Assembly (NCBI RefSeq): GCF_016862115.1
Contig: NZ_BOMI01000028.1
Coordinates: 1-64,000, forward strand
Origin: Paractinoplanes deccanensis
Lineage (GTDB): Bacteria; Actinomycetota; Actinomycetes; Mycobacteriales; Micromonosporaceae
Length of the DNA stretch: 64,000 bases
Reading direction: 5' to 3'
The position numbers and the translations under genes are program-made. The notes under the pieces were generated by a model, which saw nothing but the letters and a program-made list of their open reading frames with translations, did no database searches and had not been told where the DNA came from. Positions 1 to 64,000 of this stretch are shown piece after piece. How positions within the stretch are numbered: the first letter of the stretch is position 1; each line of letters opens with the position of its first letter.

Positions 1-126
1 CATCCGCACGACCAGCTGTGTCATCCGCACGACCAGCTGTGTCATCCGCACGACCAGCCGTGTCATCCGCGCGACCAGCCGTGTCATGCGCGCGGTTGGC
101 AGTGTCATGTGCGGCGCCGGCTGTGT
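1..126. repeat. 21-bp in-frame tandem repeat in the GH15 gene
   Basis: Six contiguous 21-bp units start at 1, 22, 43, 64, 85 and 106. Units 1 and 2 are identical, units 3 and 4 differ from them by one or two bases, and units 5 and 6 (nearest the gene start) are much more diverged. Each unit encodes seven residues (D/H-D-T-A-G-R-A type), so the frame is kept. The array is cut by the window edge and its full copy number is unknown. Confidence 0.95.
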
Positions 127-304
127 CGCGCGGGCGGGGCGCGATCGTCCAGTGGCCGTTCTCCTCGTTGCCGAGCAGTGCCGCGAAGATGGCCCCCGAG
201 TCGAAGCGCGGCACGCACAGCCAGTCGATGCATCCGTTGCGCCCCACGAGCGCGGCCGTCTGCGTGTCCGCGATGATCGCGTAGTCCTCGATCGGCAGAG
301 CCAT
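1..304 (-). CDS. GH15 glucoamylase/trehalase-like protein, N-terminus only (runs off left edge)
   Basis: Reading leftwards from the ATG at 304, the frame stays open to the window edge. The first 57 residues match the N-terminus of actinobacterial GH15 glucoamylase-like enzymes: [20 protein letters not shown], then a [17 protein letters not shown] block and FAALLG. Family members hydrolyse alpha-glucosidic bonds or trehalose in the cytoplasm; the catalytic domain lies outside the window, so specificity cannot be read. Right after the conserved WTIAPR segment the protein enters a tandem heptapeptide ([14 protein letters not shown]) that continues to the edge, where family members normally go straight on into beta strands. 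The gene is divergent from the flippase gene, with only 47 bp between the two starts. Confidence 0.75.
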
Positions 305-351
305 AACTGACGTCGTTACCCGCGTGCGCCTCCCCTCTACCCTGGGCGGCG

Positions 352-1854
352 ATGACTTCTCTCGGACAGGCCGGCCGCGGCATGGCGCTGGCGACGCTGG
401 CCTCGCGGGCCGCCGGCTTCGCCCGCATCCTGGTGCTGGCCTCCGCGCTGGGCCTCGGCAGCCGGCTGCTCGACGCGTACAACGTCGCCAACACGCTGCC
501 CAACGCCGTCTTCGAGCTCGTCGTCGGCGGTGCCATGGCCAGCGTGGTCGTGCCCCTGCTGGCCCGGGCCCCCGACGACTCCCACGCGCGCCGGCTGATG
601 ACCCTGATCGTGTACGCCCTGAGCGCCGTCACGGTCGCCGCCATGCTCGTCGCGCCGTGGCTGGTGTCGCTCTACGCGCCCGGGTTCTCGCCCGATCAGC
701 GCGCCCTCGCCGCCGACTTCGCCCGCTTCTTCCTCCCGCAGATCCTGTTCTACGGCGTGAGCGCCGTCGCCGGCGCCGTGCTGAACACCCGCGGCCGTTT
801 CGCGGCGCCCGCCTGGGCACCCCTGGTCAACAGCCTCATCGTGATCGCCGTCGGCCTGCTTTACCTGGTGTTCCCGTCGTTCACCCTGCTCGCCGCCGGC
901 ACGACAGCCGGGGTGCTCGGCCAGATGACCCTCGTGCTGTGGGCGCTCGCGCGCAGCGGCTTCTCGTTGCGCCCGCGCCTCGACCCGCGCGGCATCGGCC
1001 TGCGCCGCATCGCCCGCCTCGGCGGCTGGGTGCTGCTGTCGGTGGTCGCCGCCCAGGTCCTGCTCGCCGTCGCCACGCGCGCCGCCTCGCTGAGCGGTCC
1101 CGGCGGCGTCACCGCGTACCAGAACGCTTTGGCGATCTTCCAGATGCCGTACGCGGTGATCGCCCTGTCCGTGATGACCGCCATCCTGCCGCGGCTCAGC
1201 CGCAGCGCCGCCGACCGCAACCACCGCCAGGTCACCGAGGACCTGTCCCGCGCCGTGCGGCTCGCCGTGGTCGCCCTGGCACCGATCGCCGCCGCGATGC
1301 TGGTGCTGGGGCCGCAGATCGCCACGCTGCTGTTCGCCCACGGCCGCAGCTCCCCCGACGCGATCGCCCGGCTCGGCCTGGTCGTCGCCGCGTTCGGCCT
1401 GGCGCTGATCCCGTTCGCCGGCTACGCCATCCTCCAGCGCGGCTTCTACGCCCTTCAGGACACCCGCACCCCCGCCCTGATCACCACCGGCGTCACAGCG
1501 GTCGGCGTGCTCGGCTGCCTGGTCGCGGGCTGGACGCTGCCGAGCGCCCACGTCGTCGTCGCGGTGCCGCTGGCGTACGCGCTGGCGTACACGACCGGTC
1601 TGATCGCCTCGGCCGTGGTGCTGCGCCGCCGCCTGGGCCGCATCGACGGTCATCGTCTGCTGCGCACCCACGCCAAGGTGGCGCTGGCCGGGGGCCTCGC
1701 GGGCGCGGTGACCGCCGCGCTGGTCGTCCCCCTGCCCGGCCCGGCGCTCGTCACCTTCACCGCGGCGGCCGTCGTCGGCGCGGCCGTCTATCTGGCGGTC
1801 GCCAAGCTGGTGCACCTGTCAGAGGTGCGGCAGCTCGTCCGGCTCGCCGTCTGA
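352..1854 (+). CDS. MurJ/MviN-type lipid II flippase-like membrane protein
   Basis: The 500-residue protein is hydrophobic throughout, with about 13-14 predicted membrane helices. It opens with the family-typical [18 protein letters not shown] and a YNVANTLPN segment, followed by [16 protein letters not shown], all hallmarks of the MurJ/MviN branch of the MOP exporter superfamily. MurJ proteins flip lipid-linked peptidoglycan precursor across the membrane. Actinobacteria often carry several paralogues, and this one lacks the long cytosolic pseudokinase extension seen in mycobacterial MviN, so it may be an accessory flippase. The ATG at 352 is the first good start after the divergent GH15 gene. 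Confidence 0.85.
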
Positions 1855-1856
1855 CG

Positions 1857-4800
1857 TCAGTCGTCGTCCCCGGCGTGCCGCATCGTCATCATGATGCCGG
1901 CGAGCTCCTCCCGGCCGCTGAGCGCCGCGAGGTCCTCGCGGTCCGCCAGTTCCTCGTCGTCGTCGAAGAGCCAGCGGTCGTCCTGGGCGTCGCCGATCAC
2001 GCGGATTCCCGAGCTTTGCAGCTCCGCGACGAAGTCTTGTGCTTCTGGGCCCAGGATCCGCCCGAGCCCTTCGACGCGGATCCTCTTGAGGCCGCGCATG
2101 GCCTTGAGCGTCTCGGCGTCCGGAAGGCTGTTGTTGCCGAGCAGCGTCAGGTCTCGCAGGTCGCTGTCGCGCAGTGGCCACCAGTCCCCGACTGTGCTGT
2201 TCTCGACGGCGAGACTCCGCAGCGAGGAAAGGCCGTCCAGGAAGTCGATGTCGTCGAGGAAGTGGACACCCTTGAGCCTCAGCGAATGCAGCGCCTGGCA
2301 GTACCGGACGGTCATGAGGCTCTCCAGCCGGGGGCAGTCGATGATCCAGAGCCGTCGCAGTGGCAGGTCGTCGAGGCCGTCGAGCCGTCGAAGGTCGGGG
2401 CACCAGGCGAGAGTCAGCGCCGACAGGGCGGACCGGCGCCCGCCGAGCTTCCTCGTGTTCTCCAGGCCGGAGACGTCGGTGGCCAATTCCAGGCGCCGCA
2501 GCCCGGGAAGGCGGTCGAGCAGTCCGTCGAGGTCCAGGGTGATGTTCTCGGCCGAGAGGACGCCGAGCTTGCGGAGCCTGGTCAGCGACTCGCGGTCCAG
2601 CCGCACCGGGCAGTTCCTGACGGCCAGGGTGTGCAGGGTGTCCGAGTCCAGGATCGCGCCGATGTCGCGCAGGTTCGCGCACGCTTCGACGATGACCGAC
2701 GTCAGCCGCCGGCCACCGGCGAGGAAGTCCAGGGAGCCGGTCTCGTCGTCGGAGCGCAGGGCGAACGCCTCGACGGTCCGGACGTCCCGCAGCGCGGCGA
2801 GCGCGCCACCCGACTCCCCGCTGAGGTCGCATCGGACCGGGCCCAGATCCGTGACGTACGGGAGTCCGCGGATCATCTCGGCCTCCGTCACGTCGACCCG
2901 CCAGCCGCCGTCCGGGTGCGGCCCGAACGCCGCCTCGGCGAACTCCACCGCGTCGAAGAATCCCCACGCGTTCTGCCGGGCCTGGCACACCGCCGGCCGC
3001 CGGTCCTCGCCGAACCGCGCGATGATCCGCAGCGCCGCGGGACCGCCCACCAGCGCCGCCGTGTAGAGCGTGGCCGCGGCCGACGCCTCGGGCAGGCCGG
3101 CGACGTCCTCCGGCAGCGCCGGCAGCACGTCCTCGCCGAGGCCGGCCAGCACGCGTGCCGCGCGCAGATTGGCGGGCGGCACGAGCTTGCCGAGGTTTCG
3201 CATGACGCGCTGGTTGACCTCCGGCGACATGCGCAGGACGACCTCGGAGCAGCTGAGCGCGAGCAGCCGCAGCCGCGCCCGCCGGGTCCACGACATGCGG
3301 CGCCGGTCGGCCCGGTCGAGCAGCGCCGTCACCAGCCGTTCCGCCTCGTGCTGCCGCGCGTAGCCCGCCGCCATCACGATGACCTCGTGGAACTCGTCGC
3401 TCTCGGCGTGCCGCAGCAGGGCCTCGATCGCGTCGCTGTCGACGAAGCGGGCGGCCGCCAGGTATTCCTGGAACGTCTTGTGGACGAAGTCGATGCGCCC
3501 CGGCGCCGGCTCGCGCAGCACCCCTGAGCGGGCCAGCAGGAAATCGTGCACGTCGTCCGCGCTCACCCCCACGTGCGGCATCGCCGTGATGATCGACGAG
3601 ATCTTGGCGCGGACCCGTGCCTCGTCGGCGTCCGCCAGGCCGTTGCTGGTGAACCAGTACGCGAGGTCCTGCAGGATGGCCAGGCGGTCGTCGTACTCCA
3701 GCCCGATGTCCACCCGGTCCGAGATCTGCCGCTCGTGGTCGCGCCGGCGCAGCAGCATCTCCAGCGCCGCCCGGTAGATCTCGATCCGCCGCTGCGGCAG
3801 CTGGGTGCGCCGCTCCCAGTTGAGCGCGCACAGCAGCGCGCAGAGCAGCGGGTTGGTCGCCATCGTGCGCAGCGGCCGGCTGCGGTCGATGGACGCCACC
3901 ATCGCGCGCCGGAACCGTTCGGCCTCCTCGTCGGTGACCCGGCTGCCGGCCTCCACCTTGACCGCGGCGTGCCAGTGGCGCAGGAATGCCGCGACGTGCG
4001 CCCGGGTCATCGGCAGCAGGTCGGACTGGGCGAACCCGGCCTTGTCCAGCCACTCCGGTGCGGTCGTCCCCGGCCGCGAGGTCACCACGATCCGCGCCTT
4101 CGGGTAGTCGTGGACCAGGTCGCCGATCCACTCGTGCAGCTCGGCCCGGCGGTGCTTCGGGATCTCGTCCACCCCGTCGAGCAACAGCACCCCCCGGCCG
4201 CTGGAGAGCGTGCGAGCCACCCAGCCCGCGTCCGGAACCCGCTCGATCAGCGACCGCGACAGCCCGGTCAGGATCTTGCTGGGCCCCGGGAACTCCTGGT
4301 CGGCGAAGCGGCGCAGCTCCACGAGGACGGGAACGAGGCGGTTCCACCCGGCGAGCCGCCCGTGGTGCCCGCCCAGCGCCGACCGGAGCGCCAGCCAGCG
4401 CAGCAGGGTGGTCTTGCCCGACCCCGGCAGCCCGCTGATGTAGACGCACCGGCTCGCGGAGACGACCTCGTCGATCGTGGACTCGGCCTGGTCGTCGCGG
4501 CCCGACATCAGCAGGCCGATGTAGGCCACGTCCAGCGAGTAGCGCCGGGTCGGCCCGGCCACCGTCACCCCGAACAGCTCGACCCGGTCGAACTTCCGGA
4601 TGACCTCGCGCCGGTAGTCCACCTCGAACTCCGCCTCGGCCGTGCGCGCCGACAGCACCGACCGCCGCGGCATCTGCGCCAGCACCTGCCGCAACAGGTC
4701 GATGATCTCGCTGTCCCGGGCCAGCAACTCGCGCAGCGCCCGCTGCTGGAAACTGGGCAGCGTGATGATCACCTCGACCAGGTGCGCGATCGCCTCCCGC

Positions 4801-5231
4801 ATCATCCGCGCGAAGAACGCCTCCCCCGCCTCGCTCAGCCCGAGCCGCCGCACCTGGCTCTCGGCCGCCGGCGCGACCAGCGCCAGGAGGGCGGCCTCAT
4901 CCAGGTTGGCGTCGAAGAGCACGTCGTCGCCGAACTCGGTCTCCTCCAGCGCCGCCGCGACCCCTTCCAGCACGAGCTGGCGGTCGGCCGACGGCATCGC
5001 CGCCATCTCGGCGTCCACCACCGGCTGCAGCCGATCGGCGATCGTCTCGGCAAGCTGATCCATCTGCCGAAGCAACTTCCGCTGCGGCAACAGCCCCAGC
5101 CCCCGAGCCCCGGCCAGCTCCACCAGCCCCATCCGCCGCTCGGCCGCCGACCGCCGCCCCGCGATCAGCGCCTTGCCCCCGACGGTGGCCACGGTCGTCC
5201 CGATGCGCAGCAGAATCGCTTCGACCACCAT
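1857..5231 (-). CDS. NACHT-domain STAND NTPase with leucine-rich repeats
   Basis: About 1124 residues. The N-terminal ~200 residues are helical and charged, like the NACHT-associated helical domains of bacterial NACHT proteins. A Walker A motif GLPGSGKTTL lies near residue 265 and a Walker B GVLLLDGVDEIP near residue 350, followed by the NACHT winged-helix region. From about residue 740 the sequence breaks into degenerate leucine-rich repeats (LRRLEL, LSALTL, LRRLWI, LHSLRL, LRSLAV, LRDLTL). The tail is acidic. Bacterial NACHT proteins are STAND ATPases, and several give phage resistance by sensing and cell shutdown. No partner gene is visible and no nuclease or TIR domain is seen at the N-terminus. 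I chose the ATG at 5231 (MVVEAILLRIG); an upstream ATG at 5255 is possible. The stop lies 3 bp beyond the convergent flippase stop. Confidence 0.88.
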   Translation of the reverse strand: MVVEAILLRIGTTVATVGGKALIAGRRSAAERRMGLVELAGARGLGLLPQRKLLRQMDQLAETIADRLQPVVDAEMAAMPSADRQLVLEGVAAALEETEFGDDVLFDANLDEAALLALVAPAAESQVRRLGLSEAGEAFFARMMREAIAHLVEVIITLPSFQQRALRELLARDSEIIDLLRQVLAQMPRRSVLSARTAEAEFEVDYRREVIRKFDRVELFGVTVAGPTRRYSLDVAYIGLLMSGRDDQAESTIDEVVSASRCVYISGLPGSGKTTLLRWLALRSALGGHHGRLAGWNRLVPVLVELRRFADQEFPGPSKILTGLSRSLIERVPDAGWVARTLSSGRGVLLLDGVDEIPKHRRAELHEWIGDLVHDYPKARIVVTSRPGTTAPEWLDKAGFAQSDLLPMTRAHVAAFLRHWHAAVKVEAGSRVTDEEAERFRRAMVASIDRSRPLRTMATNPLLCALLCALNWERRTQLPQRRIEIYRAALEMLLRRRDHERQISDRVDIGLEYDDRLAILQDLAYWFTSNGLADADEARVRAKISSIITAMPHVGVSADDVHDFLLARSGVLREPAPGRIDFVHKTFQEYLAAARFVDSDAIEALLRHAESDEFHEVIVMAAGYARQHEAERLVTALLDRADRRRMSWTRRARLRLLALSCSEVVLRMSPEVNQRVMRNLGKLVPPANLRAARVLAGLGEDVLPALPEDVAGLPEASAAATLYTAALVGGPAALRIIARFGEDRRPAVCQARQNAWGFFDAVEFAEAAFGPHPDGGWRVDVTEAEMIRGLPYVTDLGPVRCDLSGESGGALAALRDVRTVEAFALRSDDETGSLDFLAGGRRLTSVIVEACANLRDIGAILDSDTLHTLAVRNCPVRLDRESLTRLRKLGVLSAENITLDLDGLLDRLPGLRRLELATDVSGLENTRKLGGRRSALSALTLAWCPDLRRLDGLDDLPLRRLWIIDCPRLESLMTVRYCQALHSLRLKGVHFLDDIDFLDGLSSLRSLAVENSTVGDWWPLRDSDLRDLTLLGNNSLPDAETLKAMRGLKRIRVEGLGRILGPEAQDFVAELQSSGIRVIGDAQDDRWLFDDDEELADREDLAALSGREELAGIMMTMRHAGDDD

Positions 5232-5301
5232 GTCCCGACGGTAGTGACAGCCCACCGCCCCACGTCAACCGTCCACACGCGCCGGCGGGCACTGATCGGG
5301 C

Positions 5302-5613
5302 TCAGCTGTCCGGCAGCAGGGGCCGCATGAAGGTTCGGTCGTAGCGAAGCACGCAGCCCGACTCGTCGCGGATGCGGTCGGCGGCGATGAACTCCGGGTC
5401 GGTGCCGAAGCGGGCGCGGTAGCGCTCGTACGCGGCGAGGCTCTCGAAGCTGAACAGCGCCTCGGCCCGGTCGCTGGCGCCCTCGGCGGGGAGGAAGTAG
5501 CCGTGGTGGATGCCACCGTGCTTGTTGACCAGGCGCATCCATGCGCGGGCGAAGCGTTCGAACGCCTCCGTCCGCCCGGGGTCGATGACATAGTGCACGA
5601 CACAGGTGATCAC
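5302..5613 (-). CDS. NIPSNAP-family small protein
   Basis: 103 residues from a GTG start. The sequence VITCVVHYVIDPGRTEAFER, followed by FARAWMRLVNKHGGIHHGYFLPAEG and a late FESLAAYERYR, is typical of the NIPSNAP/dimeric alpha-beta barrel family. These are small cytosolic proteins of unclear, possibly monooxygenase-like, role. Longer upstream starts exist but add only non-homologous residues. It is divergent from the next gene, with the shared promoter in 5614-5700. Confidence 0.8.
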   Translation of the reverse strand: MITCVVHYVIDPGRTEAFERFARAWMRLVNKHGGIHHGYFLPAEGASDRAEALFSFESLAAYERYRARFGTDPEFIAADRIRDESGCVLRYDRTFMRPLLPDS

Positions 5614-5700
5614 CTGGCCAGCGTAGGTGCCACGCCAGGAGCCGACCGCCCGGACACAAACCGGATGCGAGTCGCGGCCGGGATCGGCGATCATCACGCC

Positions 5701-6042
5701 GTGACGACGACGAGTGAGGTCGGCGGGTCTCGCGCCCGGTTCGAGGACAAGGCGCGCGCCCTCGTCGGCCGGCGCCTCACCGGCATCGGCTACTGGGACA
5801 TCATCGGTGACGGTTCGGATCGCGACCTGTGGGACTTCGGGGACTGGCACCACGCCGTCATGGGGGTGGAGCTCGGCACCGACGCCGACCCGGTCACGGT
5901 GACCTGGACCAACACCTTCTATCCGTACGGTGTGGAAGTCTTCGACGAGCCGATCGGCCGTCACGTCGTCGAAGACCCCGACGGCGCCCGCCGGATCGGC
6001 CCGGACATCGAGGCGAGCAGCCCCTGGCATCCAGGCAGCTGA
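5701..6042 (+). CDS. hypothetical protein, probably truncated at its 3' end
   Basis: 113 residues from GTG 5701. The body (LTGIGYWDIIGD, WDFGDWHHAVMGVELGTD, VTVTWTNTFYPYGVEVF) has good codon bias and reads as a real actinobacterial protein of unknown function. From memory of such proteins, a further C-terminal half is expected after the SSPW region. Here the reading stops after WHPGS, exactly where a fragment of a different gene begins in another frame. I therefore regard it as the surviving 5' part of a longer gene. That judgement is inference. Confidence 0.55.
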   Translation: MTTTSEVGGSRARFEDKARALVGRRLTGIGYWDIIGDGSDRDLWDFGDWHHAVMGVELGTDADPVTVTWTNTFYPYGVEVFDEPIGRHVVEDPDGARRIGPDIEASSPWHPGS

Positions 6043-6370
6043 CATCACGCCCTGGAATGCCTACCCCCGGTACATAAACCGGAAGCCTGACGCGGCCGAA
6101 CTCGATGCCGGAGTCCAGCCGCTGGTTCAACTCCTTGACATCCTCACCGAGCTCAAGGTGATCTTGTTGCAGGGTGGTGACGCCCAGAGTGTCTGGCGAC
6201 GTCTGACCCGCCGGCATGCCGGATTCGTCCTCGAGCGGCGCCTCGTGGTCATCGAGACCTACCACCCCAGCAGGCAGGCGCTGTGGTCTCCAGATCCGGA
6301 TGTCCGCCGGCGACCGCGCGAGAACAGGACAATGGCGTACCGACGGGTGGCGGACATAGTGCACGGCTGA
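6038..6370 (+). pseudogene. uracil-DNA glycosylase-like gene, C-terminal fragment
   Basis: In a frame different from the preceding gene, about 110 residues from 6038 carry WNAYPRYINRKPDAAELDAG, then VQPLVQLLDILTELKVILLQGG and, near the end, VVIETYHPSRQALW before a stop. This is the C-terminal half of the uracil-DNA glycosylase-like superfamily, with the conserved TYHPSR histidine motif. There is no start codon or N-terminal half (no GxxPG-type active-site loop). It abuts the truncated 5701 gene within a few bases, so the two are the edges of one deletion or replacement event. Confidence 0.7.
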
Positions 6371-6485
6371 GCCGCGGCACCGCAGGGCGGCGCAATCAGT
6401 CAGAGACTGCCGTATTGCCGTTGCCTGCTACCTTGAGTGGTCCCGAACATCCCCCCGCTGCCACAGAGCGCGAAAGGTGATTTCG

Positions 6486-7004
6486 ATGGATGCACTGACG
6501 GCTCTCGCGGCGGTTGTCTCGGCTGTTGTCGCCATTGCGGCGGCCGCTTTCTCCTATCGGAACGCCAAGGGTGCCATGCTCAGCGCCGAGGTGGCCGACC
6601 GCGGATTCCGGCGTGCCAATGTGCTGGGTCTGTTCCACGGCTTCGACGCTGCCGGTCAGGCCACGCTGCAAAATCCGCGGCTGCTCTACGACGTCTACGG
6701 GCTCGACCGGAGCGTGCCGATCGAGGAAGCTCAGAACATCGCCCATCTGAGTCACATGCTCGACGCTTTCCAAAGCTTCTACGGCGATGCGCACGACGGC
6801 GACTTCTCGCGCATGGCCGAGGAGATGAAAAGGCAGACGACATTCCTCAACAAGATCTTGTCGGTTCCCGCCAATGAGGCGCGGTGGGAGGCGGCCAAGA
6901 GCCTCTATTACGGCGAGTTCGACGCGTCGTTCGTCCGCGCCGTCGATGACATCATCGCGTTCGAGAGGGAAAGGCGCCCGCTCCCTCAGACCCCTGTGGC
7001 GTAG
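6486..7004 (+). CDS. unknown membrane-anchored protein
   Basis: 172 residues. The ATG at 6486 is preceded by AAAGG (6473-6477) at good spacing, which favours it over the in-frame GTG at 6477. One N-terminal membrane helix (residues about 4-24, ALTALAAVVSAVVAIAAAAF) is followed by a soluble, mostly helical domain. The third-position GC bias is weaker than in neighbouring genes. I do not recognise a family. It sits between two gene fragments (glycosylase-like upstream, GNAT downstream on the other strand), so it may be cargo brought in by the event that broke them. Its last codons overlap the GNAT remnant. Confidence 0.65.
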   Translation: MDALTALAAVVSAVVAIAAAAFSYRNAKGAMLSAEVADRGFRRANVLGLFHGFDAAGQATLQNPRLLYDVYGLDRSVPIEEAQNIAHLSHMLDAFQSFYGDAHDGDFSRMAEEMKRQTTFLNKILSVPANEARWEAAKSLYYGEFDASFVRAVDDIIAFERERRPLPQTPVA

Positions 7005-7084
7005 AGCGCGAACGGCTCGCCGTCGGCGTGCTGCTCGGTGATCGGCTCCAGGCGGAGCCGGTCGGTCAGGCGCGGGGCCGTCAT
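6986..7084 (-). pseudogene. GNAT acetyltransferase, N-terminal remnant
   Basis: The ATG at 7084 overlaps the stop of the upstream 7081 gene (ATGA coupling). It begins like an intact RimJ-type acetyltransferase: MTAPRLTDRLRLEPITEQHA, then FALYA. After about 29 residues the similarity ends and a stop follows three codons later. The remaining ~130 residues of an acetyltransferase are missing, replaced by the 3' end of the convergent 6486 gene. The intact start with a coupled context indicates recent loss. Confidence 0.65.
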
Positions 7085-7956
7085 CCGGCGGCGCGGGTGC
7101 GGCCGGCGGCGGCGAGGGCGACCATCTCGCTGGAGCGGGCGTCGAGGGATCGGGTCTTGTGGTGGCCCTCGAGCTCGACCCACATGGCCAGGAAGTGCTG
7201 GATGAGCTGGCCGCGCGGGTCGGAGATGACCAGCTCGCAGCGGGTGCGGGGCTCCCAGCGGCCGTCGTCGGTCTCGCGGAGCTCCTGGAGCTGCAGGATC
7301 AGGATCTTGCGATCGACGATCAGGAACTTGTACGGGAACGTGGTCGGCGTGACGCGCAGCGAGACGTCCCGGCCGGCCGCGTGCATCTCGCACATGCGCA
7401 GGCAGTGGCGCACGAACGTGTTCTCGGCCTGCAGGCCGGGCTGGTCACCGCCGAACGGCTTCGACGTGTCCGGCACCTGGCAGTAACGGCGGTAGCGGAT
7501 GCCCGCCTTCTCCACGCGGTCGAGGATCGCGTCGAGGTGCCAGGCCATCACGTTCGACTGCATCTGGACGTCGGGGCGCACGCCCTCGTCGGTGACGCGG
7601 TCGAGGACCAGGATCTCGCGCTCGGCCTCCTGGAACGCCCGGACGACCAGGTCGTCGCCGGGCGCGCGGTAGCGGTTGACGTCCTGGAGCATCTGGCAGC
7701 GCACGGTGATGTCGAGGATCTGCGACAGTCCCTCGACCGCGTGCTGGGTGCTGCGGGTCATCGCCACGACGGCGGCGCTGAGCCCGATCACGGTGAGCCC
7801 GAGCAGCCCGACCGCCATCTCCAGCGGGCGCCGAGGGCCGTTGATCTCGTTTTGCACGACCGCGCCGAGGATCGCGCCGGCGAAGGCGCTGGCGAGGGTG
7901 AGCACCACGACCGACGTACGGCCCGTCTTCTTGCCTTGCAGGTCCATCCGCGCCAC
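7081..7956 (-). CDS. two-TM membrane protein of unknown function
   Basis: 291 residues. Two adjacent hydrophobic helices occupy roughly residues 15-35 and 45-66, after a basic N-terminus. A soluble domain follows, with conserved-looking blocks (EREILVLDRVTDEG, VEKAGIRYRRYCQVPD, FPYKFLIVDRKILILQLQEL, GQLIQHFLAMWVELE). The central FLIVDRK block resembles the strand around the active site of phospholipase D-like folds, but no HKD motif is present, so I do not assign that function. The stop overlaps the start of the broken GNAT gene. Confidence 0.7.
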   Translation of the reverse strand: MARMDLQGKKTGRTSVVVLTLASAFAGAILGAVVQNEINGPRRPLEMAVGLLGLTVIGLSAAVVAMTRSTQHAVEGLSQILDITVRCQMLQDVNRYRAPGDDLVVRAFQEAEREILVLDRVTDEGVRPDVQMQSNVMAWHLDAILDRVEKAGIRYRRYCQVPDTSKPFGGDQPGLQAENTFVRHCLRMCEMHAAGRDVSLRVTPTTFPYKFLIVDRKILILQLQELRETDDGRWEPRTRCELVISDPRGQLIQHFLAMWVELEGHHKTRSLDARSSEMVALAAAGRTRAAG

Positions 7957-8031
7957 CTCCCGCTGCCAGCCAGAATAGGGCGGCGGTGGCCTTTCCCCCG
8001 AGTCGGAAAGCCGACCTTGCGCGGGGGTATC

Positions 8032-8346
8032 TCAGCGCTGCTCGACCAGCCTGCGGGCGCGCAGCAGGTGCGCCCACCACGGGCGCTTGGCGCGGGCGGC
8101 CCGCAGCGGCGGGCGGGCGGCCCGTTTGACGCTGACCCAGCCGCCGGGTCCCATGGTCACCTGCCCGATGGCGGGCCGGCGGCGCACGGCGAGCCCGGCC
8201 GACACGCCGACGACGGCCACGGCGGCTGCCACCGCCACGGCGGTCACGTCGACGACGGGGACGAATCGGGTCCCTCGCGGGGTGGTCACGTAGGCGCCGA
8301 TCTCGCGGTTGCCCCGCCGAACGGGCGCCGGCTGCGTAACGGTCAT
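8032..8346 (-). CDS. small basic membrane protein
   Basis: 104 residues with one hydrophobic segment at about 33-55 (VVDVTAVAVAAAVAVVGVSA) and a strongly basic C-terminal half. It is preceded by a GAGGAGG-like ribosome site just upstream of 8346. No family is recognised. It is divergent from the tiny gene at 8482. Confidence 0.55.
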   Translation of the reverse strand: MTVTQPAPVRRGNREIGAYVTTPRGTRFVPVVDVTAVAVAAAVAVVGVSAGLAVRRRPAIGQVTMGPGGWVSVKRAARPPLRAARAKRPWWAHLLRARRLVEQR

Positions 8347-8481
8347 GACGGCCTCCTCTCCTCAGGGGACACCGTCCGGCCGCCCGCCTCCAGGGCCGGA
8401 GGTCCCGGCGGGACAGTCCCTCGTCCTCTGCTCCCCGGCCGCGCGGCGCGGTGTGCTGAAGGCGTCACGAAGGAGGCCACC

Positions 8482-8610
8482 ATGAGGAAGCGTCACCTGA
8501 TCGCGGCGGGATACGTCGTCTCGCTGCCGCTGGGCACCGCGGCCGTGCTGGCCGCGACCGCCGCCGTCGAGGCGATGGCCCTGCGCGTCCGCCGCCGCCT
8601 CACCCGATAG
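8482..8610 (+). CDS. tiny hydrophobic protein (42 aa)
   Basis: ATG 8482 has a near-perfect Shine-Dalgarno AAGGAGG at 8469-8475. The 42-residue product is one membrane helix (about residues 8-30) with a basic tail ending RVRRRLTR. The strong ribosome site argues that it is translated. Its stop codon lies inside the first unit of the repeat array that follows. The function is unknown. Confidence 0.55.
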   Translation: MRKRHLIAAGYVVSLPLGTAAVLAATAAVEAMALRVRRRLTR

Positions 8611-8727
8611 CGGGAGCGCGCGGAAACCCGATAGCGAGAGCACGCGGAAACCCGAAAGCAAGAGCACGCGGAACCCGAAAGCAAGAGCACGCGGAACCCG
8701 AAAGCAAGAGCACCCGAAAAGCAGTGG
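8602..8727. repeat. 23-24-bp tandem array starting at a stop codon
   Basis: The motif CCCGAAAGCAAGAGCACG, or CCCGATAGCGGGAGC in its first copy, recurs with ccc at 8603, 8627, 8651, 8674, 8697 and 8713, so periods of 24, 24, 23, 23 and 16. Copies 3-5 are nearly identical. Copy 1 contains the CGA-TAG end of the 42-aa gene. The array fills most of the gap to the next gene, is non-coding, and its period is not a multiple of three. Confidence 0.9.
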
Positions 8728-8761
8728 ACAACACCCCCGGGCAAGACGGTAGACAGAGGGC

Positions 8762-9259
8762 GTGCCCCTGGCAGGTGTGCGCGTGCGACCGGCCACGGCC
8801 GGCGACGCCTATCGCCTGGCCGACATCGTGCTGGCGGCGACCGAGGACCAGGGGCGGCTGCCCGCCATGAGCCTCGAGGAGCGGGCCGAGTGGCGCGAGG
8901 GCTTCGCCGAGTGGAGCCGCCGCACTGCCGAGCTCGCCGACCCGGCCAACGCACTCTCCGTCATCACCGCGGAGAAGAACGCCGGCACACCGGACGGTGA
9001 GGTCATCGGCCGGCTGCGGGTCGTCCGCGATGCCGGCGGCCTGCGGCTGGCCGGCCTCCAGCTCGTCCCCGAGGCGCAGGGCCGGGGCATCGGCACGTCC
9101 ATCGTCCGCGACTTGCAGGAGAGGGCCGCACACGAGGGCGTGCCCCTGCTGCTCGGCGTCGAGAAGGACAACCCGCGGGCCCGGCGCCTCTACGAGCGCC
9201 TGGGTTTCCGCAAGACCGGGGAGGCGAACGGGGAGGATCTGCTGCGGTGGCCTACTTAG
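8762..9259 (+). CDS. GNAT-family N-acetyltransferase
   Basis: 165 residues. The N-terminus VRPATAGDAYRLADIVLAA is a typical GNAT first strand and helix. The acetyl-CoA binding loop is LQLVPEAQGRGIGTSIVRDL (Q-x-x-G-x-G type), and the C-terminal block is VEKDNPRARRLYERLGFRKTG. The substrate cannot be read. It starts at GTG 8762 and ends convergently with the next gene, with which it shares 8 bp. Confidence 0.85.
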   Translation: MPLAGVRVRPATAGDAYRLADIVLAATEDQGRLPAMSLEERAEWREGFAEWSRRTAELADPANALSVITAEKNAGTPDGEVIGRLRVVRDAGGLRLAGLQLVPEAQGRGIGTSIVRDLQERAAHEGVPLLLGVEKDNPRARRLYERLGFRKTGEANGEDLLRWPT

Positions 9260-9809
9260 GAACGGGACGGCCCGGGCCGTACGTGGTGCCGGCGCGGTCG
9301 CGTTCGAGCCAGCCGGTGTCGACGAGCATGCGCCGCACGCCGGCCACGTCGTCGGTGACCGCGGCCAGGCGGGCGTTGATCTGGTCCTCGTCGCAGAGGC
9401 CGTCGAGCGCGAGGTAGCGGGCGAACAGCTCTCCGATCAGCTCGTACCGCTCGCCGAGGGTGGGCGGCAGGCTGGTGAGCCGTCCGTGGGCGAAGTTGCC
9501 GCGCAGCTGCGGGTAGTCGCGCAGCAGCGGGGCGAGCGGCTGGAGCGCGTCGACGGCCGCCGCGGCCTCGCGCAGGACTCCCGGGTTCGCTCGGTAGACG
9601 CCGTTGCCGGTGCCCGTGGCCAGTCCACAGCCGACCAGGCGGGCGAGGGTCTCGCCCGCCTTCTGCACCGGCACGTCGATGGTGAACGCCAGCTCCGCTA
9701 TGGTCGCGCCCTCGGTGCCGCGGCGGACCAGCTCCGCGTAGGCGGCGAGGCGCTGCGGGCTGGACAGGTGGCTGAGGATGTCGGCGGCTCGGGCGGCGTC
9801 GGCGGACAT
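9252..9809 (-). CDS. DUF2087-domain protein with helix-turn-helix-like N-terminus
   Basis: 185 residues. The first ~80 residues (ILSHLSSPQRLAAYAELVRR, then a wing-like stretch) resemble an ArsR-type winged helix. Residues about 115-180 (LFARYLALDGLCDEDQINAR, then VRRMLVDTGWLERDRAG) match the DUF2087 domain found alone or fused to regulators. It is probably a DNA-binding regulator; its target is unknown. ATG 9809 (MSADAARAAD) is the best start. Confidence 0.72.
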   Translation of the reverse strand: MSADAARAADILSHLSSPQRLAAYAELVRRGTEGATIAELAFTIDVPVQKAGETLARLVGCGLATGTGNGVYRANPGVLREAAAAVDALQPLAPLLRDYPQLRGNFAHGRLTSLPPTLGERYELIGELFARYLALDGLCDEDQINARLAAVTDDVAGVRRMLVDTGWLERDRAGTTYGPGRPVPK

Positions 9810-9850
9810 GCCGACACGGTAGGACGACGCCGCCCGGGCCGCATCCCTAT

Positions 9851-12052
9851 TTAGTGGTCGGCGACGAAGGCCGCGATCCAGGCCAGCGGCGCGTTCCAGT
9901 TGATGGTCAGCTCGTTGGTGGACCAGGACTGGATGTCGTCGATGTAGCAGAACTGCGCGACGCAGCCGGTGAGCTTGCTCTGGGCGTACGGGTCCTGGAT
10001 GGCGCTGTTCGGGCCGCCCGCGAGCGTGCCGGCGGGCGGGTTGGGCAGCGCCGGGTCGAGCTGGCGCGCGTACCAGCGGCTGTGCTGGTTCTGCGAGCTG
10101 ACCTCGCCGTAGCCGGTCACATAGGAGTAGTTGAGCGCGTTGCGGCCGAACATGTAGTCCAGGCCGGTCAGCACGCCGTTGCGGTAGACGTCGCGGCCGG
10201 TGATCTCGTACGCGCCGGCGAGCACCACCATGTTGTTGAGGATGATGCTGTTCGAGCCCCAGTCCCACGCGTTGTTCGGCGGGGCGTACGGAACGCCGTA
10301 CGGGTGCTGCCGCTGGATGGCCAGGTACTTCTCGGCTCCCCGGACGACCGACGCCTTGACGGACGCGAGCCCGGGCAGACGGTTCGGCACCAGCGCCAGA
10401 TCGAGCCGTGCCGCCGCGGCGGTGGAGGCCCAGTCGAAGGCGCCGGCGCCGAACACGTCGGCGGTGTGCTCGGGCGACGAGAGCACATCGGCCGAATACT
10501 GCCTCTCCCCCGTGGTCAGGAACAGCTCGGCGGCCGCCCAGTAGAAGTCGTCGCTGACCTTGGTGTCGTTGTACGCGCCGCCGCCGATGTTGTCGGACTC
10601 CGGCGCGAGCAGCGCGGGGTTGGCCTTCGCGGCCGTGTAGGCGGTGCGGGCCACGGCGAGCGCGCGCTTGGCGAACGCGGCGTCGTACTTCTTGTAGACG
10701 CGGGCGGCCTGCGCGGCGGTCGCGGCCAGGTTGAGCGTCGCCGCGGTCGAGACCGGGTGCAGCTCGCGCGGCTGCGGGTCGAGGTGCGGCAGCAGCGGCA
10801 GGCCGGTCCACGCCTGGTCGTGGATCTTGTGGTGGGCCATGCCGGCGTACGGCTTGCCGGCCGGCACCTGCATGCGCATCAGGAACTCGAGCTCCCAGCG
10901 CACCTCGTCGAGCAGGTCCGGGGTGCGGTTGCCGCTCTCCGGGATGGCGAGGCCGACGCCGCGCAGCCCGCCGAAGGTCTCGTACGCGCTGAGCAGCTCC
11001 CACACCGAGATGCCGCCGTTGACGACGTACTTGCCGTGGTCGCCGGCGTCGTACCAGCCGCCGCGCACGTCCAGGGTGTAGTCGCAGACACCGGCCTGGC
11101 ACGGGACCGCGCCGTCGCCCTGGTTGGGCGGCACGTCGACGTGCCCGGCGGGCCGGCCGTAGCCGGGGCGCAGGTCGTCGCGGATCTCGATGCCGCTGCG
11201 CTGGGTGTAGTAGAACTTCAGGGCGTCGGTGCGGAGCTTGTCGTACGCCCGGGAGTCGATGTCGAACGGCCGGCTGGTCTCACCGTCGGCGGTGAGCGTG
11301 TAGCCCGTACCGCGCTTGGTGTAGCGACCGAAGTCGATGGTGTGCACGTTCTGCCCGGAGGACACGTCGACGCCGCGCGGGGTGGTGGTGCCGCGCGCGA
11401 CGACGGTGCCGGCGGCGTTGGCGAGTTGCCACGGCAGCGCGGTGGTGGCCTCGGTCACCACGGTCGCCGCCTTCGGGCCGTCCGGCAGGTAGGCGACCTG
11501 GTTGACGCGCACGCGCGGGCCGGTGTCGGGCTCGTACACCTCGGGCGGGACCCCGCCGACGAGCGAGACGTTGTCGAGGCAGAAGCGCCACGGGTCGGGG
11601 CTGCCGCCGAGCTGGAACGCGACCTGCCCGGTCGCGGTGTCCGCCGGCGCGGTGAACGTGTATGAGTAGTGCTGCAGCTCGCCCAGCACGGGCGACTGCT
11701 CGAAGTACGTCGTGTACGGGTCGACGCTGAGCCCGGTGATCGCGCGCACGACCTTGCCGGCGTCGCCCGAGGCGTCGAAGGAGAAGCGGTACGTCTCGCC
11801 GGCGACCAGGTCGATGTCGTTCTGCCCGACCGCGACGTCCCACTTGTTGACGGTGCCGCCGGGCACGTCCACGCAGGCGCGGCCGTCGGTCAGCGCGATG
11901 GGGCCGGACGAGGACCAGAACGGGTCCGCGGTGCCGTCGAAGCCGCCGTTGACGACCTGCTCGACCTCGGCGGCGTAGGCGGGCGTGGCGAGCAGCGGGG
12001 CCACCACGAGAGACGCCGCTAACGCGACGCGGGAGCGCTCCCAAAGAGACAT
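9851..12052 (-). CDS. secreted GH9 cellulase (endoglucanase/cellobiohydrolase type)
   Basis: 733 residues. A signal peptide occupies residues 1 to about 29, ending AYA. A CBM4/9-type carbohydrate module follows (about 30-170, [14 protein letters not shown] to [13 protein letters not shown]), then a CelD_N-like Ig domain (about 185-265, [19 protein letters not shown]) and the GH9 catalytic domain. The DAGD nucleophile/base motif is present in [17 protein letters not shown] near residue 335. The C-terminal catalytic acid motif appears as [16 protein letters not shown] near residue 715, and a histidine motif as [10 protein letters not shown]. It hydrolyses beta-1,4-glucan outside the cell. A CebR-like operator overlaps codons 4-8, so induction by cello-oligosaccharides is likely. 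Confidence 0.9.
12030..12043. promoter_or_regulatory. CebR/CelR-type operator inside the cellulase coding start
   Basis: The 14-bp palindrome CGGGAGCGCTCCCA differs at one end base from the CelR/CebR box TGGGAGCGCTCCCA, which controls cellulase genes in Thermobifida and Streptomyces (established knowledge). It lies 9-22 bp downstream of the first base of the start codon and encodes the WERSR stretch of the signal peptide N-region. A LacI-family repressor bound here would block elongation or initiation. No cebR-like gene is in the window. Confidence 0.7.
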
Positions 12053-12106
12053 GCAAACATATTGATCGATGCCGTAACGGCGTGTCAACGCGCCTGTAAC
12101 GGAAAA

Positions 12107-12136
12107 GCCCGGCCCTTTCGCGCGAAGGGGCCGGGC
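12107..12136 (-). terminator. hairpin terminator after the UBP zinc-finger gene
   Basis: A 30-bp near-perfect inverted repeat (GCCCGGCCC on one side, GGGCCGGGC on the other) lies 8 bp past the stop of the 12144 gene and just upstream of the cellulase promoter region. It has no U-tract, as usual in high-GC actinobacteria. Confidence 0.65.
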
Positions 12137-12143
12137 CGATCGG

Positions 12144-12494
12144 TCAGCGGTTGAGGTGGTGCTTCCAGTCGGCCGGGACGGCACCCGCGGGGCCGGGCGC
12201 CGGCTGGTCGAGCGGGTGGCTGTCGGCGGGGGCCAGCTTGGGGCCGTTGCCGGCCTCCTCGGTGCTGTAGTCCCAGAACCAGTCCTCGCCCGGCTCGAAG
12301 GACTGCACGACCGGGTGGCCGGTCTCGCGCCAGTGCGCGGTCGCGTGCTGCGACGGGGAGCTGTCGCAGCAGCCGATGTGCCCGCACTGGGCGCAGCGGC
12401 GCAGGTGGAACCACCATCCGCCGGCGTCGAGGCACTCGACACAGCCGGTGCCGGACGGGGGGACGTGGGGCTGGATCGGGTCGTCGCTCGTCAC
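12144..12494 (-). CDS. UBP-type zinc-finger protein
   Basis: 116 residues from GTG 12494; a TTG three codons upstream is an alternative. Cys and His ligands of a ubiquitin-protease-type zinc finger are visible: [20 protein letters not shown], then [11 protein letters not shown], and [16 protein letters not shown]. In bacteria this fold occurs as a small stand-alone protein or fused to response regulators and ferredoxin reductases; its role is unclear. A hairpin terminator follows. Confidence 0.8.
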
Positions 12495-12524
12495 GATCAG
12501 CAACCTACCCGAGCCACGCCGGTG

Positions 12525-12989
12525 TCAGGCTGCATCGTCGGTCACATCGGCGAACTGCCCGCCGAGCGCCGCGACCGCCGCGTCGGCCGGCACCCGCAGG
12601 CCCACGCCGCGCTCGCCCGCGCCCAGGCTGATGGTGCGCCCGCGGGTCCGGGAGTCGGCGATCACGGGCCAGGGGCGGGCCGAGCCGAACGGGGTGATCG
12701 TGCCGCGCTCGTACCCCGTGGCGGCCTTGGCGGTCGCGGCGTCGGGCATCGACAACCGGTTGACGCCGAGCAGGGCGCGCAGCTTGGGCCACGAGATCGA
12801 CCGGTCGCCCGGCACCAGCACGAGCACGTAGTCGTCGTCGGCACGCCGTACCACCAGGGTCTTGACCAGGTCCTGGACCTCGACGCCCTGGACGGCGGCG
12901 GCCTCGGCGACGCTGGCGACGGGGCCGTGGCGCAGGATCTCGGCGGGTACGCCCAGCGCGGCGGCGGCGGAGGCGGCGGGATTCGGCAT
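12525..12989 (-). CDS. YbaK/prolyl-tRNA-editing-domain protein
   Basis: 154 residues from ATG 12989. The fold is recognisable from AAEAAAVQGVEVQDLVKTLV, VLVLVPGDRSISWPKLRALL, the TGYERGTITPFG loop and the end ISLGAGERGVGLRV. It belongs to the YbaK/INS editing superfamily, which deacylates mischarged tRNAs (Cys or Ala on tRNA-Pro). Stand-alone actinobacterial members are poorly characterised, so substrate specificity is open. Confidence 0.85.
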   Translation of the reverse strand: MPNPAASAAAALGVPAEILRHGPVASVAEAAAVQGVEVQDLVKTLVVRRADDDYVLVLVPGDRSISWPKLRALLGVNRLSMPDAATAKAATGYERGTITPFGSARPWPVIADSRTRGRTISLGAGERGVGLRVPADAAVAALGGQFADVTDDAA

Positions 12990-13008
12990 GTGATCAACCG
13001 TAGACAGC

Positions 13009-13043
13009 GAACAGGCCACACCCGAAGTGGATGTGGCCTGTTC
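13009..13043 (-). terminator. hairpin terminator
   Basis: A perfect 12-bp stem, GAACAGGCCACA with TGTGGCCTGTTC, closes an 11-nt loop. It lies 10 bp beyond the stop of the 13053 gene and before the YbaK gene start at 12989. Confidence 0.75.
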
Positions 13044-13052
13044 GACGAAGGC

Positions 13053-13400
13053 TCAACGACGGTTGTCCCACGGGCCGTGGTGATCGTCGTCGTCGTCGTG
13101 GTCGTCGTCGCGGTCGACCGTCAGCTTCCAGTCGCCGCGGTGCCATCCGCGGCGGACCAGATCGCAGTCGAAGTCCACCCACCAGTCGCGACGTTCACCG
13201 CGCCAGCCGGCGCGCTCGCACTGACGCCTGGTGTCGTAGTAGCCGACCACGTCATCGTCGTCGTCCCACGGGCGCACCTGGGTCTGCGTGGTGCCCTGCG
13301 AGGACGACCCGGCGGTGGCCGCCTGGGCGGGACCCGCCATCGTCACGCCCGTGACCAGGCTCAGTCCGACGATCGTCAGGATCCGCGTAGCCGCTTTCAT
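13053..13400 (-). CDS. small secreted Asp/His-rich protein
   Basis: 115 residues. The signal peptide (MKAATRILTIVGLSLVTG, cleavage after AQA near residue 27) is clear. The mature protein is ~88 residues with a Cys pair (QCERAGWRGERRDWWVDFDC), which may form a disulfide, and an acidic, His-containing tail (DRDDDHDDDDDHHGPW) that could bind divalent cations. The cysteine-containing core resembles small secreted actinobacterial proteins of unknown function. It is flanked upstream by a 14-bp palindrome and downstream by a terminator, so it is a monocistronic unit. Confidence 0.75.
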   Translation of the reverse strand: MKAATRILTIVGLSLVTGVTMAGPAQAATAGSSSQGTTQTQVRPWDDDDDVVGYYDTRRQCERAGWRGERRDWWVDFDCDLVRRGWHRGDWKLTVDRDDDHDDDDDHHGPWDNRR

Positions 13401-13454
13401 GTCTCACCCTTCCTCGAGCCGTTGATGTTCGCCTCAAGGCCATCACGGTGGTAC

Positions 13455-13468
13455 GCCGCATATGCGGC
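13455..13468. promoter_or_regulatory. perfect 14-bp palindrome in a divergent promoter region
   Basis: GCCGCATATGCGGC lies 55 bp upstream of the start of the secreted Asp/His-rich gene and 124 bp upstream of the DUF427 gene, in the only gap between these divergent genes. Its position suits an operator for either. No regulator is assigned. Confidence 0.4.
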
Positions 13469-13591
13469 AACGGCGGCCTTTGGTGCTTTCGGTCGAGCGA
13501 ACCTTGGATGTCCGGCCGGATTTTGGACGATCGGCTGCGCGCGGAGAAACAATGTGCAGAGGAACTGGATCATGAGCGAAGGAGCTCCCGC

Positions 13592-13969
13592 ATGACCGGC
13601 AAGCCCGTGCTGGAACCCGGACCGGACCACCCGATCACGATCACGCCGAACCCGGCGCACATCGTCGTGACGGCCGGCGGCAAGGTCGTGGCCGACACCC
13701 GCAACGCGCTCACGCTGCAGGAGTCGACGTACCCGCCGGTGCAGTACATCCCGCTCAGCGACGTCGACCAGTCGCTGCTGGAGCGCACCGACACCGAGAG
13801 CTACTGCCCGTACAAGGGCGACGCCGGCTACTACTCGATCCCGGCCGGTGGCGAGAAGTCGGTGGACGCGATCTGGGAGTACCGCGACCCGCGGCCGGCG
13901 GTCGCCCCGATCAAGGACCACATCGCGTTCTACCCGGACCGGGTCGACTCGATCTCGATCGAGAGCTGA
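13592..13969 (+). CDS. DUF427 domain-containing protein
   Basis: 125 residues from ATG 13592, with GAAGGAG at 13579-13585 as ribosome site. The core GGKVVADTRNALTLQESTYP, then PVQYIPLSDVD and TESYCPYKGDAGYYSI, is diagnostic of DUF427, a small beta-barrel cytosolic protein of unknown function. It is followed by a bidirectional terminator that separates it from the convergent sulfotransferase. Confidence 0.88.
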   Translation: MTGKPVLEPGPDHPITITPNPAHIVVTAGGKVVADTRNALTLQESTYPPVQYIPLSDVDQSLLERTDTESYCPYKGDAGYYSIPAGGEKSVDAIWEYRDPRPAVAPIKDHIAFYPDRVDSISIES

Positions 13970-14080
13970 GGACCGGGCGCGACGGTCGCCGTGTCCCTCC
14001 GGTCGAAGCCGAACAGAGCGGACACCGAGAGCAGGACGGCGAACAGGCGCACGAGAGACACGCACCAAGGAGAAACGCTG

Positions 14081-14109
14081 CGGCCCGGCTTGGTGATCAA
14101 GCCGGGCCG
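14081..14109. terminator. bidirectional hairpin terminator
   Basis: A perfect 11-bp stem, CGGCCCGGCTT with AAGCCGGGCCG, closes a 7-nt loop. It lies between the convergent DUF427 (ends 13969) and sulfotransferase (ends 14113) genes. Confidence 0.75.
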
Positions 14110-14112
14110 TCG

Positions 14113-15129
14113 TTACCTCGAAAGGGGTCGGCTGTTGCGCTGGCCGCTGGTCAGCCGTGCGGCCACGGCCGGCTCGCGGCGACCGGCGCGCACGGCGGCC
14201 TGGGCGTCGCCGGCGAGCTGCCGCAGCGGGCTCAGCCGGGCGCGCGCGGTGAGCAGCGCCCGGGTCGCGACCACGCCGGGCGAGGGCATCGGGCGCGCCG
14301 TCGGCTCGTAGCCGAAGCGGGCCAGCCGCGAGCCGAGGACCGCCTCGCACCGCACGATCTCCTCGGGGGTCAGCCGCTGCCGCCAGCTGCGCACCCGCCG
14401 CGTGGTGACGCTCTCGTGCGTACGCGTGTGCCAGGTCTTGTACGAGGGCACGGCCACCGCCGCGAGCTCCTGCGGCCGGGCCATCGCGGGGTCGTACTCC
14501 TCGCCCAGGAACGCGCAGACGCCCCGCAGCTGCGCCTCGGGCTCGGCGACCAGGTCCTCGTAGCGCAGCTGGAGATAAACGTCGGGCCGATAGACGCGCT
14601 GCGCCCGCAGGGACGCGTCGGCCGCGCGCGCCCACGTGTCGATGAGCGCGTCGAGCGACGAGGCCGCCCAGGGCGCCTCCTTGAGCGACGCCACGCAGTC
14701 GCGCCCGTCGCGCACGATGTTGATGATCTGCGCGTCCGGGAAGAGCCGCAGCAGCTGCGGCAGGTGGCGCAGGTACGCGGGCCGCTTGTCGCCCCAGCGC
14801 GGCTTGCCGAAGCGCTCGGCGTAGAGGCGGAAGACCGTGCCGAGGGCGGAGCCGAGCGTGGGCGGCGCGCCGACGATCGCGTCGATCACGCGGCCGGCGT
14901 CGAGGCCGAGGTCGCCGAAGTTGTCCGTGGTGACGATCCAGGCGGCGAGGTCGCGGCGGCGGGCCGGGTCGCGCAGGTCGCCGAGCTCGTGCCGGCGCTG
15001 GTAGGCGGGGAGCAGGAAGCGGCTCTCCGGCGGCAGCGCGATGCGCGGGTGGGCGTGCAGCATGAGCTGGAGCATCGTCGTGCCCGACCGCGGGCACCCG
15101 ACCACGAAGATCGGACGGTCACTCAGCAT
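14113..15129 (-). CDS. sulfotransferase-family protein
   Basis: About 338 residues from ATG 15129 (MLSDRPIFVVGCPRSG); an ATG 12 bp upstream is an alternative. The 5'-phosphosulfate loop GCPRSGTTMLQLMLHAHP is at residues about 10-27. The 3'-phosphate motif IINIVRDGRDCVASLKEAPW is near residue 140. Both bind the PAPS cofactor of the sulfotransferase superfamily. The acceptor (lipid, sugar or small molecule) cannot be predicted. The C-terminal ~45 residues are low-complexity and Arg/Ala-rich. No PAPS synthesis genes are nearby. Confidence 0.85.
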   Translation of the reverse strand: MLSDRPIFVVGCPRSGTTMLQLMLHAHPRIALPPESRFLLPAYQRRHELGDLRDPARRRDLAAWIVTTDNFGDLGLDAGRVIDAIVGAPPTLGSALGTVFRLYAERFGKPRWGDKRPAYLRHLPQLLRLFPDAQIINIVRDGRDCVASLKEAPWAASSLDALIDTWARAADASLRAQRVYRPDVYLQLRYEDLVAEPEAQLRGVCAFLGEEYDPAMARPQELAAVAVPSYKTWHTRTHESVTTRRVRSWRQRLTPEEIVRCEAVLGSRLARFGYEPTARPMPSPGVVATRALLTARARLSPLRQLAGDAQAAVRAGRREPAVAARLTSGQRNSRPLSR

Positions 15130-15295
15130 CGGACAAATCACCTCAGTCTGGAAAAAGCGTCGCTCCTCCCCAAACGATCACCCGTTCGTCTGGGCACGGC
15201 CTCGGAATCAGCTGGGATTCGGGAAAAAGGAGGGATCCGCACCGGTAGCGGCCCCACAGCCTGGGCAAAGCCGGTAGACAGGCGGCGCGGGCACC

Positions 15296-16252
15296 GTGGC
15301 CCGAGTGCGCAGAAGATCTTTCCTGCTGGGTGTGTCCGCCGCGGCCGCCGGAGCCCTCACGATGAGGGCCACGGCCGCCGGCGCCGCCGGGCGCGGCACG
15401 AGATCGGCCTCGCAGATCCTCGCGTCGGTCAAGACCTCGACCCTGACCCCGAGACAGATCACGCCGTACGTGCCGCCGGCCGGCACGGCGCCCGCCGGGG
15501 TCAACTCGGTCGGGCGCGCCGACTACCCGTTCATCCGCGACGGCCGGTCGCTGCCGACCCGGGTCTGGTATCCGGTCGGGCCGGGGCCGTACCCGCTGCT
15601 CGTCTTCAGCCACGGCATGCTGTCCCAGCCGGACGACTACGCGGCGCTGCTGGTGAGCTGGGCGCTCACCGGGGTCGTGGTGGCGGCGCCGCTCTATCCG
15701 CACACCTCGCTCGGCACGGCCGCGTTCAACGCGTACGACGTGGCGAACCAACCCCTGGACGCGTCGGCCGTGCTGACCCAGGTCGCCGCGCAGAACACGG
15801 CGAGCGGGCCGCTGCGCGGGCGGATCGACGCGTCCCGGATGGCCGCGGCCGGGCACTCCGCCGGCGGCATCACCACGGTGGGCATGTTCAGCGCCTACCG
15901 CGACGAGCGGCTCCAGGCCGGCATCGTGCTGGCCGGCACCGACTTCCTGGCCACGCCGTTCACCGGCGCCCCGGCCGCGATGCTGTTCGTGCACGGCCGC
16001 AAGGACGACACGGTCAGCTGGTCGGCCGGGCACACCGTCTTCGAGGCCGTGCCCTGGTCACGGGCGATGCTGTCGTTCACCGACGGCGGCCACCAGACCA
16101 GCACGGCCGAGTTCCCCACGGTGAGCCGCGGCGGGGCGGCCTTCCTGCGCTGGGCCCTGTACGGCGGCACGCCCGCGCTGTCCGCCGGCTCACTGGCGAC
16201 GCTGGAGGATCAGCTGAGCGCGGCGCGCACGAGCGCCGGGTCGGCGTCGTAG
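15296..16252 (+). CDS. secreted alpha/beta hydrolase (dienelactone hydrolase/PET-hydrolase-like fold)
   Basis: 318 residues from GTG 15296. A twin-arginine-type signal (RRRSFLLGVSAAAAGAL) leads it. The nucleophile elbow GHSAGG, the oxyanion region LLVFSHGMLSQPDDY, and a late Asp (HGRKDDTVSW) and His (DGGHQTS) complete a plausible catalytic triad. This pattern fits esterases or lipases of the chlorophyllase/cutinase-like group. Its end overlaps the convergent LLM gene by 43 bp. Confidence 0.8.
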   Translation: MARVRRRSFLLGVSAAAAGALTMRATAAGAAGRGTRSASQILASVKTSTLTPRQITPYVPPAGTAPAGVNSVGRADYPFIRDGRSLPTRVWYPVGPGPYPLLVFSHGMLSQPDDYAALLVSWALTGVVVAAPLYPHTSLGTAAFNAYDVANQPLDASAVLTQVAAQNTASGPLRGRIDASRMAAAGHSAGGITTVGMFSAYRDERLQAGIVLAGTDFLATPFTGAPAAMLFVHGRKDDTVSWSAGHTVFEAVPWSRAMLSFTDGGHQTSTAEFPTVSRGGAAFLRWALYGGTPALSAGSLATLEDQLSAARTSAGSAS

Positions 16253-17193
16253 GGCGTGTAGAGCGAGATCCGGTCGACCAGCCCGCCGAACCGCGCCCGC
16301 AGGGTCGCCGCGACGTCACCGCTCACCGCGAAGGTGTCCAGCACGTCATCGGTGATCAGGGCGGCCATCTCGGCCCACGCCTGCCGCCGGGACAGGCCGT
16401 TGAGCCGGTCGGCGAGCTCGCCCCAGCCGTGCAGCTCCAGGACCGGCCGGTACGCGGGCGTGGAGGCGTAGAAGGCGATCTGGCCGCGCACCGCCTGCTC
16501 CGCGCGCGCACGGGCCCGCTCGTCCGCGCCGAGCACCGCCATCGCCGACAGGCCCAGCGTGAAGCCGTCCAGCTCGCCGCCGCGGGCCTCGCGCAGCGCC
16601 GGGCGGGTGCGCTCGCGCAGGTAGGCGGCGCTGGTCAGCGGATGCACGAGCAGGCCGTCGCCGGCGCGCCCGGCCACCCGGGTCATCCGCTCCCCCACCG
16701 CGGCGATCAGGATCGGCGGATTGCCGTACGGGTTGGGGCCCGGGTTGAAGAAGTCGGTCATCAGGGTGTGGCGGTAGAACTCGCCCCGGAACGCCAGCCG
16801 CTCGCCGGTGCCCCACGTGTGCCAGACGGCGCGCACCGCCCGCACGAACTCCTCCATGCGCGCGGCGGGGCGGCCCCACGGCATCGCGAAGCGGCGCTCG
16901 ATGTGCGCCTGCACCTGGGAGCCCAGACCGAGCTGGAACCGGCCGGCCGAGATGAGCTGAAGGTCGTTGGCGAGCACGGCGACGCTCATCGGATTGCGCG
17001 CGAACGCCACAGCGATGCCGGACTGCAGCGTGATCCGCTCGGTGGCCCGGGCGGCGAGGGCCAGCGCCGGGAACACGTCGTGCCGCGTCTCGGCGGCCGA
17101 GAACCCGTCGTATCCGTCCCGCTCCGCCGCGACGGCGGCGGCCTCCACCTCGATCGGCGTGGCCGCGACGTCGGCGGCGAAGTCAACCAGCAT
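16210..17193 (-). CDS. LLM-class F420-dependent oxidoreductase
   Basis: 327 residues from ATG 17193, preceded by AAAGGA. Features of the luciferase-like monooxygenase barrel are clear: GYDGFSAAETRHDVFPALAL, RITLQSGIAVAFARNPMSVA, ISAGRFQLGLGSQVQAHIERR and NPPILIAAVGERMTRVAGRAGDG. In actinobacteria this branch uses F420 and acts on unknown substrates. Its start lies inside the end of the upstream HExxH gene (11-bp overlap), implying translational coupling. Confidence 0.88.
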   Translation of the reverse strand: MLVDFAADVAATPIEVEAAAVAAERDGYDGFSAAETRHDVFPALALAARATERITLQSGIAVAFARNPMSVAVLANDLQLISAGRFQLGLGSQVQAHIERRFAMPWGRPAARMEEFVRAVRAVWHTWGTGERLAFRGEFYRHTLMTDFFNPGPNPYGNPPILIAAVGERMTRVAGRAGDGLLVHPLTSAAYLRERTRPALREARGGELDGFTLGLSAMAVLGADERARARAEQAVRGQIAFYASTPAYRPVLELHGWGELADRLNGLSRRQAWAEMAALITDDVLDTFAVSGDVAATLRARFGGLVDRISLYTPYDADPALVRAALS

Positions 17194-18460
17194 GATCCTT
17201 TGATAGCACCCGCGACCTGGTCCAGCTCGCACAGGTCTCGTCGACGGTGGAGAACGGCACGCCGTACGCGTCGCGGGCGGCCTGGTCGTACTCGTTGTCC
17301 TGGACGAGCACGAGCCGGACGAACGTGAACAGCCGCCCCTCGCCGTACCGCTGGGCCATGCAGTCCACGGCGAAGTGGCTGAGCCCGTAGAACGCGTCAC
17401 CGGCCCGCGACGGCGCGTCCGGCCCCGGCCGGGCCGGCACCATCGACCGGGGTGGATCGGTGCGCAGCTGCCACCGCACGCTGTCGCGGCGCAGGCTGGC
17501 CTCGGCACCACGCGGCGACCAGCCGATGTATTCGGCGATGCCCTCGCTGAGCCACGTGTCCTCGGCCGCGTCGGCACGATAGGCGCCGGAGAGTGTCACG
17601 ACATGGCCGAGCTCGTGCTGGAGGGCGACGCGCAGGAAACGGGGATCGTCCTCGAACTCGCTCATGCGCAGCACCACGTCGATCGCCCACATGTTGAGCG
17701 GCACGGCGAGCCCGATCGCCCAGTCGCTGGCCTCGCCGCCATACCACGAACGCCACTGCGCCTCGCCGGCCAGATAGATGCGGTAACGCGCCTGCGGCGT
17801 CCCCATCAGCGCGGCGAACCGGTCGTCGGCGCGGGCCGCGGCCTCGGCGATCGGCAGCAGCCGCGCCAGATGCCGGCGCTCGGACGGCGCGGCGAGCAGG
17901 GTGACCCGGGAGCCGCGCAGCACGGCGAGGTCGCCGCTCTCCCACGGGGCCGGGCGCCGAGGGCCCTCCGGTCCCGCGGCGACGGCGCTGATCACATACC
18001 GCTCGCCGTGGGGTTTGAAGGTGAGGCGCTGCTCGATGCGCGGCGGCTGCTGCCAGTGCGGCCCGCGACCGCCCGGGCACATCTCGGCGCCGAAGCAGTA
18101 GGAGACCTCGGCGCGGAACTCGACGGCGGCCCGGTCGCCCTTGACCGGCCGCGCCACCCCCGGCGCATAGTCGAAACGGGACACCTCGAGGGCCCGCAAG
18201 GACCGGAACATGCTGCGGTAGCGCTGCCGCAGCCCCGGCGACACGGCCGCGAGCCAGGCCGCCTCGTCACCGCGCATCAGCGCCGCCGACTGCTCGCGAA
18301 GCGAGGCGACCGCCAACTCGTAAGGAGAAGGCGGCCGCACCGGCACCACGGCAGCGGCGAACGCGGCCGTCTCACGCTCGGGCCGCGACACCACGACGGC
18401 AAGCACCAGCAGAAGCACCCCGGCGACGAGGACCGCGACTCGGTTCCGGGTGTTCCGCAT
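17183..18460 (-). CDS. membrane-anchored HExxH protein (putative zinc metallopeptidase)
   Basis: 425 residues. An N-terminal anchor or signal segment (VAVLVAGVLLLVLAVVV, about residues 8-24) is followed by a ~130-residue extracytoplasmic domain and then a peptidase-like domain. HELGH and a downstream WLSEGIAEYIGW glutamate, about 25 residues later, form a gluzincin-type HExxH...E zinc site. The second domain matches peptidase MA-like proteins found in actinobacteria. It is probably exported; the substrate is unknown. The coupled F420 oxidoreductase may be linked only by transcription. Confidence 0.78.
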   Translation of the reverse strand: MRNTRNRVAVLVAGVLLLVLAVVVSRPERETAAFAAAVVPVRPPSPYELAVASLREQSAALMRGDEAAWLAAVSPGLRQRYRSMFRSLRALEVSRFDYAPGVARPVKGDRAAVEFRAEVSYCFGAEMCPGGRGPHWQQPPRIEQRLTFKPHGERYVISAVAAGPEGPRRPAPWESGDLAVLRGSRVTLLAAPSERRHLARLLPIAEAAARADDRFAALMGTPQARYRIYLAGEAQWRSWYGGEASDWAIGLAVPLNMWAIDVVLRMSEFEDDPRFLRVALQHELGHVVTLSGAYRADAAEDTWLSEGIAEYIGWSPRGAEASLRRDSVRWQLRTDPPRSMVPARPGPDAPSRAGDAFYGLSHFAVDCMAQRYGEGRLFTFVRLVLVQDNEYDQAARDAYGVPFSTVDETCASWTRSRVLSKDHAG

Positions 18461-18517
18461 GCCTCGGATCTAAGCACGAGCCTGCGACAGTTTCTGTCGG
18501 GTCAGTTCCGGGCGGCC

Positions 18518-19084
18518 TCACCGCCCCGCGCGGACTCCGAAGATCGGCAGGGGCAGGCTCACCACGTCCACAGTCCACCGCTGCGCCGCACCGCACCGCC
18601 GCTGCACGGCGACATCGCCCGCCAGGGTGAGGCACTTGCGGCTGTGCACGTTCCACACGCGCGCGGTCTCCCCCGTCGAGTCCCGGAGCCGCCACAGCCG
18701 CGCGGGGTGCCCGTCACAGGCGTAGAGGCCGGCCCGCGCGTTGTCGACGGTGCCGGCCCCCACCACGGACAGGCACTTCCCGGTGGCGACGTTGAGCACC
18801 TGGAGCGCGCCGCCGCTGGACGTGGTGGGCCGCAGCCGCCACCGGAACGCCTCGCCGCGCCCGCAGGCCCGCTGCACGAGACGAGCGGTCAGACACTCAC
18901 GACTGCTCGCGTTGACGAGCCGAAACTCGAGCCCGACAAGGTCAACCGGCCCAGGCCCGCCCGGCGCAACGGAGACCGCGGGCCCAGCGGGCCGGGACGG
19001 CGCAGCCTGCACCGTCCCGGGCGGCGCGAGCAGGCACACTGACAGAGCGGCGGCCAGAGCAAGGCCGGCGGCAGGCATTCTCAT
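18518..19084 (-). CDS. secreted ricin-type beta-trefoil lectin protein
   Basis: 188 residues from ATG 19084 (MRMPAAGLAL). The signal peptide ends near AQA (about residue 28). The mature part is one beta-trefoil with repeated strands ending in QRW/LWR motifs: FRLVNASSRECLTARL, LQVLNVATGKCLSVVG, ARVWNVHSRKCLTLAGD and AAQRWTVDV. Paired cysteines lie in each subdomain. It probably binds carbohydrate outside the cell; no enzymatic domain is attached. Confidence 0.82.
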   Translation of the reverse strand: MRMPAAGLALAAALSVCLLAPPGTVQAAPSRPAGPAVSVAPGGPGPVDLVGLEFRLVNASSRECLTARLVQRACGRGEAFRWRLRPTTSSGGALQVLNVATGKCLSVVGAGTVDNARAGLYACDGHPARLWRLRDSTGETARVWNVHSRKCLTLAGDVAVQRRCGAAQRWTVDVVSLPLPIFGVRAGR

Positions 19085-19132
19085 AGTCAGCACTTTATCC
19101 GATTTGTCCGTTTCAGAAGCGCAGGGAGTCGC

Positions 19133-22015
19133 ATGCGGGTCGCGTTCGGTGTTCTCGGCCCCGTCACGGCCTGGCCCATGTCGCCACCGGACCCATCGCC
19201 CTTATCGGACCCAGCGTCCTTGCGCGACCCAGCGTCCTCGCGTGACCCATGGCCCTCGCGTGACCCATCGCCCTCGCGTGACCCATCGCCCTCGCGTGAC
19301 CCATCGCCCGCACCCGACCCACCGCCCGCACCGAACCGCCCGCCCTCCCCGGACGGCACTCCGCACGCCGCAGCGCCCACCGAGCCGCCCGCCCCACCGT
19401 TGCCGATCGCGCTCAAGGGCCCGGCGCACCGCGCGGTGCTGGCGCGGCTCATCGTGGCGCGCGGGCGTGTCGTGCCCGTCGGCCACCTCGTCGACGATCT
19501 CTGGCCGGTGGCCCCGCCGGAAGGTGCGGTGTCCGCCGTCCGGACCTTTGTGGCCGCCCTCCGCCGCGCCCTCGAGCCCGGCCGGCCGCCGCGAACACCG
19601 GCGACCTTGCTGGTCACCGAGGGACCCGGCTATGCCCTGAGGACCGACCCGGACACGGTGGACGCGTGGCGCTTCGAGCGCGTGGCGACCACCCCCGGCC
19701 CGCTCACCGAGGACACCCTGACGACCGCGCTCGGCTGGTGGCGCGGCCCGGCCTACGCCGACTTCCCCGAGGCCCCGTGGGCCCGAGCCGACCGCGCACG
19801 CCTGGCCGAGCTGCGCCTACGCGCCGTGGAACGACTCGCCGAGGTGCGCCTGGCAGCGGGCCGCCCCGCCGACGCGGTCCCCGACCTGGACGCCCACATC
19901 ACCGAGCACCCGTGGCGCGAGGACGCGTGGCGCCTGCTGGCCCTGGCCCTCTACCGGGCAGGCCGCCAGGGCGACGCCCTGGCCGTGCTCCGCCGAGCCC
20001 GCGCCCACCTGGTGGACCAACTGGGCCTCGACCCCGGCCCCGCCCTGCGCCGCCTCGAAACCGACATCCTCCAGCAGTCCCCCTCCCTCCACACCGACCC
20101 GGCCACCAGCACCACCCTCACCCCACCACCCGCCGACCACACGACCACCCACCAAGCAGCCGCCGAACACACCACCGCCCACTCAACGCCCGCCGGGAAC
20201 AAGGCCCACCCAACGACCGAACACACCACTGCCCACCCAGCAGCCGACCAGCACACCGCCCACCCACCGACCGAACACACCTCCGCCCACCGAGCAGCCG
20301 ACCAGCACACCGCCCACCCAACGACCACTGAAGACGTCACCGCCCACCGAGCAGCCGGCGAGCAGATCACCGCCCAGTCCACTCACGCCGAGCACACCAC
20401 TACCCACCCGACTCACGCCGACGACACCACCGCCCGCCCAACTCACGCCGGGAACACCACGGTCGAAGCCGGCTCAGCCCAGCCCCGCTCGATCGAGCCC
20501 CTCGCGGCCGAGCAGAGGCCGCCCGGGCACGGCGCGGGCCGAGCGGCGGGCCGAGGCGCGGACCGAGCGGCGGGCCGAGGCGCGGACGGCGGGCCGCGGG
20601 CGGCCGGGGAGTCCGTCTGGGCCGAGGTGACCGCGGACTACGACAGGCTCGTCGCGGCCGGGGCGCGGGCCAGGCTCGACTCCACGGTAGGGCTGCTGCG
20701 CGGGCTCGCGGTCACCGGCGGTGGTGGGCTCGCCGCGGCGCGGCGGCATCGGGTGGCGGCGATCGCGGCCGCCGAGGAGCTCGGCGATCCGGTGCTGACC
20801 GCGCGGGTCATCGGTGCCTACGACGTGCCGGCGATCTGGACGCGATCGGACGACCCGGCGCAGGCCGCCGCGATCGTCGCGGCCGCCGAGCGGACCCTGG
20901 CCGCCCTGCCGATCGACAGCGTGGCCGCTCGCGCCCGGCTCCTGGCGACGATCGCCGTGGAGTCGCGGGGCACGCGCGATCCGCGACCACGGCAGTGCGC
21001 CCTGGAAGCCGAGCGGCTCGCCCGAGGGCTGGACGATCCGGGGCTGCTCGCCTTCGCCCTGAACGGCGTCTTCATGCAGAGCTGCCACCGCACCGGCCTG
21101 GCCCCGGAGCGCGACGCGATCGGCGCCGAGCTGGTCGAGCTCGCCGCGACGCACGGTCTCGTCACCGCCGAGGTGCTCGGCCACCTGATCCGCCTGCAGG
21201 CCCGGTCGGCCCTCGGCGACTTCTCCACTGCCGACACGCACGCCGAAGCCGCCGACCGCCTCGCCGCCCGCCACGAGCTGCCCCTGGTCGCGGTCTTCAC
21301 GACCTGGTACCGCGCACTACGCCGGGCAGCCCACCCCGACGCGGCACAGCCGACCACTCAGCACGAACCAACCCGGCAAGCCACGCACACCGAAACGGCA
21401 CAGCAGGCCACCCAGGACGAGGCGGCCCAGCAGGCCGCGCACCCGCAAGCGCCCCGACGGACGGCCCAGCCCGACGTGAGCCAGCAGCCACCACAAACCG
21501 CCCAGCCCGGAGCAAGCCGGCAAGCAACCCACCCCACAACGCTCCAGGACGTCGCGGCGGCTTACGAACAAGCGGCGAAACAACTCGACGGCGCCGGCAT
21601 GCCGGGCCTCGAGGACGGCCTCCTTCCCCTCGCGCTTCTCTGCCTGCACATCGGACGCGGCGAACCGGCGCCCACAACCCACGCGGACTACGGACCCTAC
21701 GAGCCGTGGACCCGCCCGCTGGTGCTGCTCGCACGCGGCGACGTGATCCGCGCACGAGCAGCCCTGCGAGCGGCCCCCGAGCCACCCGCGGACCTGCTGG
21801 CCGAGGCGCTGTGGTGCCTGCTCGGCACCGCGGCCGCCGCCCTCGGCGAGCGAGCCACGGTCGAGCGGGCACGGCAAGCCCTCACCCCGGCCCGCGACGA
21901 GATCGCCGGCGCCGGCAGCGGCTTGCTCACCGCCGGCCCGGTGGCGGCGCACCTGGCCACACTGGAAGCGCCCCCTGCGGCGGCCAGCGGCCGGCAACAG
22001 AGGAAGCGCGGCTGA
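19133..22015 (+). CDS. SARP-type (OmpR-HTH + BTAD) regulator with large low-complexity insertions
   Basis: 960 residues. The first strand VAFGVLGPVTAW and the winged helix ALKGPAHRAVLARLIVARGR, then VVPVGHLVDDLWP, are SARP/AfsR-type, followed by a bacterial transcriptional activation domain (about residues 180-310, to QLGLDPGPALRRLETDIL). The C-terminal half is a helical-repeat domain (about 490-960). No NB-ARC domain is present. Three unusual segments interrupt it. Residues 20-67 hold 18-bp-encoded SRDPSP repeats inside the DNA-binding domain. Residues about 325-446, plus 463-490, form a Thr/His then Gly/Arg-rich linker. Residues about 731-805 form a Gln/Thr/Ala-rich stretch in the helical repeats. 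Such regulators usually activate secondary-metabolite genes; no target cluster is present here. Confidence 0.85.
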   Translation: MRVAFGVLGPVTAWPMSPPDPSPLSDPASLRDPASSRDPWPSRDPSPSRDPSPSRDPSPAPDPPPAPNRPPSPDGTPHAAAPTEPPAPPLPIALKGPAHRAVLARLIVARGRVVPVGHLVDDLWPVAPPEGAVSAVRTFVAALRRALEPGRPPRTPATLLVTEGPGYALRTDPDTVDAWRFERVATTPGPLTEDTLTTALGWWRGPAYADFPEAPWARADRARLAELRLRAVERLAEVRLAAGRPADAVPDLDAHITEHPWREDAWRLLALALYRAGRQGDALAVLRRARAHLVDQLGLDPGPALRRLETDILQQSPSLHTDPATSTTLTPPPADHTTTHQAAAEHTTAHSTPAGNKAHPTTEHTTAHPAADQHTAHPPTEHTSAHRAADQHTAHPTTTEDVTAHRAAGEQITAQSTHAEHTTTHPTHADDTTARPTHAGNTTVEAGSAQPRSIEPLAAEQRPPGHGAGRAAGRGADRAAGRGADGGPRAAGESVWAEVTADYDRLVAAGARARLDSTVGLLRGLAVTGGGGLAAARRHRVAAIAAAEELGDPVLTARVIGAYDVPAIWTRSDDPAQAAAIVAAAERTLAALPIDSVAARARLLATIAVESRGTRDPRPRQCALEAERLARGLDDPGLLAFALNGVFMQSCHRTGLAPERDAIGAELVELAATHGLVTAEVLGHLIRLQARSALGDFSTADTHAEAADRLAARHELPLVAVFTTWYRALRRAAHPDAAQPTTQHEPTRQATHTETAQQATQDEAAQQAAHPQAPRRTAQPDVSQQPPQTAQPGASRQATHPTTLQDVAAAYEQAAKQLDGAGMPGLEDGLLPLALLCLHIGRGEPAPTTHADYGPYEPWTRPLVLLARGDVIRARAALRAAPEPPADLLAEALWCLLGTAAAALGERATVERARQALTPARDEIAGAGSGLLTAGPVAAHLATLEAPPAAASGRQQRKRG
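19190..19333. repeat. 18-bp in-frame tandem repeat in the SARP DNA-binding domain
   Basis: Eight contiguous 18-bp units run from 19190 to 19333, and units 5 and 6 are identical (GACCCATCGCCCTCGCGT). Outer units are diverged. Each encodes six residues of D-P-S-P-S-R type. The array sits between the first beta strand and the helix-turn-helix, where family members have a short loop. Confidence 0.93.
20120..20470. repeat. Thr/His-rich coding repeat (about 54-bp and 30-33-bp units) in the SARP linker
   Basis: The encoded linker alternates two related patterns. One is an 18-residue unit, TTEHTTAHPAADQHTAHP, seen about three times. The other is a shorter STHAEHTTTHP/THADDTTARP/THAGNTTVE unit, seen three times. 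DNA identity between units is high but imperfect. It starts just after the BTAD domain ends. Confidence 0.8.
20536..20600. repeat. 24-bp Gly/Arg/Ala-coding repeat in the SARP gene
   Basis: Two to three copies of a unit beginning CGGGCCGAGGCGCGGACC encode GRGADRAA. It directly precedes the C-terminal helical domain. Confidence 0.75.
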
Positions 22016-22146
22016 GCGCAACGGGAACGCGGCCGGCAACAGCGGTAGCCATGCCCGCGAGCTTCCTCGCCCCGTACGACAACAATTGCCCCTGAGACGA
22101 TCACCGGAGAGCCGAAAGCCAAGCTCAGCCCCGGGATGTGCCAGTC

Positions 22147-22785
22147 CTAGGCCGGCGTCTCGGTGCCCGTGTAGAACGCGTACGTCCGATCCGCCCGCTC
22201 CTTGGCGTCGGCCGCGGGCGTGCCGTCGGCGATCGAGGCCTCGGCCCACGCGTCCGTGCTGAGGCGCATGAAGGCCTGGCCCTCCGGCGTCGTGTGCCAG
22301 GTGGCCATCTTCTCCTGGTCCACCGGCTTCGACGGGTCGCTCAGGTAGGTGGCCAGCCCGTACAGCCCGAGGTCCCAGCCCACGCCGGTCGCGCCGGGGC
22401 CGTACACGTCCCAGAACTCGTCGGCCACGTGGGCGACGTGCTCGAGCTCGAACCTCGTACCGCCCTGCGAAGGGCTGAGCCGCACCTCGATCCAGCTGAC
22501 CTGCCCGCCGAACTCCCACGTCGCGGCATAGCCGCGAGGCTTGTCGCACTTGGAGATGGTGCCGCTCGCGTTGCCGGTGAGCTGGTAGTGGCCGCCCTCT
22601 TTGAGGTCGCCCTCGATCGGCAGGAACCAGCGCGGGATGCGCTCGGCGTTCGTGACGACGTCCCACAGGTCGTCGATGTCCGTGTCGTACACCTGGCTGA
22701 TCGTCATGACGCGGGCCTCACCGGCCTCCAGGACGCGGCTTCCGAGGGTGCGGCGTACCTGGCTGATCTGTTCCTTGACGTCCAC
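22147..22785 (-). CDS. SRPBCC/AHSA1-family protein
   Basis: 212 residues from GTG 22785. The fold signature is clear: ARVMTISQVYDTDIDDLWDV, then NAERIPRWFLPIEGDLKEGG and WIEVRLSPSQGGTRFELEHV. It belongs to the START-like hydrophobic-ligand-binding superfamily. In actinobacteria it is normally encoded directly behind an ArsR repressor, as here, where the two genes overlap by 68 bp. It is probably under that repressor's control. Confidence 0.87.
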   Translation of the reverse strand: MDVKEQISQVRRTLGSRVLEAGEARVMTISQVYDTDIDDLWDVVTNAERIPRWFLPIEGDLKEGGHYQLTGNASGTISKCDKPRGYAATWEFGGQVSWIEVRLSPSQGGTRFELEHVAHVADEFWDVYGPGATGVGWDLGLYGLATYLSDPSKPVDQEKMATWHTTPEGQAFMRLSTDAWAEASIADGTPAADAKERADRTYAFYTGTETPA

Positions 22786-23143
22786 TGTCGGTTCCTTCCT
22801 GAGTCACGTCGCCGGCGAGCCGGCGCTGTCGTTTGCCGCGCGCCACCTCGGTGGCCATGGCGGCCAGATGAGGAGCCCAGAACCGTCGAAACCGCGCCAG
22901 CCAGGCGTCGGCCTCGCGCAGCGCGGTGTCGTCGACCGCGTAGAGGCGGCGCGCACCGTCGGGGCGCACGGTGGCGAAGCCGTTGTCGCGCAACACCTTG
23001 AGGTGCTGGGAGACGGCCGGCTGGGAGATGCCGAACTCGGCCTGGATCACCTGGGTGACGGCGCCGGAGGACTGCTCACCGTCGGCGAGCAGCTCCAGGA
23101 TCCGCCGGCGAACCGGGTCGCCGAGAACATCGAACGCGTGCAC
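22718..23143 (-). CDS. ArsR-family transcriptional regulator
   Basis: 141 residues. The winged helix is DVLGDPVRRRILELLADGEQ, then the recognition part FGISQPAVSQHLKVLRDNGF and VRPDGARRLYAVD. No metal-binding cysteines are seen, so it is probably of the non-metal type paired with SRPBCC proteins. An inverted repeat (TAAGC-N4-GCTTA) 30 bp upstream is a plausible autoregulatory operator. Confidence 0.87.
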   Translation of the reverse strand: MHAFDVLGDPVRRRILELLADGEQSSGAVTQVIQAEFGISQPAVSQHLKVLRDNGFATVRPDGARRLYAVDDTALREADAWLARFRRFWAPHLAAMATEVARGKRQRRLAGDVTQEGTDSGRQGTDQPGTPHPRKPRPGGR

Positions 23144-23172
23144 ACGGCGTACAGTATCAGAGTGGTCTTATA

Positions 23173-23186
23173 TAAGCCAGAGCTTA
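23173..23186. promoter_or_regulatory. candidate ArsR operator
   Basis: TAAGCCAGAGCTTA, an inverted repeat with a 4-bp centre, sits in an AT-rich stretch (CTTATATAAG just before it). It lies 30 bp upstream of the ArsR start and 87 bp upstream of the divergent hydrolase gene. Confidence 0.5.
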
Positions 23187-23272
23187 AGGACTGGCGATTC
23201 TCGCGGTGGCGGCAAACGATCTCGTGAGGCATCCTGGGCGCGACGAAGAGGCGGGACGAGAGGAGGGCCGCA

Positions 23273-24139
23273 GTGCCCGACGTGCGAGCCAACGGCATCG
23301 ATCTGCGCTACGAGACCGTCGGCGACCCGGCCGACCCCGCGATGCTGCTCATCATGGGTCTCGGCGCGCAGCTCATCGACTGGCCCCACGAGTTCTGCCA
23401 GGGTCTGGCCGCGCGCGGCTACCACGTGATCCTCTTCGACAACCGCGACGCCGGCCTGTCCACGTCGTTCGACGAGCTCGGCCAGCCGAACGTCCCCGCG
23501 ATCCTCGGCGGTGACCCGTCGACGGTGCCGTACCTGCTCTCCGACATGGCCGCCGACACCGCCGGCCTGCTCAAGGAGCTCGGCGCCGAGCGCGCCCACG
23601 TCGTCGGCGCATCCATGGGCGGCATGATCGCGCAGCAGCTCACCCTCGATCACCCCGAGCTGGTCGCCAGCCTCTGCTCGATCATGTCCACCACCGGTGA
23701 CCGTACCGTCGGCCGCCCCACCCCCGAGGCCGCCGCCGCGCTGTCCCGCCCGCCGGCCACCACCCGCGACGAGGTCATCGCCGGCGCCACCGCCACCTCG
23801 CGCGTGATCGGCTCGCCCGCCTACCCCGCGAGCGACGAGTGGCTGCGCGAGCGCGCCGCCGCCAAGTTCGACCGCGCCTTCAACCCCGCCGGCACCCAGC
23901 GCCAGTACGCCGCCATCCTCGCCTCCCCCGACCGCACCCCCGGCCTGCGCACGGTCGCAACCCCCACGCTCGTCGTCCACGGCGAGGCCGATCCGCTCAT
24001 CGACGTCAGCGGCGGCCGCGCCACCGCCGCCGCCGTCCCCGGCAGCGAGCTGCTCGTCATCGAGGGCATGGGCCACGACCTCCCCAAGCCGCTCTGGCCC
24101 ACCCTGATCGACGCGATAACCACAAATGCCAACAGATGA
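23273..24139 (+). CDS. alpha/beta hydrolase
   Basis: 288 residues. Typical alpha/beta hydrolase features are MLLIMGLGAQLIDWPHEFCQ (oxyanion region), a nucleophile elbow GASMGG near residue 119, the acid Asp in VHGEADPLIDVSGG and the catalytic His in EGMGHDLPKPLW. The family includes many small-molecule esterases. Its end overlaps the uridine kinase start by 14 bp, suggesting co-translation. Confidence 0.85.
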   Translation: MPDVRANGIDLRYETVGDPADPAMLLIMGLGAQLIDWPHEFCQGLAARGYHVILFDNRDAGLSTSFDELGQPNVPAILGGDPSTVPYLLSDMAADTAGLLKELGAERAHVVGASMGGMIAQQLTLDHPELVASLCSIMSTTGDRTVGRPTPEAAAALSRPPATTRDEVIAGATATSRVIGSPAYPASDEWLRERAAAKFDRAFNPAGTQRQYAAILASPDRTPGLRTVATPTLVVHGEADPLIDVSGGRATAAAVPGSELLVIEGMGHDLPKPLWPTLIDAITTNANR

Positions 24140-24881
24140 TGTACGGGGTCTTGCGTTGACAACCGCAGAAGCACCGCCCACGCCACCCGGCTCCCCCACC
24201 CGCGGCGTGCTGCTCGACCAGCTCACCGCGCGGATCACCCCGCACACCCGGCGCGTGGCCGTCGACGGCCCGCCCGCCGGCGGCAAGACCACCCTCGCCG
24301 ACGAGCTCGCCACGACGCTGCGCGCCACCGGCCGCGAGGTGATCCGCGCCTCGATCGACGGCTTCCTGTTCCCCCGCGCCCGGCGCTACCGGCGCGGCCC
24401 GTACTCGCCCGAGGGCTGCTACCACGACTCGTTCGACTTCGGCACGCTGCACCGCGCCCTGCTCGGCCCGCTGGGCCCCACCGGCGACGGCAGATATCAG
24501 GACCACTGCTACGACCGCCCCACCGACGCCGTGGTCTCCCCACCGTTGCGGACCGCCCCGCCCGGTGCCGTGCTGGTCTTCGACGGCGTCTTCCTGCTAC
24601 GCCCCGAGCTCGCCGCCCACTGGGACCTGACCATCCACGTGACGGCCTCCTTCGACCGCACCCTGCAACGAGCCCGCGTCCGCGACCTGGCCCGGCTCGG
24701 CTCCACCGCGGAGATCGACCGCTTCTTCCACGAGCGGTACCGGCCGTCCCAGCAGCTCTACGCGGAGCAGGCCCGGCCCCTCGAACGAGCCGACATCGTC
24801 GTCCACAACGACACACCGGACCACCCGACCTGGCAATTCCGCACCGCCGCGCACCGCGATGGAGGCCGACACGGGACCTGA
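24126..24881 (+). CDS. uridine kinase-like P-loop protein
   Basis: 251 residues. A Walker A motif GPPAGGKTTLADEL lies near residue 48, IRASIDGFLFPRARRYRRG follows, and GCYHDSFDFGTLHRALLGPL is the substrate-side block. A late RADIVVHNDTPDHP is typical of actinobacterial uridine-kinase-like proteins. It probably phosphorylates a nucleoside or related alcohol. It starts inside the preceding hydrolase gene. Confidence 0.83.
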   Translation: MPTDDVRGLALTTAEAPPTPPGSPTRGVLLDQLTARITPHTRRVAVDGPPAGGKTTLADELATTLRATGREVIRASIDGFLFPRARRYRRGPYSPEGCYHDSFDFGTLHRALLGPLGPTGDGRYQDHCYDRPTDAVVSPPLRTAPPGAVLVFDGVFLLRPELAAHWDLTIHVTASFDRTLQRARVRDLARLGSTAEIDRFFHERYRPSQQLYAEQARPLERADIVVHNDTPDHPTWQFRTAAHRDGGRHGT

Positions 24882-25098
24882 CAGCGTCGGTGAGCAGCAG
24901 GCTCCGGTGCTTGTCCAGGCGATGGCGCCGCGCGAAGCGATGGCGGCGAGTGGCCCTCCGGCCGGCACGACCGGCACACCCGGAACGGCCGCTGGACAGG
25001 GACCCTCGGCCCGTACCACGGGTCCGGCGACCCTGGCGCGGGCCGGGCCTCCGGCGCAGGTTGAGGTGACGGGAACGGCTCAGAGGCAGGAGACGACG

Positions 25099-25575
25099 AT
25101 GACCGCCATGAAGAAAGCCGCGCGCGAGTTCCTCGACTACAAGCGGGTCGCGGTCACCGGTGTGTCCCGCCATCCGCAGGGCCACGGCAGCAACGTCGTC
25201 TACAAGCGGCTGCGGGAGCGCGGCTACGAGGTGTTCGCCATCAACCCGAAGGCCGACACCGTCGAGGGTGACCGCTGCTACGAGAGCCTCGCCTCGGTGC
25301 CGGGCGGCGTCGAGGCGGTCGTGATCGGCACCCGGCCCGAAACCGCCGAGACTACGATGCGCGAGTGCATCGAGCTGGGCATCAAGCACGTGTGGATGCA
25401 CCGCGGCCCCGGCGCCGGCAGCGTGTCCGAGTCGGCCGCCCTGTACGGCCGCCGGAACGGCGTGACCGTGATCGACGGGGGCTGCCCCTGCATGTACGAG
25501 CCGACCGCAGACGTCGGGCACAAGATCGCCCGCCTCGTCCTCTCCGCCACCGGCAACGTTCCCCGCGACGTCTGA
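25099..25575 (+). CDS. CoA-binding (YccU-like) protein
   Basis: 158 residues from ATG 25099, preceded by GGCAGGAGAC. The Rossmann-type CoA-binding domain is clear: YKRVAVTGVSRHPQGHGSNV, VFAINPKADTVEGDRCYESL and VEAVVIGTRPETAETTMREC. The motif DGGCPCMYEP near the end carries the family's cysteine pair. The reading frame is open back to 24859, but that 80-residue stretch is low-complexity (Ala/Gly/Pro/Thr) and lacks homology. I treat it as non-coding or as an optional extension. Confidence 0.82.
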   Translation: MTAMKKAAREFLDYKRVAVTGVSRHPQGHGSNVVYKRLRERGYEVFAINPKADTVEGDRCYESLASVPGGVEAVVIGTRPETAETTMRECIELGIKHVWMHRGPGAGSVSESAALYGRRNGVTVIDGGCPCMYEPTADVGHKIARLVLSATGNVPRDV

Positions 25576-25740
25576 CCTCGGCGTGGGCGGCGCGACGAGC
25601 CCTCGGGGGACCGTTCCCCGCTCGATCGCTGGGCGGCGGATCGGCTCCGCCACCTGGACAGCCTGCGGCCCGATGTTGAGCGCCCCGCCGGTCAGGCCCC
25701 GGGCTCGGGGCACGGCAGGCTGCCACGCGATGGCAGCCGA

Positions 25741-25998
25741 TCAGTGACGATGACGGCGGTAAGCGCTCACCCCGGCGGCGCATCCCGCAGCCGCGACAAC
25801 GACGCAGGTCAGGACAACGCCGATCGTGCCCCAGGCCACCATCGACACCGAGAGCAGGGCCCAGGCCACCGCCCCCAGGACCGCGACCGCGATCAGGGCG
25901 GGGCGCGACAACCGTCGCCGTCCTGCCAGGGACGGGTAGTCGGCGGTCAGGCCGGCCACGATCTGCTCGAACTGTCGTTGTCTGTCGTCGGTTGCCAT
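25741..25998 (-). CDS. DUF3040-like small membrane protein
   Basis: 85 residues. An N-terminal amphipathic segment (DRQRQFEQIVAGLTADYPSL) precedes two membrane helices (about 31-50 and 53-77), a layout typical of DUF3040 proteins in actinobacteria. The function is unknown. It is convergent with the CoA-binding gene. Confidence 0.65.
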   Translation of the reverse strand: MATDDRQRQFEQIVAGLTADYPSLAGRRRLSRPALIAVAVLGAVAWALLSVSMVAWGTIGVVLTCVVVAAAGCAAGVSAYRRHRH

Positions 25999-26154
25999 CG
26001 GATCGTCCTCCCACCTGGCTCCTGTCCGAAAGCGCAGGCGGCGGCCGGCGGCCCTTCGGGCGGCCGAAGGGCCCGGCCGAAGACGCGGTGCAGCGCCGGC
26101 GCTGGCGGCGGTGTTCGGGGATCGCGGCCCCGTGCCGTGACGCGCCGCGACCGG

Positions 26155-26997
26155 TCAACGTGGCCCGGTCGCGCTCAGCCCGGCCGTCACCTCGCCACCG
26201 TGCCGCGGCCGCGACCACGAACCGGCTCCACGAACCAGCACGATCGGCGGGCGGCCGTGGTGCAGCAGCGTCTGCGCCACCGAGCCGAGCAACCCGTGAT
26301 AGGGCTGGTCGCCCCGGGCCCCCACGACCACGAGCGACGCGTGCCGCGACTCGCGGCACAGCACCGTGGCCGGGTCACCGGTCAGGGACCGGAGCTCGGC
26401 CTCGACGCCCCGGCCGGCGGCCCACTCGGCGACGAGATCCTCGAGCTCGTGCACCCGTTCCCGCGCCGTGCCCACATGCACGACGACGAGGCCGAGGGAC
26501 CGGTGTGCGGCTTCGCCGAACGCCGTGCCGAGCGCGGCGTCCGACACGGCGGAGCCGTTCACGCCGACCACGACCGGTCCGTACGGCGCGGGCGCGGCCC
26601 GGGTGACCAGAACGTCGCTGAAGGACCGTGCCGCGAGTTGGACAGCCGTCGCGCCGGTGGGCAGGCAGACCCGGTCGTTCAGGTTGCCGTCGCCCACCAC
26701 GATCAGCGCGCTCCGGCGGGACAGCCGCAGCAGCCCGTGCACCGGGTCGCCTTCGAGCAACTGGGTGGTGACCGGCAGGCCGGGCGCGATCCGCTCGGCG
26801 ATGGCCGCGGCCTGGCGCAACATCGCCCGGGCGAGGTGCGGCGGGTCGACCACCCCGGGACGATAGCTCACCGCGTGGGCCAGCCGCAGCGCGCAGCCCA
26901 GGGCCGACGCCTCCCGGGCGGCCACTTTGACCGCCTGGTAACTGGCCGGTGATCCGCTCACCCCGGCGGCCACCGGCGGCTTGGACGAGATGGACAT
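26155..26997 (-). CDS. tandem universal stress protein (two UspA domains)
   Basis: 280 residues from ATG 26997, which has a strong GGAGGGAG ribosome site. The first UspA domain (about 1-130) is degenerate, VAAGVSGSPASYQAVKVAAR to ALIVVGDGN. The second (about 135-270) has VVVGVNGSAVSDAALGTAFG and an ATP-type GARGDQPYHGLLGSVAQTLL signature near the end. Such proteins respond to hypoxia or stress; there is no operon partner here. Confidence 0.87.
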   Translation of the reverse strand: MSISSKPPVAAGVSGSPASYQAVKVAAREASALGCALRLAHAVSYRPGVVDPPHLARAMLRQAAAIAERIAPGLPVTTQLLEGDPVHGLLRLSRRSALIVVGDGNLNDRVCLPTGATAVQLAARSFSDVLVTRAAPAPYGPVVVGVNGSAVSDAALGTAFGEAAHRSLGLVVVHVGTARERVHELEDLVAEWAAGRGVEAELRSLTGDPATVLCRESRHASLVVVGARGDQPYHGLLGSVAQTLLHHGRPPIVLVRGAGSWSRPRHGGEVTAGLSATGPR

Positions 26998-27281
26998 GCG
27001 CTCACTCCCTCCAGCGGCGGCGGACATCACCTCTTCGTCACGCTAGGTCGGCCGCGCCGAGAACGGACAGGGTCGATCGCCTCTGTCCGGCCGCCGGTCA
27101 GGGTCTGGTCGCCGGCGGGGCGGGTAGCTTGGGGTCCGCCCTGTACACAAAGGCTCCACTGTGTGGGCCGGCGCGCCGAGGTGGATCTGAAAGTCGGCGG
27201 CATGTGCGGGGCGATGCGGCCGAGCCGTTGCGCCGGGCCGATGGTCGCCGTCGCCGAACGTCGAGGAGTTGCCAGAAGTGG

Positions 27282-27827
27282 TCAACGTCCACGAGCGGCG
27301 GGGAAGGCGCCTGCCGCGTCGGGCCAGTGGATGCGGTACTTGCCCGGGGTGCCGTTGAGGCGGGCCGGGTCGCCGCCGGGCGGGGACGCGAAGCCGGACT
27401 CGACGCGGGTGCCGCCGCGCGACTCGTAGAAGGCCTGGGCGGCCGTGTTCTGCTGGAGGACCCACAGATACATGGGCCGGGAGCCGACCGTCTGGGCCGC
27501 GGCGGACAGCAGCCGGGTGCCCAGGCCGCCGCGCTTCCGGGCGTACGACACGTGGAGGTTGTCGACGAGGCTGCCCCAGCGCGGATCGTGATCGGGGATG
27601 ACGTGCACGAAACCGACCAGGTCGCCGTCGCTCTCGGCCACGATGGTGCGCCCGGACGGCGGCGCGGCGAAGCGGGCGCCCCAGAAGGCCAGGCGGTCCG
27701 CGACCACGTCGCCGTCGAGGTAGGTGTCGGTGTAGGCGCCGCGGTAGTGCCGCCGCCAGCTGTCGGCGTGCAGCGCGGCGATGCCCGCCACATCAGCGCC
27801 GGTGGCGTCGCGAAGGGTGAACAGCAC
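27282..27827 (-). CDS. GNAT-family N-acetyltransferase
   Basis: 181 residues. LRDATGADVAGIAALHADSW opens the fold. The acetyl-CoA loop region is VSYARKRGGLGTRLLSAAAQ and the C-terminal block is LQQNTAAQAFYESRGGTRVE. The substrate is unknown. It is transcribed away from the ileS leader, with which it shares the 157-bp gap 27828-27984. Confidence 0.85.
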   Translation of the reverse strand: MLFTLRDATGADVAGIAALHADSWRRHYRGAYTDTYLDGDVVADRLAFWGARFAAPPSGRTIVAESDGDLVGFVHVIPDHDPRWGSLVDNLHVSYARKRGGLGTRLLSAAAQTVGSRPMYLWVLQQNTAAQAFYESRGGTRVESGFASPPGGDPARLNGTPGKYRIHWPDAAGAFPAARGR

Positions 27828-27984
27828 GGATTTTACTCCCGTCTCGTGGCTTGCCTCGTGAAAGAGGCCCGGTCGTCACCCGGGGCACCCCGCCCGCGAG
27901 GGAGGGTTGCCGGCCAGCAAGCCGGGGCTACGCGCTGACACTCATGACCGCTGTGGCGACAGCGTACGCGAAAGAAGCCGGCGG

Positions 27985-28275
27985 CGCGGGGCGCGGTAGG
28001 ATCGCCGCGCAAGGCGTTGATGGGGACGAGTAGCGGCGCACGCGGTCGAGAGCGAACCGGGGACGGTGGGAGCCCGGTGGCGAGCACGACGCGAAAATCA
28101 CCCCGGAGCCGCCGGAGGAAAGGCCCTCGCGGGCCGAGTAAAGCCGGCTGCAAGCACCTCGAGTGGGCCGGTTGAAGCAGTGAGCCGGTCAAGGAGGGTG
28201 GTACCGCGGGGCTCGGATAAAAAGGGCCTCGTCCCTCCGTTGGAAGCATGCCAGTCCGACGGAGGAAAAAACGCG
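27985..28275 (+). promoter_or_regulatory. T-box riboswitch leader of ileS (translational type)
   Basis: The leader carries the T-box AGGGTGGTACCGCG at 28195-28208. Its UGGU bulge suits the ACCA end of tRNA-Ile. An ultrashort Stem I (GCGCGG...CCGCGC, 27991-28010) has an AUC isoleucine codon in its loop at 28001-28003, as in actinobacterial ileS leaders. Downstream, CCTCCGTTGG (28234-28243) can pair with CCGACGGAGG (28256-28265) and bury the ribosome site GGAGG. The alternative pairing GGAGGG (28193-28198) with CCCTCC (28233-28238) would free it. Uncharged tRNA-Ile should therefore open translation of ileS. No intrinsic terminator is seen, which supports the translational mode. Confidence 0.92.
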
Positions 28276-31200
28276 ATGTACCGCCCAGTGCCGGCCCGGG
28301 TCGACCTGCCCGCGCTCGACCATGACGTGCTGAAGTTCTGGCGCGAGAAGGACGTCTTCCATCGCAGCCTCGAGCAGTCCGCGGGGCGGCCCGAATGGGT
28401 TTTCTACGAGGGGCCGCCGACGGCGAACGGCATGCCGGGGGCGCACCACATCGAGGCGCGCGTCTTCAAGGACGTCTTTCCGCGATACCGCACGATGAAG
28501 GGTTACCACGTGGCCCGCAAGGCCGGGTGGGACTGTCACGGTCTGCCCGTCGAGCTGGCCGTCGAGAAGGAGCTCGGTTTCAGCGGAAAGCCGGACATCG
28601 AGAAGTACGGCATCGCCGAGTTCAACGCGAGATGCCGCGCGTCGGTGACCCGGCACACCGATGCTTTCGCCGAGCTGACCGAGCGCATGGGCTATTGGGT
28701 CGACCTGGACGACGCGTACCGGACGATGGATCCGGGTTATATCGAGTCGGTGTGGTGGTCGCTCCAGCAGATCTTCGACAAGGGGCTGCTGGTCGAGGAT
28801 TTCCGGGTGGCGCCGTGGTGCCCGCGGGACCAGACGACATTGTCGGACCACGAATTGGCCCAGGGGTACGAGACCGATGTCGACCCGGCTGTCTACGTGC
28901 GTTTCCCGTTGACCGGCGGGCCGCTCGCCGGGACCACCGATCTGCTCGTGTGGACGACCACGCCGTGGACGCTGGTGTCGAACACGGCCGTCGCGGTCAA
29001 CCCGAACGTCACCTACGTCGTCGTCACGGACGGCGACCAGCGGCTGATCGTCGCCGAGCAGCTGATCCCGGAGGGCTTCGAGAAGACCGGCGAGAGCTTC
29101 ACCGGCCGCGAGATGGAGCGGTGGACGTACCGGCCGCCGTTCGATCTGGTCGAGGTGCCGGACGCGCACATCGTGATCCTGGCCGACTACGTGACCACGG
29201 ACAGTGGCACCGGGCTGGTGCACCAGTCGCCGGCGTTCGGCGCTGACGACCTGGCGAGCTGCCGCGCCTACGGATTGCCGATGGTCAATCCGGTGCGGCG
29301 GGACGGCACGTTCTCCGAGGAGGTTCCGCTCGTCGGCGGGCTCTTCTTCCGTACGGCCAATGAGCCCTTGGTCGCGGAACTGAAGAACAAGGGACTGCTG
29401 TTCCGGCACGACGACTACGAGCACCAGTACCCGCACTGCTGGCGCTGCCACACGGCGCTCATCTACTACGCGCAGCCGTCCTGGTACATCCGCACCACCG
29501 CGGTCCGCGACGCGATGATCCGGGAGAACGAGAGGACGAACTGGCAGCCCGAGACGGTCAAGCACGGACGGTACGGCGACTGGCTCGCCAACAACGTCGA
29601 CTGGGCCCTGTCGCGCAACCGCTACTGGGGCACTCCCCTGCCGATCTGGCGCTGCGAGGCCGGGCATCTGACATGTGTCGGCTCGCTCGCCGAATTGTCG
29701 GGGCTCAGCAAGTCGGACCTGTCGGATCTGGATCCGCACCGGCCCTACATCGACGAGGTCACCTTCGCCTGCCCGTCGTGCGGCGAAAAGGCCACGCGCG
29801 TGCCGGAGGTCATCGACGCGTGGTACGACTCGGGCTCGATGCCGTTCGCGCAGTTCGGTTACCCGTACAAGAACCAGGCCCTTTTCTCCAAGAGTTTTCC
29901 CGCGCAGTTCATCTCGGAGGCCATCGACCAGACCCGCGGCTGGTTCTACACGCTGATGGCGGTCGGCACGCTCGTCTTCGACCGTTCCCCGTACGAGAAC
30001 GTGGTCTGCCTCGGGCACATCCTCGCCGAGGACGGCCGCAAGATGTCGAAGCACCTGGGCAACATCCTCGAGCCGATCCCGCTGATGGACACCCACGGCG
30101 CCGACGCGGTCCGCTGGTTCATGGCCGCCGTCGGCTCCCCCTGGTCGGCGCGGCGCGTCGGGCACACCACGCTGCAGGAGGTGGTGCGCAAGACGCTGCT
30201 GACGTACTGGAACACCGTCGCCTTCCAGGCGCTCTACGGGCGTACCGCCCAGTGGTCGCCCTCGGCCGCGGACCCGGCGCCGGCCGGCCGCCCGGTGCTC
30301 GACCGCTGGGTCCTCTCGGAGCTCAACGAGCTGGTCCGCCGGGTCGACGCCGCGCTCGACGCGTTCGACACCCAGGAGGCCGGCAAGCTCCTCGCCGCGT
30401 TCGTCGACGACCTTTCCAACTGGTACGTGCGCCGCAGCCGCCGCCGTTTCTGGCGCGGCGACCGGGCCGCGCTCGCCACCCTGCACGAGGCGCTGCGCAC
30501 CGTCACGCTGCTGATGGCGCCGCTCACCCCGTTCATCACCGAACGCGTCTGGCAGGACCTGGTCGCCGCGGTCGACCCGGCCGAGCCCGCGTCGGTGCAC
30601 CTGGCGTCGTTCCCGGTCGCCGACACGTCGCTGATCGACCCGTCGCTGTCCGCGCACGTCGCCACGACCCGCCGCCTGGTCGAGCTGGGCCGCGCCGCCC
30701 GCGCCGAGTCCGGCATGAAGGTGCGCCAGCCGCTGTCCCGCGCGCTGGCTTCCGCACCCGGTTTCGCGGCCCTGCCGGCGGAGCTGCTCGCGGAGATCGC
30801 CGCCGAGCTCAACGTCGGCACGGTCGAGCCGGTGGCGGGCTCGTTCGTCGACACCACGGCAAAGGCCAATTTCCGTACGCTGGGCAGGCGCTTCGGCAAG
30901 CGCGTGCAGGACGTGGCCCGGGCGGTCGCGGCCGCCGACGCCGCCGCCCTGAAGGACGCGCTGCGCGACACCGGCTCGGCCACCGTCGACGTGGCCGGCG
31001 AGCAGATCACGCTCACCGCCGACGAGGTCGTCATCACCGAGACCCCGCGCGAGGGCTGGGCGGTGGCCTCCGACGCCGGCGCCACCGTGGCCCTGGACCT
31101 GCACCTCACCGACGACCTGCGCCGCGCCGGCCTGGCCCGCGACGCCATCCGCCAGATCCAGGAGGCCCGCAAGACGAGCGGCCTGGACGTCTCCGACCGC

Positions 31201-31377
31201 ATCGACCTGCGCTACCAGACCACCTCGGACGAGACGGCCCGCGCCCTGGCCGAGCACAGCACCCTGGTCGCCGAGGAGGTCCTGGCAGCCTCGTACGAGG
31301 CCGGCGCCCCCACGTGGCCGCACACGTTCACCGACGAGTCCCTCGGCCTGACGTTCTGGCTCCGCAAGGCCGCCTGA
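28276..31377 (+). CDS. ileS: isoleucyl-tRNA synthetase (eukaryote-like, type 2)
   Basis: 1033 residues from ATG 28276; the ribosome site is GGAGG at 28261-28265, sequestered by the T-box leader. It is a class I synthetase. The HIGH-equivalent reads PGAHH (residues 54-58) within PTANGMPGAHHIEARVFKDV, and the KMSKS loop is KMSKH at 589-593. The editing domain includes VWTTTPWTLVSNTAVAVNP and GTGLVHQSPAFGADD. A zinc-type CPSCGEKATRVPEVIDAWYD precedes the catalytic C half, and the anticodon-binding part ends in DVSDRIDLRY. The HxxHH-like signature and KMSKH place it with type 2 IleRS, which in other species is mupirocin-tolerant (established knowledge). It charges tRNA-Ile in the cytoplasm. Confidence 0.96.
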   Translation: MYRPVPARVDLPALDHDVLKFWREKDVFHRSLEQSAGRPEWVFYEGPPTANGMPGAHHIEARVFKDVFPRYRTMKGYHVARKAGWDCHGLPVELAVEKELGFSGKPDIEKYGIAEFNARCRASVTRHTDAFAELTERMGYWVDLDDAYRTMDPGYIESVWWSLQQIFDKGLLVEDFRVAPWCPRDQTTLSDHELAQGYETDVDPAVYVRFPLTGGPLAGTTDLLVWTTTPWTLVSNTAVAVNPNVTYVVVTDGDQRLIVAEQLIPEGFEKTGESFTGREMERWTYRPPFDLVEVPDAHIVILADYVTTDSGTGLVHQSPAFGADDLASCRAYGLPMVNPVRRDGTFSEEVPLVGGLFFRTANEPLVAELKNKGLLFRHDDYEHQYPHCWRCHTALIYYAQPSWYIRTTAVRDAMIRENERTNWQPETVKHGRYGDWLANNVDWALSRNRYWGTPLPIWRCEAGHLTCVGSLAELSGLSKSDLSDLDPHRPYIDEVTFACPSCGEKATRVPEVIDAWYDSGSMPFAQFGYPYKNQALFSKSFPAQFISEAIDQTRGWFYTLMAVGTLVFDRSPYENVVCLGHILAEDGRKMSKHLGNILEPIPLMDTHGADAVRWFMAAVGSPWSARRVGHTTLQEVVRKTLLTYWNTVAFQALYGRTAQWSPSAADPAPAGRPVLDRWVLSELNELVRRVDAALDAFDTQEAGKLLAAFVDDLSNWYVRRSRRRFWRGDRAALATLHEALRTVTLLMAPLTPFITERVWQDLVAAVDPAEPASVHLASFPVADTSLIDPSLSAHVATTRRLVELGRAARAESGMKVRQPLSRALASAPGFAALPAELLAEIAAELNVGTVEPVAGSFVDTTAKANFRTLGRRFGKRVQDVARAVAAADAAALKDALRDTGSATVDVAGEQITLTADEVVITETPREGWAVASDAGATVALDLHLTDDLRRAGLARDAIRQIQEARKTSGLDVSDRIDLRYQTTSDETARALAEHSTLVAEEVLAASYEAGAPTWPHTFTDESLGLTFWLRKAA

Positions 31378-31390
31378 CCGCAAGGCCCCA

Positions 31391-31419
31391 CCGGCGCCGG
31401 CGATCTCAGCCGGCGCCGG
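31391..31419 (+). terminator. hairpin terminator of ileS
   Basis: A perfect 11-bp stem, CCGGCGCCGGC with GCCGGCGCCGG, closes the loop GATCTCA. It starts 14 bp after the ileS stop and immediately precedes the next promoter. Confidence 0.75.
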
Positions 31420-31420
31420 A

Positions 31421-31476
31421 TTGACAGTGTCTAGGACGAGCGTCCTAAGATGATCACTAGGACGCTCGTCCTAGAC
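31421..31476 (+). promoter_or_regulatory. promoter with double palindromic TetR operator
   Basis: A -35 element TTGACA (31421-31426) and a -10-like TAAGAT (31446-31451, spacer 19) overlap two operator copies. The copies are GTCTAGGACGAGCGTCCTA (31429-31447) and its exact inverse TAGGACGCTCGTCCTAGAC (31458-31476), separated by 10 bp. Each arm is itself a near-palindrome (TAGGACG-N2-CGTCCTA). The arrangement fits binding of two TetR dimers that block the promoter, hence autorepression of the 31503 regulator. Confidence 0.85.
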
Positions 31477-31502
31477 GCTGTCGCTCGGAGGGATGGTCGC
31501 GG

Positions 31503-32069
31503 ATGGCGGGAGGTGCGACGCGGGCGCAGATCGTCGCGGCGGCGGATCGGCTCTTCTATGAGCAAGGGTTCGAGCACACGTCGTTCACGGCGATCGCCGA
31601 GGCTGTGGGGCTGTCCCGGGGCAACTTTTACTACCACTTCAAGAGCAAGGACGAGATCCTCGCGGCGGTCATCGGGTGCCGGGTGGAGGCCACCCGCGCC
31701 ATGCTGCGGCAGTGGGAGGACGAGGCCGCCGGGCCCGCGGAGCGGATCCGGCGGTTCATCCGGATCGTGGAGACCAACGGGGCGGACATCCGCGACTACG
31801 GGTGTCCGGTGGGCACGCTCACCGCCGAGCTGGCGAAGCTGCGCCATCCGTCGCGGCCCGAGGCCACCGCGCTGTTCACGCTCTTCCGGGACTGGCTGCG
31901 TGCGCAGTTCACGGCGCTCGGCCGTGCGCGGGACGCGGACGAGCTCGCCCTGCACGTGCTGGCCTTCAGCCAAGGGGTCGCCGCGCTGGCCAACGCCTTC
32001 GGCGATCAGGACTTCGTACGCCGTGAGGTGGAACGCCAGGAAGCCTGGCTCGCCGCTCTGGACTCCTAG
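31503..32069 (+). CDS. TetR-family transcriptional repressor
   Basis: 188 residues. The N-terminal HTH (RAQIVAAADRLFYEQGFEHT, then AIAEAVGLSRGNFYYHFKSK) is canonical. The ligand domain has YGCPVGTLTAELAKLRHPSR, a block shared with TetR regulators of small oxidative or quinone-responsive operons. It sits behind a double palindrome operator and runs into the YciI-like gene 12 bp downstream, forming a two-gene operon. Confidence 0.9.
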   Translation: MAGGATRAQIVAAADRLFYEQGFEHTSFTAIAEAVGLSRGNFYYHFKSKDEILAAVIGCRVEATRAMLRQWEDEAAGPAERIRRFIRIVETNGADIRDYGCPVGTLTAELAKLRHPSRPEATALFTLFRDWLRAQFTALGRARDADELALHVLAFSQGVAALANAFGDQDFVRREVERQEAWLAALDS

Positions 32070-32081
32070 GAAGGGACTCGT

Positions 32082-32375
32082 ATGTACATCGTGTTGCTCC
32101 GCTTCGCCGAGAACAAGGCCGCCGCGGCCGAGCACATGCCCGGCCACCAGCAGTGGATCGAGCAGGGTCTGGCGGACCGGGTCTTCCTGCTCGTCGGCGG
32201 CATTCAGCCGGGGCTCGGCGGCGCGGTGCTGGCGCACGACACGACGCCGGCCGAGCTCCAGCAGCGGGTGGCGGCGGACCCGTTCGTCGCCCACCGCGTC
32301 GTCGACGCCGAGATCCTGGAGATCGCACCGGGCATGACCGACCCGCGGCTGGAGTTCCTGATGCCGGCCCAGTGA
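32082..32375 (+). CDS. YciI-family small protein
   Basis: 97 residues. IVLLRFAENKAAAAEHMPGHQQW and ADPFVAHRVVDAEILEIAPG match the YciI/YCII dimeric alpha-beta fold, which has a conserved His-Asp-type site of unknown chemistry. It is co-transcribed with the TetR regulator. Its last three codons and stop form the first copy of a downstream 15-bp array. Confidence 0.82.
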   Translation: MYIVLLRFAENKAAAAEHMPGHQQWIEQGLADRVFLLVGGIQPGLGGAVLAHDTTPAELQQRVAADPFVAHRVVDAEILEIAPGMTDPRLEFLMPAQ

Positions 32376-32459
32376 AGGCCGGCCCAGTGAAGGTCGGCCC
32401 AGTGAAGGCCGGCCCAGTGAAGGCCGGCCCAGTGAAGGTGAGGGCCGGCCCGATGAAGG
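32364..32459. repeat. 15-bp tandem array grown from the YciI stop codon
   Basis: CCGGCCCAGTGAAGG occurs at 32364, 32379, 32394 (one change), 32409 and 32424, followed by two degenerate copies to about 32475. The first copy encodes the last residues P-A-Q and the TGA stop of the YciI gene, so each extra copy repeats the stop codon in frame. It ends just before the convergent MFS gene. Confidence 0.93.
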
Positions 32460-32482
32460 CGCCGGCCCGGGAGAGGCCGGAG

Positions 32483-33829
32483 TCAGGATGCGCCGAACCA
32501 GGCTGCGGCCGCGAGGCACATCGCGGCGGCCAGGGCGAGCGCGTGCCCGGAGCCGGTGCGGACGCCGCCGTGCAGGAAGGCGCCCATCGCCGCCACGCCG
32601 GCGGTAGCCCCGAGCTGGCGTACCGCGTTGAGCAGGCCCCCGGCGGCGCCGGCGACGGCGGGCGCCGCGGAGCTCAGCACGGCGGCGACCACGGCCGGCA
32701 GCACCAGCGACACGCCGACGCCGGCCAGCAGCAGGGCGGCGGCGAGCCAGACGTAGCCGGCCGCCGACCACGCCGCCACGGCCAGCCCGGCACATCCGGC
32801 GCCGAGCAGGCCCAGCCCGGCCAGCACCGGCGGGCGCGGGCCGAAGCGGCTCACCAGCCGGCCGGTCAGCGGCGGGTTGACCACGAACGGCACGGTCAGC
32901 GGCAGCAGGGCGAGTCCGCTGCCGGCGGCGTCCAGGCCGCGGTCGTGGCGCAGCAGCAACGGCAGCACGAAGAGGGTGCCGTTGAGGGCGAAGGTGACCG
33001 CCGCGCCCACGAACAGGGCCGCCGGGATGCCTGGGCTGCGCCACGCGGACCGGGGCAGCACCGGCGCGCCGCTGCCCCGTTCGACGAGGAAGAAGGCCAC
33101 GGCCACCCCTGCCGCCACCGCGGCGTGCCACCACGAGGCCGAGCCGGCGGCGATCACCGCGTCGGTGCCGGCGGCCACCGCGACGACGAGGGCGGCCTGC
33201 GCCGTCCAGCTGATGCGCCGGTCGGTGGCCGGGACCGGCGCCGGCGCGCCCGCGGTCAGGGCGAGCACGACGACCGCGAGGGGCACGTTCACCAGGAAGA
33301 CGGCCCGCCAGCCGGCGAGGTCCACCAGGACGCCGCCGGCGACCGGGCCGACGGCCACGGCGGCGCCGCTGATCGCCGCCCACGTGCCGACCGCTCTGGT
33401 GCGCCGGGCCGGTTCGGGATACAGCCGGGCGATCAGGGCCAGGGACGCGGGCACGCACGCGGCCGCCGCGGCGCCCTGGAGCACGCGAGCCGCGACCAGG
33501 GCCGGCACCGTCGGCGCGGCGGCGGACAGCGCCGACAGCACGCCGAACGCGGCGACGCCGGCCCGGAAGAGCCGGTCCGCGCCGTACCGGTCGGCGAGGG
33601 CACCGGCCGACAGCAGCAGCGCGCCGAAGGCCACCGTGTAGCCGGTGGTGGTCCATTGCAGGCCGGCGACCGACGCGTGCAGCGACCGGGCCAGGTCGGG
33701 TTCGGCGACGGCGAGCACCGTCATGTCGAGCAGCACCATGAAGTAGCCGAGCGAGATGCCCAGCAGCGTGAGGTCTCGGGTGGATCGAAGCACGCGGCCA
33801 CTGTCGCCGGGACGCCGGGCGGGCTCCAC
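32483..33829 (-). CDS. MFS transporter (DHA2-like drug exporter type)
   Basis: 448 residues from GTG 33829; a GTG at 33793 is an alternative that leaves more room for the operator. Helices include LLGISLGYFMVLLDMTVLAV, with the antiporter-type motif C region VAVGPVAGGVLVDLAGWRAVFLVNVP. The loop ADRYGADRLFR between helices 2 and 3 corresponds to motif A. About 14 helices are predicted. It probably exports small hydrophobic compounds. Divergent from a LysR gene across a short palindrome, so likely controlled by it. Confidence 0.85.
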   Translation of the reverse strand: MEPARRPGDSGRVLRSTRDLTLLGISLGYFMVLLDMTVLAVAEPDLARSLHASVAGLQWTTTGYTVAFGALLLSAGALADRYGADRLFRAGVAAFGVLSALSAAAPTVPALVAARVLQGAAAAACVPASLALIARLYPEPARRTRAVGTWAAISGAAVAVGPVAGGVLVDLAGWRAVFLVNVPLAVVVLALTAGAPAPVPATDRRISWTAQAALVVAVAAGTDAVIAAGSASWWHAAVAAGVAVAFFLVERGSGAPVLPRSAWRSPGIPAALFVGAAVTFALNGTLFVLPLLLRHDRGLDAAGSGLALLPLTVPFVVNPPLTGRLVSRFGPRPPVLAGLGLLGAGCAGLAVAAWSAAGYVWLAAALLLAGVGVSLVLPAVVAAVLSSAAPAVAGAAGGLLNAVRQLGATAGVAAMGAFLHGGVRTGSGHALALAAAMCLAAAAWFGAS

Positions 33830-33846
33830 CGGATCGCCCGAAGCAC

Positions 33847-33865
33847 CGTTCGGAAATACCGAACG
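33847..33865. promoter_or_regulatory. LysR-type operator between divergent MFS and LysR genes
   Basis: CGTTCGGAAATACCGAACG is a 7-bp perfect inverted repeat around a 5-bp AT-rich centre. It contains the T-N11-A pattern (TTCGGAAATACCGAA) typical of LysR binding sites. It lies 22 bp upstream of the LysR start and 17 bp upstream of the MFS start. Confidence 0.75.
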
Positions 33866-33887
33866 CCCGGGGCGGGTTGGCGTCGGC

Positions 33888-34760
33888 GTGGAGCTTCGTC
33901 ATCTGCGCGTCTTCGACGCCGTCGTGCGCACCGGCACGGTCACCGACGCCGCCGTCGCGCTCGGCATGGCACCGTCGAGCGTCTCCGAGCAGGTCCGCGC
34001 GCTGGAGCGCTCGCTCGGCGTCCCGCTGTTCGAGCGCGGGGCGCGGGGCATGCGCCTGACCGGCGAGGGCCGGCGCCTGACCGGGTGGGCCCGTCAGCTG
34101 CTCGGGCTGGCCGACCGGGCGATCGCCGACGTGGCGGGCCGCCGCGACGACGTACGGCTGGGCGCCTTGGAGACCCTGGTGGCGACCTGTGTGCCCACGG
34201 TGCTGGCCCGGCTGGCCGAACGCCGCCCGCTGCTGCGCGCCGACGTGCGCCCCGCCACCGACCGGCTGGCCCTGCTGGCCGATGTGGACGCCGGACGGCT
34301 CGACGCGGCCCTGCTGCTCGACACCGGCACCGCCCTCGGCGATCTGGGTTTCGAGCCGCCGGCCGGGTCGCTGCGCTTCCTCGACCTCGACCCGGTGCCG
34401 CTCGCCCTGCTCGCCGCCCCGGGCCACGGGCCGCGGCACCGGATCGGCCCGGCGGACCTGGACGGCGAGCGGTTGCTGCTGAACGCGCCGAACTGCTCGT
34501 TCGCCCTGGCCGCCGACCGGCTGCTGGGTGCCGGACCGGAGCGGGTCTTCGTCGGCTCGGTCGCCACCGTCCGGGCGTGGGCCGAGCAGGGTCTCGGCAT
34601 CGCGCTGCTGCCGGACTTCGCCGTCACCGGCGCCGTCCGGGCCGGCACGCTGGACGCCCTCGACCTCCCCCTGCCCGCGCTGGCCTTGCGCCTGGTCTGG
34701 CGCGCCGGCCGGGAGGACGACCCACGGGTCCGCGACCTCCTGTACGCCGCCAGCGGCTGA
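33888..34760 (+). CDS. LysR-family transcriptional regulator
   Basis: 290 residues from GTG 33888. The HTH VELRHLRVFDAVVRTGTVTD, then AAVALGMAPSSVSEQVRALE, and LGVPLFERGARGMRLTGEGR are canonical. The effector domain runs from about residue 90 to the end. It is divergent from the MFS exporter across a LysR-type palindrome, a layout typical of an activator of the neighbouring transporter. Confidence 0.92.
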   Translation: MELRHLRVFDAVVRTGTVTDAAVALGMAPSSVSEQVRALERSLGVPLFERGARGMRLTGEGRRLTGWARQLLGLADRAIADVAGRRDDVRLGALETLVATCVPTVLARLAERRPLLRADVRPATDRLALLADVDAGRLDAALLLDTGTALGDLGFEPPAGSLRFLDLDPVPLALLAAPGHGPRHRIGPADLDGERLLLNAPNCSFALAADRLLGAGPERVFVGSVATVRAWAEQGLGIALLPDFAVTGAVRAGTLDALDLPLPALALRLVWRAGREDDPRVRDLLYAASG

Positions 34761-34761
34761 C

Positions 34762-35130
34762 CTACGGCGCGGCGGGCGGCTGGAGCACGCAGAACTCGTT
34801 GCCGTCCGGGTCGGCCAGCACGTGCCACGTCCAGCCGTCCTCCTCGATCGGGTCGGCGGTGACCCGCCGCGCGCCCAGCGCCGCCACCCGGTCCACCTCC
34901 GCGGCCAGGTCGGCGACGCGGAAGTCGAGGTGCATGCGGTTCTTGCCGGTCTTCGGCTCGGGCACCCGCTGCAGCAGCAGCTCGACGCCCTCGCCGCCGG
35001 GCGGCAGCAGCTGCCGGTAGCGGCCCGGGGCGCTCGGGCCGGCCTCGTAGCCGAGCACGCCGGACCAGAACGCCGCGGAGCGGTCCAGGTCGGCGCAGTC
35101 CAGGACGACGACGAGTTCGTGGCTGGTCAT
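34762..35130 (-). CDS. VOC/glyoxalase-like protein
   Basis: 122 residues with the paired beta-alpha-beta layout of the vicinal oxygen chelate family: LDCADLDRSAAFWSGVLGYE, NRMHLDFRVADLAAEVDRVA and a C-terminal WHVLADPDGNEFCVLQP. His and Glu at metal-ligand positions are present (MHLDF, NEFCV). It may act in resistance or small-molecule modification. It overlaps the upstream membrane protein gene by 4 bp (ATGA). Confidence 0.82.
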   Translation of the reverse strand: MTSHELVVVLDCADLDRSAAFWSGVLGYEAGPSAPGRYRQLLPPGGEGVELLLQRVPEPKTGKNRMHLDFRVADLAAEVDRVAALGARRVTADPIEEDGWTWHVLADPDGNEFCVLQPPAAP

Positions 35131-35828
35131 GACGGCACGTTACGTGACCAGGCCGGCCGATGCTGGAGGCAGGCGCGCAACAGGCGGTCGAGGGCCAGCC
35201 CGATCGGCACCGCCAGCAGGACCAGCACGAGGTCGGAGTCGGCGTCGTTCACCGGCGGGTTGGCGGCCAGCACGGTGAACGTCGCACCCATCTGGAGGAC
35301 GGACGCGAGCACCACGAGCGGCAGGAGCATCACCGGCAGGGCGAACGCGGTGATGGCGGCCACCGCCACCGGGGAGCCCCGGCCGGCCAGGCCCACGACC
35401 GCGACCACGAGCAGCACGGTCAGCGCGAAGACCCCGATCACCCGGCCCATCGCCGGCTCGGGTGAGGTGTAGCGCAGCGCCCACGGCGCCGCGCCGAGCA
35501 GGACCGCGATCGGCAGGGCCCGCCACGAGAAACCGACGGCGATCAGGGCCAGGAGGGAGCCGGCGAGCGCGCTGCCGAGCTGAAGCCGGGGCTCCACGTC
35601 GGTGGGCGACTCGGTCATGGTGACCAGGCCGGCCGCGACGGCGGCCACGATCGCGGCCGCGAGCAGGGCTGCCCAGCGCAGTTCCCGCGCCCAGTAGGTG
35701 TTGTTCTCGCCGAGCGCGCCGGGCCCCGACGGCTCGCTCAGCGGCTGGAACACGGTGACGCCGAGCGCCCACGCCGCCGCCGAGGCGGCTGCCGGGAGAG
35801 CGAGGGCGAGGCGGGGGAAGGAGCCCAT
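35127..35828 (-). CDS. multi-pass membrane protein of unknown function
   Basis: 233 residues from ATG 35828 (MGSFPRLALALP), with six or so predicted helices and no soluble domain. No family is recognised. Its stop overlaps the VOC gene start (ATGA), so the two are co-translated. Confidence 0.65.
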   Translation of the reverse strand: MGSFPRLALALPAAASAAAWALGVTVFQPLSEPSGPGALGENNTYWARELRWAALLAAAIVAAVAAGLVTMTESPTDVEPRLQLGSALAGSLLALIAVGFSWRALPIAVLLGAAPWALRYTSPEPAMGRVIGVFALTVLLVVAVVGLAGRGSPVAVAAITAFALPVMLLPLVVLASVLQMGATFTVLAANPPVNDADSDLVLVLLAVPIGLALDRLLRACLQHRPAWSRNVPS

Positions 35829-35939
35829 GGCGGTACACCCTAGAGAGATGTGAAGAGCGCTACTCACCCGTGTCGGCCATTCAAGATCAGGGTATTGTTG
35901 CGCAAGCAAATAGTCTGTGTCTGAGGGAAGCGAAGCGCT

Positions 35940-36506
35940 GTGAGTGATCTGAATCTGCTGGTCATCGTCGCCAGCACGCGGCCGGGGCGGATCGGCCCCA
36001 AGGTCGCCGACTGGTTCGTCGACGAGGCCAAGGCGCACGGCGGCTTCCAGGTGGCGGTCGCCGACCTGGCCGAGGAGAGCCTTCCGCTGCTGGACGAGCC
36101 GCACCACCCGCGCATGCGCGACTACCAGCACGACCACACCAAGCGGTGGAGCGACAAGGTGGACGCGGCCGACGCGTTCGTCTTCGTGATGCCGGAGTAC
36201 AACTACGGCATCTCGGCGCCGCTGAAGAACGCCATCGACTACCTGCACCAGGAATGGGCGTACAAGCCGGCCAGCGTGGTCAGCTACGGCGGCGTCTCGG
36301 CCGGCACGCGCTCGGCGCTCGGGCTCCAGGTTCCGGCGTACCCCCTGAAGATGTTCGTGATCCCGGAGTCGGTGAACATCCCGTTCGTGTCGAACTTCCT
36401 CGTCGACGGCGTGATCCAGCCGAACGAGACGATGCGCAAGGCCGCCACGACCCTGCTCGACGAGCTCGGCCGGGTCGCGGCGGCGCTCAAGCCGCTCCGC
36501 AAGTAG
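35940..36506 (+). CDS. NADPH-dependent FMN reductase
   Basis: 188 residues from GTG 35940. The flavodoxin-like fold is clear: VIVASTRPGRIGPKVADWFV (FMN phosphate loop), MPEYNYGISAPLKNAIDYLH and VSYGGVSAGTRSALGLQVPA. It reduces flavins or quinones with NAD(P)H. An AT-richer gap (35829-35939) upstream holds its promoter. Confidence 0.88.
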   Translation: MSDLNLLVIVASTRPGRIGPKVADWFVDEAKAHGGFQVAVADLAEESLPLLDEPHHPRMRDYQHDHTKRWSDKVDAADAFVFVMPEYNYGISAPLKNAIDYLHQEWAYKPASVVSYGGVSAGTRSALGLQVPAYPLKMFVIPESVNIPFVSNFLVDGVIQPNETMRKAATTLLDELGRVAAALKPLRK

Positions 36507-36512
36507 CGGCGC

Positions 36513-37886
36513 CTACCGAGCCACCTCGAACAGGGTGTTCAGCTGGTCGTTGAGCGAGGTCATCGACGACACGGGCGCGTCGCCGATGTAGACGGCGTCC
36601 ATCCGGGGAACCATCAGCGCGGTGATGTCGGCCGCGTTGGTGGTCACCGGGAACAGGAACGTCGTCTTCTGCTTCACCTGGTCGGTGAAGGGCGTGACGT
36701 CCAGGCCGCGTTCCTCCCTGTTGTACGCGACGGCGCGCTCGGTGCCCGACGGGCGGGCCGGGAACACCACGCCGGACTCGCCGATGATGTTCTGGCACTC
36801 GGCGCCGGACAGGAACTTGACCCACTTCGCCGCGTTCTCGGGCTGCTTCGACAGCGTGGTGACCGAGTCGGCGAGGCCGTTGAACATCGACGCGCGCTTG
36901 CCGGACGGGCCGATCGGCGTCGGCGCGATGCCGACCTTCAGCTTGGTGCCCGCCGCGTCGGTGAGGTTCGTGTACGTCGAGATCTTCCACGAGCCGTCCA
37001 GCGCCATCGCCGCGAGCCCGGACTGGATCTCCTTGTCCGGCCCGACCGGGTTGTTGCCGCCGATCTCGGCGAACGACGGCATGTAGCCCTTGCGCGCCAG
37101 CCCGAAGTACCAGTCGAGGGTCTGCTGGAAGACCGGCTGGTCGAGGTTGAAGCGGCTGCCCCACGGGTTCCTGTCGGTGGCCTGCCATCCGGCGCTGCCG
37201 GTGAACGCGGACCACTGGGTCTGCCCCCAGCCCGCGCCACCGGCGCCGTCGGAGCCGAAGCCGTACTGCCGGACGTTGTCCTTGTCGAAGCCCGGCTCGT
37301 CGCCCCGGATGCCGTTGTTGTCGACGGTCAGGCGCGCGACGGTCTTCTCGAACGTGCCGCCGTCCCGCGGGTTCCAGGTCAGGCTCTGCAACGTCGCCGG
37401 GTCGATCCCGGCCTCCTCGACGGCCACGGGATCGTAGAACAGGGCGATGGTGTCCCAGTCCTTCGGGGCCCCGTACCGCTTGCCGTCCTGTCCCTTCCAG
37501 AGCTCCGCGAGCCCCTCCTGATAGTCGGCGTCGTTGAGGTCGCTGGTCGGGCCCAGCTCGTCGAGGGGGCGCAGCACGCCCAGGTCGACGAACTGCGCGA
37601 ACTTCGCCAGGTGGTCGGTGAAGACGTCCGGCGCGGTGTCGGCGATGAAGCCGGCGGTCAGCTTCGACCAGTACACGTCCCAGCCGTACTGCGAGATCCG
37701 CACCCGCAGTCCCGGGTTCCGCTTCGCGAACTCGTCGGCGCACTTCTGGTAGCCCGGCTGCTGTCCCGAGTCCCACAGCCAGTATTCGATGGTGCCGCCG
37801 CCACCGGTCGCGGTGGCGTCCTCCCCGCTCCAGCCGCAACCGGCGAGCAGGGCCGCTGAGGTCAGTACCGCGAGTAGCCGTCTCAT
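36513..37886 (-). CDS. sugar ABC transporter solute-binding lipoprotein
   Basis: 457 residues. A lipoprotein signal (LLAVLTSAALLAGC) gives lipid-Cys at residue 17. The family 1 binding-protein fold follows: IEYWLWDSGQQPGYQKCADE, TAPDVFTDHLAKFAQFVDLG, DWDTIALFYDPVAVEEAGID and AAMALDGSWKISTYTNLTD. It is the last gene of the alpha-galactoside operon and overlaps the permease by 4 bp. It probably captures raffinose- or melibiose-type sugars; the exact ligand is inferred from the GH36 neighbour. Confidence 0.88.
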   Translation of the reverse strand: MRRLLAVLTSAALLAGCGWSGEDATATGGGGTIEYWLWDSGQQPGYQKCADEFAKRNPGLRVRISQYGWDVYWSKLTAGFIADTAPDVFTDHLAKFAQFVDLGVLRPLDELGPTSDLNDADYQEGLAELWKGQDGKRYGAPKDWDTIALFYDPVAVEEAGIDPATLQSLTWNPRDGGTFEKTVARLTVDNNGIRGDEPGFDKDNVRQYGFGSDGAGGAGWGQTQWSAFTGSAGWQATDRNPWGSRFNLDQPVFQQTLDWYFGLARKGYMPSFAEIGGNNPVGPDKEIQSGLAAMALDGSWKISTYTNLTDAAGTKLKVGIAPTPIGPSGKRASMFNGLADSVTTLSKQPENAAKWVKFLSGAECQNIIGESGVVFPARPSGTERAVAYNREERGLDVTPFTDQVKQKTTFLFPVTTNAADITALMVPRMDAVYIGDAPVSSMTSLNDQLNTLFEVAR

Positions 37887-38824
37887 TTGATCCCACTGAA
37901 TCCGATCGAGTTGACGATCCGCTTGGCGAAGACGAAGAAGAGGATGAGCATCGGCAGCGCCGCGACCAGGGTGGCCGCCATCAGGCCCGCCCAGTCCGGC
38001 CCGGTCTGCGGCGTCTGCGACTTGAAGACGCCGAGCGCCACGGTGAGCACCCGCGACCGGTCGGTGTAGCTGACCATCAGCGGCCAGAAGTACTCGTTCC
38101 ACGAGGTGATGTAGGTCAGGATCGCCAGCGTCGCGATCGGCGCCGACGACATCGGCAGGATCAGCCGGAAGAAGACCCGCACCTTGGAGGCGCCCTCGAC
38201 CAGCGCCGCCTCCTCCACCTCGCGCGAGATGCCGAGGAAGAACTGCCGGAGGAAGAAGACGGCGAACGGGGTCATCAGCATCGTGGGCAGCGAGATGCCG
38301 AGCAGCGTGTCGACCAGGCCGAGCTCCTTGATGAGCACGAAGTTCGGCAGCAGCGTGAAGATCGCCGGGATCATCAGGCCGGCGAGGAAGAAGCCGAACA
38401 CCTTCTCGCGGTGCTTCCATCGCAGACGGGCGAAGGCGTACGCGGCCATGGCGCTGAAGAAGACCTGGCCGGCGGTGATGAGCGTGGCGACGATGACCGA
38501 GTTGGCCAGGTAGTGCCAGAAGTCGATGGGCTGCCCGGCGCCGCCCGCGTCGAGCGCCTCCTGGCCGGTCTGCAGGCCGAAGACCCGCTGGAAGCCGCCG
38601 AGCGACGGGTCGACCGGCAGCAGGCTGTCCGATCCGGCGTAGAGGGCGTTGTTGCTGGACAGGGCCGTGCGCAGCATCCAGTAGAACGGGAACAGCGACG
38701 CGAGGATCACCAGGATCATGAAGATCCAGGCGAGCAGACGGCCGATGTGGAACGGACGGCGCGGAGGCCCGGAAGTGTCCGAGATGTCGCGCACGGCGCC
38801 GGTGGCTACCGCGGTGGTCGCCAT
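37883..38824 (-). CDS. carbohydrate ABC transporter permease (MalG type)
   Basis: 313 residues with six helices and the inner-membrane EAA loop EEAALVEGASKVRVFFRLIL. The end TLVAALPMLILFFVFAKRIV is typical of MalG-like subunits. It pairs with the MalF-type permease 10 bp upstream and couples by ATGA to the binding-protein gene. Confidence 0.9.
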   Translation of the reverse strand: MATTAVATGAVRDISDTSGPPRRPFHIGRLLAWIFMILVILASLFPFYWMLRTALSSNNALYAGSDSLLPVDPSLGGFQRVFGLQTGQEALDAGGAGQPIDFWHYLANSVIVATLITAGQVFFSAMAAYAFARLRWKHREKVFGFFLAGLMIPAIFTLLPNFVLIKELGLVDTLLGISLPTMLMTPFAVFFLRQFFLGISREVEEAALVEGASKVRVFFRLILPMSSAPIATLAILTYITSWNEYFWPLMVSYTDRSRVLTVALGVFKSQTPQTGPDWAGLMAATLVAALPMLILFFVFAKRIVNSIGFSGIK

Positions 38825-38834
38825 GAGAACCCCC

Positions 38835-39731
38835 TCAGGCCAGGTCGGACGACGAGGCCCGCGTGAGCCGGTACTGCAGGAAGGTGATGACCACGAGGAC
38901 GGCCAGCAGGCCGACCGACATGGCCGAGGCGTAGCCGAACTGGAACCGGCCGAACGCCATGTCGTAGATGTAGTACTGGAGCACCCGCGAGGAGTCGACC
39001 GGCCCGCCGCGGGTCGTGATCGCGACGGTGTCGAACACCTGGAACGACCCGACCACCGTGATGATCAGCACCAGCGCGAGGATCGGGCGCAGCAGCGGCA
39101 GGGTGATGCGCCGGAACATGGTGAGCTCCGAGGCGCCGTCGACGCGCCCCGCCTCGTACATGCTCTCGGGAATGGTCTGCAGCCCGGCGAAGATGAGCAG
39201 GGCGGTGTATCCGACGTGGCGCCACACGTTGATGACCGCGATCGTCGGGATCACCCAGGCGCTGTCGGCGAGGAACGCGACGCGGTCGAGCCCGATCAGC
39301 TCGATCACCTTGTTGCCGATGCCGAGCTGGTAGTCCAGGATCCACAGGAAGATCATCGCGGCGACCACATTGGACACCAGGTACGGCGTGAGCACGATCC
39401 CGCGCAGCCAGGTGCGCTTGGTGAGCCGCTGCATCATCACCGCGATCGCCAGGGCCAGCGCGGTCTGCAGGGCGATGTTGACGACCACGTAATAGACGGT
39501 CACCTTGAGCGCGTTCCAGAACACCGGGTCCTGGACCATACGCACGTAGTTGTCGAACCCGATCCACTCGGGCGCGGTGAGCAGGTTGAACCTCGTGAAC
39601 GACAGCCAGATGCCGCGCAGCGTCGGCCAGAGCATGAAGACCACGAAGCCGATCAGGGCGGGCGCGATGAACAGCAGGGCGAGCTTGGTGTCGTCGGGGG
39701 GTCTCTTCCGTACGGGGGTGACGGTGGCCAT
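38835..39731 (-). CDS. carbohydrate ABC transporter permease (MalF type)
   Basis: 298 residues from ATG 39731 (MATVTPVRKRPPDD); longer starts are disfavoured because the extension is non-homologous. Six or seven helices, with the EAA loop YEAGRVDGASELTMFRRITL. It forms the channel with the MalG-type partner. No ATP-binding subunit is encoded, so a shared MsiK-like ATPase is expected. Confidence 0.9.
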   Translation of the reverse strand: MATVTPVRKRPPDDTKLALLFIAPALIGFVVFMLWPTLRGIWLSFTRFNLLTAPEWIGFDNYVRMVQDPVFWNALKVTVYYVVVNIALQTALALAIAVMMQRLTKRTWLRGIVLTPYLVSNVVAAMIFLWILDYQLGIGNKVIELIGLDRVAFLADSAWVIPTIAVINVWRHVGYTALLIFAGLQTIPESMYEAGRVDGASELTMFRRITLPLLRPILALVLIITVVGSFQVFDTVAITTRGGPVDSSRVLQYYIYDMAFGRFQFGYASAMSVGLLAVLVVITFLQYRLTRASSSDLA

Positions 39732-39747
39732 GGGGATGACTCCTAGG

Positions 39748-41847
39748 TCATAGGGCATCAGCTCGGTAGAGCACGACGGAATCCGGGTGCACGCGCGGAC
39801 CGGCCACACCCGCGTGTTCCAGTACGGCGCCGCTGAACGACAGCTCCTCGGCCCACCACTGCGGCGGATGGTCGGCGGGGTGCAGGGGCCGCAGGCGGTA
39901 GAGCCGGCGCGGGTCGAGCCCGCGGAACCGCAGCGGCGCGCTCGGATCGGGGTACGGGCTCGCCATCGTCACCATCGCGATCAGCGCGCGGGAGCGGTCC
40001 GGCGCCACCACGCCGTGCACGAGCACGTCGTCGCCGTAGCCGTCCATGCGCACGAGGTCGCCGCCGAGCAGCAGGTCACGCCATTCCTGGAAGAAGGCGA
40101 CCCAGCCGGCGAGGCCGGACAGCTCCTCGGGCGTGGCGGAGCTGATGTCCCACTCGATGCCGAGGTGGCCGAAGACGGCGGTCGCCGCGCGGAAGTCCAG
40201 GGAGTGCCGCCGCCCGGTGGTGTGCGACTGCCCGGAGGCGATGTGCGAGCCGAGGAACTCTGGCGGGACCAGCTGGGTGGTCCAGCGCAGCATGTGCTGC
40301 CGGTCGTGCGGGTCGATGTTGTCGGAGACCCAGACCCGGTCGGCACGCTGGAGCACCTCCAGGTCGACCCGGGCGCCGCCGGACGAGCACGACTCGATCT
40401 CGAGGGCCGGGTGCGCCGCGCGGATCTCGTCGAGCAGCCGGTAGAAGGCGCGGGTCTGCTCGTGCACGCCGGGCTCGCCGCCGGGCTGCCGGCCCGCGTC
40501 GATCAGGTCGCGGTTGTGGTCCCACTTGATGTAGTCGATCGGGTACTCGGCGAGGATCGCGAGGATCCGGTCCCGGATGTACGCGTACGCCTCCGGGATG
40601 CCGATGTTGAGCACCTGCTGGGTGCGCGACTCGATCGGCAGGTCCGGGCGCGCCGCCATGATCCATTCGGGGTGGGCACGGGCCAGATCGGAGTCCGGGT
40701 TGACCATCTCGGGCTCGAACCAGAGGCCGAACTGCATGCCGAGGCCCTTGACCCGCTCGATCAGCGGATGCAGCCCGTCCGGCCAGACGTCCGGCGAGAC
40801 GACCCAGTCGCCGAGGCCCGAGGTGTCGTCGCGGCGCGAGCCGAACCAGCCGTCGTCGAGCACGTAGCGCTCCACGCCGACCCGGGCCGCCCGCTCGGCC
40901 AGGCCGGTGAGCCGGTCGAGGTCGTGGTCGAAGTAGACCGCCTCCCAGACGTTCATCGTCACCGGCCGGCGCGGGCCGACCGGCCGTTCGCGCCCGCGCA
41001 GGAACCGGTGGAAGCGCCGGGCCACCTCGTCCAGCCCGACGCCGTGACTGCCATAGACCCAGGGGCTGGTGTACGCGTCGCCGCGCGCGAGCCGCACCTC
41101 CCCGGGCAGCAGCAGCTCGCCGCCGCCGAGGCGCTGCTCACCGGTGAAGACCCGCTCGGCGTAATGGGTGTGGTTGCCGCTCCACGCGGTGTGCACGGCC
41201 CACACCCGTCCCGACGCGAACCCGAACCCGGGCGTGCCGGCGTGCAGCACGTACGCGCTGTCGGCGCCGGTGCGGCCCTTGCGGTTCTCGCGCAGGTGGA
41301 TGCCGGTGCCGAGGGGCCGGCGCTGGGGCACCCGCTCGAGGTTGTGCCGTCCGCCGAAGTCGAGCAGCTCGGCCGCCTCGGCGGGCACGGGGAACGACAG
41401 GACCAGATCGTTGAGGGTGTACGGCTCGTCGCGCTCGTTGCGCAGCATGGCGCGCTGCCGGACGAGCCCCGAGGGCAGCATCTCGATCTCGACGCGCAGG
41501 GTGAGCCCGGCGTGCTCGTCGGCGGACTCGTGCACGACGCGCCCCGGGCCGGTCGTCACCTCGTACCGCCGGAAGAAGGGTGACCACCCCCGGCCCGCCG
41601 CCGAGCCGCTGAGACCGGGGCGGCCGGTCCAGCCGAGGCGATGCTCGGGCAGGACGGCGGCGCGCGGCACCGGGTCGACGGTGTTGGTGCCGGCGACCGG
41701 ACGGGAGGCGCTCAGCAGGGCGGCGATCTGCGCATCGTCGAGCCCGGGCAGCTCGGGACCCCAGTAGGCGATCACCGGGAGGCCCGGCCCGGAGGCGTCG
41801 ACGAGGAGGGTGACCCCGGCCTCGGTGAGCGCGACGACATCCTTCAC
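39748..41847 (-). CDS. GH36 alpha-galactosidase
   Basis: 699 residues, the normal length for the family. The catalytic barrel carries RYVLDDGWFGSRRDD, the nucleophile Asp in YIKWDHNRD (near residue 443) and the acid/base Asp in VSDNIDPHDR (near residue 507). An N-terminal beta-sandwich (1 to about 290) and a C-terminal sandwich flank it. There is no signal peptide, so it acts on imported sugars in the cytosol. It is the first gene of the operon, 16 bp before the permeases. The upstream gap 41848-41983 is AT-richer (AAATCGATGAAAATGAG) and holds the promoter; a LacI-type operator there is possible but not clear. Confidence 0.93.
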   Translation of the reverse strand: MKDVVALTEAGVTLLVDASGPGLPVIAYWGPELPGLDDAQIAALLSASRPVAGTNTVDPVPRAAVLPEHRLGWTGRPGLSGSAAGRGWSPFFRRYEVTTGPGRVVHESADEHAGLTLRVEIEMLPSGLVRQRAMLRNERDEPYTLNDLVLSFPVPAEAAELLDFGGRHNLERVPQRRPLGTGIHLRENRKGRTGADSAYVLHAGTPGFGFASGRVWAVHTAWSGNHTHYAERVFTGEQRLGGGELLLPGEVRLARGDAYTSPWVYGSHGVGLDEVARRFHRFLRGRERPVGPRRPVTMNVWEAVYFDHDLDRLTGLAERAARVGVERYVLDDGWFGSRRDDTSGLGDWVVSPDVWPDGLHPLIERVKGLGMQFGLWFEPEMVNPDSDLARAHPEWIMAARPDLPIESRTQQVLNIGIPEAYAYIRDRILAILAEYPIDYIKWDHNRDLIDAGRQPGGEPGVHEQTRAFYRLLDEIRAAHPALEIESCSSGGARVDLEVLQRADRVWVSDNIDPHDRQHMLRWTTQLVPPEFLGSHIASGQSHTTGRRHSLDFRAATAVFGHLGIEWDISSATPEELSGLAGWVAFFQEWRDLLLGGDLVRMDGYGDDVLVHGVVAPDRSRALIAMVTMASPYPDPSAPLRFRGLDPRRLYRLRPLHPADHPPQWWAEELSFSGAVLEHAGVAGPRVHPDSVVLYRADAL

Positions 41848-41983
41848 CCTGGGCCGCCTTCCGGTCCGCTAAATCGATGAAAATGAGATTGCTGGGAGGT
41901 AACGGGCGTGTCAAGCACCGTTTCGCCCCTGGCGTCTGGCAAAATCGCCTGTTCCCGACTTTCCGGAATCGTACGGTAGATGC

Positions 41984-43570
41984 ATGTCGTTCCTCGCCGA
42001 TCTCAGCGTCCAAGTGAAGATCGTCATCGTCGGGGCGATCGGTGTGGTCGTGGCGGTGGTGATCGGCGCGCTCGCGCTGTTCGCGCTCGGCGACGCGGCC
42101 GACGCGGCGACGGACATCCACGAGGTGAACGTGGAGAACGTCGCCGAGGTCGGCGCGATCGAGGCGGCGCTCGGCGTGGCCCGGGTCGACCTGGCCAACC
42201 AGCTGATCTCCCGCGACGAGGCGACCACCGACAAGTACACGGCGAAGTTCCAGGACGACGTCAAGACCTTCGACGCGGCGCTCGCCGCGTACCGGGAGGG
42301 CAGCCCCGCGGCGACCGCCGACGAGATGGCGGCCGTGGAGGCGTTCTGGGCCACGTACGTCGAGCTGGCCACCACCAAGCAACTGGTCAACGGCGAGCGC
42401 AAGGCGTTCCAGGACTGGCAGACCGTGCGCGACACCGAGATCACCCCGCTCATCGCCGACCTCACCGACAGCGTCGAGGCGCTGGCCGCCGCCGAGCAGG
42501 CCGAGGCGTCCGGTTCGGCCGCGGGCGCGCGCTCGGCGTACAAAGCGAACCGGATCGAGACGATCGCCCTGGTGGTCGCCGGCGGACTGCTCACGCTCGG
42601 CCTGGGGGTCTTCATCGCGCGCGGCATCGTGCGCTCGCTCAACCGGGTGCGCGCCGTCTGCGAGGGTCTCGCCGCCGGCGACCTGACCCGCACCACCGGC
42701 CTCACCTCGGCCGACGAGCCGGGGCGGATGGGCCGCGCGCTGGACGAGGCGCTGCAGCGGCTGCGCGGCACGGTGTCGACGATCGACTCGTCGGCGCTCC
42801 AGCTGGCCAGCGCCAGCGAGGAGATGAACGGCGTGGCGGAGCAGATCGCGGCGTCGGCGGAGGAGACGTCGGTGCAGGCCCAGGTGGTGTCGACGGCGGC
42901 CGAGCACATCTCGCGCAGTGTGGACGCGGTCAGCGCGGGCAGCGACGAGATGGGCGCCGCGATCCGCGAGATCTCCCAGAACGCGAGCGAGGCGGCGCAG
43001 GTGGCGGGCGAGGCGGTGGGCCTGGCCGCGAGCACGTCGGGCACGATGAACCAGCTGGGCGCGTCGTCGTCCGAGATCGGCGACGTGATCCGCACGATCA
43101 CGGCGATCGCCGAGCAGACCAACCTGCTGGCCCTGAACGCGACGATCGAGGCGGCCCGGGCCGGCGAGATGGGCAAGGGCTTCGCGGTGGTGGCGGCGGA
43201 GGTGAAGGACCTGGCGCAGGAGACGGCCCGGGCGACGGAGGACATCTCCCGCCGGGTGGAGGCCATCCAGTCCGACGCGGGCGGCGCGGTGACGGCGATC
43301 GAGGAGATCAGCCGCGTCATCGCCCGGATCAGCGACTTCCAGACGACGATCGCGTCGGCCGTGGAGGAGCAGACGGCCACGACGGCCGAGATGAACCGCA
43401 GCGTCACCGAGGCGGCGACCGGCACGAACGAGATCGCCCAGAACATCGGCGGCGTCGCGGAGGCGGCCCGGCTGACCACGGAGGGCGTGCAGCAGTCCCA
43501 GCAGGCGACGAACGAGTTGGCCCGCATGTCGTCGGAGCTGACAAGCCTGGTGTCGACGTTCCGGTATTAA
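41984..43570 (+). CDS. methyl-accepting chemotaxis protein
   Basis: 528 residues. The first TM helix (about 11-34) is followed by an extracellular helical sensor (about 35-190), a second TM (about 191-213), HAMP (about 215-266) and a signalling domain. That domain has the highly conserved hairpin tip [20 protein letters not shown]. The Gln/Glu-rich adaptation helices are present. It implies CheA/CheW-driven chemotaxis, consistent with a flagellated spore-former. No other che gene is in the window. Confidence 0.95.
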
Positions 43571-43576
43571 GGACAC

Positions 43577-44698
43577 GTGGATCTGCGCATAGGTCACTGG
43601 ACAGGCAACGGCACCGGCGTCACGGTGGTGGTCCCGCCCCCGGGCACGATCGCGTCGGGCGAGGTACGAGGCGGCGCGCCGGCCACCCGCGAGTTCGCCC
43701 TCCTCGACCCGACCCGCCTGGTCGACCGCGTCGACGCCGTGGTCCTCTCCGGCGGCTCCGCCCTGGGCCTGGCAGCGGGCGACGGCGTGGCCCGGGCACT
43801 GTGGGAGCAGGGCCGGGGCTTCGCCACCCCCGCGGGCCCCGTCCCCATCGTGATAGGCATGTCCATCTTCGACGCCTCGGTCGCCACCACACCCCCGACC
43901 GCCGAGAGCGGGCGCTTGGCCTTGGCCGCCGCCCTCAGCCCCGACATCCCCACAGGCCACGTCGGCGCAGGCACCGACACTCCCCCAGGCATCGCCATTC
44001 CCGCAAGCCACGCTTCCGCAGGCAACGACATTCCTACAGGCCGCGCCTCCGCACGCACCGACGTCCCTACCGGCCGCGCCTCCGCACGCACCGACGTCCC
44101 TACAGGCCACGCCTCCGCACGCACCGACATCCCTACCGGCCACGCCTCCGCACGCACCGACATCCCTACAGGCCACGCCGCCGCAGGCAACGACGGACCG
44201 GCGGGCCGGACCGATGCAGGCGCCGAGATACCCACAGGCCGCGTCGGCGCAGGCACCGGCGCCACGGTGGGCAAATGGCGAGGCAGCCTCTCCCCCGGCG
44301 GCATAGGCATCGCCCGAGCCACAGCCGACGGCGCCTCCCTGCTGGCACTGGCGGTAGTCAACGCCTGGGGCGACGTGATAGCCCCGTCCGGCGAGGTCCT
44401 CAACCACCCCACGGCCCCGCCCCGAACCCCCCACTCCCCCTTCGCCGGCACCAACACCACCATCGCCGTCGTGGCAACCGACGCCCGCCTGTCCAAGACG
44501 GACTGCTTCCTGCTGGCCCAGAGCGGCCACACCGGCTACGCCCGAGCCTTGCACCCCGCCCACTCCCGCTACGACGGCGACGCCGTGGTAGCCCTCGCCA
44601 CCGGCACAACGGACGCCAACCTCGACCTCCTCCGAGCCGCAGCAGCCGACCTAACCGCCGAAGCCATCCGCCGCGCCATCACCCCACCCACCTCTTGA
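43577..44698 (+). CDS. P1-family (DmpA/NylC-type) peptidase with large repeat insertion
   Basis: 373 residues. The fold is recognised by LRIGHWTGNGTGVTVVVPPP, RVDAVVLSGGSALGLAAGDG, the GAGTGATVGKWRGSL loop and the AGTNTTIAVVATDA block, whose Thr after Asn is the expected autocleavage nucleophile of the NylC-like branch. Members are self-processing aminopeptidases or amidases. Between the AALSPD and GATVGKW segments, about 105 residues (roughly 123-227) consist of 11-residue repeats of IPTGHASARTD type, absent from the family. The first and last repeats retain the family sequence TG(H/R)VGAGT. Whether the enzyme still folds and processes itself is open. Confidence 0.87.
   Translation: MDLRIGHWTGNGTGVTVVVPPPGTIASGEVRGGAPATREFALLDPTRLVDRVDAVVLSGGSALGLAAGDGVARALWEQGRGFATPAGPVPIVIGMSIFDASVATTPPTAESGRLALAAALSPDIPTGHVGAGTDTPPGIAIPASHASAGNDIPTGRASARTDVPTGRASARTDVPTGHASARTDIPTGHASARTDIPTGHAAAGNDGPAGRTDAGAEIPTGRVGAGTGATVGKWRGSLSPGGIGIARATADGASLLALAVVNAWGDVIAPSGEVLNHPTAPPRTPHSPFAGTNTTIAVVATDARLSKTDCFLLAQSGHTGYARALHPAHSRYDGDAVVALATGTTDANLDLLRAAAADLTAEAIRRAITPPTS
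43943..44257. repeat. 33-bp in-frame tandem array in the P1 peptidase gene
   Basis: About nine 33-bp units run from GAC at 43943 to 44257, one of them enlarged by 18 bp. The middle units (44027-44191) are nearly identical, of the form GACATCCCTACAGGCCACGC followed by CTCCGCACGCACC. The outermost units are diverged and encode the conserved VGAGT motif. The array keeps the reading frame. Confidence 0.95.
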
Positions 44699-44999
44699 CC
44701 GCCGCCCGCCCCGCCTCTTCATCGCGCCGCACCTCCACCCGGCCATGTCCGCTCCCCCAACCGCCACCCTCGTCTCGTCGAGGCGGCGCATCAGTCTCTT
44801 TCACCCGGTCACCGCGGAAAATAAGCCGTCGACGCGACCACCGCAGCTTTCCAAAATCTTTCGTTCGCGACTTTCCCACCGCCGGCCCGCCGCCTTAAAC
44901 GCATCCACTAAGCGGGCCGTCGTGACAATACCGCGCCACGCATCTGAGCCCCTTTTCGGCGCCGAAAATCGCCATGACACCGACCGCGCCCGCACGGAC
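44699..44999. other. gap without a confident gene
   Basis: It contains AT-richer stretches and a perfect 16-bp palindrome TTTTCGGCGCCGAAAA at 44953-44968. Short frames exist on both strands (for example 44745-45053 on the plus strand) but show no codon bias, ribosome site or homology. I see no gene here; the palindrome could be an operator or part of a hairpin. Confidence 0.5.
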
Positions 45000-45235
45000 G
45001 CCGGCCCGGCACGAATAGCAACGCCACGCGCACATCGACCCCGGCCCGAATAGGCAACGCCGCGGGGCTGAGCGACCCGACACGAATAGCAACACCGCAG
45101 GGCTAAACGACCCGACACGAATAGCAACACCGCAGGGCTAAACGACCCGACACGAATGGCAACGCCGGACGGACGTCGGCCCGACACGGATAGCAACACC
45201 AGGCGGACACTGGTCCGGCACGAATGGCACAGCCG
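45000..45235. repeat. 34-36-bp non-coding tandem array
   Basis: A core CACGAATAGCAAC(A/G)CC recurs at 45010, about 45046, 45081, 45116, 45151, 45185 and 45219, so spacings of 36, 35, 35, 35, 34 and 34. The two copies at 45081 and 45116 are identical over their whole 35-bp period. The period is not a multiple of three, so any frame shifts between copies. It lies in the 3' part of the doubtful 45103-46248 frame. Confidence 0.9.
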
Positions 45236-46248
45236 CACGGACGGCGACATCGCTCCAGTGGCGCGGGACCGGCATGCGCGAGGCGGATCGCAGGGGTGTC
45301 GGGGTTGCGCACCGTGGTTCGCAAGCCTCGCCCTCTCGACAGCCTGAAGCCCGCCTGTGAACCCGGCCCGCACCGCGGGTGGACCAACACAGCGAAAACA
45401 CCCTGGCCCACGGAATCGGCGCCGACCGTAGAGCCGACGCCCACGGCGGAACCAACCTCCACCGCGGCGCCGCCTCCCGCAGATCGGGCTGCTGCCACCT
45501 GCATTTCCGGTGCGCCTGCCCACCTCAGCGTCTCGGCCGGCTCGCCCTCAACGGCTTCCGCTTCCACCGGCGCCCCGGCCGAGACGCGCGACTCAACCCC
45601 AGCTGCCGACTGGACAGCAGCCGAACCCTGCGCAGGGAACGTTTCCGCTGCTCTGACCGCCGCGCCGACCAAGCGCAGCGCCACCGGTCGGCGCGGCGAC
45701 TGGGCGCGTTCCGCGGTCACCTCACCAGCCCGCGCCGCGGACGCGTCATCAATCCGCACCGCGGGCACGTCATCAGCCTGCGCCGCCGACGTCTCACCAA
45801 TCCGGGCCACGGACGCGCCACCAGCATGCGCCGCCGACCCCTCACCATCCCACGCCACGGACCCGTCATCAGCCTGTGCCGCCGACACCTCACCAATCCG
45901 GGCCGCGGACCCGCCGCCAGCTTGCGCCGCCGACGTCTCACCAATCCGGGCCACGGGCGCGTCATCAGCTTGCGCCGCCGGCGCCGGGCGCTCGGTGTAA
46001 GTCGCCTCCTCACCCCAAATCAGCGGCGGCACCCGCTCCACCGGGTCGTGCAAACCCACCGCACCGCACTCATACGAACAGCCCCGCGCGCGGCACAGCT
46101 TCTCGGCGTGACGACGAGGGAGTCCCCAGCGCCGCCGACGCTCGTGATCGGCCCGGAACCTCTCCTGCGCCGGGGAATAACGGCGCGACTTCGTCCGGTC
46201 GCGCATCGCGGCCATCTGCGACCTGGAGAAGAGTCCGGGCTGTCTCAT
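45103..46248 (-). CDS. unknown protein with conserved-looking N-terminus and 48-bp repeat region
   Basis: Start chosen at ATG 46248 (MRQPGLFSRSQMAAMRDRTK). The first ~55 residues continue SRRYSPAQERFRADHERRRR, WGLPRRHAEKLC and resemble short actinobacterial proteins of unknown function (from memory). After ERVPPLIWGEEATYTERP the sequence becomes Ala/Gly/Asp-rich, with 16-residue repeats (residues about 93-172) and then low-complexity tails running into the 35-bp array. The true gene may be only the N-terminal part, with the rest being repeat-extended read-through. Confidence refers to a gene starting here; its 3' end is uncertain. Confidence 0.45.
   Translation of the reverse strand: MRQPGLFSRSQMAAMRDRTKSRRYSPAQERFRADHERRRRWGLPRRHAEKLCRARGCSYECGAVGLHDPVERVPPLIWGEEATYTERPAPAAQADDAPVARIGETSAAQAGGGSAARIGEVSAAQADDGSVAWDGEGSAAHAGGASVARIGETSAAQADDVPAVRIDDASAARAGEVTAERAQSPRRPVALRLVGAAVRAAETFPAQGSAAVQSAAGVESRVSAGAPVEAEAVEGEPAETLRWAGAPEMQVAAARSAGGGAAVEVGSAVGVGSTVGADSVGQGVFAVLVHPRCGPGSQAGFRLSRGRGLRTTVRNPDTPAIRLAHAGPAPLERCRRPCGCAIRAGPVSAWCCYPCRADVRPALPFVSGRLALRCCYSCRVV
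45733..45972. repeat. 48-bp in-frame tandem repeat
   Basis: Four contiguous 48-bp units (45781, 45829, 45877, 45925), plus a diverged one from 45733, all contain CGCCGCCGAC and, mostly, CTCACCAATCCGGGCCAC. On the minus strand each encodes sixteen residues of the form DDGSVARIGETSAAQA. Confidence 0.9.
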
Positions 46249-46277
46249 AAACCATTTTCCCGCACCGCAGAGATCAC

Positions 46278-46487
46278 ATGCAAAAGAAGGATCATGCCAA
46301 TCCAAAGAATCATCGGCGTGCCAACCAGAAAAAGCGGCTTGCCGCGGAGAATACGCGCCTGATAGCGTTACTTCACGCCTACCAAGAAGGTCGGCTGTCA
46401 ACGAAGCGGTGCGCCTTGGATGAATTCGTAATGCGGGAGCGCAGGGGGACTTCAGCCCTTCTCGCCGCGCAGATCATGGCAGGGTGA
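46278..46487 (+). CDS. possible small protein (69 aa) in an AT-richer patch
   Basis: MQKKDHANPKNHRRANQKKR, LAAENTRLIALLHAYQEGRL and LDEFVMRERRGTSALLAAQI reads like a helical basic protein. Its third codon positions are much less GC-rich than in neighbouring genes, and the ribosome site is weak. It lies divergently next to the 46248 start. It may be a foreign small gene or an accidental frame. Confidence 0.3.
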   Translation: MQKKDHANPKNHRRANQKKRLAAENTRLIALLHAYQEGRLSTKRCALDEFVMRERRGTSALLAAQIMAG

Positions 46488-46837
46488 GGCGGCTCTGCCA
46501 GACACGACGCGGCCAGGCGAAAGGCGACGTGCTCACCCCGTTCACGCGGCCGGTGCGGGGTGCAAGACCCGCAGAGCAGGCCGTCGACAGGCACGAGAGG
46601 CCAAGCCGAAGTCCGGCGCCGGACTTTCCGGTGGCGGCCGACGGGTGGAGCAAGGCGGCCACGTCACGGCAAGGCCGGCACGTCGAGGGAGGACAGGGTC
46701 ACGGCGTTCACAACGGAACACCGGCACGTCGCGGGGAAGGCTCGGCAGATCCAGCACATCCCGTCACCATGCGGCGGCGGCATGAGGGCGCGTCGCGGCC
46801 GGCGGGAGAGCGTGGTCAAGACACGGTGGTGTGGCCG
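46488..46837. other. 350-bp gap without a recognised gene
   Basis: It follows the small 46487 frame and precedes the 3' end of the FtsX permease. Frames on both strands are low-complexity and lack homology or start signals. No ATP-binding cassette gene, which would be expected next to the permeases, is present. Confidence 0.5.
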
Positions 46838-49783
46838 TCAGCGGATCTCGCGCAAGGTTCGGTGGCCCGCTGTCCACGCGACGGTGGCCAAGACGGCGGC
46901 TGTGGCGACTCCGGTAACGGTGAAGACGATGGGGCTGGGCCACGACGACAGCGGCAGGTTGGGGTGGGTCAAGCCGGCCAGCGGCAGCGCCCAGCCGGTC
47001 AGCCACCAGCCCAGGGCGGCGATTCCCATGCCGGCGAGGACGGCGACCGCTACCAGGACGGGGTAGGTCCACAGCGTGGCCTGGCGCAGGGCGGCGCGGC
47101 TCAGGCCTTGCGCTCGCAGGGCCGACAGGTCCTCCACGCGGCGGGCGCGGTCGACCGACGCCGACAGGATCAGGGCGCCCGCGGCCAGGGCGGTGGCCAG
47201 GACGGCGACGATCACGTAGAACCACAGCGCTATCGCGGGGCCCTGGTTGTCGAGGCGGGCGCGGACCTGGGTGGTGCGTTCGTCGCCGGTGACCACCAGG
47301 CCGTTGGCTTCCAGGCGGGTGATGATGTCGGCGGGGGCCTTGTCGTTGAGCCACACCTGGGCGCCGCTCGTCCGGGCGCCGTCGGTGGCCAGGCGGTCGG
47401 CGTAGTCCAGGTCGGCCAGGACGGCGGGGGCGCCGCCGCCGGGGATGGCGGGCAGCGTGCGGGCCACCGTGACGGGGATGTCGCGGGCGTCGAGGCCGTT
47501 GATGCTTGTGACGGCGGTCAGGCCGGCCGTGGCGATCGGCAGCGGCCACGGTGCGGTGGCGGGTTGCACGTACAGGCCCGAGGGGAGGCCGTTCAGGCTT
47601 GTCACCTCGATCTTCAGACCGTCGGGGGTCGCGGCGGCGGTGCCACCCTCGGCGGCCCGCCACGCGGGGGACTTCAGCGTGTGTACGGTCAACCGGCCGG
47701 CCACGTCGAGGGTGCCCTGGCCGCCGGCCAGCCGCAGGGTGTTGAGTGTGCAGCCGCCGGCGCAGCCGGGCACCGGCTGGGCGTACGTGTGCCGGCCGTT
47801 GCGCACCACCCCGAAGGGCACCACCTCGTCGTCGCCGCCGTGCGAAGGCGACAGCACAACCGTGAGGGTGACCGTCTTGCCGGGGGCGAAATCGGCGGCC
47901 GTGATGTCGAGCGTGACCTTATCGCCACGGAACTCGACCGGTGGCGCGGCGGTGGGGCGCAGCGCTCCGGTGGGGACGGACGGGCCCAGGGCCACAGTGC
48001 CGAGCCGGGTGGTGTCGACGGCCAGCATCGTGGGGCGGCCCGGGTCGGTGGAGAGCCGCACGGCCGCCATGGCGTACGCGCCCGACGGGTCGGCCGTGCG
48101 GACGGCGTGCAGCAGGTTCTGCCGGCCCGTGGCGGCGACCGAGAGGACCCGGTACGCGCCGGTGCCGACCTCGGCCTGCACGGTCCGGCCGCGGGCCGCC
48201 ACGTCGACCGCCGCCGAGGCGTAGCCGATCACCGCGACCGCCGCCGTGAGCAGGGCGAACAGGCGGGCCGCACCGGGGCGGCGGGAGAGCTGGAAGCCGG
48301 CCAGGGCGGCACCGAGCCGGCCGCCGCGCAGCGCGCGCCGGGCCAGCACGGTCGCCCACGGCAGCAGCAGGCGAGCGACGACCAGCGCGGCTGCGATGAC
48401 GATGAGCGCGGCGGCGAACGTGCCGACGCCGAGCAGGTCGGCGGAGAGCTGCACGGTGGCCACCGCCGCGAGGAGCACCACCACGGCCTCGGCGGCGACC
48501 GCCCGGGCGCTGCCCCGCACCGCGGGCGCCCGGCGCAGCAGCTCGGCGACCGGGGTGCCGATCTGGCGGCGTTCGGCCAGCAGGGCCGTCAGGACGGCCG
48601 CCCCGGCGGCGACGGGGGCCCAGCGCAGCGAGCCGATGCCCGGGTCGGCGCCGACGCCGGGGAAGCGCCAGGCGGCGAAGGCGTTGACCAGCAGCTGCCC
48701 GGCGACGCAGCCGGCGATCGCACCGGCCACGATGGACACCACGTTCTCGCCGGTCGCCAGCCACCAGCGCTGGCCCCAGCGGGCGCCGCGCAGCGCGACC
48801 ACGGCGAGCTCGGGGCGGCGGCCCTCGGTGCCGTAGCCGACCGCCAGGAAGATCGTCAGGCAGGCGAGCAGCACCAGGGCCACGGCGAGCACCGGCACGA
48901 TGCGGTGCGCGGCGCGGCGGCCCTCGTCGATGCGGGTGAGCAGGCCGGGCAGGCCCGAGCGCAGCTCGACCCCGGCGCCCAGGTCGGTGACCGCGGCCTG
49001 CAACCCGGTGAGGCCGGCGCGCAGGGCGGGCAGCCGGTCGACGTCGAGGGCGCCGGGACCGGCGTACGCGTCCAGGCTCGTCTCCATGGCCCCGTGGTTC
49101 ATGGCGCGCAGCGAGGCGTTGGTGACGAAGGCCGGCTCGCCGGGCCGGTCGCCGGAGTCCGGGCCGAAGTAGTTGTGCGTGCCCCAGTAGAGGGCGGTGG
49201 GGTCGGCCGGGCGGTAGAGGCCGGCCACCAGGAACTGCTTCGGCGTGCCGGCGGGCACGTAGTCGGGGGCGCGCGGGTCCGGGCGCACCGCGAAGGTCAG
49301 CGTGATGGAGTCGCCGGGAGCGAGGCGCAGCCGGCGGCCGGTCTCCTCGCCGAGCACGACGTCGCCCTCGGCGATCGCGCAGCGGCCGGCCGTCATCGTC
49401 AGGTGCGCGCAGGCGTCCTGGCGGTAGACGAACCGGGTGCGGTTGCGGTTGTCCGGCTCGATGCCGAGCGTGGGGTATTCGGCGGAGTAGACGTAGTCGA
49501 AGCCGTGCAGGCCGGTCAGCGTGGCACCGGTGCGGGTCAGGTCGACGTCGGCGGGGGTGGAGCCGGGCGCGTCCTCGCGGTGGTCGAGCAGCCGGGTGGT
49601 CAGCTCGAGCGCCCGTTCGGCCGGGCTCGACGTCTCGACCTGCCCGGCCGCGACCGCCCGGTCGGCGGCGCGCAGGTAGGCGGGGGCGGCGACCGCGGCG
49701 GCCACGCCGAACAGCGACAGCAGGGCGATGACGAGGGCCTGCCCGCGCCGGTTCCAGACCATCGCGAGGACGAGGGCGATCAT
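46838..49783 (-). CDS. FtsX-type ABC permease (MacB-like), second of a pair
   Basis: 981 residues from ATG 49783. A first helix (VIALLSLFGVAAAVAAPAYL) is followed by a ~270-residue extracytoplasmic domain, then helices with FtsX-like loops (LLACLTIFLAVGYGTEGRRP, ALRGARWGQRWWLATGENVV). A second extracytoplasmic domain and a C-terminal helix bundle end in DRARRVEDLSALRAQGLSRA and TAGHRTLREIR. Such permeases act with an ATPase to move lipids, lipoproteins or peptides, or to drive envelope signalling. Its start overlaps the upstream permease stop by 4 bp, so the two form a heterodimer-like pair. Confidence 0.88.
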   Translation of the reverse strand: MIALVLAMVWNRRGQALVIALLSLFGVAAAVAAPAYLRAADRAVAAGQVETSSPAERALELTTRLLDHREDAPGSTPADVDLTRTGATLTGLHGFDYVYSAEYPTLGIEPDNRNRTRFVYRQDACAHLTMTAGRCAIAEGDVVLGEETGRRLRLAPGDSITLTFAVRPDPRAPDYVPAGTPKQFLVAGLYRPADPTALYWGTHNYFGPDSGDRPGEPAFVTNASLRAMNHGAMETSLDAYAGPGALDVDRLPALRAGLTGLQAAVTDLGAGVELRSGLPGLLTRIDEGRRAAHRIVPVLAVALVLLACLTIFLAVGYGTEGRRPELAVVALRGARWGQRWWLATGENVVSIVAGAIAGCVAGQLLVNAFAAWRFPGVGADPGIGSLRWAPVAAGAAVLTALLAERRQIGTPVAELLRRAPAVRGSARAVAAEAVVVLLAAVATVQLSADLLGVGTFAAALIVIAAALVVARLLLPWATVLARRALRGGRLGAALAGFQLSRRPGAARLFALLTAAVAVIGYASAAVDVAARGRTVQAEVGTGAYRVLSVAATGRQNLLHAVRTADPSGAYAMAAVRLSTDPGRPTMLAVDTTRLGTVALGPSVPTGALRPTAAPPVEFRGDKVTLDITAADFAPGKTVTLTVVLSPSHGGDDEVVPFGVVRNGRHTYAQPVPGCAGGCTLNTLRLAGGQGTLDVAGRLTVHTLKSPAWRAAEGGTAAATPDGLKIEVTSLNGLPSGLYVQPATAPWPLPIATAGLTAVTSINGLDARDIPVTVARTLPAIPGGGAPAVLADLDYADRLATDGARTSGAQVWLNDKAPADIITRLEANGLVVTGDERTTQVRARLDNQGPAIALWFYVIVAVLATALAAGALILSASVDRARRVEDLSALRAQGLSRAALRQATLWTYPVLVAVAVLAGMGIAALGWWLTGWALPLAGLTHPNLPLSSWPSPIVFTVTGVATAAVLATVAWTAGHRTLREIR

Positions 49784-52701
49784 GCGAGGCCTCCCCGCAG
49801 GCGGCGCGCGGAGAGCCAGGCGGTCACGCCGAGCACGGCGAGCCCGGCGACGGCGGCCACGGCGAGCGGGCCGGGGCCGAGGGCTGCCGGTGGCGGCAGG
49901 ACGCGCCAGCCGTCGGCGAACGGGGGCGCGGTGACGTCGGCTACCGGGCGGGCCACGAGCGCGGCCACGACGCCGCCGCACACGCCGGCGACGACGAGGG
50001 CGGCCTGCCCGGCGTACCCGATGGCCAGCGCCGTGGCCCGCGGAAGACCCTGGGCGCGCAGCGCCCGCAGCTGGCCGAGCTGGCTCTCGCGCTCGGCCGA
50101 CGAGGCGATCGCGACCAGCGTGCCGGCGACCAGCAGCGCGACGGCGACGGTGAAGAGACCGAACGGCGCGGTGACGACGCCGCCCTCCCCCGCGAGCTGC
50201 TCGGCGCGGCCGTCGGCGGTGCGGTCGGCGAGCACGGGCAGCCCGATCGCGTCGACCACCGCGGCGGGCGCGTCGCGGGTCAGCCAGACCTGGAAGGTGC
50301 CGCCCTGGTCGCCGGCGCCGGCGAGGCGGCGGGCCGCGTCGAGGTCGGTGAGCACGCCGGCGCGGCCGAGCACGGGCAGCACGCCGGTGGTGGCGACGAC
50401 GCGCACGGGGGTGGCGGGGTCGCCGAAGCGGTCGAGCGACGCGTCGTCGAACTGCCAGGTGCTCGGGCGCTCGCCGGCCAGCACGATGGGCAGCGGCAGC
50501 GGGGTGTCCACCGCGTACACCTCGGTGCCCGCGTCGCCGGCCGGGCCGACGGTGAGCCGCAGGCCGTCGCCGGCGGCCCGGACCCGCAGCGCGGCGCCGG
50601 TGAAGTCGGGCCGCCAGCGCGTGACGTCGGCGAGCTGCGCTCCGGTCAGGACGGTCCGGGCGGAGTCGGCGAGGCCGCGGATGGTGAGCGAGCCGTCGTC
50701 CGACCCGGCCGGCGTGTAGAGCTGGAAGCTGACCAGGCGGCAGCCGGGGGCGGCCGCGCAGGCGGGCACGGCGGCGGTGACGCTCTGGGCGCCGCGGCGG
50801 ATGCCCCGGAACTCGACCTTCACGCCCTCGCCGGTCGCCTCCTGTTGCAGCACCGCCCCGAGCAGGGTGGTCGTACGGCGCTCGCTGTCGACCCGGACCG
50901 TCAGCCGGTCCCCGGTGATCAGCGGCCACGGCGACGGGCTCGCCGAGAAGTAGGACCGGCCGCCGGTGGCCACCGCGGCGTACCGGCTCGAGTCGACGGC
51001 CAGCACGGGCGGGTTGCTCGCGGTGTCGACGACGGCGGCCATGGCGTGCCGCCCGCTCGGGTCGGCCCTGCGTACGGCGTACAGGAGCTGGGTCCTCGAC
51101 TGTGCCGTCACGGTGAGCACCCGGGCGGCGCCGAGCTCGGCATCGGCCCGGTCCGACCGCTCCGCGCGCCCCGCCGCGAAGACGCCCACGGTCAGGCCCA
51201 CCATGGCGATCGCCACGACCGCCAGCGCGAAGACGCGGTCGGCGCCCGGCTGGCGCGACATCTGCACCGCGGCCAGGCCGAGCCGCAGGCGCCCGGCCCG
51301 CAGCGCCACCGCGCCCACCCGGTCGGCGGTCCACCGCAGCAGCCGGGCCAGCACCAGGCCCACCGCGAGCGCCACCATCGCCGGCGCCGCCACGCCGAAG
51401 CCGCTGCCGCCGCTGCGCGCCTGGAACACGGCCCCCGCCGCGAGCGCGACCAGCGCGACGTCGACGACACCGGAGCGCCAGTCGTGCCGGTGCGAAGGCA
51501 CCCGGCGCAGCAGCGCCACCACCGGCGCGCGGGTAGCGATGGCGTCCACCGCGACCAGCACGAGAAGCCCCACCAGCGTCACCGCCAGCACCGCCGCGAG
51601 CGACAGCAGGGCCGCCATCCACCACTCGGCCGGCACCGGCCGGCCCCCGGCGACCGGCCACGCGACCAGCGGCCCGGCCAGCCAGCCGAGCACGGCGCCG
51701 CCGGTCAGCGGGACGAGATGTTGCCCGGCCGCGAGACGCAGAATGCCGCCCCGGGTGCTGCCGCGCAGCTTGAGCAGGCCGGCGTCGGCGCGCCTGTCCC
51801 GCCCGGTGAAGCGCCCGGCCAGCCCGATCGCGAACCACGCCAGCAGCAGCGCCTGCCCGGCGGCGACGAGCACGCCCTCGGCCACCGCGATCCGCGACCC
51901 GCGCACCTTGTCGACCAACTCGCCGGTGGGCGCGTCCAGGTCGATCTGGGCGGCCGCGAAACTGGGCCGGGCGTCGTTGACGACCCCGTTGAGGTCGTAG
52001 CCGCCGTCGCCGCGCAGCAGCGGCACCGGCACGTCGAGACCCCAGGCCAGGACGGCCTCGTCGAGCTGCGGCGCGCGGAAGGTGTCGAGCGGGGTGAAGA
52101 ACGGGTCGAGCGAGCCCTGCGACCGGAAGAGCTGGTCGGTCCAGTACGGGCCGTTCGGCTCGCGCGGCTGGTAGACGCCGGTGACGCGGAACCGCACCGG
52201 CGTGGCGGCCCGCACCGACCGGGCCTCGAACGTGTCGCCGGGTGCCAGGCCCAGCCGGCGGGCGGCGTCCGCGCTGATCGCCGCGTCGTTCGCCGCCGCC
52301 GGGCAGGTGCCGGTGAGGCGTACGTGGTCGCAGAACCCGTCCCGGTAGGCCGCGGGCATGCCGGAGGCGGCGCCCGGCTGGTCGCGGTAGATGTAGGTCA
52401 TGTCGGCGGCGAGCCCGAGCACCGGGCGGCCCTCGGGCAGCCGCAGCAGGCCGCGCACGGTGGCGGCGTACGAGTCGAGGGCGCGGCGCGGATCGCCGGC
52501 GACCTCGCCCGCGCGGTGGGCGAGGATGACGTGCTGCGCGGCCGGGGCGTTGCGGACGTCGGTGTCCGCGGCGCGGGAGGCGACCGTCAGCCCGTACCAG
52601 CAGGCGGCGGACGCCACGGTGGCCGCCAGCGTGGCCAGCAGCAGCACGAGGAACGCCTGACCGGAGCGCCGTCGCACGGCACCCAAGCTCACGTCGTACA
52701 T
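49780..52701 (-). CDS. FtsX-type ABC permease (MacB-like), first of a pair
   Basis: 973 residues from ATG 52701 (MYDVSLGAVRRRSGQAFLVL). It has the same architecture as its downstream partner: N-terminal helix, large extracytoplasmic domain, FtsX bundle (LLAWFAIGLAGRFTGRDRRA, LLKLRGSTRGGILRLAAGQH), second outer domain and a C-terminal bundle (ERESQLGQLRALRAQGLPRA). The partners are paralogous and coupled by ATGA. No ATPase gene is in the window. Confidence 0.87.
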   Translation of the reverse strand: MYDVSLGAVRRRSGQAFLVLLLATLAATVASAACWYGLTVASRAADTDVRNAPAAQHVILAHRAGEVAGDPRRALDSYAATVRGLLRLPEGRPVLGLAADMTYIYRDQPGAASGMPAAYRDGFCDHVRLTGTCPAAANDAAISADAARRLGLAPGDTFEARSVRAATPVRFRVTGVYQPREPNGPYWTDQLFRSQGSLDPFFTPLDTFRAPQLDEAVLAWGLDVPVPLLRGDGGYDLNGVVNDARPSFAAAQIDLDAPTGELVDKVRGSRIAVAEGVLVAAGQALLLAWFAIGLAGRFTGRDRRADAGLLKLRGSTRGGILRLAAGQHLVPLTGGAVLGWLAGPLVAWPVAGGRPVPAEWWMAALLSLAAVLAVTLVGLLVLVAVDAIATRAPVVALLRRVPSHRHDWRSGVVDVALVALAAGAVFQARSGGSGFGVAAPAMVALAVGLVLARLLRWTADRVGAVALRAGRLRLGLAAVQMSRQPGADRVFALAVVAIAMVGLTVGVFAAGRAERSDRADAELGAARVLTVTAQSRTQLLYAVRRADPSGRHAMAAVVDTASNPPVLAVDSSRYAAVATGGRSYFSASPSPWPLITGDRLTVRVDSERRTTTLLGAVLQQEATGEGVKVEFRGIRRGAQSVTAAVPACAAAPGCRLVSFQLYTPAGSDDGSLTIRGLADSARTVLTGAQLADVTRWRPDFTGAALRVRAAGDGLRLTVGPAGDAGTEVYAVDTPLPLPIVLAGERPSTWQFDDASLDRFGDPATPVRVVATTGVLPVLGRAGVLTDLDAARRLAGAGDQGGTFQVWLTRDAPAAVVDAIGLPVLADRTADGRAEQLAGEGGVVTAPFGLFTVAVALLVAGTLVAIASSAERESQLGQLRALRAQGLPRATALAIGYAGQAALVVAGVCGGVVAALVARPVADVTAPPFADGWRVLPPPAALGPGPLAVAAVAGLAVLGVTAWLSARRLRGGLA

Positions 52702-52823
52702 CGGCCCTGCTCCCCCGTCACCGCAATCCTCAGACACTCTCGTCCGGCGGCGAGGCCAAGCCAACCCTCGATGCGAACCCGTTACCCCCGGCGGGCGGAC
52801 GCGGAGGCACTACGGTGGGCCTC

Positions 52824-53693
52824 ATGAGCGTGAGTTTCGGGGTGTTCGTGCCGCAGGGCTGGAAGATGGACCTGGTCGAGATCGCCGACCCGGAGGAGCA
52901 GTACGAGGCGATGACCGCCGTCGCGCGGGTGGCCGACGCCGGGCCGTGGGATTCGATCTGGCTGTACGACCACCTGCACACGTGGCCCGAGCCGACCATG
53001 AACACGACCTTCGAGTGCTGGACCGCCACGTCCACGCTGGCCCGCGACACCAGCCGGGTCAACATCGGCCAGATGGTGGGCTGCAACGGCTACCGGCAGC
53101 CTTCCCTGTACGCCAAGATCGCGTCGACGGTCGACGTGGCGAGCAAGGGCCGGCTGTACGCGGGCCTGGGCGCCGGCTGGTACGAGCACGAGTGGAAGGC
53201 GTACGGCTACCGGTGGGAGGACGTGCCCACCCGGATGGCCGAGTTCCGCGAGGCCGTCGAGATCATTCACAAGATGTGGACCGAGGACCGCCCGGTCTTC
53301 CAGGGCAAGCACTACTCGATCGACGCGCCGATCAACCAGCCGCGGCGCAAGCCGTCGTTCTGGCTCGGCGGCGGCGGCGAGAAGGTCACCCTCAAGCTGG
53401 TGGCGCAGTACGCGGACGGCTGCAACGTCGGCGCCGGCGACCCGGCCCTGGTGCGGCACAAGCTCGGCGTCCTGCGCGAGCACTGCGAGCGCCTCGGCCG
53501 CGACTACTCGCGGATCCGCAAGTCGACCACCATCGAGCTGGACCTGACCCAGTCCACGAAGGACACCATCGGCCACGTCGAGCGCCTCGCCGAGGCCGGC
53601 GCCGACTACGTGCTCTTCTACATCCCGCGGGTCGCCTACGACCACAGCCACCTGCTGCGCCTGGCCGAGGAGGTCGTCCCGCAGTTCTCATAG
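52824..53693 (+). CDS. LLM-class F420-dependent oxidoreductase
   Basis: 289 residues from ATG 52824. FGVFVPQGWKMDLVEIADPE, WDSIWLYDHLHTWPEPTMNT, FECWTATSTLARDTSRVNIG, RLYAGLGAGWYEHEWKAYGY and KPSFWLGGGGEKVTLKLVAQ match the F420-dependent branch (TIGR03560-like). The substrate is unknown. It is 27 bp upstream of the ArsR gene. Confidence 0.9.
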   Translation: MSVSFGVFVPQGWKMDLVEIADPEEQYEAMTAVARVADAGPWDSIWLYDHLHTWPEPTMNTTFECWTATSTLARDTSRVNIGQMVGCNGYRQPSLYAKIASTVDVASKGRLYAGLGAGWYEHEWKAYGYRWEDVPTRMAEFREAVEIIHKMWTEDRPVFQGKHYSIDAPINQPRRKPSFWLGGGGEKVTLKLVAQYADGCNVGAGDPALVRHKLGVLREHCERLGRDYSRIRKSTTIELDLTQSTKDTIGHVERLAEAGADYVLFYIPRVAYDHSHLLRLAEEVVPQFS

Positions 53694-53711
53694 TTCAGCG
53701 TTCGCTGTACT
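53692..53711. promoter_or_regulatory. candidate ArsR operator before the metal-efflux pair
   Basis: AGTTCAGCGTTCGCTGTACT contains the inverted repeat CAGCG-TT-CGCTG with matching flanks (AGT...ACT). It ends 9 bp before the ArsR start, overlapping the stop of the upstream LLM gene. Position and symmetry fit autorepression by the metal sensor. Confidence 0.6.
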
Positions 53712-53720
53712 GTCGGGGTC

Positions 53721-54050
53721 ATGGCGACGCTGACCCACGGCCAGGCCCTGTCCCGCTTCGGCCACGCCCTGTCGGACCCCACCCGGGCCCGGCTGCTGCT
53801 GGCGCTGCGCGAGGCGCCCGGCTACCCGGCCGACCTGGCCGAGCTGCTCGGCGTCACCCGCCAGAACCTGTCCAACCACCTCGCCTGCCTGCGCGGCTGC
53901 GGGCTGGTGGCCGCGGTCCCCGAGGGGCGCCGATCCCGGTACGAGCTGGCCTCCCCCGCGATCGGCCACGCCCTCGGGGACCTGCTCGGGCTGGTGCTCG
54001 CCGTCGACCCGGCCGTCTGCCCGGACGCCGCCGAGCGGGGCTGCTGCTGA
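53721..54050 (+). CDS. ArsR-family metal-sensing repressor
   Basis: 109 residues. The HTH is SRFGHALSDPTRARLLLALR, then AELLGVTRQNLSNHLACLRG. The tail VCPDAAERGCC carries cysteines that, with Cys in the recognition helix region (LACLRGCG), could form a CmtR/cadmium-type site. It ends in TGATG overlap with the CDF gene, so sensor and transporter are one unit. Confidence 0.9.
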   Translation: MATLTHGQALSRFGHALSDPTRARLLLALREAPGYPADLAELLGVTRQNLSNHLACLRGCGLVAAVPEGRRSRYELASPAIGHALGDLLGLVLAVDPAVCPDAAERGCC

Positions 54051-54916
54051 TGGCGCTCCCGCTGAACACGCCGAGCCGGCGGGCCGCGCTCACCAAGCGG
54101 GTCCGCCTGCTGGTCGCGGCGACCATCACCTACAACATCGCCGAGGCGGCCGTGGCCCTCACCGCGGGGGCGGCGGCCGGCTCCACGGCGCTGATCGGCT
54201 TCGGGCTCGACTCGGTCATCGAGGTCTCGTCGGCGGCGGCCGTGGCCTGGCAGTTCAGCGGCCGCGACCCGGCCGCCCGCGAGAAGCGGGCGCTGCGCGT
54301 CATCGCGGTCTCGTTCTTCGCGCTGGCCGCCTACGTCACGGCGGAGTCGGTGCGCGCGCTGGTCACCGGCACCGAGGCGGGCCACTCCACACCGGGTCTC
54401 GTGCTGGCCGCGGTGTCGCTGGCCGTCATGCCCGGGCTGTCGTACGCCCAGCGCCGCGCCGGCCGCGAACTCGGCTCGCGCACCGCGGTGGCCGACTCGA
54501 AGCAGACGCTGCTGTGCACGTACCTCTCGGGGGTGCTGCTCCTCGGCCTGGCCCTGAACGCGCTGCTCGGCTGGGGCTGGGCCGATCCGGTGGCCGCCCT
54601 GGTCATCGCCGCCGTCGCCGTCAAGGAGGGCCGGGAGGCCTGGCGCGGGGACGGCTGCTGCTCACCGGCGGCGCCGGCGGGCTGCCGCGGCGAGGACCAC
54701 CACACCGGCGGCGGCCTCCACGACGTACGGGATCGGCTCGAGGGTCCAATGGATCACCGTGCGCCAGCCGGGAACCACACGTGCTGCGACGATGACCAGC
54801 GGCTCCAGCACCAGCAGCAGACCGGTGACCACAACGGCGGCCCGTGCCAGGGGAAAGCCGCGGCGCCGCACCCAGGCGCCGGCCGCGCCCATGACAGGGC
54901 CGCTGAGCAGCCCTGA
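54050..54916 (+). CDS. CDF-family-like cation transporter with C-terminal antisense extension
   Basis: 288 residues if the frame runs to its stop. The first 204 (to GDGCC) are the transporter: helices RVRLLVAATITYNIAEAAVA, GSTALIGFGLDSVIEVSSAA, then VADSKQTLLCTYLSGVLLLG and WADPVAALVIAAVAVKEGRE, with a paired cysteine end. Relatives stop there. Here an extra 84 residues, rich in His, Cys and Asp (EDHHTGGGLHD, NHTCCDDDQRLQHQQQ), overlap the opposite-strand gene by 255 bp. The Ser codon right after GDGCC lies across the opposite gene's stop codon. Controlled by the upstream ArsR. Substrate presumably a divalent cation. Confidence 0.82.
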   Translation: MALPLNTPSRRAALTKRVRLLVAATITYNIAEAAVALTAGAAAGSTALIGFGLDSVIEVSSAAAVAWQFSGRDPAAREKRALRVIAVSFFALAAYVTAESVRALVTGTEAGHSTPGLVLAAVSLAVMPGLSYAQRRAGRELGSRTAVADSKQTLLCTYLSGVLLLGLALNALLGWGWADPVAALVIAAVAVKEGREAWRGDGCCSPAAPAGCRGEDHHTGGGLHDVRDRLEGPMDHRAPAGNHTCCDDDQRLQHQQQTGDHNGGPCQGKAAAPHPGAGRAHDRAAEQP

Positions 54917-55222
54917 GAAGACCCACCGGCGGTTGAGCCGCAACACCTCGGAGAGATCATCGAGGGGGAACGAGACGACCAGGTAGAACCCGAGCAGGGC
55001 GGTCAGCGTCGCGGCGAGCCCGAGCACCGCCCCGCGCGGCAGGCTGCGCGCGAACAGACCCGGCACGAACCCGGCGAGCAGCCACGGCGTGCTGAGATTG
55101 CCGATCGTGTCGCGAACACCGCCCTGGTCGCCCTTGACGAGCGCCGCCAGCACCCCGAACGCCAGCGCCCCCGCGAGGGTCACCGCCACCCGCCGCACCC
55201 GGCCTCCCTCCGCTGTGATCAC
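54662..55222 (-). CDS. multi-pass membrane protein of unknown function
   Basis: 186 residues with about five helices (VAVTLAGALAFGVLAALVKG, LLAGFVPGLFARSLPRGAVL, GLAATLTALLGFYLVVSFPL, VVVTGLLLVLEPLVIVAARV, VVEAAAGVVVLAAAARRRRR). It resembles DUF6518-type membrane proteins in layout only. The frame is open and codon-biased. Its 3' third overlaps the CDF gene extension on the other strand. Confidence 0.68.
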   Translation of the reverse strand: MITAEGGRVRRVAVTLAGALAFGVLAALVKGDQGGVRDTIGNLSTPWLLAGFVPGLFARSLPRGAVLGLAATLTALLGFYLVVSFPLDDLSEVLRLNRRWVFSGLLSGPVMGAAGAWVRRRGFPLARAAVVVTGLLLVLEPLVIVAARVVPGWRTVIHWTLEPIPYVVEAAAGVVVLAAAARRRRR

Positions 55223-55332
55223 GACGCTCCATGATCACGGACCCGGTCAACGGCAGGCAACGCCGCGCGCACCGGCGAGGACTACGCCACATCGCAGCCG
55301 CGCGCCGCACAACCCGGCGGCGCCTGGCGATG

Positions 55333-58026
55333 TCACGCTGAGCCCGCTCGGCCGGTCTGGGCGTCCAGGGCCGGGGCGAGGCCGGCGCGTTCCGTGACAC
55401 CGAGTTTGCGGAAGGCCCGCGTCAGGTGGTCGGCCACCGCTTGCGGTGCGATGTAGACGCGGTCGGCTATCTCTCGGTTCGTCAGGTTTGCGGCGGCCAG
55501 CCGCGCCACCTGTAGCTCCTGGGGTGTGAGGCGGTGACCCCCATCGGGATGGGGGTGGGCTACGCCGATCTTCGTCTCGGCGATTGCTGCCCAGCGGGTG
55601 GCGCCGGCGGCATGGAGCAGAGTGGCGGCCTCGGTCAGCTGGTGGTGGGCCTCGGCACGGGCGTGGGTGCGGTGGAGCCATTCGCCGTAGGCGAGGCGGG
55701 TGCGGCCCAGGTCGAGGGGGACACCGGCGCGCCGGCCGTGGTCGACGGCGGCCTCGAAGTGGGCGCGGGCGTCGGGGGTGAGCAGGGCCTTGGTGCGCTC
55801 GACGGTGTGGGCGAGGCGGTCGGGGAACGGAGGCTGTCCAGCCTGCGCCAGCCAGCGCCGGGCGGCTTCCGGCTTGTGGGCGCGGACGGCGGCCTCGACC
55901 AGGTCGGTGCCGGCCCACAGGTGGACGGGGCCGTTGACCGCGGTGGCCTCCAGGGCGGTGAGGGCGTCAGCAGGGCGGTCCTCGTTGAGGGCGAGCACGC
56001 CCTCGGCCCAGGCCGTCATCGCCTGGACGCGGGCGAAGGACTCCGCGCCGAGCAGCCGGCGGGCCTGGTCGAGAGCCGTCGCGGCGCCGGCGTTGTCGCC
56101 CTGTAGGGCGTGGGCCAGGGCCACGGTGGCCGCCGCGATGGCGCCGACCACCGGGAGGTCGAAGTCGAGGGACAGGCGCAGGGCCTGCCCGCTGTCGGCC
56201 AGGCCATCGGTGATCGCGCCGGCGGCCAGGCGCATCGTGCCGCGGCCGCAGAGGGTGACCGCCTCGTCGCTCAGGCGGCCGGACTCGTGGTGGAAGTCGA
56301 CGGCGGCGGTCCAGCAGCGCTCGGCCGTGGCGAAGTCCTGCGTGGTCTCGGCGGCGAAGGCCAGCACGTTGACGATCTCCGCCTGCTCGTCGAGGAGGCG
56401 GGCCAGCACGGCCGACAGCTCGGCATGCAGGGCGCTCAGGCCGTGACGCGGGTCGAGCAGGGCCAAGCCGATCTGGCGCAGCAGCTCGTCGCGTTCCGCC
56501 GCGGGTGCCAGTTCCAGGGCGGCGCGCACCTCCTCGCGGACGTCGTGCGGATCCTCCAGGATGTACGCCTTGGTAGCGGCCCAGAGCAGGATCTCCACCG
56601 GCCGGTCCGAGCCCGACTCGGCGAGCCACACCAGCTCGCGCGCGCCGCGGCCGGGCACGTTCGAGGTCATGCTCAACAGCCATTCGGTACGGGCGAGCGC
56701 ACGCACCACGGCGGGCGCCTCGGCCAGGGGCGCCGCCTCCCGCAGCAGCGCGGCCGACTCGGCGGTCAGGCCGGCGCGGCGAGCGGCCTCCGCGGCCTCG
56801 GCGAGCCGGTGCACGCGCCGGCCCGGCTCGGGTGACAGCTCGGCGGCGCGCCGGTAGGCGACCATCGCCTCGTGGTGGGCACCCTGGCGTTGCGCGGCCC
56901 GCGCGGCCTCGTCCAAGGCCACGGCAACGTCTTCGTCCCAGCCGTACGTGGCGGAAGCCCGGTGCCACGCCACCCGGGTGGGGTCGGCCGACACCCGCGC
57001 GAGCGCCCGGTGGGCCTGGGCGCGGGCCACCGAGGAGGACGCGCCCAGCACCGCCTCGCCGAGCAGCGGGTGGCGGAATGCGAGCCGGCCGTTCGTGACG
57101 CGCAGCAGGCCGGTGTGCTCGACCCGGTCGAGGTCGGCGCGGTCGAGGCCGAGCACGCCCATCGCTGCCACGAGCTCCTCCACGGTCGCGTCCTCGCCGG
57201 CCGCGGCCAGGCCCAGGACGCGCCGGGCGCCCTCGGGAAGCCGGGCCACCTCGGACAGGAAGGCCCGCTCCAGCCGCTCCGTCAGCGGCAGCCGGCCGGA
57301 GCCGCGCAGGTCGTGGTCGCGCAGCGCCGCGGGCAGCTCCCGCAGGGCGAGCGGGTTGCCGGCGCAGGCACCGAGAACCCGCTGCCGCGACCGCGGGCCG
57401 AGACCGGGGGCCACCCGGTCGAGCAGCTCCGCGGAATGCTCGGCGGAGAGCGGCGCCAGCGGCAGGACCTCGGGGAACGACCCACTCCAGTCGTCGGGGT
57501 ATCCGCCGGTGCGGGTCAGCGCCAGCAGGACGACCGGCGCCGGGCGCAGCCGGCGGGCGAGGAACGCGACCACCTCGGCGCTCGAACGGTCCAGCCAGTG
57601 CAGATCCTCGACGATCACCAGCAGCGGGCGGCCGGCGGCGCTCTCCTCGAGCAGGCTCAGGGTCGCCAGGCTGATCAGCATACGGTCGGCGGACGGGCCG
57701 TCCTCGGCCCCGAAGGCCACCAGGAGCGCGGAACGCTGCCGCGGCGGCAGCGAGGCGGCCCCGTCGAGGATCGGGTGCAGCATCTCGTGCAGAGCGCCGA
57801 AGCCGGCGGGCGCCGTGCCCTGAACTCCGCGGGCGGTGAGCACCCGGAAGCCGAGCCGGCGCGCATGGGCCTCGGTGACGCGCGCCAGCGCGGTCTTGCC
57901 GATGCCGGCATCGCCCTCGACCAGCAGGGCGGTGCCGCCGGACGGGGCCCGCTCGATGATCGTGGTGAGACGTGCCCTCTCGTCGGTGCGGTTCACGAGG
58001 CCGGACGGGGAGGGAGTCGCGATCAT
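55333..58026 (-). CDS. LuxR-family LAL-type ATPase regulator
   Basis: 897 residues. The AAA/STAND-like N-terminus has Walker A GDAGIGKTALARV (residues 38-50) and Walker B PLLVIVEDLHWLDRSS near residue 135. A TPR-like middle (about 380-820) is followed by a C-terminal GerE/LuxR HTH (LTPQELQVARLAAANLTNRE, then IADRVYIAPQAVADHLTRAF). LAL regulators (MalT-like) activate transcription on small-molecule or pathway cues. No obvious regulon is nearby. Confidence 0.93.
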   Translation of the reverse strand: MIATPSPSGLVNRTDERARLTTIIERAPSGGTALLVEGDAGIGKTALARVTEAHARRLGFRVLTARGVQGTAPAGFGALHEMLHPILDGAASLPPRQRSALLVAFGAEDGPSADRMLISLATLSLLEESAAGRPLLVIVEDLHWLDRSSAEVVAFLARRLRPAPVVLLALTRTGGYPDDWSGSFPEVLPLAPLSAEHSAELLDRVAPGLGPRSRQRVLGACAGNPLALRELPAALRDHDLRGSGRLPLTERLERAFLSEVARLPEGARRVLGLAAAGEDATVEELVAAMGVLGLDRADLDRVEHTGLLRVTNGRLAFRHPLLGEAVLGASSSVARAQAHRALARVSADPTRVAWHRASATYGWDEDVAVALDEAARAAQRQGAHHEAMVAYRRAAELSPEPGRRVHRLAEAAEAARRAGLTAESAALLREAAPLAEAPAVVRALARTEWLLSMTSNVPGRGARELVWLAESGSDRPVEILLWAATKAYILEDPHDVREEVRAALELAPAAERDELLRQIGLALLDPRHGLSALHAELSAVLARLLDEQAEIVNVLAFAAETTQDFATAERCWTAAVDFHHESGRLSDEAVTLCGRGTMRLAAGAITDGLADSGQALRLSLDFDLPVVGAIAAATVALAHALQGDNAGAATALDQARRLLGAESFARVQAMTAWAEGVLALNEDRPADALTALEATAVNGPVHLWAGTDLVEAAVRAHKPEAARRWLAQAGQPPFPDRLAHTVERTKALLTPDARAHFEAAVDHGRRAGVPLDLGRTRLAYGEWLHRTHARAEAHHQLTEAATLLHAAGATRWAAIAETKIGVAHPHPDGGHRLTPQELQVARLAAANLTNREIADRVYIAPQAVADHLTRAFRKLGVTERAGLAPALDAQTGRAGSA

Positions 58027-58157
58027 GATGTCAAGCTAGCGGGGTGCGGTGAAGCGCAACCCCGCGCCCCGCGCGAAAGGGGCGCTATGGCCGTGACCAG
58101 GCGCCTGGCTCGCCGCGGGACGCGGGGGCTGTGCGGAAAGGCGTATCGGAAAAGCCT

Positions 58158-59591
58158 TTAGCCGAGGGAATGCATGACGTGCTTGATGCGGGTGTAGTCC
58201 TCGAGGCCGTAGACCGACAGGTCCTTGCCGTGGCCGCTGTGCTTGAAGCCGCCGTGGGGCATCTCGGCGACCAGCGGGATGTGGCAGTTGACCCAGACGC
58301 AGCCGAAGTCGAGGCGCTGCGTCATGCGCATGGCGCGGCCGTGGTCGCGGGTCCAGACCGAAGAGGCCAGGCCGTACTCGACGCCGTTGGCCCAGCGGAC
58401 CGCCTCGTCCTCGTCGGTGAACCGCTGGACGGTGATGACCGGGCCGAAGACCTCGTCCTGGATGATCTCGTCGGTCTGGCGCAGGCCGGAGACGACGGTG
58501 GGCGAGTAGAAGTAGCCGCGGTCGCCGACCCGGGCGCCGCCGGCGTCGAGGCGGGCGTGGTCGGGCAGGCGGTCGACGAAGCCGGCGACCCGGTCGAACT
58601 GGCGTGAGTTGTTGAGCGGGCCGTAGAGCACGTCCTCGTCGTCGGCGGCGCCGGTCTTGGTGCCCTTCGCGGCCTCGGCCAGGGCGGCGACGAAGTCCTC
58701 GTGCACGCGCGGGCCGGCGAGCACCCGCGTGGCGGCCGTGCAGTCCTGGCCGGCGTTGAAGTAGCCGGCCTCGGCGATCGCGGCGGCGGCGGCCTCGACG
58801 TCGGCGTCGTCGAAGACCACGACCGGGGCCTTGCCCCCCAGCTCGAGGTGGGTGCGCTTGAGGTCGGCGGAGGCGGCGGAGGCGACCTCCATGCCGGCCC
58901 GGACCGACCCGGTGATCGACACCATCTGCGGGGTCTTGTGGGTGACCAGGTCGCGGCCGGTGTCCCGGTCGCCGACGACGACGTTGAACGCGCCCTCGGG
59001 CAGGAACTCGGCGGCGATCTCGGCGAGCATGACGGTGGTGACCGGCGTGGTGTCGGACGGCTTGAGCACGACCGTGTTGCCGGCGGCGAGCGCGGGGGCG
59101 ATCTTCCAGACGGCCATCATGAGCGGGTAGTTCCACGGCGTGACCTGCGCGCAGACGCCGATCGGCTCGCGGCGCACGTAGCTCTCGTAGCCGTTGAGGT
59201 ATTGCCCGGCGGACCGTCCCTCGAGCAGCCGGGCGGCGCCGGCGAAGAAGCGGATCTGGTCGACCGCCGGCGGCAGCTCCTCGCTGGCGGTGAGGCCCAG
59301 CGGCTTGCCCGTGTTCTGCGACTCGGCCCGGACCAGCTCGTCGGCCCGCCGCTCGACGGCGTCGGCGAACTTGAGCAGGGCCTGCTGGCGCTCGCTCGGC
59401 GTGGTGTTGCGCCACGTCTCGAACGCTTTGCTCGCCGCCTCCATCGCCCGGTCGACGTCCGGCTTGCCGGACACGGGAGCGGACGCGAACACCTCGCCGG
59501 TCGCCGGATCGATGAGGTCCTCGTATCGGCCCTCGGCGGGCGCGGCCGGGGCGCCACCGATGAAGTTGTGCAGCACGGTCTTGGCGGTCAC
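58158..59591 (-). CDS. aldehyde dehydrogenase (gamma-aminobutyraldehyde type)
   Basis: 477 residues from GTG 59591. [20 protein letters not shown], the NAD loop [17 protein letters not shown], the catalytic Glu in [20 protein letters not shown], the catalytic Cys in [20 protein letters not shown] and the late [12 protein letters not shown] are all present. The sequence [20 protein letters not shown] near the end resembles aminobutyraldehyde dehydrogenases, which convert 4-aminobutanal to GABA in putrescine breakdown. No polyamine genes adjoin. Confidence 0.9.
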
Positions 59592-59703
59592 ACGGTCTCC
59601 AGACGCAGGATCTCCACTGTTTGGCAGTCATCTTCCCACTGATTCCGTAGCTGACAAGAGGGTGCGGCGACTCGTTCCGTGCGCCGAGCACGATTCGGCG
59701 ACC

Positions 59704-59936
59704 ATGGCGGAGTTCGTGCACATCACCACGGCGCAGGCGGCCCGGGGCATCGAACGCTCGGGGATAGCGGCGCGCAGTCACGGGCACAACGGCGGGCGGG
59801 TGCCGGGGAACTGGCGTATCTGGCCGACCACCCGGACCCGCATGTGCGTGACACCCTGGAGAGTGTCCTGCGGATGTATCGCGGGGCGCAGGCCCGCCGG
59901 CTCCGGGCCGCCGTGGCGCAGGACGAGGAGGCTTAA
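59704..59936 (+). pseudogene. internally deleted hypothetical gene
   Basis: ATG 59704 begins MAEFVHITTAQAARGIERSG and continues IAARSHGHNGG, a conserved-looking start of an unknown actinobacterial protein. From about 59795 that frame loses sense. Another frame carries AGELAYLADHPDPHVRDTLE, then SVLRMYRGAQARRLRAAVAQ, and stops at 59936. The two pieces look like N- and C-terminal ends of one longer gene whose middle was deleted out of frame. This is inference. Confidence 0.5.
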
Positions 59937-59977
59937 GGCTCGATGCCGGCTCAGCAACCAACGGTACGGTCGTCGAG

Positions 59978-60550
59978 GTGACCTCTCTCCGCGACGTCGT
60001 CAACTTCCTGTTCGGAGCGCCGGGGCAGCCGGTGCGCGGACGAAGTACGGAGATGCTGGACGACGGCGTCGTCCAGGTCGAGTACGCCGGGGACGATCAC
60101 GTCTACCTGGTCACGGTCCGGCAGATTCCGCGGGTCGCACTGCCGCTCCAGGGTCCGGTCGAAGCCGGAGAGGTGTCCGGCGTTCCCGTTGAACTGGTCG
60201 GCGTCGCGGTGGCCAACCACGTCGAGGTCACTCTCGACGCCGCGCGGGGCGCTGCCCGTGATGCCGCGCTCAGCGCCTTCCGGCAGCTCTACCGGCGTTG
60301 GGAGCACGACAAGGGGCGCGGCGAACCGCCTTCGTGGCCGGCGGAAGAGATCGGCGCGATCCCCATGGCGATCTCCGACGACCTCGGCACCGTTTACCGG
60401 CGGCACTCCGGCCGGGCCGGGGGCCACGGTAGCGAGTTCGAGGCTCGGTGGAGCTACCTGCCGGTGCCGTCCGCACAGGCGAGCAGGCTGACGTTGCGGT
60501 TCGCGCCGCACGGCGGCGATCCCGTCGAGGTTGAGCTTCCGCTGCCGTGA
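59978..60550 (+). CDS. hypothetical protein
   Basis: 190 residues from GTG 59978. Good codon bias, no signal peptide or membrane helix. It is a mixed alpha/beta sequence (VVQVEYAGDDHVYLVTVRQI, VGVAVANHVEVTLDAARGAA, LRFAPHGGDPVEVELPLP), ending in beta-rich segments. No family is recognised. It is convergent with the next gene. Confidence 0.6.
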   Translation: MTSLRDVVNFLFGAPGQPVRGRSTEMLDDGVVQVEYAGDDHVYLVTVRQIPRVALPLQGPVEAGEVSGVPVELVGVAVANHVEVTLDAARGAARDAALSAFRQLYRRWEHDKGRGEPPSWPAEEIGAIPMAISDDLGTVYRRHSGRAGGHGSEFEARWSYLPVPSAQASRLTLRFAPHGGDPVEVELPLP

Positions 60551-60570
60551 GAGGGCGAGAGCGGCGTTGC

Positions 60571-60849
60571 TCAGCACCCCAGCATGCCGAGTTTTCTCTC
60601 CTTGTCCTGCTTGTCGTGGAACTCGTCCCAGCTCATCGCCTCTTCCTCGGCGCGCTCGCGGGCGCGGGCGTCTTTGAGCAGCTGGCGCGCCAGCCTGGTG
60701 GCCGTCGGGTGGGTGATCGGTGCTGCCGGGCCGGTCGCCATCGCCGTCAGGCCGCCGAGCGTCTGGGCGTGGATCTCGATCGCGCCGCGGATCACCAGCT
60801 CCTCGGTCTTGCTGGTCTTCTTGACGCCCCGGCCGTCCGCTTCGCTCAT
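60571..60849 (-). CDS. small hypothetical charged protein
   Basis: 92 residues from ATG 60849 (MSEADGRGVKKTSK). Soluble and helical, with a charged C-terminal half (ARARERAEEEAMSWDEFHDK) and a final Cys. No family is recognised. It lies 72 bp downstream of the stop of the large STAND-like gene on the same strand. Confidence 0.55.
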   Translation of the reverse strand: MSEADGRGVKKTSKTEELVIRGAIEIHAQTLGGLTAMATGPAAPITHPTATRLARQLLKDARARERAEEEAMSWDEFHDKQDKERKLGMLGC

Positions 60850-60920
60850 GTCGCCGCTCCTCGCTACGGGCTGTGGCGTCAATCTTGCCAACGGCGGCTG
60901 CCGGCAGGTGATCTCCACCG

Positions 60921-63900
60921 TCAGCTGCCGAAACCGGCATTCAGGTAGTAGTCGGCGACCACACGGGCGGCGCGGGGGTCGACGACCGCGAGGGCCCGCA
61001 GCGCGCCCTCGTGTCCGTCCAGGACCAGCGCGCGGGCCAGCAAGGCGCGGCCCAGGTCCGGCCGTTGCGCCTGGGCGAAGGCGGTGGCCGTGGTCGCGAG
61101 GGCGCCTGCCATGAACGACGGTGACCGCGCCGTCTCGGCGATCCGCTCGATCGAGCGGGCCACCTCGGCCGCCTGGCCGTGCCGGCCGGCGGCGACCAGG
61201 CCCCGGATGGCGATCGCGAGCACCGCGGTGCGGACCACCCGGTCCTCGATCCGTCCGGCGAGCTCGGCCACGGCCCGGGCGGCGAGGGCACTGCGGTCGG
61301 TGCGGCCGCAGCGGGCCCAGGCTTGGGCGAGCACACCCAGGAGGTCCGCGTACGCCTCCGCGTCGCCGGCGAACGCCGCCGGATCCCGCTCGGCGGCCTG
61401 CAGGCCGGGTTCCAGGTCGTACGCGAGCTCGACCACCCGCTCGGGCGGGAGGTGGCCGGCCAGGGCGGCGATCAGCTCGGCGGTGAGGGTCCGGCGGGCC
61501 GCTTCGTCGTCCACTGCCGCCAGTTCGCTCAGGACCTCGTTCAGCGCGTCGCCGGAGGAGGAGGGGCCGAGCAGCCCGAACAGCGCCCGCAGGCGCGGCA
61601 CGGCCTCATCGATCAGGTCGACGAGGTGCCGGGCACGCTCCGGCTCACCGGCCTCGGCCAGGACGCGGGCCATCTCGGTCAGCCGGGCGCGGCGCTCGTA
61701 CGGGTTGGCCAGCCCGGCCGCCCACTCGACGGCCTCGTCCAGCCGGCCGGCGGCCGCCAGCGCGCCGGGCACCTGGCCGAGCAGCGGGTGCAGCGTCTGC
61801 GTGCGGCCCAGCGCGGAGGCGGCCTCCACCATCGCGTCGGCCACCGCGGTCCCGGAAACCCTGGCCGTCATCCGGGTCCGGGCGATCAGGATCTCCAGCC
61901 GTACGGCGTCGTCCGTGGCCGCGGCCTCGCACCGGCGCATCCGCTCGTCGAGGGCGGCCGCCGGAGCGGGGTCCGGCAGCGCCACGGCGACGCGGGCCAG
62001 CTGGGTGAGCACGGGCGTGACGTCGGCCCGGCCGGCCATGGCGGTCACCAGCTCCCCGGCCTGCTCGTGCTGTCCGGCGCGGGCGAGCTCGTCGGCCAGC
62101 GTGGCCAGCAGCCGCAGCGCGGATAGCCCGGTGGCCGCGGAGCGCACGGTCGTCTCGGCGAGCGCCGCGACCCGCAGCGCCTCGTCGCCCTCGCCGGCCG
62201 CGTGCAGCGCCATGGCCAGCGCCGCGAGCGCGGCCGCCCGCCGGGACGGGTCGGCGATCTCCAGGACCGTCGATCGGGCCCGGTCGAAGCGGCCGGCCGC
62301 GGCCAGCATCTGGGCGATCCCGTCCCGGGCGAAGTCCCGGGCGGTGTCGTCGAGCACCCCGGCGACCACGTCGAGGGCGCGGTCGGCCTGGTCCATCCGG
62401 GCCAGCGCGAGCGCGAGGTGGGCCCGGGCGGTGTGCTTGCCCAGGAGCTCCGGCATCGCCTCGATCTCCCGTTCGGCCCGGGCGACGTGCCACTGCGCTC
62501 GTTCCGTGTCGCCGAGGGCCGCCCAGACCGGGGCGACGACGGCGAACCGCCACCACGAGTCCACGGCCGTCCACGGGGCCTGATGGTTCTCGGCCTCCTC
62601 GACCAGTGCCCGCGCCCAGGCGGGGTCCACGGTGCGGAACGCGTCCGCGGCGATCAGCCGCCCCTCGATCCGGGGTCCCGGCTGGTCGAGCTCGGCGAGC
62701 AGGGACTTCGTCCACGCCGCCCGGCCGGTCGCGGCGGCCAGCCGCACCGCGCCGACCAGCGCCCGGTCCGCGGCCGCCGTGCTCCCGTCCTCCCGGGCCG
62801 CCGCGAGCGCAAGCGCAGCAGCCTCCTCGGGCCCCAGAGCCAGGGCGGAAACGGAGTCGGGCGCGGAAGCCGAGCCGGGCGAACGGGCCGAGGCCGCAGC
62901 CGAGTCCGGCGAGGGAGCCGGCGCAGCGGCCGGATCGGGCGAAGGAGCCAGGGCGGCGGCCACGTTAGCGAGGAGCAGGTACAGGCCGGCTCGCGGCTCC
63001 GGGTGGGCGATCCGCTCGGCCTCCCCGGCCGCGGCCCGCAGCAGCCGGCCGGCGAGCTCCGGGTGGCCCAGCATCGCGGCGGCCTCGGCCGCCGCCGCCA
63101 GGGCCGGCCCGCGGGTCTCCCCGGCCGGTTCCTCGGCGGCGCTCTCCTCGGCCGCCGCGACCAGGTCCCGGGCCCGTTCCGGGTGCCGCTCCCCCAGGTG
63201 CACCGCCACCGAGGCGAGCACCCGCGCTCGCGGGCCGGCCTCGCGCACCGACCGGGCCATCGCCTCGGCCCGGTCCGGGTGGTCCAGCACCGCCCACATC
63301 ACCGGGAGCAGGTGCGGCATCGCCTTGATCCGGTCGTGCAGCACGCCCAGGTGCGCCGCGACCCGGGCCAGGCCCGGAAGGCACCGCGGGTCGGGGTCGA
63401 TCACCGCGACCGCGCCGGCTCGCAGCGACGCCTGCGCCACCGCGATCTCGGACAGGGCGGCGGCGTCGCCACCGAACACGTCACGCATCCGGTCGTGCCG
63501 GTCCAGGTCGGTGACGCACGCGACCAGCCGGTCGATCTCGCCGGCCGACTCGAGCATCGCCGGGTAGCCGGTCAGCAGGTAGCGCGGAGTGTCACCGGGC
63601 CAGCGCCGGGCCCGGAACCGGTCGGCCCACGCGCCGAGCCGGGCGCGGTAGCCGGCCATCCGCCGCTGCCCGAGCTGCCGGGTCACGGCGTCCTGGAGGT
63701 TCTGGTGGGCGAGCAGGTAGACGCGTTCGCCGCCGGGCCGGCCGACGATCACCCGGGCCGGCGCCTGGTCGAGCGTCTCGGCCATCTCGTACGGCGCCAG
63801 GCCCGTGAGGTCCTCCAGATCCGCCGTGGTCAGGCCACCGCGGGCGGCGGCGATCAGGCCGAGCAGGTCGCGCTGCCGGTCGCCCGCGTGCAGCAGCGAG

Positions 63901-64000
63901 CTCAGGTCCCGGTCGGCCTGGTCACGGACCAGCGACGCGTACGGCGAGCTGCTGAGCACGCGCACGACGCCGGCCGAGCGCATCGGGTGGTCCGCGTCGA
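60921..64000 (-). CDS. large STAND-type/helical-repeat protein, C-terminal part (runs off right edge)
   Basis: The frame is open through the right edge, so at least 1026 residues lie here, and the N-terminal NTPase or effector domains are outside. The visible part starts with a winged-helix-like region (LSSLLHAGDRQRDLLGLIAA, then LTTADLEDLTGLAPYEMAET), as found after the NTPase core of actinobacterial STAND proteins. A long array of paired helices follows (AMARSVREAGPRARVLASVA, LDVVAGVLDDTARDFARDGI, AGELVTAMAGRADVTPVLTQ and many more), i.e. TPR/HEAT-like sensor repeats of 30-40 residues. A 30-bp-encoded Ser/Pro/Ala linker interrupts it at 62863-62952. Such proteins act in signalling or immunity; the role here is not determinable. 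Confidence 0.78.
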   Translation of the reverse strand, partial: DADHPMRSAGVVRVLSSSPYASLVRDQADRDLSSLLHAGDRQRDLLGLIAAARGGLTTADLEDLTGLAPYEMAETLDQAPARVIVGRPGGERVYLLAHQNLQDAVTRQLGQRRMAGYRARLGAWADRFRARRWPGDTPRYLLTGYPAMLESAGEIDRLVACVTDLDRHDRMRDVFGGDAAALSEIAVAQASLRAGAVAVIDPDPRCLPGLARVAAHLGVLHDRIKAMPHLLPVMWAVLDHPDRAEAMARSVREAGPRARVLASVAVHLGERHPERARDLVAAAEESAAEEPAGETRGPALAAAAEAAAMLGHPELAGRLLRAAAGEAERIAHPEPRAGLYLLLANVAAALAPSPDPAAAPAPSPDSAAASARSPGSASAPDSVSALALGPEEAAALALAAAREDGSTAAADRALVGAVRLAAATGRAAWTKSLLAELDQPGPRIEGRLIAADAFRTVDPAWARALVEEAENHQAPWTAVDSWWRFAVVAPVWAALGDTERAQWHVARAEREIEAMPELLGKHTARAHLALALARMDQADRALDVVAGVLDDTARDFARDGIAQMLAAAGRFDRARSTVLEIADPSRRAAALAALAMALHAAGEGDEALRVAALAETTVRSAATGLSALRLLATLADELARAGQHEQAGELVTAMAGRADVTPVLTQLARVAVALPDPAPAAALDERMRRCEAAATDDAVRLEILIARTRMTARVSGTAVADAMVEAASALGRTQTLHPLLGQVPGALAAAGRLDEAVEWAAGLANPYERRARLTEMARVLAEAGEPERARHLVDLIDEAVPRLRALFGLLGPSSSGDALNEVLSELAAVDDEAARRTLTAELIAALAGHLPPERVVELAYDLEPGLQAAERDPAAFAGDAEAYADLLGVLAQAWARCGRTDRSALAARAVAELAGRIEDRVVRTAVLAIAIRGLVAAGRHGQAAEVARSIERIAETARSPSFMAGALATTATAFAQAQRPDLGRALLARALVLDGHEGALRALAVVDPRAARVVADYYLNAGFGS
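62863..62952. repeat. 30-bp in-frame repeat in the STAND-type gene
   Basis: Three 30-bp units (62863, 62893, 62923), plus degenerate flanks, share GCCGAGNCCGGCGA-like cores. Each encodes ten residues ([30 protein letters not shown]). It is more diverged than the other arrays. Confidence 0.75.

Follow-up and report, generated by a model that had tools for sequence, protein, structure and literature searches.

A hydrolase gene of the P1 family in the soil bacterium Paractinoplanes deccanensis contains an in-frame array of 33-bp repeats whose source can be read in the gene itself: a native segment of the enzyme was probably duplicated in tandem and in frame, and tolerated in a loop of a protein that is under purifying selection. 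Large loop insertions are common in enzymes, but their origin can seldom be observed, the sequence they came from having been erased. The process is already known, and the present example is clear but not unique; it is unusually readable because its source holds family-invariant residues, drifted intermediates survive, and a relative without the insert is available for comparison.

The genome carrying the array (GCF_016862115.1, here G000) is a 10.6-Mb draft, and the contig with the array is 69.9 kb long; the window is the stretch of 64,000 nucleotides of this contig that was analysed. Other genomes and loci that were compared bear G and L numbers. The coordinates of the features, and the congeners with inserts at each of four sites, are collected in Table 1.

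The array and its host gene

The hydrolase belongs to the Peptidase_S58 family by its match to the Pfam model PF03576 (E=1e-33; 117.6 bits, the cutoff being 23.9), while an NCBIfam search of the protein returned no family at E up to 1. P1 is the MEROPS name for the former S58 family, adopted because the nucleophile that becomes N-terminal may be Ser or Thr (PMC3964991, in the part of the text available). The solved relatives by sequence include an L-aminopeptidase/D-esterase (9yys), ThnT, and hydrolases of the Nyl50 and NylC types. In an alignment of 53 homologues T294 is invariant and N293 at least 90% conserved, so that the protein has, at sequence level, the nucleophile residue of P1; in the alignment with ThnT, T294 also corresponds to the position occupied by Cys in the T282C entry 3s3u. 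The hydrolase presumably still cleaves itself and works as an enzyme.

Tandem Repeats Finder reports a repeat at 44007-44194 (period 33, 5.7 copies, 90% match, score 285), and base-level comparison extends the array, in frame, to nine units and one 18-bp partial, which bears out the annotated presence of an array in this reading frame. The phase that needs the fewest changes is D-IPTG[H/R]VGAGT, by which the G of GATVGKW is native and lies outside the duplicated segment. The two outer units are identical without a break over stretches of 10 and 16 bases (the latter 17 if the following base is counted), and none of 20,000 random 33-mers of the gene's composition equals the first unit's match to the last. 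The four central units share 30-31 of 33 bases pairwise, and the inner units that flank them (ASAGN and AAAGN) seem transitional from native VGAGT to central ASART; the comparison agrees with the reading of the inner units as drifted copies. Measured against short homologues, the insert comprises 94 residues by unit phase and 93 by MAFFT alignment, fewer than the roughly 105 first proposed.

Table 1. Features of the hydrolase locus in window coordinates, and sites of inserts in congener orthologues
Feature	Position	Strand	Remark
Upstream chemoreceptor (MCP) gene, synteny marker	41984..43570	+	PF00015, E=2.5e-32
P1/S58 family hydrolase gene with array	43577..44698	+	GTG start, 373 aa, PF03576
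33-bp array	43943..44257		unit starts 43943, 43994, 44027, 44060, 44093, 44126, 44159, 44192, 44225
Unit 1, DIPTGHVGAGT, near-native first copy	43943..43975	+	30/33 bases identical to last copy
18-nt partial unit, DTPPGI, in frame	43976..43993	+	
Six inner 33-nt units, AIPASHASAGN, DIPTGRASART, DVPTGRASART, DVPTGHASART, DIPTGHASART, DIPTGHAAAGN	43994..44191	+	
Unit 8, DGPAGRTDAGA, strongly degenerate	44192..44224	+	17-21/33 bases match other units
Last unit, EIPTGRVGAGT, native copy	44225..44257	+	continues into GATVGKW
Native GATVGKW after last copy	44258..44278	+	G228 and A229 invariant in 53 homologues
Inferred self-cleavage site N293/T294, putative nucleophile T294	44453..44458	+	from alignment
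Insert site A, after FDASVA			G010, G014, G029, G053, G058
Insert site B, before VGAGTG			G000, G020, G023, G048
Insert site C, before N-T cleavage site			G007, G008, G020, G032, G043, G054
Insert site D, near C-terminus			G052

An error of assembly, with a wrong number of units or an array inflated by the assembler, would be the simplest dismissal of this structure; the assembly is a draft of 260 contigs, and tandem repeats reportedly cause assembly errors (PMC6868369). We regard it as highly improbable, as the units differ at distinguishing positions, every length keeps the frame, the array lies inside its contig, and the single-contig genome G053 also carries an array in the hydrolase gene. 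The exact copy number may nevertheless be wrong in such an assembly, a point that counts against the preferred explanation.

Origin of the repeat unit

The segment from which the units appear to derive is conserved family sequence. Aligned with 52 homologues (among them proteins from Oscillospiraceae, Lachnospiraceae, Achromobacter and Acidobacteria), the window protein has invariant residues at G224, G226, G228 and A229 and a residue conserved to at least 90% at A225; all five lie in or just after the last copy. Of the 58 congeners that keep this region (G000 included), none lacks any of the three glycines of GAGTG; its A is found in 57 and the preceding V in 41, and T and A alternate 29 to 28. 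The initial annotation took the VGAGT-containing sequence to be native and conserved, which holds for the glycines and less so for V. It also named two observations that would speak against its reading, a lack of such conservation in the family and an insert in all relatives; both were looked for, and the glycines proved invariant while most congeners have no insert.

The best 24-base match of the insert to the adjacent native sequence is 23 of 24, against at most 18 of 24 elsewhere in the gene, where none of 708 windows reaches 23. Searched against G000, the array DNA matches itself only, and a 21-base unit pattern finds seven of the nine units, with no further hit in the 10.6-Mb draft; in 66 other congeners the pattern has a single match, in G066. 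A dispersed or mobile repeat is ruled out, since both the array DNA and the unit pattern match only the hydrolase gene in G000. G003, the closest relative found, is joined to G000 in the tree at 100/100 support (hydrolase identity of 83% over 216 tree columns and 77% over 270 core codons) and has no insert. An MCP gene 83% identical to that of G000 stands upstream of the insert-free G003 orthologue, and the two genomes share a galactosidase-MCP-hydrolase neighbourhood. The units are thus homologous to adjacent single-copy sequence and the nearest relative is without them, as is expected of a repeat grown from native sequence; because the unit occurs nowhere else in G000 and G003 is without the insert, the array would have grown in place, and the proposed course, duplication of a native segment followed by expansion of the copies, finds support here. 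With D from the left flank and the native G of GATVGKW, one 33-nt tandem duplication would explain the outer units. Aligning the DNA of both outer copies with that of G003 gives too many gaps to be informative.

We also examined whether the insert could be ancestral in the family, using 66 further loci (L092-L148 and L210-L218, with L093 from Actinoplanes), of which 58 gave a frame and L215, L094, L109, L114, L116, L117, L121 and L126 were dropped. An ancestral insert is unsupported: among the 58 loci, only L212 (group g7, a second genus of the same family) has a site-B insert of at least 12 residues, and that insert is 22 residues of unrelated sequence. Near site C, proteins of other phyla have segments, mostly of 15-19 residues and by eye without the look of repeats, which may be ancestral.

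We therefore propose the following course of events. In-frame duplication of a native segment of about 33 bp, DIPTG[R/H]VGAGT, most likely by replication slippage or unequal recombination, would have come first; the simplest placing for it is the G000 lineage once that had separated from G003. Later duplications or exchanges inside the young array would, as the pattern suggests, have multiplied and homogenised the drifted inner copies of the ASART type. The duplicate could be tolerated because the copy joined to GATVGKW, the last one, can still form the glycine-rich element of the fold, while the remaining copies would project from the fold as 94 disordered residues. This order of events, and an array that is largely neutral, are what we infer.

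The near-native first copy is not needed by this explanation and could hint at selection on that copy. In a quite unlikely reading, the array is a reversible length switch and the first copy is kept as useful, for example as an alternative for the native place: the outer units are so nearly identical that a single recombination event between the two would excise the array and give back the short enzyme. If that were true, the separate loop arrays of this enzyme across Actinoplanes would be tuners of access or of self-processing, not passive growth.

Known systems offer partial parallels to growth from a native segment. In the beta-lactamase gene penA, tandem duplications are reported to arise through paired direct repeats and other short paired sequences (PMC4169377, in the part available), and, as in G000, a native conserved loop segment is tandemly duplicated inside an enzyme gene; the penA repeats, however, are bound up with drug selection, a changed substrate range and frequent reversion, whereas G000 has a natural array of nine drifted units. 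A survey of prokaryotic satellites that code for amino-acid repeats likewise describes arrays of long units with periods that are mostly a multiple of 3, but it is general, does not mention Actinoplanes and, in the part of the text available, traces no unit to a native enzyme segment (PMC6749651). Among the matches listed in the open-access literature, no paper treats tandem arrays in Actinoplanes or in the P1/S58 family, which does not prove that there is none.

Predicted fold and selection

An AlphaFold2 model of the array-bearing protein, based on a 53-row alignment, has a pLDDT of 79.8 and a pTM of 0.77, with pLDDT at or above 90 at 237 of the 373 residues. The predicted model has the DmpA/ThnT fold. 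It aligns with the Nyl50 structure over 275 residues at 1.7 A, and its VIA Z scores run overall from 39.6 to 26.8 (Nyl50 39.6, ThnT 37.0, NylC 34.5, BapA 28.5, DmpA 27.8). The insert-free orthologue of A. utahensis aligns comparably, with a Z of 37.6 and 2.0 A over 272 residues. G000 shares with DmpA, BapA, ThnT, NylC and Nyl50 the fold, the conserved glycine-rich segment and the threonine at the inferred cleavage site, and differs from them, as a group rather than singly compared for arrays, in its array of 94 residues.

The two outer copies fare differently in the model. The first (residues 123-133) falls in a stretch with a mean pLDDT of 60 over residues 121-130, and values below 50 at residues 126-128 and 132-214; the last (residues 217-227) rises from a mean of 63 over residues 211-220 to 96 over residues 221-230. 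On this prediction the last copy, not the first, would lead into the native fold, with the first copy and the inner units in low confidence. The initial annotation held that the outer copies keep the fold; since only the last enters high-confidence structure, the statement is right about a single one of them. The low pLDDT points to disorder in the array but is no proof of it. The placing of the array in a catalytic loop, beside the self-processing region, is unsupported, the inferred N293/T294 site lying 66 residues past the last copy in sequence.

The core of the hydrolase is under purifying selection, no weaker in the array-bearing lineage than in G003: core dN/dS of G000 is 0.39 against G003, 0.31 against G005 and 0.32 against G065, and that of insert-free G003 is 0.36 and 0.37 against G005 and G065. 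The value of 0.39 is the second highest among 15 near pairs and so speaks somewhat against our explanation, though G003 is equally high against outsiders. Differences between units are spread about evenly over the three codon positions (96/84/99 over all unit pairs, 62/40/57 over inner pairs) with no excess at the third, which fits an array that is hardly constrained, by a rough test in which the units are non-independent.

Decay offers another account, in which the insert marks loss of function and a pseudogene in the making. Three of the 67 congeners searched (G012, G037 and G050) have no match and the G009 protein is without its middle, so the gene is probably dispensable, and dN/dS is rather high; but dN/dS is well under 1, the frame is open, the family-invariant residues are retained and the core of the model is confident, and we find decay very unlikely.

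Third-position G+C is 0.74 in the array and 0.84 in the whole gene, against 0.82-0.97 among the 51 congener genes listed. A rough coding test based on this measure labelled the gene 'noncoding?' because the value is low around the array. Across window positions 43937-44386 it is 0.73-0.80 in and just past the array, several other 90-base stretches have 0.93-0.97, and the 3' end of the gene is also low (0.80). The five lowest core values of the 59 orthologues belong to insert carriers (G032, G054, G053, G023 and G008), the medians being little different (0.911 with and 0.924 without an insert).

Recurrence among congeners

The search of the 67 congeners gave 59 with an orthologue. Besides the three genomes with no match, G017 and G019 (both ThnT-like by eye) and G063 and G064 (no frame found in either) gave weaker matches only, and G025 matched (E=7.4e-5) over query residues 142-259 only. 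Inserts of at least 12 residues occur in 15 of the 59 orthologues, a 13-residue C-terminal tail in G014 not being counted, and a unique event is thereby ruled out. In the predicted model all four insert sites lie between secondary-structure elements (strands or helices). Eleven of the 15 carry a repetitive insert, scoring at least 74 in Tandem Repeats Finder; G008, G010, G048 and G058 do not. Insert sequences vary among species, even within one site. On a 58-row tree built without the insert regions and without G009, presence changes four times at site A, four at B and six at C, or 14 times for any insert; these counts are approximate, as 18 of the 55 inner branches stay open and the tree does not separate gains from losses. 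A shared origin of the site-B inserts is unsupported, with four changes for four carriers.

The native sequence flanking an insert outscores all other core windows as a source in five of the 15 genes: clearly in G000 (23 vs 18) and G043 (24 vs 17), and by less in G014 (20 vs 18), G010 (19 vs 18) and one of the two insert segments of G007 (18 vs 16). In the remaining 10 no flanking window stands out. On these scores, an origin from the native flank appears strongly supported in G000 and G043, less so in the other three, and unsupported for the other insert carriers.

Outside Actinoplanes, site-C inserts occur in four of the five orthologues read from group g7, and every one of the 22 matching genomes of group g12 has an unbroken single match, leaving no room for a large insert. 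Two further variants were seen among the congeners. The G009 gene (L036) is a natural loss form: a large in-frame deletion in its interior has taken out both the glycine-rich segment and the NAWGDV region and left the N-T site in place. In G052 (L066/L015), the site-D insert is an array of 80 residues, and a second repeat lies in the same frame just upstream of the N-terminus.

Tandem arrays are frequent in these genomes, as judged from samples that are small: the 420-kb sample of G000, which includes the window and many contig ends, holds 67 arrays (15.9 per 100 kb; period divisible by 3 in 53 of them), samples of seven other Actinoplanes hold 2.5-20 per 100 kb, and g12 and g7 hold eight in 220 kb and 17 in 160 kb. 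No arrays were found in randomised sequences. Two further genera are array-rich (G083, four in 20 kb; G081, two in 20 kb) yet have unbroken hydrolase matches, so that density alone does not predict inserts. The hydrolase genes together hold 11 arrays in 52.3 kb (in 10 of 59 genes), or 21 per 100 kb against 10-16 in the sampled genomes, and some preference for the gene is therefore possible; 5.2-8.3 arrays would be expected from the sampled densities (P 0.02 to 0.22), an enrichment that is at most mild, and a special hotspot is not established. Most simply, the G000 array is one product of a genome-wide habit, in a gene whose ancestry can be read.

Directly downstream of the hydrolase gene the window has an array of 35-bp units (44990-45242), whose period is not divisible by 3, and a 24/48-bp array (45711-45985) in a reverse-strand reading frame without a Pfam match (45103-46401), making three arrays within about 2 kb. 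More arrays, with periods of about 15 to 54 bp, lie at 8602-8720, 19190-19347, 20110-20587, 32363-32477 and 62837-62961.

Recurrence also bears on whether the loop is adaptive, its extension having been selected for changed substrate access, oligomer contacts or the rate of self-cleavage. The return of inserts in these congeners at only four sites, the somewhat raised density of arrays in the gene, and the precedent of beta-lactamase omega-loop repeats that alter substrate range (PMC4169377, in the part available) would favour such selection. Against it stand the unit differences with no third-position excess, the unlikeness of insert sequences between species, even at one site, and an array frequency near that of the sampled genomes, and on balance we think it unlikely. 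The roughly 14 changes at four loop sites of one gene across a genus form a natural series for measuring the start, growth and decay of insertions, and the same series is a gauge of how much insertion an N-terminal-nucleophile hydrolase tolerates.
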